A stretch of 27,691 nt of DNA from a virus. The stretch's first letter is position 1; each line of letters opens with the position of its first letter. The stretch lies in IMG/VR virus record IMGVR_UViG_3300020147_000022, positions 1-27,691 of that record. One strand, 5' to 3'. This document shows, piece by piece, positions 1 to 27,691 of the stretch. Made by a program: the position numbers and the translations under genes. The notes beneath the pieces were generated by a model, which saw only the letters and a list, made by a program, of their open reading frames with translations, was not told the origin of the DNA and searched no databases.

Positions 1-465
1 GTTCAGCTTTCTTATAGCCTTGATCCGTACAACAGTTTTTCCGAAGGCTTTTGGAGCGCGGAAGCGTTTGAGTCGATTGTTAAGTGTGTAGCAAAAGAAA
101 AGCTTGACGTTCGCGCAAAGTTTGACGGCGCACGCTATCCGCTCGACATGTATTTTGCGCCCCGACGCATTCCAGACGCAGCACAGCAAAAGATGGTTGA
201 CGACCGCACGCCGATTGTGGTTTGCGAACCACAAACCAACTACTATGGCAAGACGACTGCCGGAAGCGGCGCCGTCAAGAACCCCGCCACCCTTTCCGCG
301 ATCAACTTCTATCGCGCGGTTGACGCCTTCAGCGCGTATCAACGGCTGGATCAGTGGTTTGGGTCTATCGCCTTTCCTGAGAACCCCATGATTCAGATTT
401 CGGATAAAGTCAAGCTGGAAAAGCGTGGCTTTGATTCCAAAATCAGTTTCCGCCACCGGAAGTGA
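1..465 (+). CDS. Hypothetical phage protein, 5' truncated by window edge
   Basis: The frame is open from the first base to a TGA, giving the last 154 residues of a protein whose start lies outside the window. The visible part has no transmembrane stretch and no catalytic motif I recognise. It is rich in aromatic residues and charged near its C-terminus, which ends in a basic segment (SFRHRK). An internal ATG at 148 exists, but the in-frame sequence upstream (VQLSYSLDPYNSF...) is protein-like and uninterrupted, so truncation is more likely than an internal start. The next gene begins six bases after the stop, so the two are probably co-transcribed. Function unknown. Confidence 0.75.
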   Translation, partial: VQLSYSLDPYNSFSEGFWSAEAFESIVKCVAKEKLDVRAKFDGARYPLDMYFAPRRIPDAAQQKMVDDRTPIVVCEPQTNYYGKTTAGSGAVKNPATLSAINFYRAVDAFSAYQRLDQWFGSIAFPENPMIQISDKVKLEKRGFDSKISFRHRK

Positions 466-470
466 CAAGA

Positions 471-650
471 ATGTCAGACGACACCGAAAAAGGTTTTGTG
501 TGCGCGCAATGCGGCACATATCACAAATTTACCCCTTACGTTTTCGCACACTGGAACATAGACTTAGTACATAACTGTGATTGCGGCGCAACCCACGAAA
601 TCCTTGAAGGGACAGCGCGGCTACTCTTGACAGGAAAAGAAAATGGTTGA
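471..650 (+). CDS. Small zinc-ribbon-like protein
   Basis: A 59-residue protein with two cysteine pairs, CAQC near residue 10 and CDC near residue 39, spaced as in a small zinc ribbon or knuckle. This start was chosen because GGAAG lies eight bases upstream. An in-frame GTG at 462 overlaps the previous stop as GTGA, a pattern used elsewhere in this genome, and would add three residues. The end overlaps the next gene by eight bases. A nucleic-acid- or protein-binding role is plausible from the ribbon alone, but no family is recognised. Confidence 0.65.
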   Translation: MSDDTEKGFVCAQCGTYHKFTPYVFAHWNIDLVHNCDCGATHEILEGTARLLLTGKENG

Positions 651-990
651 CTTAGTGCTGCGCCCTTCAGGCGACAAAGACAAGAGCAAAGAGTATGCCC
701 TACAACTCCGCTATGCGGATTGTGGGAGTACCGACTATCACACCATCGCGCTCGTGTCCTACGACACCGCAAGCGAAATCATTCGCGCTGGTAAAGCGGT
801 TTGGTTGTTCAGTAATCCCGCGTCGGACGAACCGGCTGTTGACAGTCCGTGTCTCAATCTTCCTGAGATTGTCGCGCGTTACTGTGGTGGTCGCGCCATG
901 CGCAAGCGCGAACTAGATGAATATGTGATTAAGAACTTCCCGAAGCTAGCGGCGAAGTACGGCGTCACTTGGTCTGGTGCTTCGCGGTAA
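643..990 (+). CDS. Hypothetical protein (115 aa)
   Basis: A 115-residue soluble protein preceded by AGGAAAA and overlapping the zinc-ribbon gene by eight bases, so translationally coupled to it. No signal peptide or membrane segment. The middle reads like a compact alpha/beta fold and the C-terminal 30 residues are basic and probably helical. No family recognised. Confidence 0.65.
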   Translation: MVDLVLRPSGDKDKSKEYALQLRYADCGSTDYHTIALVSYDTASEIIRAGKAVWLFSNPASDEPAVDSPCLNLPEIVARYCGGRAMRKRELDEYVIKNFPKLAAKYGVTWSGASR

Positions 991-1017
991 AACAAATTTC
1001 ATCTGGAACACAAAACA

Positions 1018-1221
1018 ATGACACACAAAACATTTGACGCAATCAAAGGCGCCCTAGTATTCTCCACGCTACTTCTGCCTTGGATTGTCTTTCTGGTCTA
1101 CTACGCGGTAACGGGTGGTGGCGATTTCACTGTTGGTCGCGTGCTTGCGATCAATCTGCTAGGCGTCATTTTCATGATGCTACTTGACACGTTCATCACG
1201 CCAACCAACAAGAAGCGCTAA
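1018..1221 (+). CDS. Small membrane protein, two predicted TM helices
   Basis: 67 residues with two hydrophobic stretches, about residues 11-31 (GALVFSTLLLPWIVFLVYYAV) and 42-58 (LAINLLGVIFMMLLDTF). They are separated by a short glycine-rich loop and followed by a basic tail (TNKKR). This is the layout of a two-span inner-membrane protein with the basic tail in the cytoplasm. Small phage membrane proteins of this kind often act in superinfection exclusion or host takeover, but nothing here assigns a function. Confidence 0.6.
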   Translation: MTHKTFDAIKGALVFSTLLLPWIVFLVYYAVTGGGDFTVGRVLAINLLGVIFMMLLDTFITPTNKKR

Positions 1222-1227
1222 CAGAAA

Positions 1228-1488
1228 ATGGCGCACTACGACTGCACAGACTGTGGCGCGGACTATGGCATTGGCTACGGTCATTGCCATAGATGCACAC
1301 CAAAAGAAGTCTTTGAACTTGAAGAAGCCGTGAAGAAAGCCCGATTACAGGCACACACGGATTTTAAGCGTGACTTTGCCGAACAGATTCGTGCGCTTGA
1401 ACTTGCTCGCGAAGACTACGTTGCAACAAAAATACGTGACGTTGAAGCGCAATACCAAGCCGCTTACAAGAAAGGTCAGAAGAAATGA
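1228..1488 (+). CDS. Zinc-ribbon plus coiled-coil protein
   Basis: 86 residues in two parts. Residues 1-25 hold two CxxC pairs (CTDC, CHRC), as in a zinc ribbon. Residues 28-86 are a highly charged continuous helix of E, K, R, A and L, likely a coiled coil. It starts seven bases after the upstream membrane protein and overlaps the next gene by four bases (ATGA). The architecture suggests a small dimeric adaptor that binds nucleic acid or protein through the ribbon; this is inference. Confidence 0.65.
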   Translation: MAHYDCTDCGADYGIGYGHCHRCTPKEVFELEEAVKKARLQAHTDFKRDFAEQIRALELAREDYVATKIRDVEAQYQAAYKKGQKK

Positions 1489-1673
1489 ACTACGAACAGT
1501 GTCTTTCTTACACAGAATGGCTTGAAGAAAACGACGCCATGCTTCAGGAAACGTACGAAGACCTTGGTAGGCGCGGACAGACCTTCGAAGATTTCTGTTA
1601 TCAAGAATACGAGCGTTATCAAATCAACTGGACCGAAGAACGCCAGTGGTTTGAAGAACACCGTGACGCATAG
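1485..1673 (+). CDS. Hypothetical acidic protein (62 aa), last gene of operon
   Basis: A 62-residue acidic, aromatic-rich, mostly helical protein with many E, Y and W residues and no recognised family. It starts in an ATGA overlap with the zinc-ribbon gene. Its last codon and stop (GCA TAG) form part of the left arm of the terminator hairpin that ends this operon, so gene end and transcription end are fused. Confidence 0.6.
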   Translation: MNYEQCLSYTEWLEENDAMLQETYEDLGRRGQTFEDFCYQEYERYQINWTEERQWFEEHRDA

Positions 1674-1689
1674 CTGATATGCGTTTTTA
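1666..1689 (+). terminator. Intrinsic terminator, copy 1 of recurrent boundary hairpin
   Basis: ACGCATA, loop GCTGA, TATGCGT, then a run of five T. The 7 bp stem with T run is a typical Rho-independent terminator. The same core recurs at about 2844, 20420 and 20937, with a T-less variant at 25049. The upstream stop codon lies inside the left arm. Confidence 0.75.
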
Positions 1690-1693
1690 GAGT

Positions 1694-1722
1694 TCGACAC
1701 AGACCGGTAAAATGGCTATCTT
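1694..1722 (+). promoter_or_regulatory. Sigma70-like promoter after terminator 1
   Basis: TCGACA, 17 bp, TATCTT, starting five bases after the terminator T run. The next gene begins at 1771, leaving a leader of about 40 bases that includes an SD-like GAGGGA. The same TCGACA box and 17 bp spacing follow the terminator at 20937. Confidence 0.5.
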
Positions 1723-1770
1723 CGTATCAGAGAGACACGGAACCCAACAGACAAAAGAGGGAAAACGATC

Positions 1771-1998
1771 ATGACGAACAAGACTGCCACTGCCACCGGT
1801 CTTCTTGGTGTGACGGTTGAGACGCGCGGTTCGCGCTTCATCAACAAGGTTCAGGTTGGTCGCGCTGAGAAGTTCTTTGTGTTCGCCCGTGGGTGCGGTG
1901 ACACCCGCAAAGCGGTCAAGACCATCGGTCGCTTCGACACGCTGCCCGCCGCCCGTTTCGCGATGGGTGTTTCGCTCGCTGACGCGATGCGCGCCTGA
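1771..1998 (+). CDS. Hypothetical basic protein (75 aa)
   Basis: First gene of a new transcription unit; GAGGGA lies upstream of the ATG. The protein is basic and rich in Arg, Ala and Gly. It has a beta-rich first half (GVTVETRGSRFINKVQVG) and a helical end (LPAARFAMGVSLADAMRA). No family recognised. The layout would suit a small nucleic-acid-binding protein, but there is no motif to prove it. Confidence 0.6.
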   Translation: MTNKTATATGLLGVTVETRGSRFINKVQVGRAEKFFVFARGCGDTRKAVKTIGRFDTLPAARFAMGVSLADAMRA

Positions 1999-2012
1999 AC
2001 GGAGAAGCGATC

Positions 2013-2201
2013 ATGACCAAGCGCATTGTGAAGGTTGGGCTGTCCACTCTTGATACGCCCATGACGCTTGCCCAAGCCAAGCGTTACGGTGACAAGAACA
2101 TGCCGCTTGACCTGAAGCGTGCCGGGTTCAAGACTGTGGTGTTCACTTCCGACGAAGAAATGCACGGTGGACTGTGGTTCCGTGTGAACTACGGTAAGTG
2201 A
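2013..2201 (+). CDS. Hypothetical protein (62 aa)
   Basis: A 62-residue protein preceded by GGAGAAG. The segment TLAQAKRYGDKNMPLDLKRA is a likely helix, flanked by beta strands. It shares operon, strong SD and base composition with its neighbours. No family recognised. Confidence 0.6.
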   Translation: MTKRIVKVGLSTLDTPMTLAQAKRYGDKNMPLDLKRAGFKTVVFTSDEEMHGGLWFRVNYGK

Positions 2202-2234
2202 CCACTCCACGCGAAAGAGAAAGGAAGCACCGCA

Positions 2235-2636
2235 ATGTATACCGGAAAGTACCCGAACAAGATCATGAACGTCATTGCCGTCCGTGGTTATCTTGAAGTT
2301 CAGACAAACACCGGAACCACCCGCCTTTCGCTGTACGCGCTGAACAACGGTGCGCCGCTGCCGGTGAAGGGTGACGACTTTGAAGAGTACAAGAAGACGA
2401 ACCTGAAGCCTGTTGAGACGCCACCGACCGCCCGCGACACCAACGCGCCGATTGTCGCACAGCTTATCGGGTTTGACCTTGTTCCCCGGTTCGCGGAACT
2501 TCCTGTTGGTTTTCGTCTGAATTGGGAAGACATGGAAGCCGATGTGCGATATGAAGACACGTTGACCTACGGTGAAATGGTTGACCTGTATTTCACCGTG
2601 ACGCGCGAACGACGCCAGCCGAAGCCCACCATTTAA
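2235..2636 (+). CDS. Hypothetical protein (133 aa)
   Basis: A soluble 133-residue protein with AGAGAAAGGAAG upstream of its ATG. The N-terminal 50 residues are beta-rich (IMNVIAVRGYLEVQTNTGTTRLSLYAL), and a short Pro/Thr linker near residue 75 leads into a second small domain. No catalytic motif recognised. A long minus-strand open frame covers the same interval but is its antisense shadow. Confidence 0.65.
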   Translation: MYTGKYPNKIMNVIAVRGYLEVQTNTGTTRLSLYALNNGAPLPVKGDDFEEYKKTNLKPVETPPTARDTNAPIVAQLIGFDLVPRFAELPVGFRLNWEDMEADVRYEDTLTYGEMVDLYFTVTRERRQPKPTI

Positions 2637-2661
2637 CATCACTCAGAAAGCTAAAAGTAAA

Positions 2662-2844
2662 ATGGAAATCAATCTCTTAACAGCCTACTATCTGTTTACC
2701 GCCGTATACACCACGTTCGTCGTGTTCATCGCCAAGCCGAACAACAAATCTTCGTTCATCCTGTTCGTGGTGCCGCTAATCGTTATTGCGCTCGCCTCTT
2801 GGTTCTTCACGCTGCAAGCCCTAGGCTTCGTGGTCAAGGTCTAA
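2662..2844 (+). CDS. Small membrane protein, two predicted TM helices
   Basis: 60 residues, nearly all hydrophobic. Two spans at about residues 4-24 and 31-55 are separated by a short polar loop (KPNNKSS). It is the last gene before the second boundary terminator; its TAA directly abuts the hairpin. It has the same topology as the membrane protein at 1018 but no clear sequence similarity. Function unknown. Confidence 0.6.
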   Translation: MEINLLTAYYLFTAVYTTFVVFIAKPNNKSSFILFVVPLIVIALASWFFTLQALGFVVKV

Positions 2845-2867
2845 ACGCATAGCTGCTATGCGTTTTT
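2844..2867 (+). terminator. Intrinsic terminator, copy 2 of recurrent boundary hairpin
   Basis: AACGCATA, loop GCTGC, TATGCGTT with a T run: an 8 bp stem. The core matches the other copies. The stop codon of the membrane protein overlaps the first base of the stem. Confidence 0.75.
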
Positions 2868-2872
2868 AGGGT

Positions 2873-2901
2873 TTGAGTCGGTCCCTTCTTTTCGATATTC
2901 T
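2873..2901 (+). promoter_or_regulatory. Sigma70-like promoter after terminator 2
   Basis: TTGAGT, 17 bp, TATTCT, beginning six bases after the T run. It serves the gene starting at 2938. The -35/-10 spacer carries the left half of a 12 bp inverted repeat. Confidence 0.5.
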
Positions 2902-2933
2902 GTTTTCAGAGAGGCAGAGACAGAAGGGACCGA
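2878..2933. repeat. 12 bp inverted repeat around promoter and start region
   Basis: TCGGTCCCTTCT and AGAAGGGACCGA are perfect inverted copies 32 bases apart. The left copy sits in the promoter spacer and the right copy contains the SD-like AGAAGG just before the ATG at 2938. In a transcript arriving from upstream, the hairpin would mask the ribosome site. In DNA it could act as a two-site operator. Confidence 0.6.
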
Positions 2934-2937
2934 ACCG

Positions 2938-3150
2938 ATGCTTACGACACAGAAAATCGTGACCGGGTTCTTTGAAGTGTACTGGAACGGTGAAAAGACC
3001 GAATGGGTAATCTTCAACGGTAGTGTCGGGATGTCCGGTCTTGGTGGTAACGTCTACGGAATTCGGAACACTAAAACTGGACTGAGCCGCCGTGTTGGGA
3101 CGCTCGCGCAATGCAAGAAGTCGCTTGCGCTGACGCTCAAAAACCGGTAA
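2938..3150 (+). CDS. Hypothetical protein (70 aa)
   Basis: First gene after the second terminator/promoter cassette. It is a beta-rich 70-residue protein with a basic C-terminus. The ordered pattern (GFFEVYWNGEKTEWVIFNGSVG) suggests a small sheet. No family recognised. Translation may be controlled by the inverted repeat that covers its SD. Confidence 0.6.
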   Translation: MLTTQKIVTGFFEVYWNGEKTEWVIFNGSVGMSGLGGNVYGIRNTKTGLSRRVGTLAQCKKSLALTLKNR

Positions 3151-3160
3151 GAGGAACGCC

Positions 3161-3406
3161 ATGAAGACGAAGAACTACGAAGCGGAATTCAAGAAGTTTC
3201 AAGCGGAAGCCGAAAAGCTTGAGTTCTTTTCGGAGCAGGGATACGCGCTTGAGTCCGCGCTTCTGAACGCCAGCGAAACCGAAGACGTTGAACACTTCAG
3301 CGCTGAGTTTTGGAGAGTCGCGTACATGAGCATTGCTTGCACGGACACCTTCAACATCAACAAGAGCGTTCGTGATTGGTTCGAAGCGCTTGGTTACGAG
3401 TGGTGA
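3161..3406 (+). CDS. Hypothetical helical protein (81 aa)
   Basis: 81 residues, acidic and helical; the first 25 residues (KTKNYEAEFKKFQAEAEKLE) look like a coiled coil. GAGG lies upstream of the ATG. No motif recognised. It sits three bases before the next gene. Confidence 0.6.
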   Translation: MKTKNYEAEFKKFQAEAEKLEFFSEQGYALESALLNASETEDVEHFSAEFWRVAYMSIACTDTFNINKSVRDWFEALGYEW

Positions 3407-3409
3407 GAC

Positions 3410-3640
3410 ATGCCAAGCCGCCGCGAAGTCAAAGCAACCCGCGAAGACGTTGAGCGGATCATTGCCGCTGGATACGCTGTGAAGCCCGCGACGATCCACC
3501 AGACGCTAGGAAACTCTGACAACACGTTCTATCTGTTGGTCGGGGTGGTCCCGCGCCCGTACGTGGTTGTCAAGGAAACGCGGCGAGGGTGGGAATACCC
3601 GAAGTGGTCAACGATCAAGCCGCTAATCAAGGGAACGTAA
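3410..3640 (+). CDS. Hypothetical basic protein (76 aa)
   Basis: A 76-residue basic protein. It begins with a likely helix (ATREDVERIIAAGYAVKPATI), followed by strands ending in PRPYVVVKETRRGWEYPKW. The stop codon of its neighbour is three bases upstream, so the two are coupled. No family recognised. Confidence 0.6.
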   Translation: MPSRREVKATREDVERIIAAGYAVKPATIHQTLGNSDNTFYLLVGVVPRPYVVVKETRRGWEYPKWSTIKPLIKGT

Positions 3641-3644
3641 GTCA

Positions 3645-3839
3645 GTGCAGAAAGAAAAGAACTTCTGTGTCATTGAGTGGAACGCGGAGAACATATATCG
3701 CGTTGTGGATGCGGTTGGGTCTTACTGTTACGAGAGCGCCGCACAGAAAGCGTGCGACAAAATGAACAAACTCCGCGTAGACTGTGGACAACCCGCAATC
3801 TTTGTGGTACGAATTCGGAAATACATGCGGGGAGCATAA
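3645..3839 (+). CDS. Hypothetical protein (64 aa), GTG start
   Basis: The frame begins with GTG five bases after the previous stop; no ATG is available until residue 40, so GTG is the likely start. The short protein ends in a basic tail (VVRIRKYMRGA). The segment SAAQKACDKMNKLRVDCG is probably helical. No family recognised. Confidence 0.5.
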   Translation: MQKEKNFCVIEWNAENIYRVVDAVGSYCYESAAQKACDKMNKLRVDCGQPAIFVVRIRKYMRGA

Positions 3840-3842
3840 GAC

Positions 3843-4160
3843 ATGCTAACGATTGAATATGACGGCGAGAACGGCGAGTGTGTGCCCGACTTCGCCGCCG
3901 AAGCTTGGGTGCTTGACGCGTTCGCGAACCGCAAGTTTGTTTCCGTTGGATCGGAACTTATGTTCCACGCCGCGCGCGTTCTGGTGGCGGAAGGTAAAAT
4001 TCCCGCTGACCAAATCGAATTTTGGTTTAAGGGAAAGAAGCTTTCGCATAACCCGGATGGAACCCTGAATGCTTGGGAACCCGGTCTGTGTGACACCTAC
4101 AGCAAGTTCCTTGGGCGCTTGTTGCGCGCCGCCAAGCTTCACAGAAAGCCCGTACAGTGA
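3843..4160 (+). CDS. Hypothetical protein (105 aa)
   Basis: A 105-residue soluble protein starting three bases after its neighbour's stop and overlapping the next start by four bases (GTGA). It has an acidic N-terminal half and a basic C-terminal helix (FLGRLLRAAKLHRKPVQ). No conserved motif recognised. Confidence 0.6.
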   Translation: MLTIEYDGENGECVPDFAAEAWVLDAFANRKFVSVGSELMFHAARVLVAEGKIPADQIEFWFKGKKLSHNPDGTLNAWEPGLCDTYSKFLGRLLRAAKLHRKPVQ

Positions 4161-4363
4161 ACGACGCATACGCCACATATTCCCGTTGGGAAGATGCCTA
4201 CTACAAGAACCGCAACGGTCTTCGTCTTGGTCAAGCGTTCCTGAACACGTTTTTCCCGAAAGTCGTAGACTCCGATCTATACAACGAAAAGAATGATTAT
4301 GTTGCGCGAAACCTGATTCGCGAGTATTATCTAGACGCTGGATATGAACTGAAAGCAGAGTAG
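4157..4363 (+). CDS. Hypothetical protein (68 aa), GTG start
   Basis: Starts with GTG in a GTGA overlap, as do several genes in this window. 68 residues, rich in Tyr, Asn and Asp. Predicted helices with the repeated pattern YYKNRNGLRL and REYYLDAGYEL. No family recognised. Confidence 0.5.
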   Translation: MNDAYATYSRWEDAYYKNRNGLRLGQAFLNTFFPKVVDSDLYNEKNDYVARNLIREYYLDAGYELKAE

Positions 4364-4365
4364 AA

Positions 4366-4527
4366 ATGTACGTGGATCATGAGCATAAGGTGGGCGTTGC
4401 GACCCACGAAGAAATGAAAGAGCGGCTACGTCTAATTGCCGCTGGCAAGCCCGTTCCCAACGCGGACATCAAACAGTGGGTACACGAAGAAGTGTACCGA
4501 AGCCGATTTGGTAAGGAACCTGTGTAG
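4366..4527 (+). CDS. Small hypothetical protein (53 aa)
   Basis: A 53-residue frame fills the gap between two supported genes, begins with ATG two bases after the previous stop, and its TAG overlaps the next GTG by one base. Its composition (helical THEEMKERLRLIAAGK followed by a tryptophan-containing charged segment) resembles its neighbours. No family recognised. Confidence 0.55.
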   Translation: MYVDHEHKVGVATHEEMKERLRLIAAGKPVPNADIKQWVHEEVYRSRFGKEPV

Positions 4528-4838
4528 TGTTATCACCAAATCAAAAACCAAAAATCAACACACGAAGCGCATACATCCTAAAAGGCATGAATTCATATGT
4601 GTGCGATCTTGACTATCATGACGGTGAATTCTTCTCGCTCGCGTCCAACTTCTGTGACAACTGGTATTTTCGTTCCGAACTACAAAATCTGATTGACGCG
4701 GGCGTGTTATGTGTGGACACCAAATCAGAGTTTGACGAACGCCGTGACGTTCTCTGTGGACAGAACTGGACCGTGCGTCTGACCGAAGCCGCCATTAAGC
4801 ATTTCTGGAAAGATCGTTATGAGTGTGACGCACTATAG
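4527..4838 (+). CDS. Hypothetical protein (103 aa), GTG start
   Basis: The GTG overlaps the preceding TAG (TAGTG) and has GGAA upstream. A downstream ATG at 4587 would remove 20 mostly polar residues and cannot be excluded. The protein is acidic with paired Cys and Trp residues and a C-terminal helix (TEAAIKHFWKDRY). It overlaps the following gene by 20 bases if that gene's first ATG is used. No family recognised. Confidence 0.5.
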   Translation: MLSPNQKPKINTRSAYILKGMNSYVCDLDYHDGEFFSLASNFCDNWYFRSELQNLIDAGVLCVDTKSEFDERRDVLCGQNWTVRLTEAAIKHFWKDRYECDAL

Positions 4839-5148
4839 AATGGGTGGAACGCCAAAGATCGTTCGCTTTGGTGAAGACATCACTGACGTAGAAGGTTGGG
4901 CGCGGGACAAGCTTAGTGGCATGGCGTTCCGCGACAGTGACCACGGCTATTCAGAATACATTGAATTCTTCCACGCTGACGGTTCGCGCACCTACGCGTT
5001 GGCAAACTACTTGTCGTTTCATCCTTCGTACGGCGAAGACGGCGGGTGTATGGATGAATTCGTGTACGGCGACTTTGATACCGTAGATTCGTTTGGATAC
5101 ATCGAAGCGTACCAGTACGATCCGCAACGGGATTGGATCATTCTCTAA
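4819..5148 (+). CDS. Hypothetical acidic protein (109 aa)
   Basis: An acidic, aromatic-rich 109-residue protein, strongly beta in character (YSEYIEFFHADGSRTYAL). GGAAAG lies upstream of the first ATG; a second ATG at 4840, just after the neighbour's stop, would remove seven residues and avoid the overlap. No known motif. Confidence 0.6.
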   Translation: MSVTHYRMGGTPKIVRFGEDITDVEGWARDKLSGMAFRDSDHGYSEYIEFFHADGSRTYALANYLSFHPSYGEDGGCMDEFVYGDFDTVDSFGYIEAYQYDPQRDWIIL

Positions 5149-5150
5149 GA

Positions 5151-5609
5151 ATGTCAACATTTTCTAGGGTCAAGCAATTTGCGCTTGACTTAATGAGAAA
5201 ACACGGTCTTGAAGATTGGGAATTCTCGTTTGTCGCCAACCCCGGCTTTCTGGCGCGCTGTGTCTATGCTGTGAACAAGCACGGCACAGCGTACCGAAAG
5301 AAAATCGAATTCAGTCTTGCGTTCGTCCGGTTATCTGTGAAACGCCTTCGTGAGATTGTCATTCATGAAATCGCGCACGCGCTTGAATTCATGGAACGCG
5401 GTGTCTCCGATCATGGTCCCCGCTGGAAGTCAATAGCGTTATCGTTAGGTCTGGAAAATCCCGTAGCTGCGATTCAGTTGGAAGCATTCGAATTTCCGTA
5501 CGGGGTGTTTCAAGGAAATCGTTTAGTGACAGGCTTACCGGCATTGACAGAAGACGCAAAGCGTGTGATACTTGCTTTCGGAACTGAATTTGAGATACGG
5601 CGACAATGA
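5151..5609 (+). CDS. SprT-like zinc metalloprotease-fold protein
   Basis: 152 residues with a zincin signature: HEIAH (His72, Glu73, His76) in the helix REIVIHEIAHALEF, followed by DHGPRW, where His88 fits the third zinc ligand. HExxH followed about 12 residues later by HGxxW/F is typical of SprT/Spartan-type and related minimal gluzincins. In cells Spartan proteins cut DNA-protein crosslinks. This protein lacks the C-terminal zinc ribbon of bacterial SprT and ends in a variable segment. The ATG two bases after the previous stop was chosen; an in-frame TTG upstream gives only six extra residues. A role in clearing proteins from phage or host DNA is inference. Confidence 0.75.
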   Translation: MSTFSRVKQFALDLMRKHGLEDWEFSFVANPGFLARCVYAVNKHGTAYRKKIEFSLAFVRLSVKRLREIVIHEIAHALEFMERGVSDHGPRWKSIALSLGLENPVAAIQLEAFEFPYGVFQGNRLVTGLPALTEDAKRVILAFGTEFEIRRQ

Positions 5610-5947
5610 ACAAACAACAATTTGACGAAACACTGGCGGCTATCAAGCAAGCAAACCGGCGCGTCAAGACAGAACCCGGCTATGCACGCAAAATGCTTGT
5701 GGAAACCAAAATCTACACGAATGATGGGCGCCTTACCAAACTGTACGGTGGTGACGCAGAACCCGAAGAGTTCCGTTACACCGCCGAAGAATTCAAAGCG
5801 CTTCTTGACTTCTACAAAGCAGACATTCTAGCCGCTATCGCCCGCGCTGAGACAAAAGAAGAACTTGACCAAATTCGGGTTGACACTGTGGGCAGGAACG
5901 GCGAAATTACACAAGCGCTAAAGTCTCTGTGGAAGAAGCAACCATGA
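5606..5947 (+). CDS. Small protein with PheS N-terminal-like C-terminus
   Basis: 113 residues in an ATGA overlap with the SprT-like gene. Residues 1-70 are not recognised. Residues 74-113 (ILAAIARAETKEELDQIRVD... VGRNGEITQALKSL) closely follow the pattern of the N-terminal coiled-coil domain of phenylalanyl-tRNA synthetase alpha, which has AAI...A....LD.(I/V)RV..LG(K)..G.LT..L..L. In PheS this domain contacts tRNA-Phe. There is no catalytic domain: the protein stops where the second long helix would begin. The likeness is from memory of the family. The role could be tRNA binding or interference with the host synthetase; both are inference. Confidence 0.65.
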   Translation: MNKQQFDETLAAIKQANRRVKTEPGYARKMLVETKIYTNDGRLTKLYGGDAEPEEFRYTAEEFKALLDFYKADILAAIARAETKEELDQIRVDTVGRNGEITQALKSLWKKQP

Positions 5948-6141
5948 ACATATACTACCGCGAAAACTACCGCGTTCTTATCTTAGCCTCGTACTGTGGC
6001 GACGACAATCCAGCCTGTAGCGAAGCGTTCCCGTGTTCCGACTGCCTTGCAATGTGCAACGTCGCGAACATGACCGGAACCCTAGACGTTCTTGGTGGTT
6101 TCAACTTCCTCCGCGACACGCGCGACGGCGCGGCTTTCTGA
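5944..6141 (+). CDS. Cysteine-rich small protein (65 aa)
   Basis: 65 residues with five cysteines between residues 14 and 38 (CGDD, CSE, CSDCLAMC), a spacing that could bind one zinc ion or a cluster. The chosen ATG overlaps the previous TGA and has GGAAG upstream; a GTG five codons earlier is in frame. The C-terminal part (TGTLDVLGGFNFLRDTRDG) is unlike known zinc ribbons. Function unknown. Confidence 0.6.
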   Translation: MNIYYRENYRVLILASYCGDDNPACSEAFPCSDCLAMCNVANMTGTLDVLGGFNFLRDTRDGAAF

Positions 6142-6151
6142 GGGACAATCA

Positions 6152-6448
6152 ATGAACCTCTTGACATTTTGGCTTCCCTTCATTGGCGCGTGCGTGGCTG
6201 TTTGTTGGGTGTTGTATAACATTCGTGGCGGTTGGTTGCACCGCCACTCCGCAAAGGTCGCTCCGCAAGTTGGTCAAGTCTGGAAAGGTCGCGCTGGCAC
6301 TTTCCGTGTGTCCTACGCCGATAACAATTTCATTGGTTGGTACGAACACTCTTTCTTTGAAACGCCGATTTTCAATGGTGTTTCTGTTGACAAGTGGGAA
6401 GATTTCGTGAACAAGAATCACATGTATATCAAGGGTTACGTTGTATGA
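6152..6448 (+). CDS. Membrane-anchored small protein, paralogue A
   Basis: 98 residues. Residues 2-23 are a hydrophobic N-terminal anchor (LLTFWLPFIGACVAVCWVLY). A small soluble domain follows, with GQVWKGR near residue 44, then a beta-rich core and the end WEDFVNKNHMYIKG. GAGGG lies upstream of the ATG. The next gene has the same plan and matching motifs (EQFWRG, W..YVRKNRIHLVRG), so the pair arose by tandem duplication. Likely an inner-membrane protein with a cytoplasmic domain of unknown function. Confidence 0.65.
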   Translation: MNLLTFWLPFIGACVAVCWVLYNIRGGWLHRHSAKVAPQVGQVWKGRAGTFRVSYADNNFIGWYEHSFFETPIFNGVSVDKWEDFVNKNHMYIKGYVV

Positions 6449-6762
6449 GAATCTTACTAGAAGAAATCGTTGCCGCTATCACCATTCTCGCGTTTGTGTT
6501 CGCATTTGGGTGTATCTTGTTTGCCAAGCTGCACCAGTGGTCTTATTACTGGTATCATCACTTCCGCACGCGCGATACGCCGCCACAAGCCGAACAGTTT
6601 TGGCGCGGTCCCCGTGTCTGTGCGCGGGTGCGAAGCGTCGGTGAAACCCACGTATGCCTTTCGCAATACCAGAAAGGGCGCATGGATCAACGCGTCTACG
6701 TCGCGAACGAAGAATGGTACGGTTACGTGAGAAAGAACCGCATTCATCTGGTTAGGGGTTGA
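6445..6762 (+). CDS. Membrane-anchored small protein, paralogue B
   Basis: 105 residues, overlapping paralogue A by four bases (ATGA). The N-terminal span is at about residues 6-27 (EEIVAAITILAFVFAFGCILF). An aromatic and His-rich segment (WSYYWYHHF) is followed by the soluble domain shared with the preceding gene: QFWRG near residue 52 and a C-terminal W..YV.KN.I..V.G. Overall identity is low, so the duplication is old. The gene end overlaps the -35 box of the next promoter. Confidence 0.65.
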   Translation: MRILLEEIVAAITILAFVFAFGCILFAKLHQWSYYWYHHFRTRDTPPQAEQFWRGPRVCARVRSVGETHVCLSQYQKGRMDQRVYVANEEWYGYVRKNRIHLVRG

Positions 6763-6787
6763 CATAGCGCGGAATCCATTCTATCAT
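6759..6787 (+). promoter_or_regulatory. Strong sigma70-like promoter
   Basis: TTGACA, 17 bp, TATCAT: eleven of twelve consensus positions with ideal spacing. It sits in the only sizeable gap of this region and drives the membrane genes, RNA ligase 1 and the decarboxylase. No boundary terminator precedes it. Confidence 0.7.
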
Positions 6788-6817
6788 TCTCAAAAGAAGA
6801 TAGAGGGAGTTCCGCGC
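6767..6817. repeat. Nested inverted repeats spanning promoter to start codon
   Basis: The outer pair is GCGCGGAA and TTCCGCGC. Nested inside are TCTATC/GATAGA and TTCT/AGAA around a CAAA centre. The left outer arm lies in the promoter spacer, the right one directly before the ATG at 6819, and the SD GAGGGAG lies just inside the right arm. The arrangement matches the repeat at 2878-2933, with nearly equal centre-to-centre distance (43 versus 44 bases) but unrelated sequence. Confidence 0.6.
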
Positions 6818-6818
6818 C

Positions 6819-6995
6819 ATGACGCTTCGTTTGTTCATTGAACTGTATTTCATCGCTGGAATGTTCTTCGCGGGTAGCACTTGGACCCTCGCGCAACAGG
6901 AAGGGTGTGGAACGTGGGACACGCTAGTTCAGACGATTGCAACCATTTTCATCTATCCGTGGATGATCGTGAAATCAATTAAAGTGAGCCTATGA
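6819..6995 (+). CDS. Small membrane protein (58 aa)
   Basis: First gene behind the strong promoter, with GAGGGAG ten bases before the ATG. 58 residues, hydrophobic at both ends: residues 4-24 (RLFIELYFIAGMFFAGSTWTL) and 38-53 (VQTIATIFIYPWMIVK), with a polar centre containing one Cys and two Trp. The stop overlaps the next ATG. Function unknown. Confidence 0.55.
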   Translation: MTLRLFIELYFIAGMFFAGSTWTLAQQEGCGTWDTLVQTIATIFIYPWMIVKSIKVSL

Positions 6996-7174
6996 CACCC
7001 GGCTTATTCCTGTTCGTGTTCGCTATCGCTGAAATGATTGCGGTTGGCGAATTTATTCTACGCAAGTGCGGCAAAGAAATGGATTTCTCCGCACTGTCCG
7101 TACAAGAAATGATGATGATACGCGGGCGCTATGCGTTCGTGTTTTTGTGTATTACCGTCTCTGTTGTTATGTGA
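6992..7174 (+). CDS. Small membrane protein (60 aa)
   Basis: 60 residues with hydrophobic segments at about 3-22 (PGLFLFVFAIAEMIAVGEFI) and 46-60 (YAFVFLCITVSVVM), joined by a charged stretch rich in Met. It starts in an ATGA overlap with the preceding membrane gene, so the two are probably made together and may act as a pair. No family recognised. Confidence 0.55.
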   Translation: MTPGLFLFVFAIAEMIAVGEFILRKCGKEMDFSALSVQEMMMIRGRYAFVFLCITVSVVM

Positions 7175-7180
7175 GAACTT

Positions 7181-8419
7181 ATGAACAACTATCCAATTCT
7201 CGAAACAGTTGACCCGCTCTTAGATATTCTTCCAAACTATCCAACGTTCGCGAAGAAAGAGTTTCCAGCGGCGGGTTTTGGTGTTCTCTGTTACCTCTAT
7301 AATTCACCCGAAACGTTTCCCGGCGCCGACAAAGACGACAATTGGGCGCTACTACGCGAAATGCGCGGGATCAAGTACGATCTACACACCGGGCGTGTCG
7401 TCTCGCGCAACTTCCAAAAATTCTTCAATCACGGCGAAAAACCACACGAATGTCTCTTGACATTCCGTGAAAGCCCGAAACTGATTGCGCGCAAGCCGCT
7501 GAATGACCCGGCTTGGTGGGATGTAGAATTCCTTGACAAGCTAGACGGTTCTATGATTTCGTTTGTGTGGCACAAGTCCCTAGGGCACTTTGTGCCGGTC
7601 ACAAAGAAAGGCTTCAGCGAAGTCGCGAGTGATTGCGACCGTTGGCTTGCGACTGAGTGCGATGCAAGCAAGCGATACATTGCGGCGGTTAGTCACGAGT
7701 ACGAACAGTGTACCCTTCTGTTCGAATGGCTGAACCCCGCCAAGCCAATCGTGCTGCAACACACCGAACCAAACCTTGTTCTAACCGCCGCGCGACACAA
7801 CGTGACAGGCGAATATCTTCACTATGAACTGTTAGAACAGTTAGCACACTACTACAACATTCCGCTTGTCAAGAAGATTGCGCGCGTGAACGGCGCCGAC
7901 TTTAACCGTTTCATTACGATTGCGCGTGAACTACAAGACGCCGAAGGGTTTGTGTATAACGTCCTGAACCACACCGGGCGCGTTGTGCAAAAAGGTAAGC
8001 TGAAGGCAACCCGTTACAGCGAACTACACCGCGCCAACTCCGGTATGTTCACCGGGCACTTACTAGATGCTGTCAAGCTGATTCTTCAAGACGCGCTAGA
8101 CGATTTCCTGCCTCTGCTAACCGATTTCAACCGGGAACGCATGGAAGCGCTAGCCGATCAAGTCAACACAAATCTTTTAGCGTTCTCACAAAAAGTATTT
8201 GACTTCTGTGAAGAAACCCGGTCTTTGGATCAAAAGGCTTTTGCGCTGAAGGTTCAAGCGGAAGTCCCGACTGAACAGCGCAAATACTACTTTAACCTTC
8301 GAAAGTGTAACACTCTTTCTGACCTAGTTGACGGCATGAAATTATCGGTACTAAATCAACTGCACAAAGAGTCAGACGTACCAACCTTTCATTACGTCCT
8401 AGGGAATCAACAACAGTGA
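7181..8419 (+). CDS. RNA ligase, T4 Rnl1 family
   Basis: 412 residues, with the motif series of T4 RNA ligase 1. A RGIKYDL...RNFQKFFNHGE block lies at residues 62-86. Nucleotidyltransferase motif I is KLDGS with catalytic Lys120. LLFEWLN (179-185) fits motif III, EGFV (255-258) motif IV and QKGKLKATRY (270-279) motif V. The C-terminal 120 residues are helical, as in the Rnl1 C-domain, and the length is close to the 374 residues of T4 Rnl1. The enzyme joins 5'-phosphate and 3'-OH RNA ends using ATP. In T4 it repairs tRNA cut by the host anticodon nuclease PrrC together with polynucleotide kinase; no kinase gene is visible here. The end overlaps the decarboxylase gene as GTGA. Confidence 0.93.
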   Translation: MNNYPILETVDPLLDILPNYPTFAKKEFPAAGFGVLCYLYNSPETFPGADKDDNWALLREMRGIKYDLHTGRVVSRNFQKFFNHGEKPHECLLTFRESPKLIARKPLNDPAWWDVEFLDKLDGSMISFVWHKSLGHFVPVTKKGFSEVASDCDRWLATECDASKRYIAAVSHEYEQCTLLFEWLNPAKPIVLQHTEPNLVLTAARHNVTGEYLHYELLEQLAHYYNIPLVKKIARVNGADFNRFITIARELQDAEGFVYNVLNHTGRVVQKGKLKATRYSELHRANSGMFTGHLLDAVKLILQDALDDFLPLLTDFNRERMEALADQVNTNLLAFSQKVFDFCEETRSLDQKAFALKVQAEVPTEQRKYYFNLRKCNTLSDLVDGMKLSVLNQLHKESDVPTFHYVLGNQQQ

Positions 8420-9615
8420 ATGATTACACCGACCGTCTCAAATCACATGCCAAATCGTTAGCTTCGCAACAGACACCTTTTCTAGTTCTGGACCCAAGCA
8501 TTATTCGACAGAACTACATTGATTTCGTGGAACAGTTTAAGACGACTATGAGTCCTTATCATGTTCCCGAAATCTTCTATGCCGTCAAAGCAAATCCACA
8601 CCCGACCTTTCTCAGCGAACTAGTTGACCTAGGGTGTTCCTTTGACGTTGCCAGTGTTCAAGAAATCAAAGACGTGATTGCCGTTGATCGTTTCATCAAC
8701 AAGAAACGAATTTCTTATGGCAACACTGTCAAGAAGTCCGCTGACATTGGCTATGCCATAAAGAAGGGCGTGCGAACCTTTGCGGTTGACAGCCTTGAAG
8801 AACTAGAAAAGATTGCTCTTGAAGCAAAACGACACCTTGGCACCAAGAGTGCAGAAGTCGGTGTTTATGCGCGATTAGAGACAGACGGCAAAGGCGCCGA
8901 TTGGGCGCTTGGTCGGAAGTTTGGCACCAACGGTTCCGTCGCGCTGCAAATTCTCAGCGAAGCACACAAGAAAGGCTTGACTTCTCTTGGTTGCTCGTTC
9001 CATGTCGGTTCAAACCAAAAAGACCCGCTCGCGTGGGTGCGGGCGCTGGAAAGCGTTCAGTGGGTTTATTCTCACTGCAAAGACCTTAAAATCCCATTCA
9101 GTGTTATCAACATAGGTGGTGGCTTCCCGGCTTTTTCGGTTGACAACGGCAATTGGCTCAGTGTATACTCTTACACAATCTCAAAGGCGCTGATTGACCT
9201 TTTCGGGTATCACACGCCACTAAGGATTATGTTCGAACCCGGTCGCGCACTCGCCGCAAACGCTGGCGTGGTGGTCACGGAAGTTGTTCTAAACAGCGCT
9301 TCGCGTGTCTCAAACCAACGTTGGCTAACCCTTGACGCTGGTGTGTTTTCCGGGTTCGTGGAAACCGTAGAAGAAGCAATTAAGTATCCAATTGAAACAA
9401 GCATTGACAATCCAAGCAATGAACTGGTATCATACAAAGTCGCCGGTCCAAGCTGTGATTCAATGGATGCAATGTATCAGAAGCACCAGCCGCGTCTTCC
9501 GGTTAATCTGAAAGAAGGCGACAGGTTATATTTCCTGAACACAGGTTGTTACTTCAGCACTTATGCCACCGTTGCCTTTAACGGCTTCGCTCCACCAACT
9601 GTAATTGTAATCTAA
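8416..9615 (+). CDS. PLP-dependent ornithine/diaminopimelate-type decarboxylase
   Basis: 399 residues of the fold-type III (alanine racemase-like barrel) decarboxylase family. YAVKAN places the PLP lysine at Lys58. SFHVGS (His196) stacks on the cofactor, GGGFP (234-238) and EPGR (274-277) bind phosphate, and GPSCDSMD supplies the Cys347-Asp348 pair of the partner subunit. The region around Tyr379 completes the dimeric site. GPxCDS and the length favour ornithine decarboxylase (making putrescine) over diaminopimelate decarboxylase, but lysine or a related basic amino acid remains possible. It starts with GTG in a GTGA overlap with RNA ligase 1. Polyamines neutralise packaged DNA and affect RNA and translation; a role in DNA packaging or in feeding RNA repair is inference. 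Confidence 0.9.
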   Translation: MNDYTDRLKSHAKSLASQQTPFLVLDPSIIRQNYIDFVEQFKTTMSPYHVPEIFYAVKANPHPTFLSELVDLGCSFDVASVQEIKDVIAVDRFINKKRISYGNTVKKSADIGYAIKKGVRTFAVDSLEELEKIALEAKRHLGTKSAEVGVYARLETDGKGADWALGRKFGTNGSVALQILSEAHKKGLTSLGCSFHVGSNQKDPLAWVRALESVQWVYSHCKDLKIPFSVINIGGGFPAFSVDNGNWLSVYSYTISKALIDLFGYHTPLRIMFEPGRALAANAGVVVTEVVLNSASRVSNQRWLTLDAGVFSGFVETVEEAIKYPIETSIDNPSNELVSYKVAGPSCDSMDAMYQKHQPRLPVNLKEGDRLYFLNTGCYFSTYATVAFNGFAPPTVIVI

Positions 9616-9623
9616 AAAAGAAA

Positions 9624-9704
9624 TCGGCTGTGGTGTCGAAGGGCACGACGACAGGTACAGGGCTAATGCCGCCCGGTGAACGGTTCGATTCCGAACACAG
9701 CCGA
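9624..9704 (+). tRNA. tRNA-like element, non-canonical
   Basis: This element lies in a 117-base gap between two coding genes. TCGGCTGTG and CACAGCCGA form a perfect 9 bp closing stem. Using its inner 7 bp (GGCTGTG/CACAGCC) the body is 77 nt, near tRNA size. GGTTCGATTCC matches the tRNA T-arm/B-box consensus at the expected place, and GTCG-7 nt-CGAC gives a D-arm-like hairpin. GGGC-7 nt-GCCC could be an anticodon arm, but its loop (TAATGCC) lacks the usual U33, and the T stem pairs in only three of five positions. The amino acid cannot be assigned. It may be a degenerate tRNA, a strongly atypical one, or a tRNA mimic. Confidence 0.4.
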
Positions 9705-9707
9705 CCC

Positions 9708-9769
9708 CATCCAACACTATCCAAAAGACATCATGACACATCCAAAAGCAACCATCCAAAACACTATCC
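9708..9769. repeat. Imperfect direct repeat downstream of the tRNA-like element
   Basis: CATCCAACACTATCC at the start and CATCCAAAACACTATCC at the end differ only by two inserted A. A third partial copy (ACATCCAAAAGC) lies between them. The repeat covers the start of the Sm-like gene. It may be a scar of insertion next to a tRNA gene or slippage. Confidence 0.4.
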
Positions 9770-10134
9770 GTATTATGAAGCTGGTATCCGGTGAAGAAAT
9801 CATCACCGAAGTCATGGAAGGCGAACAACAGTTTGCGCTTGAGTACACGCTAATCAATCCGTGTATGATCCTTACGCAACAGACCGGCGTTGCACTTATT
9901 CCTTTCATGCCGTATCTGAATCCCGCTGAAGGCGCCTCGCGCACATTCCCGATTCAGAAGATGCACGTCATGTACCAGACTGTTGCTGACGAACGCTTTG
10001 CGAAAAGCTATTATGACAACTACGGTTCCGGTCGCGTCAAGGCAAGTCCAATTCTGACGCCGAAGAAGGCTGGTCTTCAGCTAGTCACGTCCGGTAATGG
10101 TATTAGCCACACTCACCCCGGCGAAATCGGCTAA
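9733..10134 (+). CDS. Sm-like domain phage protein
   Basis: 133 residues. The N-terminal part IRIMKLVSGEEIITEVMEG follows the phage Sm-like pattern (I.L.SGEEII..V) and leads into the five-strand core with INPCMIL and a C-terminal segment IQKMHVMYQTVADERFAKSYY. Such proteins are common in T4-like and marine phages; RNA binding is presumed from the LSm fold, not proven. The ATG after the tRNA-like element was chosen; an earlier in-frame ATG at 9676 lies inside that element and gives a low-complexity extension. The TAA overlaps the next ATG. Confidence 0.7.
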   Translation: MTHPKATIQNTIRIMKLVSGEEIITEVMEGEQQFALEYTLINPCMILTQQTGVALIPFMPYLNPAEGASRTFPIQKMHVMYQTVADERFAKSYYDNYGSGRVKASPILTPKKAGLQLVTSGNGISHTHPGEIG

Positions 10135-10394
10135 TGAGTGACGCTGTAAACGAAATCACAAATCTCACTATCACACAAGCGATTGATTACGCGCTGAAAG
10201 GCGCGTGCGCGCACCGTCCCGCGTGGGGACTGTCAACCTATATCATCGCTGTCTATCCCGGTCAATACACCGTTCAGTTTGTTGACAACGATAAGCTTCT
10301 TCCGCTACTGTTGCGTTTCTATCCTGACGGCACCGCTGGTCAGTATCTCATGTCAAAAGAAGACGCAGAAGCGAACGATTGGGTAGTTGTATGA
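10134..10394 (+). CDS. DUF2829/Tad2-like small protein, copy 1
   Basis: 86 residues beginning in a TAATG overlap. The pattern LTITQAIDYALKGACAHRPAW, then a beta-rich centre, then YLMSKEDAEANDWVVV follows the DUF2829 (Tad2) layout: F.EAL..L..G..V.R..W at the start and S..D..A.DW.V at the end. Known Tad2 proteins are phage Thoeris anti-defence factors that sequester the cyclic ADP-ribose-type signal. The adjacent gene shares the same plan. The family match is by eye and moderately distant, so ligand binding is inference. Confidence 0.6.
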   Translation: MSDAVNEITNLTITQAIDYALKGACAHRPAWGLSTYIIAVYPGQYTVQFVDNDKLLPLLLRFYPDGTAGQYLMSKEDAEANDWVVV

Positions 10395-10594
10395 CATTCA
10401 AGGAAGCCATAGAACAAGTAATGAGCGGCTATCGTGTTGCTTGGCGCGATGGTTGGGAAACCCCGAACGTGGTTTCGCTTGGTATTGAGGTGGATGAATG
10501 GTGTGACATTTGGTATTTCCTATCAGGTATTGACGGCGTAGGATATCTGTCTACCGTGGAAGACCGCAACGCAACCGATTGGAGAACGGCATAA
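10391..10594 (+). CDS. DUF2829/Tad2-like small protein, copy 2
   Basis: 67 residues in an ATGA overlap with copy 1. MTFKEAIEQVMSGYRVAWRDGW is an excellent match to the start of DUF2829/Tad2 proteins, and the end YLSTVEDRNATDWRTA matches their C-terminal S..D..A.DW. It is slightly shorter than typical members (about 70-90 residues) and has an extra Trp/Cys-rich centre (EWCDIWYF). If it is a true Tad2 homologue it would bind NAD-derived immune signals as a homo- or hetero-oligomer with copy 1; this is inference. Confidence 0.65.
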   Translation: MTFKEAIEQVMSGYRVAWRDGWETPNVVSLGIEVDEWCDIWYFLSGIDGVGYLSTVEDRNATDWRTA

Positions 10595-10595
10595 C

Positions 10596-11735
10596 ATGCT
10601 TCTTGACATTCTCTACAAGCGCACGAACACCGGAGCGGTGCAGACGTGGCGCCAAGAAATCAACGATGCTGGTGACAGCTATCGTACGATCAGCGGACAG
10701 CTTGACGGCAAGCTAGTTACGTCAGAGTGGACGGTGTGCAAGCCCAAGAACGTTGGGCGCGCGAACGAAACCACCGCACAACAACAGTGTGCGTCCGAAG
10801 TGGAATCGAACTACACCAAGAAGCTGAACCAAGGCGGCTATTCGCGCACCGTTGACGTTATCGACAACAGCGATAACGGATATTTTAAGCCAATGCTCGC
10901 GAAGTCGTTTGACGACTATCGTGACTCCGTTAACTTCTTTAACGGTACGTGGTACAGCCAAGGCAAGCTAGACGGTATCCGCGCCGTGGTGAAGAAAGAC
11001 GGCATGTGGACCCGCCAAGGCAAGCCAATTCCCACTTGCCCGCACATCATTGAAGCGCTGCAACCGCTGTTCGCACAGTTTGGTGAAGACGCCGTGTTTG
11101 ACGGCGAAATCTACACCGACCGCCTAGCTGACAATTTCAATGAACTTGTCTCTATCGCGAAGAAAGCGAAGCCAACGGCGGCGGACCTACAGAAGTCGCG
11201 CGAAACGCTACAGTATCACATGTACGACTTTCCGGCGTTTCCCGACAACACCTTTGAAGAACGCTATCGCATTCTCAAGAATGCTGTTGACAAGCTGGAC
11301 ACGGACGTTCTTGTCTGTGTGGAAACGACGCTTGTTTCGTCGCAAGAGCATATGGATAGCCTCTATGCCGCGTACATGGAAGCTGGTCTAGAAGGTCAGA
11401 TGCTCCGCAACGGCAAGTCGAAGTACCAGAACAAGCGCACGAAAGACCTTCTGAAGCGGAAGGAATTTCTGGACAGCGAATTCAAAGTGCTTGACATTCT
11501 TGAAGGCGAAGGGAACCGTTCTGGTATGGCTGGCGCGGTGGTCTGTCTTCTCCCCGATGGTAAGACCACGTTCAAGGCTACGCCGAAGGGCACGAACGCG
11601 CACCGAATTGATATGCTGAAGCGGAAAGCTGCGCTGATTGGCAAAGACGCCACCGTGCGTTACTTCACGCCGACGCCAGCCGGTATCCCGCGCTTCCCGG
11701 TGCTGGTGGCGATCCACGAAACCGACAGGTGGTAA
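10596..11735 (+). CDS. ATP-dependent DNA ligase
   Basis: 379 residues. The N-terminal 85 residues form a WGR-like domain (RTISGQLDGK, SEWT, KNVGRANETT) seen in some phage and viral ligases, which probably helps DNA binding. The nucleotidyltransferase domain follows: motif I KLDGIRA with catalytic Lys124, motif III VFDGEI (Asp169-Glu171), motif IV EGQM (266-269) and motif V LLKRKEF (285-291). The end is an OB fold with KVLDILEGEG. The enzyme seals nicks in duplex DNA, including Okazaki fragments, using ATP. It has a different domain plan from T4 gp30. Start: ATG one base after the Tad2-like stop. Confidence 0.92.
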   Translation: MLLDILYKRTNTGAVQTWRQEINDAGDSYRTISGQLDGKLVTSEWTVCKPKNVGRANETTAQQQCASEVESNYTKKLNQGGYSRTVDVIDNSDNGYFKPMLAKSFDDYRDSVNFFNGTWYSQGKLDGIRAVVKKDGMWTRQGKPIPTCPHIIEALQPLFAQFGEDAVFDGEIYTDRLADNFNELVSIAKKAKPTAADLQKSRETLQYHMYDFPAFPDNTFEERYRILKNAVDKLDTDVLVCVETTLVSSQEHMDSLYAAYMEAGLEGQMLRNGKSKYQNKRTKDLLKRKEFLDSEFKVLDILEGEGNRSGMAGAVVCLLPDGKTTFKATPKGTNAHRIDMLKRKAALIGKDATVRYFTPTPAGIPRFPVLVAIHETDRW

Positions 11736-11739
11736 CACA

Positions 11740-12141
11740 GTGCAGACCTTTTGCGACTATTTCAAGCAACAACGAACACGTAAAGAAGTCTTAAACGTCG
11801 CTATCGCGCGGGAGGTACACGAATCCCTCCGCGCGTGGTGCGAGTCCAACGGCAAGTTCTATTTTCCGCCGTGGGACGACTTGGACGAAGTTCAACAGAA
11901 CCTTTCGATTGAGGTTGTCAACACTTGCCTTTCGCGTCCCGACAAAATGACGCCAGAAGCCATGCATGATCTTTGGATGGAAGTCAAGCGGAAAGACGGA
12001 TGGACGTACGGTCCTGAGTTTGATGATGCCGCAAAGACACATCCAAGCATGGTGCCGTTTGACGATCTGCCTGAATACGAGAAGGTCAAGGATCAATTTG
12101 TTATTGACGTAACGGAACAGTACAGGGAACGACTTGCGTGA
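11740..12141 (+). CDS. RyR-domain protein, GTG start
   Basis: 133 residues starting with GTG and preceded by AGGTGG. The C-terminal half has the RyR (ryanodine-receptor repeat) signature: GWTYGPEFDDAAKTHPSMVP, then LPEYEKVKDQF. Single RyR-domain proteins are frequent in phages and prophages, and in other prokaryotic genes the domain occurs next to nucleotide- or NAD-linked conflict systems. The N-terminal half is a charged helical region with LRAWCESNGKFYFPPWDDL. The ligand is unknown. It lies between DNA ligase and the putative ART, overlapping the latter by four bases. Confidence 0.75.
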   Translation: MQTFCDYFKQQRTRKEVLNVAIAREVHESLRAWCESNGKFYFPPWDDLDEVQQNLSIEVVNTCLSRPDKMTPEAMHDLWMEVKRKDGWTYGPEFDDAAKTHPSMVPFDDLPEYEKVKDQFVIDVTEQYRERLA

Positions 12142-12635
12142 AAATCGACCCTGTACTGTTAGCCAAAGCAACTAAAGCGATTGAGAACTACGTTTTCAAG
12201 AACGACAAGAAATACGCTCTTGAAATCAAAAAGAATGTCAAGGGAATTCCAGACAATTTCCGAAAAGGCGGGACTTTCTTTCGCGGCATGGTTCTAGACG
12301 CTGGGACGGTGGTTTCCATTCAGAACGGCAAGCCGCTTGAACTGTCCGCGCCTAGTTCATGGACGGACAACCAAAAACTAGCTGAACGGTTTGTTACCGA
12401 CGCAAAGAAGAGAACAGCAACTAAAGACGGCGTTGGTGTTGTCTTCAAGAAGCGCATTCCAGACCCCAAAGTGATTGTCAACGTGTATAGTTTCGTGTTG
12501 TTTTTCGACAACATGGGTATGCTTGGCGACTTTGATGAACTGACGAAACAAGACGCGTTAGATGAATTTGAAATTCTCTGTGACAAGGGAATCAAACTCA
12601 CGGACACGGATATTCTGAAGGTAATTCAGAAATAA
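12138..12635 (+). CDS. Putative ADP-ribosyltransferase, GTG start
   Basis: 165 residues with an R-S-E arrangement typical of arginine-type mono-ADP-ribosyltransferases: TFFRGM (Arg49), PSSWTDNQKLAERF (Ser74-Trp-Thr76 with the following helix) and DEFEILCDKG, where Glu143-x-Glu145 fits the catalytic ExE. GVVFKKRI and VIVNVYSF fit the strands between. T4 encodes the ARTs Alt, ModA and ModB, which modify host RNA polymerase, ribosomal proteins and other targets. This protein is shorter than Alt and close to ModA/ModB in size. It starts in a GTGA overlap with the RyR gene and ends the operon. The motif match is by eye; target unknown. Confidence 0.6.
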   Translation: MKIDPVLLAKATKAIENYVFKNDKKYALEIKKNVKGIPDNFRKGGTFFRGMVLDAGTVVSIQNGKPLELSAPSSWTDNQKLAERFVTDAKKRTATKDGVGVVFKKRIPDPKVIVNVYSFVLFFDNMGMLGDFDELTKQDALDEFEILCDKGIKLTDTDILKVIQK

Positions 12636-12638
12636 CCC

Positions 12639-12667
12639 TTGACATTTTCGCAACAGTGTGTCAGTCT
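12639..12667 (+). promoter_or_regulatory. Possible promoter upstream of DNA polymerase
   Basis: TTGACA four bases after the ART stop is a perfect -35, but the hexamer at 17 bp spacing (CAGTCT) is poor, and TTGACA is frequent here as a Leu-Asp codon pair. It is still the best candidate in this 130-base gap; a TATACG lies farther downstream at about 12680. Confidence 0.3.
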
Positions 12668-12688
12668 AAACAAACTGTGTATACGAAC

Positions 12689-12731
12689 AGAGAACACAAA
12701 GTACGGCATCGCTTTGTGTTCTCTTTTCCTT
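12689..12731 (+). terminator. Strong intrinsic terminator or attenuator before polymerase
   Basis: AGAGAACACAAAG, 10-base loop, CTTTGTGTTCTCT: a perfect 13 bp stem, followed by TTTCCTTTT. It ends the ligase-RyR-ART operon. If the TTGACA at 12639 is a real promoter, the same element would be a leader attenuator for polymerase. No other promoter is obvious between it and the polymerase ATG. Confidence 0.75.
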
Positions 12732-12765
12732 TTAAGCTTGCCAAAGAAACCCTCTTGAAAGTTGT

Positions 12766-15381
12766 ATGATTTTGAAACCTACTGAATGGTTCTACACCAA
12801 CGTTGCGCGCCGTGGGGATAACCTGTTAGTGCGCGGCTACCGGCTAGCAGACGGCAAGCCTGTAGTGGAGAAAATCCCTTACAAACCAACGTACTATCTA
12901 CGCAGCAAGAAAGACAACACCGGGTTTAAGGACATCAACGGTGTCCCGCTGGAACCCATCGAATTTGAAAGCATGAGCGCCGCCCGCGACTTCTCTAAGC
13001 GGTATGAAGGCGTCTCCGGGTTCTCCATCTACGGCGACATGGCGCATTCGCACAACTACATTAGTGACGTGTGGAAAGGCGACGTTCCGTATGAATTTTC
13101 AATGCTGCGCATCTTTACGCTTGACATTGAAAACTTGATTGGTGACACCGGCATTGATCCAATGGCAGCAGCGCAACCGCTGACGCTTGTCACCATACAC
13201 GATTCACAGACCGGCTTATATCACGTCTTCGGCTACAAAGAAGACCTTGACAATCTGCCGAACAACGTTGTCTATCATAAGTGCGACAACGAACGTCACA
13301 TGCTCGTGGCGATGCTGGCGTTTTGGGTCACAAACTATCCTGATATCGTCAGCGGCTACAACAGCCAAATGTACGATATCATTTACATTGTCTCGCGCAT
13401 TACCAAGGTACTAGGCGAAGATCAAGCCAAGAAGCTTTCGCCGTGGGGAATGGTCAAGCTGCGCAACTTCTCTCTACAAGGCAAACAGTACGAAGCATAC
13501 GAAATCATCGGCATTGCTTCTATGGACATTCTAGAACTATACAAGAAGTATACGTTCTCAAACCAAGAGAGTTGGAAGCTAGACTACATCGCTCGTATCA
13601 CGCTTGGTGAGAACGAAGGCAAGGTGGAGACTTCTGGTTACTCCAACCTTGACGAAATGTACTATAAGGACTATCGCAAGTACGTTCTGTATAACATTCG
13701 CGACGTTGAACTAGTAATCAAAATCGAACAGAAGATGCAATTCATCCCGCTCGTGGTGGGTGTTGCGTACGCTGGTAAAGTCGAAAGCTATCCGCTGGTC
13801 TATGGTCCCGTCCGGTATTTCGAAACATACATTGGACAGTATCTAAAAGCACAAAAGATTTTCTTCCCGTACGCGAAGAACCACGCGGAAAAGGAAACCA
13901 AGTACGAAGGCGCGTACGTGTCGGACCCCGACCTAGGCGCGCATGACTGGTGCGTGTCGGTTGACGCGGCTTCGCTGTATCCGAACATGCTAATCAGCGC
14001 GAACGCCGGTCCTGATACCATTATCAACAACGTGCCGCGCGAACTTGAAGACCTAGTGTCAAGGGTTAGTGTTGACGCTATCCTAAAAGGCGAACTTGAT
14101 CTTTCGCTGTTGAAGAAGTACAATTATTCGCTTGGCGCCAACGGCGCGCTGTACGACCGGTCGCGCGAAGGCTTCCTATCGGTTATCTGTAAGGAATTCC
14201 TTGACGGTCGCGATGTCGCCAAGAAGGAAATGAAGAAAGTCAAGAACGAAATTGAGAAGATCAAAAAAGTTCTTGCGCACCGTGGCGAGGAAGGTCTTGA
14301 CCCGGCATACGCCACACTTCCCGACGCCGAACTGAATGACCTACTGTCCAAGAAAGACAAGCTTGCCAAGTCGCTTGAGAACAAACAGAAGGTTCTTAAA
14401 GTTCTGGCAAACTCCATTTACGGGTGCATCGGACAAGGTAACTTCCTGTTCTTTGACGTTCGTATTGCAGAGACTATCACGCTTAATGGTCAGTGTTCCG
14501 TGCGAACCGCTGGTAACGCGGCGACTGCCAAGCTAACCAAGTTCACTGGCAAAGAAGCCCGGTACAACATTTACAACGACACTGACTCCGCGTACCTCGC
14601 GCTGAAGAATGTTGTTGACATGCTGCCTGAAGGCGTGTCCAAGGAAAAGAAGGTGAATTTCCTTGACAAGTTCATTCAGAAGGAAATCGACCCGACCATC
14701 AACGACGCGTGCGCCGCGCTCGCTGACTACATGAACTGGCGCGACAACCGTCTGAACTTCAAGCGCGAAGCAATCGCTGAACGTGGCATTTGGCGCGGAA
14801 AGAAAATGTATGTGCTTTCCGTGCTTGACAACGAAGGCGTGCGCTACGCCGAACCGGACATCAAAGTCACCGGTATTGAGTGCGTCCGTTCGTCTACCCC
14901 GGAATGGTGCCGCAAGAAGATCAAAGAAGGTCTACGGCTTATGCTGACGGACACGGAAGAGAACTTCCAAGCGTTCATTGCCAAGACCCGCGACGAATGG
15001 ATGAACACGCTAGAGCCTGAGAAAATGGCGTTCCCGCGTGGTGTCAACAACATTAAGGAATACCGCCTTGGCGACAAGGGCGTTCCTATCCACGTCCGCG
15101 CTGCACTACTCTACAACGCGAAGATCAAAGAACTTGGTCTGACAAACGAAGAAGAAATCCGCAACGGATCGAAGATCAAGTTCGTCTATCTGAAAGAGCC
15201 GAACCGGATGAAGTCAAACGTCATTGGCTTCGTTGGGAAGATTCCAGAAGAGTTTGGCATTGCTTCTCAGATTGACCGCAAGCTACAGTTTGAGAAGGCG
15301 TTTCTGTCTCCGTTCATTTCGCTGTGTCACGAAATTAATTGGGACGTAGAACCAAAATCAACGCTTGACGCGTGGTTCTGA
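12766..15381 (+). CDS. DNA polymerase, family B (T4 gp43-like)
   Basis: 871 residues, near the 898 of T4 gp43. The 3'-5' exonuclease shows Exo I FTLDIE (Asp120, Glu122), Exo II around YNSQMYD (Asp204) and Exo III YNIRD (Asp313). The polymerase domain shows motif A VSVDAASLYP (Asp400), motif B KVLANSIYG (residues 545-553) and motif C YNDTDS (Asp605, Asp607). A charged helical fingers region lies between A and B. It replicates the phage genome with the helicase and recombinase encoded downstream; clamp, clamp loader and primase are not in the window. The SD is weak (GAAAG), and an upstream 13 bp hairpin may limit expression. Confidence 0.96.
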   Translation: MILKPTEWFYTNVARRGDNLLVRGYRLADGKPVVEKIPYKPTYYLRSKKDNTGFKDINGVPLEPIEFESMSAARDFSKRYEGVSGFSIYGDMAHSHNYISDVWKGDVPYEFSMLRIFTLDIENLIGDTGIDPMAAAQPLTLVTIHDSQTGLYHVFGYKEDLDNLPNNVVYHKCDNERHMLVAMLAFWVTNYPDIVSGYNSQMYDIIYIVSRITKVLGEDQAKKLSPWGMVKLRNFSLQGKQYEAYEIIGIASMDILELYKKYTFSNQESWKLDYIARITLGENEGKVETSGYSNLDEMYYKDYRKYVLYNIRDVELVIKIEQKMQFIPLVVGVAYAGKVESYPLVYGPVRYFETYIGQYLKAQKIFFPYAKNHAEKETKYEGAYVSDPDLGAHDWCVSVDAASLYPNMLISANAGPDTIINNVPRELEDLVSRVSVDAILKGELDLSLLKKYNYSLGANGALYDRSREGFLSVICKEFLDGRDVAKKEMKKVKNEIEKIKKVLAHRGEEGLDPAYATLPDAELNDLLSKKDKLAKSLENKQKVLKVLANSIYGCIGQGNFLFFDVRIAETITLNGQCSVRTAGNAATAKLTKFTGKEARYNIYNDTDSAYLALKNVVDMLPEGVSKEKKVNFLDKFIQKEIDPTINDACAALADYMNWRDNRLNFKREAIAERGIWRGKKMYVLSVLDNEGVRYAEPDIKVTGIECVRSSTPEWCRKKIKEGLRLMLTDTEENFQAFIAKTRDEWMNTLEPEKMAFPRGVNNIKEYRLGDKGVPIHVRAALLYNAKIKELGLTNEEEIRNGSKIKFVYLKEPNRMKSNVIGFVGKIPEEFGIASQIDRKLQFEKAFLSPFISLCHEINWDVEPKSTLDAWF

Positions 15382-15393
15382 CCATGATAGGGT
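15365..15393 (+). promoter_or_regulatory. Possible promoter at the end of the polymerase gene
   Basis: TTGACG, 17 bp, TAGGGT, with a TG one base before the -10 (TGATAGGGT, extended -10 form). It lies over the last codons of polymerase and would serve the gene starting at 15436. The -10 is only half consensus. Confidence 0.35.
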
Positions 15394-15417
15394 GTCTCTT
15401 AGATCAGAGAGACACCC
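15390..15417. repeat. 10 bp hairpin between polymerase and next gene
   Basis: GGGTGTCTCT, 8-base loop, AGAGACACCC. It is followed by GTTTATGG, not a T run, so it is a poor terminator. Its right arm ends a few bases before the SD GGAGAAG of the next gene; it may serve mRNA stability or processing. Confidence 0.55.
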
Positions 15418-15435
15418 GTTTATGGAGAAGCAATC

Positions 15436-15873
15436 TTGCCGACACTGAAAGACTTTCAAGACCGGTTGCCGGATTTCAAGCGCGAAGCCCTAAAGGTGAT
15501 GGGTGTATCCGGTCTTGACAAGACGTGCGCCGTGTCTGGTCACGGGGAATTTCTCAAGAACCTAGTTGCTAAGTTCGCGGTTGAAAGCAAGCTTCCTTTT
15601 TCTCCTAAGTCTGTTATAAAAATCAAGCTAGCGTTCCCACACGCGTTCGCCGTTGGTAAGCTTGCGCAACATATCGACCGCCACACGAAGATTGCCGGTT
15701 CCAACCTAGAACATGCCGCTATCGTCGCGCTGCACACCGCAAACGCACAGAAGCTTTTCGGTGAGTTGGTGGGGATCGAACTAAACCGCGCGCCTCTGCC
15801 TACGTTGGTCATTAATCAAAAGCTGTTTGATGGTGCCGTGTTGAACGTAATTGATATTGCTTCAAAATCATGA
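15436..15873 (+). CDS. Hypothetical protein (145 aa), TTG start
   Basis: GGAGAAG stands eight bases before a TTG and no ATG is usable until well inside the frame, so TTG is the likely start. 145 residues, soluble, alpha-helical with a small-residue-rich centre (HAAIVALHTANAQKLFGELVG). It lies between polymerase and the nucleotidyltransferase-like gene, overlapping the latter by four bases. The context suggests replication or nucleotide chemistry, but no motif is recognised. Confidence 0.6.
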   Translation: MPTLKDFQDRLPDFKREALKVMGVSGLDKTCAVSGHGEFLKNLVAKFAVESKLPFSPKSVIKIKLAFPHAFAVGKLAQHIDRHTKIAGSNLEHAAIVALHTANAQKLFGELVGIELNRAPLPTLVINQKLFDGAVLNVIDIASKS

Positions 15874-16502
15874 AAAACCTAACAGACATACTAGACAAGA
15901 ACAACCTGAAAGAACGGGCGTTTGGGTTAGCCGCGACACGCACCAAAGAAGCACTCCGAAAGCTTATGGAAGAAGTGTCTATCAACATAGAAGTGCCCGC
16001 TCCCGTCCGCACAGCCGCGTATCGCGAAGAATACTATGTTGCTGGTGGCGCGCTCGTTCGCACTCTTGTTGGGAACTACCGCGTTATTACTAACGAAACG
16101 GCATATTCGGCTGTAAGCAAATCATTTGCTGACCTAGACTTATACCAAGCGCCTTGGTGTTTCTCCCAAGCGCAACAGTCTAGTCACAAGAAGACGTTGG
16201 AGTTTGACGGAAAGTCAAGCAAGAATTTTGCCGTCACACACAATCTCAAAAAGCCGATTGAGAGTGATTTTGTGCGAATTGACAAAATCCAGCTTGTCAA
16301 GCCCGAAGTCATGCCGTCAATCGCAAACATTCAAGACGCACTAGAACATTTTGACATTGACATTTGTAAGAGTTTCTATTACAATGGCGTTCTTTACGTA
16401 TCGGACAGCACCATTGACGGCATCATCAACAAGCGCTTAGTACACAGTCCAAAAACATCCGAACACCGTCTAAACAAGTACAAATCAATCCTAGGAATCT
16501 AA
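15870..16502 (+). CDS. Nucleotidyltransferase-like protein
   Basis: 210 residues. YYVAGGALVRTLVG (Gly59-Gly60) followed by FADLDLY (Asp88-x-Asp90) is the G-G...DxD signature of the polymerase-beta/nucleotidyltransferase superfamily. A third acidic residue can come from HFDIDICK (Asp162/Asp164). It would transfer a nucleotide to a protein, RNA or small molecule; homologues include tRNA CCA-adding enzymes and MNT toxins/antitoxins. The insert between the second and third acids (residues 95-150) is longer than in minimal MNTs. It starts in an ATGA overlap and is followed by the recombinase gene. Substrate unknown. Confidence 0.6.
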   Translation: MKNLTDILDKNNLKERAFGLAATRTKEALRKLMEEVSINIEVPAPVRTAAYREEYYVAGGALVRTLVGNYRVITNETAYSAVSKSFADLDLYQAPWCFSQAQQSSHKKTLEFDGKSSKNFAVTHNLKKPIESDFVRIDKIQLVKPEVMPSIANIQDALEHFDIDICKSFYYNGVLYVSDSTIDGIINKRLVHSPKTSEHRLNKYKSILGI

Positions 16503-16509
16503 AAACAGC

Positions 16510-17586
16510 ATGACAGCACAATCTCTCTTAGACAAGATGAAGAAAAGCGGCGCGATCAAAGCGACCGTCCTAACGAAGTCAGACTTCTTCCAAGCCCGCG
16601 ACACCGTTTCGACTTCCATTCCAGCGCTGAACGTAGCCCTTTCTGGCGCGCTGAACGGTGGCATCAATCCCGGTCTAACGCTCATTGCTGGACCGTCGCG
16701 CACCTTCAAGTCAAACACGTCAATGATGATCCTGAAGGCTTATCTTGACAAGTATCCCGAAGCAATCTGTCTGTTCTACGATTCAGAATTCGGTTCGCTG
16801 CCTGAGTATTTCCGCCAAGCTGGTATTGACACCGACCGCGTTCTACACATTCCAATCACCGATCTTGAAGAACTGAAGTTCGACATTATCAAGCGTCTAG
16901 AAGACATCGCGCGTGGCGATAAGGTCTTTATCTATATTGACTCTATCGGCAACCTCGCGTCTAAGAAAGAAGTCGAAGACGCGCTAAAGGAAAACAGCGC
17001 ACAGGACATGACGCGCGCCAAGGTTCTAAAGAGCCTCTTCCGCATTATTACGCCGAAGCTGACTCTGAAGAACATTCCGATGGTTGCGATCAACCACACC
17101 TACGACACGCTTGAAATGTACGCGAAGCGTATCATGTCGGGTGGTCAAGGTCCGCTTCTGAGCGCCAACACCGTACTGTTCACGTCCCGCAGTCAAGAAA
17201 AAGTTGGCACCGAACTAGTCGGTTACAACTTCACGCTGACGGCTGAGAAGTCGCGCACCATTCGCGAAAAGTCCAAGTTCGAAATGAACGCGACCTTTGA
17301 CGGTGGTGTCTACAAGTATTCTGGTTTCCTTGATTGGGCGATGGAAGGTCAATTCATCGTCAAGCCTAAGAACGGCTGGTATCAGGAAGTAGACGAAGAC
17401 GGTGTTGTAATCGAAACCAAAAGCTATCGCGAAAAAGACCTAGACGTTATCTTTGCGAAGCTTCTGAACAACAAGCGTTTCCAAGAGTTTGTGACGGGTA
17501 AATACCTACTTCCTTCGTCACCGGATAGCGTGGAAGAAGTGGCTTCAGGAACTTCGCAAGAAGACCTTGACGCCGACGATGAATAA
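16510..17586 (+). CDS. UvsX-like RecA-family recombinase
   Basis: 358 residues (T4 UvsX has 391). The P-loop GPSRTFKSN (residues 61-69) is the unusual UvsX form, not the GxxGxGKT of RecA. Walker B is KVFIYIDSIGNL with Asp144. MVAINHTYDTLEMY and IMSGGQGPLLSANTVLF match the DNA-binding loop region of UvsX. The C-terminus is acidic (QEDLDADDE), as in T4. It forms the filament for strand exchange in recombination-dependent replication and repair. The promoter of the helicase gene begins within its last codons. Confidence 0.94.
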   Translation: MTAQSLLDKMKKSGAIKATVLTKSDFFQARDTVSTSIPALNVALSGALNGGINPGLTLIAGPSRTFKSNTSMMILKAYLDKYPEAICLFYDSEFGSLPEYFRQAGIDTDRVLHIPITDLEELKFDIIKRLEDIARGDKVFIYIDSIGNLASKKEVEDALKENSAQDMTRAKVLKSLFRIITPKLTLKNIPMVAINHTYDTLEMYAKRIMSGGQGPLLSANTVLFTSRSQEKVGTELVGYNFTLTAEKSRTIREKSKFEMNATFDGGVYKYSGFLDWAMEGQFIVKPKNGWYQEVDEDGVVIETKSYREKDLDVIFAKLLNNKRFQEFVTGKYLLPSSPDSVEEVASGTSQEDLDADDE

Positions 17587-17595
17587 GTTTATAAT
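17567..17595 (+). promoter_or_regulatory. Promoter for the helicase gene
   Basis: TTGACG, 17 bp, TATAAT: a perfect -10 with ideal spacing, overlapping the end of the recombinase gene. The -10 lies outside coding sequence. It allows helicase to be transcribed independently of the recombinase, through a leader of about 75 bases. Confidence 0.65.
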
Positions 17596-17619
17596 CGTCT
17601 GATATTCCACACATCACAG

Positions 17620-17646
17620 AAAAAGAGCGGGCTTTTGTGCCCGCTC
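17620..17646 (-). terminator. Minus-strand intrinsic terminator in helicase leader
   Basis: Read on the minus strand: GAGCGGGC, loop ACAAAA, GCCCGCTC, then TTTTT, a textbook Rho-independent terminator. On the plus strand the stem is preceded, not followed, by the A/T run, so it would be only a leader hairpin about 30 bases upstream of the helicase start. Confidence 0.55.
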
Positions 17647-17677
17647 TCACTCTCTTGCAACTCTTAAAGGAAGCATC

Positions 17678-19060
17678 TTGACAGATTTACCAGCACTAAT
17701 CTTACAAAGTCTCGTAGAAAAAGAAGACTACACTCGAAAAGTTCTCCCTTTCATTAAGCCTGAATACTTCGAAGCACCGGAACATCGCCATACCTTTGAC
17801 CTGATTTCAGGCGTCTTCAACACGTACAACAAGCTTCCCACCAAAGAAGTGATGTTGATTGACCTTGACAAGAAAAAGCTTCCTGAAGACGTTTACAAGA
17901 GCGTAAAGTCTTTTATCAAAGAAGACATTGGCTCGCTGGAAATCACCACACAGAACCCCGAATGGCTGATTAAGACAACGGAAGAGTTCTGCAAAGAGCG
18001 CGCACTGTATAACGCACTTGTCAAGTCAATTGAGATTGCCGAAGACAAAAAGAGCAAGCTACAGACAACCGCCATTCCTGATATCCTGAACGAAGCGCTT
18101 GGCGTCAGTTTCGACACGAAGATTGGGCACGACTACTTCTCAGAATCCAAGCTTCGATACGAACTATACACAAAGAAGACCAAGAAATATCCGTTCGACA
18201 TTGATCTAATGAACACCATTACCGATGGTGGTGTTGAAGAGAAGACGCTTAACCTAATCCTTGGTGGCACCAACACCGGTAAGTCTCTGGCGCTGTGTCA
18301 CCTTGCCGCCGCGTATCTCCGCGATGGGCTAGACGTTCTATACATCACACTGGAAATGGCGGAAGAGAAGATTGCCGCCCGCATTGACGCGAACCTGTTT
18401 GATCTAGAACTAAGCCTAATGCAGAAGCTTCCCGAAGAAGCCTATCTTAAAAAGGTAGAAATGCTTCGCAAGAAGTACACCGGCAATCTGCAAATCAAAG
18501 AGTACCCAACCGCGACCGCCAACGTAAACCACTTCCGCGCACTTCTGAATGAACTAAAGCAGAAAAAGAATTTCATTCCGAAGGTTATCATCATTGACTA
18601 TCTGAGCATTTGTACGTCTTCGCGCGTGCGTGACGGCAACAGCTACACGATTGTCAAGAGCATTGCGGAAGAAATCCGTGGGCTTATGGTGGAGTACAAC
18701 GCCGTTGGTTGGTCCGCTGCGCAGATGAACCGTGGCGGTATCAAGAACACCGACCCCGACCTAGGCGAAGTTGCGGAGTCGTTTGGTCTGAGTTCAACCG
18801 CTGACTTCATGGTGGTGCTTATCACCGATGAAGAAATGGAAGCCCGTAAAGAAATCCTTGTCAAACAGCTAAAAAATCGTTACGGCGGAAAAGACGTTTA
18901 TCGGCGGTTTATGGTAGGGTTTGACCGTTCCAAGATGAAGATGTATAATCTGGAACAAGCGGCACAGAAGAACTTGAACGTTGACGACGAAGCGGTCAAG
19001 ACGACCGTCGCCAAAGAGAAGAATTATTCTGGTTTCAACTTTGAAGATGATGAAGAGTAA
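17678..19060 (+). CDS. Replicative helicase, DnaB/T4 gp41-like, TTG start
   Basis: 460 residues (T4 gp41 has 475). The helical N-terminal domain spans residues 1-150. The RecA-like motor shows Walker A GGTNTGKS (196-203), ITLEMAEEKIAARI with the catalytic Glu, and Walker B VIIIDYLS (Asp307). QMNR and the basic finger LKNRYGG complete the DnaB-type set. It unwinds DNA at the fork as a hexamer and normally pairs with a primase, not seen here. AAAGGAAG precedes a TTG; the next ATG lies 58 codons in and would delete conserved sequence, so TTG is the start. It has its own promoter and leader hairpin. Confidence 0.94.
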   Translation: MTDLPALILQSLVEKEDYTRKVLPFIKPEYFEAPEHRHTFDLISGVFNTYNKLPTKEVMLIDLDKKKLPEDVYKSVKSFIKEDIGSLEITTQNPEWLIKTTEEFCKERALYNALVKSIEIAEDKKSKLQTTAIPDILNEALGVSFDTKIGHDYFSESKLRYELYTKKTKKYPFDIDLMNTITDGGVEEKTLNLILGGTNTGKSLALCHLAAAYLRDGLDVLYITLEMAEEKIAARIDANLFDLELSLMQKLPEEAYLKKVEMLRKKYTGNLQIKEYPTATANVNHFRALLNELKQKKNFIPKVIIIDYLSICTSSRVRDGNSYTIVKSIAEEIRGLMVEYNAVGWSAAQMNRGGIKNTDPDLGEVAESFGLSSTADFMVVLITDEEMEARKEILVKQLKNRYGGKDVYRRFMVGFDRSKMKMYNLEQAAQKNLNVDDEAVKTTVAKEKNYSGFNFEDDEE

Positions 19061-19067
19061 GCGAACA

Positions 19068-19346
19068 ATGAACAACACATTTCAAGACACACTAGGTCTA
19101 AGCTTTGACTCAAATCTAAACCTATGGGTTCTAGAAGCCCGTGGTTGGATTCAGCGGTTCCAAACCTTTGTGGACGCCAAAGCGGCTTACAACCGCGAAC
19201 TAGAAGACGCCCTTGCACGCGACCGCGAATGCGCCGCCGACGACGATGAAGAGGAAGTGGTGGGCTTTGGCGACCACGTTCCCGCCTTCTTCCTGTCCAC
19301 TCCGGTTGGCAGCTTCAAGAAACAGCTAGCAAAAACGGCTGTTTAA
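19068..19346 (+). CDS. Hypothetical acidic protein (92 aa)
   Basis: 92 residues, starting seven bases after the helicase stop. A helical N-terminal half (LWVLEARGWIQRFQTFVDAKAA) is followed by a run of acidic residues (DDDEEE near residues 59-64) and a basic C-terminus (SFKKQLAKTAV). No family recognised. Its position suggests an accessory to replication, but there is no direct evidence. Confidence 0.6.
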   Translation: MNNTFQDTLGLSFDSNLNLWVLEARGWIQRFQTFVDAKAAYNRELEDALARDRECAADDDEEEVVGFGDHVPAFFLSTPVGSFKKQLAKTAV

Positions 19347-19581
19347 GTAACGTCAAGTAAAAAGTTTTTATGCTTGGTCTTTACTAGGCACGCCGAAGAA
19401 CCCGTTAAGCTTGTCTGGTGGGCTTGTCCTGTCAGTCTTCTTAGCGGGTTCTTCGCATGTACTGTATAGACAAGTATAGAAAATTTAATTACAAAAACCT
19501 TGACGGAAAGCAGGGATTGTGCCTCCCAACGCCGCAACCCTCCGTTTATTTTAATATTTTTCAGCTAAGGTATTGAAAGAT
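19347..19581. other. Largest intergenic region: long hairpin and AT-rich tract
   Basis: 235 bases without a gene. At 19394-19455 there is a 16 bp stem (left GAAGAACCCGTTAAG, right CTTAGCGGGTTCTTC, one G-U pair and a flanking C-G pair) around a 30-base loop that contains CTTGTC twice. There is no T run, so it is not a simple terminator. From 19464 the sequence is AT-rich (TATAGACAAGTATAGAAAATTTAATT) and ends in TTTATTTTAATATTTTT. No convincing promoter is visible. Candidate roles are a small structured RNA, an mRNA processing site or a replication origin. Confidence 0.5.
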
Positions 19582-19842
19582 ATGTGGAATTTGGGATTTA
19601 CCTTCAGAATGCCGTGGAAACGGAAACAATCGGTTCCTCCCGGTGAAATGCTGCCGTGCGGAATCGAAAATGGTTCTGTTTGGTTCGACTCTTCCGTATC
19701 CCGACAAGTGAAAATTGTTGGCGGAACTGAGACACTAGTGTATGCTGTTCTGATACCTCAACCCGAACCGGTCAACGGACAAATTCCGGTGATTGTGTAT
19801 CCGCTTCATTCATTTCTAGAAGATTGTGAGAAAAGCCAATGA
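19582..19842 (+). CDS. Hypothetical protein (86 aa)
   Basis: 86 residues, beta-rich (SVWFDSSVSRQVKIVGG, TLVYAVLIPQPEP), with a basic N-terminus (MPWKRKQS). The ATG has only a weak SD (AAGG, eleven bases away); an in-frame TTG lies three codons upstream and an ATG nine codons downstream. It overlaps the next gene by four bases (ATGA). No family recognised. Confidence 0.55.
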   Translation: MWNLGFTFRMPWKRKQSVPPGEMLPCGIENGSVWFDSSVSRQVKIVGGTETLVYAVLIPQPEPVNGQIPVIVYPLHSFLEDCEKSQ

Positions 19843-20426
19843 CAACCCCGACTGCCTTCTTCGAAATTCATGTGACCGTTGCGCCGCCGTCAGATTACGA
19901 AAACTTCCGCACGGATTGTATGCTGCTTGGTGTTAAGCCGCTCCGTCTTAGCCTGTTATCGCGTTCTGGCGCGGTTGTCATGGAAGACTACATGACTTCT
20001 AGCAAACACAAGCTTGCCTTTGAAGGTGCGACCGAAGCTTGCGCGGACATTGCGGATAAACTTGCGTCATGGGGCTACACGGTCCTTCGCAAGAAAATCG
20101 AAACGGTGCCGTGGAATCCGATGGAAAAAGAATACCTTGAGTCTCACTTAGAAGTGACCTGTTACGACACGGAAAGCTTCCGTGAATTTTTGGTGCCCAT
20201 TGCAATAGACAATAACGGTTATATCAGCCACAACACCAACAAGCCCGGTGTTTACATGCTGACGCTCCGCGCCTTTGACACGCCATTTTGGGTCTTCGAA
20301 GACAAAGTAGAAGACATTCGCGATGGGTTGCTTCGTCAAGGGTTTGAGGTTGGCGACGTGGAAATCGAAGCCGCTGTGTACGACACGCGGTACGACCACG
20401 ACAAAGCATGGCTAGACGCCGCATAG
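19839..20426 (+). CDS. Hypothetical two-repeat protein (195 aa)
   Basis: 195 residues that read as two similar halves. Each half begins with a strand of alternating hydrophobics (FFEIHVTVAPP; LESHLEVTCYD) and ends with a helix-turn-strand (ADIADKLASWGYTVLRKKIETV; EDIRDGLLRQGFEVGDVEIEAA). This suggests an internally duplicated alpha/beta fold. I recognise the general type from other phage hypotheticals but cannot name a function. The last codon and stop (GCA TAG) lie in the third boundary hairpin. Confidence 0.65.
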   Translation: MTTPTAFFEIHVTVAPPSDYENFRTDCMLLGVKPLRLSLLSRSGAVVMEDYMTSSKHKLAFEGATEACADIADKLASWGYTVLRKKIETVPWNPMEKEYLESHLEVTCYDTESFREFLVPIAIDNNGYISHNTNKPGVYMLTLRAFDTPFWVFEDKVEDIRDGLLRQGFEVGDVEIEAAVYDTRYDHDKAWLDAA

Positions 20427-20441
20427 CAGCTATGCGTTTTT
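20420..20441 (+). terminator. Intrinsic terminator, copy 3 of recurrent boundary hairpin
   Basis: CGCATA, loop GCAGC, TATGCG, then five T. The stop codon of the upstream gene is inside the left arm. Same core as the other copies. Confidence 0.72.
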
Positions 20442-20446
20442 AGAGA

Positions 20447-20475
20447 GTGACATCGTAAGAATGTCGTGCCATATT
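20447..20475 (+). promoter_or_regulatory. Promoter after terminator 3
   Basis: GTGACA, 17 bp, CATATT, starting five bases after the T run. A 7 bp inverted repeat (GTAAGAA/TTCTTAC) has its left arm in the spacer and its right arm just after the -10. Confidence 0.45.
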
Positions 20476-20508
20476 TCTTACAGACAGAGAAACGAAGGAA
20501 CACGGACC

Positions 20509-20673
20509 ATGACACTGACAGACCCCAACGAGGTTCCGAAGCTGGTGAAAGAGATCATGGATAAGTTCGACCTTTCTCGTGGAGAAGCGGTAAGCACCGT
20601 TGCCGCGTGGATGGATGAGCGCGAGACGCCCGCCGAACTGAAGATGATCGAAACCGCCTTCAAGTCAATCTAA
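20509..20673 (+). CDS. Small helical protein (54 aa)
   Basis: 54 residues: three likely short helices (VPKLVKEIMDKF, RGEAVSTVAAWMD, PAELKMIETAFKSI), a size and pattern like a small helical-bundle DNA- or protein-binding domain. GAAGGAACACGG precedes the chosen ATG; an upstream in-frame ATG at 20461 lies in the promoter and is rejected. No family recognised. Confidence 0.6.
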   Translation: MTLTDPNEVPKLVKEIMDKFDLSRGEAVSTVAAWMDERETPAELKMIETAFKSI

Positions 20674-20690
20674 CACAAGGAGCGTGTGTC

Positions 20691-20945
20691 ATGGGTGAAC
20701 ATGATTTCTGCCGTATCCTCTATAACGAGGTAATGAAGGAAGTGAAGCCCATGACGACCGCCGAAGGTCGCAAGGGCGCGTGGGGTTACGTCTACACCGG
20801 AGCGGACCACGGTGAATTTCAAATCACCACGGGACCGCTCGCGCCGTTTTATTGGAGCGGATCGTGCTGTTGCAAGTGGTCCGCGAAGTCTAGCGGTTGG
20901 TCCGCGTGGATAGAGCAACAGAAGACCAAAGAAGGAAACGCATAA
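20691..20945 (+). CDS. Hypothetical protein (84 aa)
   Basis: 84 residues preceded by AAGGAG. The centre contains a Cys cluster (GSCCCKW) and several Trp residues. The end (KEGNA) includes a GCA-TAA whose bases form the left arm of the fourth boundary hairpin. A second in-frame ATG at 20751 is possible. No family recognised. Confidence 0.6.
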   Translation: MGEHDFCRILYNEVMKEVKPMTTAEGRKGAWGYVYTGADHGEFQITTGPLAPFYWSGSCCCKWSAKSSGWSAWIEQQKTKEGNA

Positions 20946-20960
20946 CAGCTATGCGTTTTT
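20937..20960 (+). terminator. Intrinsic terminator, copy 4 of recurrent boundary hairpin
   Basis: AACGCATA, loop ACAGC, TATGCGTT within a T run: an 8 bp stem. The TAA of the upstream gene lies in the left arm and loop edge. Confidence 0.75.
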
Positions 20961-20965
20961 AGGTA

Positions 20966-20994
20966 TCGACATCGCGTCTAAGAACCGGCATAGT
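20966..20994 (+). promoter_or_regulatory. Promoter after terminator 4
   Basis: TCGACA, 17 bp, CATAGT, starting five bases after the T run; the same -35 as after terminator 1. Broken inverted repeats (GTCT..GAAC and GTTCAGAC) flank the -10. Confidence 0.5.
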
Positions 20995-21023
20995 GTGTTC
21001 AGACAGACGAACGGAGAAGACCA

Positions 21024-21278
21024 ATGAAACGCGCTCAGACGATTGTGAACGACCTCACGAAGCTTGGTTTCAACTACGTCTTCGTGCCTTCTGCCGGGAC
21101 CGGGTACAGCGCCTTGGTGTGCGTCTCCAACGAAAACGGTGACGACTCCATTGACTACTACGGTGAGTGTCGCGGTGGTTATCCGTGGGTGAACCCGAAG
21201 ATTGAAGAATACGCGAAAGCGAACGGTCTGGAAATCCAGTGGGAAAATCCCGGTTGCATTGGTCTGTATCGAATCTAA
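21024..21278 (+). CDS. Hypothetical protein (84 aa)
   Basis: Single-gene unit behind terminator/promoter cassette 4, with ACGGAGAAG before the ATG. 84 residues: an N-terminal helix (RAQTIVNDLTKLGF), strands, and a Gly/Tyr/Trp-rich C-terminal half (YYGECRGGYPW; ENPGCIGLYRI). The composition suggests a compact alpha/beta domain. No family recognised. Confidence 0.6.
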   Translation: MKRAQTIVNDLTKLGFNYVFVPSAGTGYSALVCVSNENGDDSIDYYGECRGGYPWVNPKIEEYAKANGLEIQWENPGCIGLYRI

Positions 21279-21287
21279 AAATTCCTC

Positions 21288-21316
21288 TTGCGCCGACGCG
21301 CCCGTGCGCGTAAAGT
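21288..21316 (+). promoter_or_regulatory. Possible promoter with GC-rich spacer
   Basis: TTGCGC, 17 bp, TAAAGT, placed nine bases after the previous stop and 28 bases before the next ATG. The spacer holds a GC-rich inverted repeat (CGCG, 6 bases, CGCG). There is no boundary hairpin here. Confidence 0.35.
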
Positions 21317-21344
21317 GTTGCTAGACAGTGAGACGGGAGTTGTT

Positions 21345-21545
21345 ATGATGCCGAAGCGCCGCCAGAAATGCAAAGTCACGCCGGTTCAGGACGGAGACAA
21401 ATGGTTTCTTCAGGACGAACGTGGTGGGACTGTCGTTGACGCGGAACGGATGCGGCGTGCGTTTCTGTTCTGTCTACCGACGAAATGGTTCGACTCTCGC
21501 GAAGACGCTATTGCGTACGCTGTCAAGAACAACTATCAACTCTGA
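21345..21545 (+). CDS. Hypothetical basic protein (66 aa)
   Basis: 66 residues, basic at the N-terminus (MPKRRQKCKV), then strands and a helix (SREDAIAYAVKNNYQL). GGGAG stands about six bases before the first of two adjacent ATGs; the in-frame TTG at 21288 lies in the promoter region and would add an Arg-rich leader encoded by the -35 spacer, so it is rejected. No family recognised. Confidence 0.6.
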   Translation: MMPKRRQKCKVTPVQDGDKWFLQDERGGTVVDAERMRRAFLFCLPTKWFDSREDAIAYAVKNNYQL

Positions 21546-21557
21546 GGGAAAGCAGCA

Positions 21558-21785
21558 ATGCTCGCCAGCCCAACACAGACACCCTACAACGAACTTGATC
21601 CATTCTTTGACGACTGTGACCAAGACATTGAAAATCTTCTAGCCGAAGACGAAGAAACGTACGACGACGATTTCATTTACGATTACGAAAACGATGATCG
21701 TGAATGGACCGACGAAGACGAAGCGCACCTAGAAGAGTGGGAAGAACGCAAGCGACAGCGCATTGCGGAAAAGAACGAATATTAA
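21558..21785 (+). CDS. Extremely acidic small protein, possible DNA mimic
   Basis: 75 residues with 29 Asp/Glu against six Lys/Arg, so a net charge near -23. Acidic residues are spread from residue 12 to 68 with interspersed Tyr, Trp and Phe, unlike a simple acidic tail. A basic cluster (RKRQR) sits near the C-terminus. Small, very acidic phage proteins often mimic DNA and block nucleases or DNA-binding proteins (Ocr, ArdA and others), but no homology to those is visible; mimicry is inference. Confidence 0.6.
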   Translation: MLASPTQTPYNELDPFFDDCDQDIENLLAEDEETYDDDFIYDYENDDREWTDEDEAHLEEWEERKRQRIAEKNEY

Positions 21786-21962
21786 ATGAAAATCGAACCT
21801 ATCGCGTATGGTTTCATCGCTGCCTTCTCAGGTGCGGGTGGCATCTTCCTTGGACAGAATGACATGTCCACCGCATATATGTTCTTTTGTCTTGACATTG
21901 TTGTAATCGCGTTCACTGTGTGGTTTATACGAAGACAAAAGAATTGGTGGGGTATCAACTAA
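21786..21962 (+). CDS. Small membrane protein (58 aa)
   Basis: 58 residues starting directly after the acidic protein's TAA. Hydrophobic segments at about residues 6-23 (AYGFIAAFSGAGGIFLG) and 29-49 (AYMFFCLDIVVIAFTVWFI), then a basic-aromatic end (RRQKNWWGIN) that would stay in the cytoplasm. It fills the gap exactly to the phosphatase gene. Function unknown. Confidence 0.55.
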   Translation: MKIEPIAYGFIAAFSGAGGIFLGQNDMSTAYMFFCLDIVVIAFTVWFIRRQKNWWGIN

Positions 21963-21963
21963 A

Positions 21964-22518
21964 ATGCTATTCATTACTGGTGAAAACCAAGCGGTCAAGA
22001 CAGCGAAGCGCAACGGTGTAACGGACGTTCTTTCGATCAACGACCGCCGTTCGCCCTTCAGCTTCGCGCCACACCCCGGCATCAACGTCTATTGCAAGGT
22101 CTTTGAAGACTACGAAGACCCGAAGCAATGGCGCGCACCAACCGTGAAGGATTGTCAAGACATTCTTTCTTGGTGCCGCACTTTTACTGAAGACAGCACA
22201 GTGCTAATTCACTGTGCCGCTGGCGTGTCTCGCTCTACCGCCGCTGGACTTGCGTATCTGTGGGCAACGGGCGCCGACGATCCGGTTGGCACCATGCGGA
22301 TTGTTCGACCGACCGCCGCGCCTAACCTGTGGATGTCATACTGTTTTGACAGGTTGATTGGCGCGAACGGTGAACTTTATGTTTGCGCACGGGAACTCAA
22401 CAAAAAGAGTTGTTTTGCTTCGTTCGTTGTGCTAGAACGCAAAGCAAGAGCGGCGGACACGTTCCCCGACGAATTCAACAAACAGTTTGCAGCACTTTCA
22501 CAGGAAATCGAAGAATGA
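21964..22518 (+). CDS. Dual-specificity-type protein phosphatase
   Basis: 184 residues. HCAAGVSRS (His83, Cys84, Arg90) is the CX5R active-site loop of cysteine-based phosphatases. The preceding STVLIH strand and following STAAGLAYLW helix are typical of dual-specificity phosphatases, as is the downstream RIVRPTAAPN. Asp51 or nearby residues of EDYEDP may be the general acid. The enzyme removes phosphate from proteins or possibly from RNA 5' ends or lipids, as some family members do. The C-terminal 50 residues are extra and helical. Similar phosphatases occur in other T4-like and large phages. It overlaps the next gene as ATGA. Confidence 0.88.
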   Translation: MLFITGENQAVKTAKRNGVTDVLSINDRRSPFSFAPHPGINVYCKVFEDYEDPKQWRAPTVKDCQDILSWCRTFTEDSTVLIHCAAGVSRSTAAGLAYLWATGADDPVGTMRIVRPTAAPNLWMSYCFDRLIGANGELYVCARELNKKSCFASFVVLERKARAADTFPDEFNKQFAALSQEIEE

Positions 22519-22919
22519 CAACAAGTCCAATCTATAACGGCATTCTCGCTTATGTAAACCTACCGCGCAATGTGGAAGGCAAGCTACGACAGGCAAAGCG
22601 GCTATCTGAAAAGAACCCGTTTGTCAAGTGGGAATTTCCAGAATTCCTTTATCTGAACTTCCGCGCCAAAGAAACCTACGCTCAGTGGGTGAAGTTCTGG
22701 AAGATCGAAGTCAACGTGCGGGAATCGGAAAACCGCAGTATCAAGAAGCGCCTGTGTGACCCCGCGACCACCGACAGCGAAAAGGCGGGACTGACGCGCG
22801 CAATGGCACAGAACGCCGATGTGCTTCGCAACCTGTATTTCCTACGCCGTCTGTCAAAGGAACGCGCACAGCGTCAAGCGGACTACTTTTATAAGATTGG
22901 ACGGTGGAACAATGGATAA
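22515..22919 (+). CDS. Hypothetical basic helical protein (134 aa)
   Basis: 134 residues, basic, helical and rich in Arg, Lys and aromatics, e.g. AQWVKFWKIEVNVRE and NLYFLRRLSKERAQRQAD. ATGA overlap with the phosphatase. No known motif. The charge pattern would fit nucleic-acid binding, but this is weak inference. Confidence 0.6.
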   Translation: MTTSPIYNGILAYVNLPRNVEGKLRQAKRLSEKNPFVKWEFPEFLYLNFRAKETYAQWVKFWKIEVNVRESENRSIKKRLCDPATTDSEKAGLTRAMAQNADVLRNLYFLRRLSKERAQRQADYFYKIGRWNNG

Positions 22920-23190
22920 GCGTCATTTCACAGCGTTAGTTGTTCTCCTTCTTGTTGCGGTAGCGCTAATCCTTTCCGCGTGCAACGACGAAGCCAACGC
23001 CAACTGTCCCGGTCCCGATCAAATTGGCACGGTTGCGGACATGGAAAGCCGTCCCGGTTTCAAGGGCGTGACCTACAATTACGTGAAACTGGTTCGCGAC
23101 GATGGGACCGTGTGTATTCGCCAAGTGAGCGGCGAAGGCGCGCGGCTTTACAGCACTGGCGATAAGATCAGGGGACAGGTGACGAAATGA
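22912..23190 (+). CDS. Putative lipoprotein (92 aa)
   Basis: 92 residues with a classic lipoprotein signal: basic start (MDKRH), hydrophobic core (FTALVVLLLVAVALI) and lipobox LSAC with Cys24 as the lipidation site. The mature part is about 69 residues and polar, with two further Cys. It would be anchored in the inner or outer membrane facing the periplasm. Phage lipoproteins act as o-spanins or superinfection-exclusion proteins; neither a paired i-spanin nor lysis genes are next to it, so exclusion is the better guess. The start overlaps the previous gene by eight bases. Confidence 0.7.
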   Translation: MDKRHFTALVVLLLVAVALILSACNDEANANCPGPDQIGTVADMESRPGFKGVTYNYVKLVRDDGTVCIRQVSGEGARLYSTGDKIRGQVTK

Positions 23191-23513
23191 GCGAACGTTA
23201 TGTCTATTACACAACATACGAAGAAACAGAGGAAGACGGCACAGTCGTTGCTTCCGTAGAACTTCGTATCCACTACAATTTCTTCTACGGACACAGCGGC
23301 TATTTCAACTATGTGACGGGCGACTGTGACCCACCGTGCAGTGATGAATCCGAATTTGTCAAGGTGGAAATGCAAGAACCCGACAAGTCATGGGTGAACG
23401 CTGACGACCGCTTTGCCGTTTGGGCAGACCTGTTCGTGTGTGACAACCAAGGCGAACTAGCAGACCACGCCCGCAACTGGAAAAGAAAACACAGTGAATA
23501 CTACGAATACTGA
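23187..23513 (+). CDS. Hypothetical acidic protein (108 aa)
   Basis: 108 residues, strongly acidic and aromatic, beta-rich in the first half (RYVYYTTYEETEEDGTVVAS; RIHYNFFYGHSGYFNY), with two Cys in CDPPC. ATGA overlap with the lipoprotein gene. No family recognised. Confidence 0.6.
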   Translation: MSERYVYYTTYEETEEDGTVVASVELRIHYNFFYGHSGYFNYVTGDCDPPCSDESEFVKVEMQEPDKSWVNADDRFAVWADLFVCDNQGELADHARNWKRKHSEYYEY

Positions 23514-23685
23514 TACAACGCCACGCTGTTTCTGTGGCAAAGATAGCGTGTTTGTTGATACTTGGTTCAACTATTTTCCGTGTGCCGAACACAGAGACTT
23601 GACACCAAGCGCATACTCACAACTGGCAAACCCACCAACGGAACCGCCGAAGAAGACGCGTAAGAAGAGAGCGAAAAAGTCTTGA
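23494..23685 (+). CDS. Small Cys/His protein with basic tail, GTG start
   Basis: 63 residues starting with GTG inside the previous gene (20-base overlap). CFCGKD and CAEH form a possible CxC..CxxH zinc site. The C-terminal 15 residues are highly basic (PPKKTRKKRAKKS), as in nucleic-acid-binding tails. The stop overlaps the patatin-like TTG start (TTGA). No family recognised. Confidence 0.5.
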   Translation: MNTTNTDTTPRCFCGKDSVFVDTWFNYFPCAEHRDLTPSAYSQLANPPTEPPKKTRKKRAKKS

Positions 23686-24554
23686 CAAACCGATTTGTAG
23701 CCTTAGCGGGATTAGCGGGCGCCAACAACCACGGTGCGGGGTTTCTCGCTGCACTGAGGCAACACACCGAAGAAACTGGTGCGGCGCTACCGGATATGGT
23801 CACGGCGACTTCCGGTCAAATCTACGTCCTTTCGGAGTTTCTGAAAGGCACCGATTTGTCAACCCTTCTTGACGGTTCACCAACGCTTGTTCCGAACTTT
23901 TCAAACTATCTCATGAAGGTTTGGACCGGCAACATTACCGCCGAAGAACTGATTGCGCCAACCGGTCTTCTGACCCTCGCGCGCCCGGATGAATTTTACG
24001 AAGAAGTCGCGGAGAACCTGAACAACGCTCCGTTCATCGTTGCGTTCAATGGGTTTTCGTTGAACACCGGTTCAAGCGTAATTTACACCAATGCGCCGGG
24101 TGCCCTAGGTAGCGCCACGCTTCCCATTGACGCCGATGCCGTCAAAAACGCACTGTATCTTTCACTGTACGGTCTGGACAATTCCCCGACCGGTATTGTT
24201 GATGGTGCGTATCATCGCGCCGCCCTAGTTGCGGACGCCCTTGGTTTCTTGAAAGTGTTTTTCGTGCGACCGATTGCCGAAAATACTGGTGCCGAAGTCG
24301 CACCGAAAACCATTATGGAACAAAGCGCGTGGAACACAAAACGGTGGTTTCAAGCTTCGTACCGTGCTGAAGCCATGCCGTTTAAAGTTCTGCACTCGCT
24401 GGAACGCGGCGGTGCTATTGTGGTTCGCGCACCGCTGACAGAAGAGTACATTGAAATCATCCCTGATTCCGAACTTGTTTTCTTCAAGGAAAGCAAGGAA
24501 ATGTTTGAGACTTCCAAAAATACTTCGCTTGAAGTTCTACGAAAAATGTGGTAA
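23682..24554 (+). CDS. Patatin-like phospholipase, TTG start
   Basis: 290 residues. A glycine-rich N-terminal block (ALAGLAGANNHGAGFLAAL, the oxyanion region), then DMVTATSGQ with candidate nucleophile Ser44, then IVDGAYH with Asp174 in the DGA/DGG motif, form the Ser-Asp dyad of patatin-type lipases. The usual GTSGG elbow is altered to ATSGQ, so activity needs confirmation. Patatin-like enzymes hydrolyse acyl groups from membrane lipids; bacterial relatives also serve as effectors in anti-phage systems. TTG overlaps the previous stop and is the only plausible start. In a phage it may damage host membrane or act on lipids at infection or lysis; that is inference. Confidence 0.65.
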   Translation: MTNRFVALAGLAGANNHGAGFLAALRQHTEETGAALPDMVTATSGQIYVLSEFLKGTDLSTLLDGSPTLVPNFSNYLMKVWTGNITAEELIAPTGLLTLARPDEFYEEVAENLNNAPFIVAFNGFSLNTGSSVIYTNAPGALGSATLPIDADAVKNALYLSLYGLDNSPTGIVDGAYHRAALVADALGFLKVFFVRPIAENTGAEVAPKTIMEQSAWNTKRWFQASYRAEAMPFKVLHSLERGGAIVVRAPLTEEYIEIIPDSELVFFKESKEMFETSKNTSLEVLRKMW

Positions 24555-24556
24555 GA

Positions 24557-24850
24557 ATGAACGAGACTGAATATCTGTTAACGTGCATCGCTGAAGAGTG
24601 CAACGAAGTCTCTCAGCGATGCACCAAGGCGCTCCGGTTTGGGTTGTTCGAAACCCAACCGGGACAGCCGTACAACAACCTTGAACGGATCATCTACGAA
24701 TACAATGATCTAGTGACGGTCCTTCTTATGCTTCTGACAAGCATTAATGCGAACGAAGACATTCTAGACCCTGACTCCGTAGAAGAAAAAGCCCGTAAGG
24801 TCAAGAACCTAATGGAATACTCGCGCGCACAAGGCACGCTAAAGGACTGA
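24557..24850 (+). CDS. MazG-like NTP pyrophosphohydrolase-type protein
   Basis: 97 residues, all helical. AEECNE (Glu14xxGlu17) and YEYNDL (Glu48xxAsp51) fit the ExxE...ExxD metal-binding signature of the all-alpha (MazG/dUTPase-type) NTP pyrophosphohydrolases. KALRFG between them is typical of phage members of this group. Such proteins cleave NTPs or (p)ppGpp-related nucleotides to monophosphates; here they may adjust nucleotide pools during infection. The ATG after the patatin stop is preferred over a GTG three codons earlier. The first 70 bases contain a perfect 12 bp inverted repeat. Confidence 0.7.
   Translation: MNETEYLLTCIAEECNEVSQRCTKALRFGLFETQPGQPYNNLERIIYEYNDLVTVLLMLLTSINANEDILDPDSVEEKARKVKNLMEYSRAQGTLKD
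24583..24624. repeat. 12 bp perfect hairpin inside the MazG-like gene
   Basis: GTGCATCGCTGA and TCAGCGATGCAC are perfect inverted copies with an 18-base loop, within codons 9-23. This is long and GC-rich for a coding region and close to the start codon, so it may slow ribosomes or act as an RNA processing site. Confidence 0.6.
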
Positions 24851-24855
24851 ACACC

Positions 24856-25101
24856 ATGTCACAACATTTCGTCATTATCAACACGCCCACCAAAGCAGCG
24901 CTGTATCTTAACGACACCTTACGCGTTGTTGAAAACGACATCACTCTTGCTGACGTTTTCGCGTATATGACAGAAGCGGAACCTCTGTATCTGACTCGCT
25001 TTTACGCACAAATGAGCGACGATAGCTTTCCACACAGGCTAGATGATATTGTGCATAGCTGTTATGCACAACAAGGGCACGACATTCCAAATCTTATGTG
25101 A
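24856..25101 (+). CDS. Hypothetical protein (81 aa)
   Basis: 81 residues. It begins with a strand (HFVIINTPTKAALYL), then a helix (TLADVFAYMTEAEPLYLTRFYAQM). The C-terminal residues HSCYAQQ are encoded by a T-less copy of the boundary hairpin, so the present gene end may be an extension of an older, shorter gene. No family recognised. Confidence 0.55.
   Translation: MSQHFVIINTPTKAALYLNDTLRVVENDITLADVFAYMTEAEPLYLTRFYAQMSDDSFPHRLDDIVHSCYAQQGHDIPNLM
25049..25071. repeat. Boundary hairpin copy 5, inside a coding sequence
   Basis: TTGTGCATA, loop GCTGT, TATGCACAA: a 9 bp stem sharing the GCATA-5 nt-TATGC core with the four terminators. It lacks the T run (AACAAG follows) and lies 30 bases before the gene's stop. 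A promoter follows eight bases later, as with the other copies. Confidence 0.6.
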
Positions 25102-25107
25102 TAGATT
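25079..25107 (+). promoter_or_regulatory. Promoter after boundary hairpin 5
   Basis: ACGACA, 17 bp, TAGATT with TG placed as in an extended -10 (TGTGATAGATT). It keeps the GACA core of the promoters after copies 1, 3 and 4. The next ATG is at 25139. Confidence 0.4.
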
Positions 25108-25138
25108 ACGACCAATCCAAACGAACGGACACGAGACG

Positions 25139-25360
25139 ATGAACCGCACATTAGGTGAATTTGAAATCCCGGTAATTCCCGCAGACATTCCGACCGCCGC
25201 TGTTGGGGTGGATTGGTCGCGATTTGACGCACTCACGGACGAAGACATTCAGCGCGGAATTGACGAAGACCCTGACGCCGCGCCTTTCTGTGACGACGCT
25301 TGGTTTGCGTCCGCGACGGTGGTAATGCCGCGTGGTCTTGGTCCCAAGGTGCGCGCATGA
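25139..25360 (+). CDS. Antitoxin-like protein fragment (BrnA-type N-terminus)
   Basis: 73 residues. The core VDWSRFDALTDEDIQRGIDE, then DPDAAPFCDDAWFASATVVMP resembles the acidic linker region of BrnA-type antitoxins (D.S....LTDE.I...I..DPDAAP..D..WF..A..V.P). The ribbon-helix-helix DNA-binding domain that normally follows is absent; the protein ends in GLGPKVRA. No toxin gene is adjacent. It may neutralise a host toxin without autoregulating. The likeness is from memory of the family, and function is inference. Overlaps the next gene as ATGA. Confidence 0.55.
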   Translation: MNRTLGEFEIPVIPADIPTAAVGVDWSRFDALTDEDIQRGIDEDPDAAPFCDDAWFASATVVMPRGLGPKVRA

Positions 25361-25515
25361 AACTAGCACTGTATTTTCTTGCGTTACTTTCTGTTGGTAC
25401 TGGTTGCTTTGCGGTCTTTGCCAGCGATCTTGGTGATGGACAACGTTTTTGGGGCTTTGTTATGTCCCTTATGGTTCTAGCGGCTTCCCTCGTTGCAGCG
25501 AGCAACGAACAATGA
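25357..25515 (+). CDS. Small membrane protein (52 aa)
   Basis: 52 residues with two hydrophobic stretches, about 3-22 (LALYFLALLSVGTGCFAVFA) and 30-48 (RFWGFVMSLMVLAASLVAA), and a short polar link. The first could also be a signal peptide. Starts in an ATGA overlap with the antitoxin-like gene and ends in one with the next gene. Function unknown. Confidence 0.55.
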   Translation: MKLALYFLALLSVGTGCFAVFASDLGDGQRFWGFVMSLMVLAASLVAASNEQ

Positions 25516-25916
25516 TTTCGAAATATTATGTTGACCTTTCTTACGTTGTGGATTACCATGAAGGTGTCTATGATGATGGGTGGCAAGGCATCATTGAATG
25601 CGAGCCACACAATCTAGAAGACCGCATTCGACAGCGCTTCTATGAGAAAATCAATGAGCGCTGTGACAACGGCAAGTATGGGTTTGATTACAAAGATCAG
25701 CTTGTAATCAACAAAGTCTTTCATCTTCGTGGGGTTGAAGACCCCACGAAGTACAAGAGCGCCATTGCGCGGGCTATCGGTATGTACGAGAAGAAGCGCG
25801 CCGATGCCAAGGCGGCGGAAGACGCCCGCAAGCGCGAGGAAGAAGAAACGAAGCGGAAGGAAATTGAACTTCTGCAATCTCTTCTTGCCAAGTACCCGGA
25901 AGTTGTGGTAAAATGA
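25512..25916 (+). CDS. Hypothetical protein with C-terminal coiled coil (134 aa)
   Basis: 134 residues. A globular N-terminal half (residues 1-85) rich in Tyr and Asp precedes a long charged helix from about residue 90 (EKKRADAKAAEDARKREEEE) that should form a coiled coil. ATGA overlap with the membrane protein. A 10 bp GC-rich hairpin is embedded in its middle. No family recognised. Confidence 0.6.
   Translation: MISKYYVDLSYVVDYHEGVYDDGWQGIIECEPHNLEDRIRQRFYEKINERCDNGKYGFDYKDQLVINKVFHLRGVEDPTKYKSAIARAIGMYEKKRADAKAAEDARKREEEETKRKEIELLQSLLAKYPEVVVK
25725..25751. repeat. 10 bp perfect hairpin inside a coding sequence
   Basis: CTTCGTGGGG, loop TTGAAGA, CCCCACGAAG. It encodes LRGVEDPTK and is far more stable than typical coding structure; there is no T run on either strand. 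Possible pause or processing site. Confidence 0.6.
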
Positions 25917-26077
25917 CACAACAAACCAACAATGATTTGCGATGGGCGCTTGTTGAGTGTCTTGATAGACTAATTCTTTTTACGCGCGCCTTACCAGAAC
26001 ATTGCTCCAAAGAAGATTATACAGCAATTGAAAACGCAGAACGTGTGTTGTACCCTGAAGACGTGGTAAGATCATGA
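25913..26077 (+). CDS. Small helical protein (54 aa)
   Basis: 54 residues filling the gap between two supported genes, with ATGA overlaps at both ends. Two likely helices (NNDLRWALVECLDRLILFTRAL; KEDYTAIENAERVLY). No family recognised. Confidence 0.55.
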   Translation: MTQQTNNDLRWALVECLDRLILFTRALPEHCSKEDYTAIENAERVLYPEDVVRS

Positions 26078-26340
26078 ACAGCTTATATCCTGAGATTGAC
26101 CCGCGCGTTATGAATGTGGCGAGGGTGCTAGCGCAACACGCGTGCGTAATCCTTGATCCTATCAACGATCCACATATGTTCCATGCGCTGACAACCAACG
26201 CGAAACTCATTCGTCAAGAAATCATTAACGAGTGCGAAGAAACCATTCGGTCGCACCTAAAACTGAATGGCGACGAAATGACTTCAAGCGCGGTGGAAGA
26301 ACTCGAAATTATTCTTGACAAACTTAGAAAGATGAAATAA
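26074..26340 (+). CDS. Hypothetical helical protein (88 aa)
   Basis: 88 residues, almost entirely helical (VMNVARVLAQHACVIL; KLIRQEIINECEETIRSHLK; AVEELEIILDKLRKMK). Overlaps the preceding gene by four bases. It ends just before an A-rich stretch. No family recognised. Confidence 0.6.
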   Translation: MNSLYPEIDPRVMNVARVLAQHACVILDPINDPHMFHALTTNAKLIRQEIINECEETIRSHLKLNGDEMTSSAVEELEIILDKLRKMK

Positions 26341-26344
26341 AAAA

Positions 26345-26638
26345 ATGCACACAGGTTATGTCTTACACGCAGAAGAACTAGGCGTTTACGTTGGTGCCTT
26401 TTGGGGCTTTGGTTTCTGGTCACTTGTGGACAGCGTTGGTCAGACGCACGCTGTGACTTTCCCGACCAAACAAGCCGCTGGCGAACACCTTGCACAGCTT
26501 GCCGCTGGTGCCGACCTTCCTCCAATGTCAATGGTTGAAGTGCAGACCTACGAACCCGGTTACGCTGACGGTCGCGAACTGGTAGCCGCTGGTCTGGTGG
26601 AAGCCGCACAGCCGCTTCTTGCGAATGAACGCGAATAA
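26345..26638 (+). CDS. Hypothetical protein (97 aa)
   Basis: 97 residues. A beta-rich, aromatic and glycine-rich first half (VLHAEELGVYVGAFWGFGFWSLVD) and an Ala-rich helical second half (KQAAGEHLAQLAAGADLP). No clear SD: an A run precedes the ATG. The TAA overlaps the next ATG by one base. No family recognised. Confidence 0.55.
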   Translation: MHTGYVLHAEELGVYVGAFWGFGFWSLVDSVGQTHAVTFPTKQAAGEHLAQLAAGADLPPMSMVEVQTYEPGYADGRELVAAGLVEAAQPLLANERE

Positions 26639-26823
26639 TGGATATTGACAATTCGGACATTATCCGTCAAATCGCCGTTGTGCTTTGCAAGGCGGACGGA
26701 GTTGATCCTTACAAGACCGGTGTTGGTATCGGCAACATGTTTCCTGTAGGTAAAGAATATCAGCTATGGGAAGCACGAATCAAACAAGCAACCGCAGTAT
26801 TCGAAAACTTCATTGATTGTTAA
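26638..26823 (+). CDS. Hypothetical protein (61 aa)
   Basis: 61 residues in a TAATG overlap with the previous gene. Helix (NSDIIRQIAVVLCKADGV), a Gly-rich turn (TGVGIGNMFPVG) and a second helix (LWEARIKQATAVFENF). The plan resembles small phage proteins of unknown role. No family recognised. Confidence 0.55.
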   Translation: MDIDNSDIIRQIAVVLCKADGVDPYKTGVGIGNMFPVGKEYQLWEARIKQATAVFENFIDC

Positions 26824-26841
26824 CTGAGAAAGAAACGAAAC

Positions 26842-27691
26842 ATGGCTAGCTTTGCCGTTCAAGTATTACCAGTGCTAGAAGTCGTCAATCACCCCGACGC
26901 AGACCGCTTAACCCTCAACACCGTTCTTGGTTACACTGCAATCAGCAACAAGCACGACGATGGTTCTTGGCGTTACAACGCTGGCGATCTAGTTGTTTAC
27001 ATCCCCGAAGACGCCGTTATTTGTGACGAAGCGCTAAAGTTCTTTGGCTTTTGGGACGACACCAAGCACAAAGGCATTTTCAATGGTTCGCGCGGAAATC
27101 GCGTCAAGAGCAAGCGCCTACGCGGCATCTTCTCTACTGGCGTTCTTCTTCCCGTATACCCAAAAGAACACCCGGATTACGCCGGTCAACATTTCATTCT
27201 GAACCACAAGGGCGAAGCCCTAGACGTGGCTGAAGGCGACGATGTAGCCGAATTCTTAGGCATTAAGAAGTACGAAGTTGAAGTTCCCGCGCACTTCGCC
27301 GGTAAGTGTGTTGGTGAGCGCAACAATAGCACCATGAAGTTTGACGTGGAAAACGAGCGCAACGCGCGCAAGTCTGAATGGCAGTACATTCCTGTTACTG
27401 AATGGGACGGCAAGGGTATTGCGGACGAAGCCCGTCCCGCGCCTGAAGGCATGACCGGTGGTGTTTGGGTCAAGCGCACCGTTCCTCTTCTGAACGAAGA
27501 CATGATTGTTTCTATCACGTCCAAGATTCATGGCACGTCTTTTGCTGTGTTCTCTGACGTTGAAGAAGTCACCAATCCTAACCTAGCGATCAACGGCAAG
27601 AACCTCTATGCCGCGTCCAAGGGTCTAGAAGCGCGTGGTATTGTCTTTGAGAACACACCGGAAAACATTGAAACTAATGTTTACGTGAAGA
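26842..27691 (+). CDS. RNA ligase, DraRnl/Rnl5 (DRB0094) type, 3' truncated
   Basis: 283 residues are visible before the window ends. Residues 1-60 form an N-terminal OB-type domain (SFAVQVLPVLEVVNHPDADRL..., YNAGDLVVYIPEDAVI), followed by RVKSKRLRGIFSTGVLLPV, both typical of the Deinococcus RNA ligase family. Nucleotidyltransferase motif I is SKIHGTSF with catalytic Lys228; the motif III region would follow around GLEARGIVFEN. DraRnl-type enzymes seal RNA 3'-OH/5'-PO4 ends, including nicks in RNA paired with DNA. It is of a different family from the Rnl1-type ligase at 7181, so the phage carries two RNA ligases. The SD is weak (AGAAACGAAA). Confidence 0.85.
   Translation, partial: MASFAVQVLPVLEVVNHPDADRLTLNTVLGYTAISNKHDDGSWRYNAGDLVVYIPEDAVICDEALKFFGFWDDTKHKGIFNGSRGNRVKSKRLRGIFSTGVLLPVYPKEHPDYAGQHFILNHKGEALDVAEGDDVAEFLGIKKYEVEVPAHFAGKCVGERNNSTMKFDVENERNARKSEWQYIPVTEWDGKGIADEARPAPEGMTGGVWVKRTVPLLNEDMIVSITSKIHGTSFAVFSDVEEVTNPNLAINGKNLYAASKGLEARGIVFENTPENIETNVYVK

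Follow-up and report, generated by a model that had tools for sequence, protein, structure and literature searches.

Organization of the locus

Positions 10134 to 10594 are exactly filled by two overlapping open reading frames (ORFs) on the forward strand, P1 (10134..10394) and P2 (10391..10594), which encode proteins of 86 and 67 aa. A preliminary description of this DNA had reported two adjacent, overlapping small genes here, and we were able to confirm this. The ATG of P2 overlaps the stop codon of P1 (ATGA), and the codon usage is in favour of the annotated frame in both cases, with values of +0.136 for P1 (-0.19 to -0.66 in the other frames) and +0.06 for P2 (-0.25 to -0.71). P1 and P2 are coding genes. 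The ATG of P1 in turn overlaps the stop codon of the gene directly upstream (TAATG), a phrog_527 gene of unknown function on the same strand (9730..10134; longest ORF from 9676). The three genes belong to one array, which is tightly packed and probably translationally coupled.

Directly downstream of P2 follows the gene of an ATP-dependent DNA ligase (10596..11735, forward strand; PF01068, phrog_114), which marks a T4-like replication/repair region. The window, by which we mean the whole viral record of 27,691 bases, also encodes a family B DNA polymerase with about 38% identity to the polymerases of T4-like cyanophages, a UvsX-like recombinase, a DnaB-like helicase and a T4 Rnl1-like RNA ligase. 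The closest relatives of its DNA ligase are the ligases of LR756511, Caulobacter phage Cr30 and roseophages. Judged by these genes and by the kinship of the ligase, the record represents part of the genome of an uncultivated T4-like phage. No DNA-level match to it was found among 50,697 phage records.

Several other features of the window deserve mention. The Rnl1-like RNA ligase gene (7181-8419) adjoins the gene of a pyridoxal-dependent ornithine/DAP/arginine decarboxylase (8416-9615, forward strand; PF02784, PF00278), here in a T4-like phage, for which no PHROG match was found. Just 3' of the decarboxylase gene lies a tRNA-like element (9626-9703, forward strand) with a matching acceptor stem and a GGTTCGATTCC T-arm, which scores 16.6 bits against the Rfam tRNA model (gathering threshold 29) and is negative in ARAGORN. 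The forward-strand gene at 12138-12635 encodes a 165-aa protein (phrog_27460, no Pfam match) in which R-G, SSWT and EFE motifs can be made out by eye, resembling a small ADP-ribosyltransferase. At 21964-22518, on the same strand, a dual-specificity-phosphatase-like protein is encoded (PF00782, 27.8 bits, under the cut-off of 33.5). In Ruegeria phage RpAliso (OR257569), a nicotinamide phosphoribosyltransferase gene is located directly upstream of a related DNA ligase gene, in the slot that is taken by P1 and P2 here; this is a single case and may be a coincidence.

Assignment of P1 and P2 to the PF11195 family

Both proteins had been assigned to DUF2829, now the Tad2-like family PF11195, on account of a shared start and end pattern. 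The profile search supports this assignment. P1 scores 27.1 bits (E 6.2e-6 in a scan of the whole library), above the curated Pfam cut-off of 25 bits, and P2 scores 24.1 bits (E 5.3e-5), 0.9 bits under it. PF11195 is the sole Pfam match of either protein, and in a six-frame search of the record P1 and P2 were the only places that it matched. The patterns themselves were approximately right. P1 begins with ITQAI and not with the proposed xEAI. In P2, the G and the W of the start pattern are one residue further apart, and its end, TVEDRNATDW, has T in place of the S of SxEDxxAxDW.

As a control we used a profile of 47 relatives from viral contigs, bacterial genomes and phages, against which the scores were 17.6 bits (P1) and 15.7 bits (P2). 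Of 4,000 shuffles that preserved the composition, the highest-scoring one reached 7.0 bits, and no other ORF of the window exceeded 7.3 bits. Homology is secure since both proteins stand far above these two backgrounds, even though BLASTP found no match between P1 and P2 or between P1 and the Tad2 protein of Bacillus phage SPO1. By these profile comparisons, P1 is almost certainly homologous to the PF11195 family and P2 very probably so. Because BLASTP does not link the two proteins, their kinship is visible through the family profile alone. PHROG 1048 matches both weakly, the matching part being near its C-terminus, and a search of NCBIfam gave no match.

A search for close relatives gave none for either protein, both among the phages and among the IMG/VR contigs searched. 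In the phages, the only match of P1 was in Proteus phage PmP19 (30%, E 0.1), and for P2 there was nothing but noise up to E 10. A match of P1 inside a 1024-aa helicase-like ORF was dismissed as chance, and sequence matches of P2 to Kelch proteins in the PDB (E 0.002) were rejected as driven by the repeats of beta-propeller strands. PF11195 had no match in the four viral contigs whose DNA ligases come nearest to the present one (45-46%), nor in Cr30, LR756511, RpAliso, vB_OspM_OC, phiM19 and S-SCSM1, so that synteny could not be used.

Predicted fold

AlphaFold2 models of P1 (pLDDT 74.0, pTM 0.63) and P2 (pLDDT 76.6, pTM 0.62) were built from an alignment of 19 sequences. The presence of canonical Tad2 members in this alignment makes the models a check of compatibility and not an independent proof. 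In Foldseek, the first 21 rows for the P1 model were solved Tad2 structures (E 5.5e-3 to 0.05, probability 1.00), and a single solved Tad2 chain led the list for P2 (E 0.045, probability 0.99), the E-values being modest in both cases. With VIA-align, Tad2/AcrIIA7 structures were at the top for P1 (Z 7.7-8.9 and rmsd 2.0-3.4 A, with 65-73 residues aligned; first unrelated row at Z 4.4) as well as for P2 (Z 5.7-7.2 and thus under 8, rmsd 3.2-4.1 A, with 66-67 residues aligned; first unrelated row at Z 4.1). The top three matches of the P2 model in BFVD are annotated as Tad2-like. The Tad2 fold is thus supported for both proteins by models of moderate confidence.

Loss of the canonical signature

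Conservation was assessed with 17 canonical relatives, whose alignment has 28 columns with a conservation of 80% or more. Sixteen of these relatives keep 23-28 of the 28 positions and the remaining one 18, whereas P1 keeps 13 and P2 12. Retained in both are A, G, R, W, G, L, D, A, D and W, among them R28, W31, D77, D82 and W83 of P1 and R19, W22, D58, D63 and W64 of P2. Replaced in both are the N, G and K that follow the invariant W and the subsequent M, the MxTA strand end, a P, a W (to Y) and a Q. In the relatives, there is little or no variation in the NGK of GWNGK. The divergence, which had been described as strong in the centre, is therefore not confined to it, as GWNGK, KTADG..PW and SQTD, all of them highly conserved motifs, are also affected.

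The spacing from the conserved W to the conserved D is 46 residues in P1 and, by sequence count, 36 in P2, compared with 51-66 in relatives that bear an insertion and 41 in the shortest ones. None of the members examined is as short as P2, which has about five central residues fewer than the shortest relatives. The signature of Tad2 proper (the residues of RxGWNGKxM, MKTADGxxxPW and SQTDxLAxDW) was looked for, and neither protein shows it, N, G, K, M, T, A, P, W and Q being replaced in both, which is why we place them outside Tad2 proper. By their sequences, P1 and P2 are anciently diverged members of the PF11195 fold family. The earlier family call and the predicted fold are supported, but an inhibition of Thoeris by P1 and P2 would be conjecture, because most residues that are invariant in canonical members, including those of the loops placed around the ligand pocket in the literature, are missing from both.

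According to a review, the gcADPR pocket of SPO1 Tad2 is made up of the beta1-beta2 and beta3-beta4 loops, strand beta4, the beta4-alpha3 loop and helix alpha3, and the cyclic-dinucleotide site of the HgmTad2 type lies at the long central insertion (PMC12043709). 3'3'-cGAMP is not a ligand of SPO1 Tad2 (PMC11722364). The residues lost from P1 and P2 appear to map to the pocket elements given in the review, the insertion of P1 is short and P2 has none; for these reasons no known ligand can be assigned to either protein.

Comparison with known members

The Tad2 protein of Bacillus phage SPO1 (gp34.65; PDB 8SME/8SMF/8SMG), which binds gcADPR according to the PDB title, belongs to PF11195, is similar in size (89 aa) and shares the predicted fold. 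It has G, R, W and D....DW in common with P1 and P2. Its GWNGK, however, corresponds to AWGLS in P1 and GWETP in P2, its KTADNK to FYPDGTAGQY and SGIDGVGY, and its WVPSQTD to SKED and TVED. HgmTad2/AcrIIA7 (PDB 8KBI-8KBM, 9KZR), again of the PF11195 fold, binds 1',2'-cADPR and cGG (PDB titles) and is the sole, non-significant PDB sequence match of P1 (E 1.2). ModTad2 from a Myroides prophage (PDB 9EIB, 8V3E) resembles both proteins in fold, with VIA-align Z scores of 8.4-8.7 (P1) and 6.0-6.4 (P2), but has the canonical motifs and binds hisADPR (PDB title).

Members of PF11195 are widespread in phages, including the T4-like phage KVP40 and the marine roseophages DSS3_MAL1 and MD18. KVP40.0296, MAL1_00125 and MD18 QJA43119 are PF11195 genes of T4-like phages, and the DNA ligases of MD18 and DSS3_MAL1 are related to the ligase found here (41-42%). 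Unlike P1 and P2, these are single canonical copies located elsewhere in the genome: the KVP40 gene adjoins asiA, and in MD18 the PF11195 part forms the C-terminal end of a 145-aa protein, which is encoded two genes downstream of the annotated rIIB. Many Tad2-like domains (L018-L028, L064) likewise do not stand alone and form the C-terminus of ORFs of 130-200 aa.

In one query we found 355 PF11195 places in 351 phage records, indicating that, by this query, several detectable copies in one phage are rare. Among 396 genomes from two bacterial orders, 93 had a PF11195 match (about 95 places) and none had an adjacent intact pair. The sole adjacent pair of matches in these genomes turned out to be one gene with a break that falls between positions 21 and 22 of the profile. 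A precedent exists in phage SpaA1 (NC_018277, 42.8 kb), which carries four PF11195 genes. Two of them, P60 and P61, form an overlapping pair listed in the genome paper (PMC3398947), and one of the two has a divergent GW loop (SIWGGY). The SpaA1 pair differs in that its members score 69 and 86 bits, both far above the cut-off, that P61 is canonical, that two more copies lie elsewhere in the genome and that the phage is unrelated. A tandem PF11195 arrangement is therefore rare, but it is not new. The unusual feature of the present pair is the distance of both copies from the canonical sequence.

Possible function of the pair

The characterised members of the family are sponges, whose protomers assemble into a tetramer and hold signals between them, e.g. 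gcADPR, hisADPR or cGG (PMC12043709 and PDB titles). By analogy, P1 and P2, encoded in the packed array that adjoins the DNA ligase gene of the phage, may capture a nucleotide-type immune second messenger non-covalently in a pocket between protomers and thereby block an abortive-infection system of the host. The ligand or ligands would be other than gcADPR, His-ADPR and cyclic dinucleotides, and the two copies could widen the range of signals or pair with each other. A diverged Tad2-like pair that captures immune signals differing from those known is our best explanation, in which we place about as much belief as doubt. Whether at least one of the two proteins is an immune-signal sponge at all, we judge to be evenly balanced. 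Against a sponge stand the facts that most canonical conserved positions, including NGK, are gone and that P2 is unusually short. That P1 and P2 are a co-evolved pair, acting either as one hetero-oligomeric sponge or as two separate ones, each with a new ligand of its own, and so blocking immune signals not yet known as targets of Tad2 proteins, seems rather unlikely to us.

The main rival to a sponge function is a reuse of the Tad2 fold, P1 and P2 then serving another phage function, e.g. the binding of a host protein, and not acting on immune nucleotides. The pocket residues would have been lost through a changed selected function while the core of the fold (R, W, D...DW) was kept. That both copies have lost NGK, M, TA, PW and Q argues for such a reuse, as does their position in a replication region beside the DNA ligase gene, and PF11195 is broad, one member being also present in the PDB as the type II CRISPR-Cas inhibitor AcrIIA7. 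Functionally characterised members, however, as far as we could trace them, all act in counter-defence, and the same often holds for the small accessory genes that T4-like phages express early. We regard reuse of the fold as possible, but less likely than not. It is also conceivable that P1 and P2 form an obligate hetero-oligomer with an asymmetric pocket, in which neither works alone. Tad2 forms homotetramers from dimers, and the overlapping, coupled genes, the divergence of both copies and the same arrangement in SpaA1, with one divergent and one canonical copy, would fit this assumption. We consider it improbable, given that P1 and P2 are no more alike (24-25%) than each is to other members and that tandem pairs are rare, with 0 among the about 95 PF11195 places in the 396 bacterial genomes.

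The missing central residues of P2 and its score just under the Pfam cut-off might hint that P2, or both genes, are decaying or non-functional remnants of a duplicated Tad2 gene. Yet the frames are open with phage-like codon usage, the terminal motif is intact in both, the tight overlap is retained and the phage is gene-dense and without evident decay, which makes a remnant very unlikely. A chance resemblance between short proteins, to which the empty BLASTP comparisons and the sub-threshold score of P2 could point, is hardly credible, as two different profiles single out exactly P1 and P2 and none of the 4,000 shuffles comes near.

The name Tad2-like refers to a fold, and those members that were solved with a ligand differ in the signal they capture. 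With homology and a predicted fold as the evidence, the pair described here may serve as a probe for unknown immune messengers. P1 and P2 appear to have kept the fold while dropping most of the canonical residues, and would thus be a good test of how far this fold can be re-tooled.
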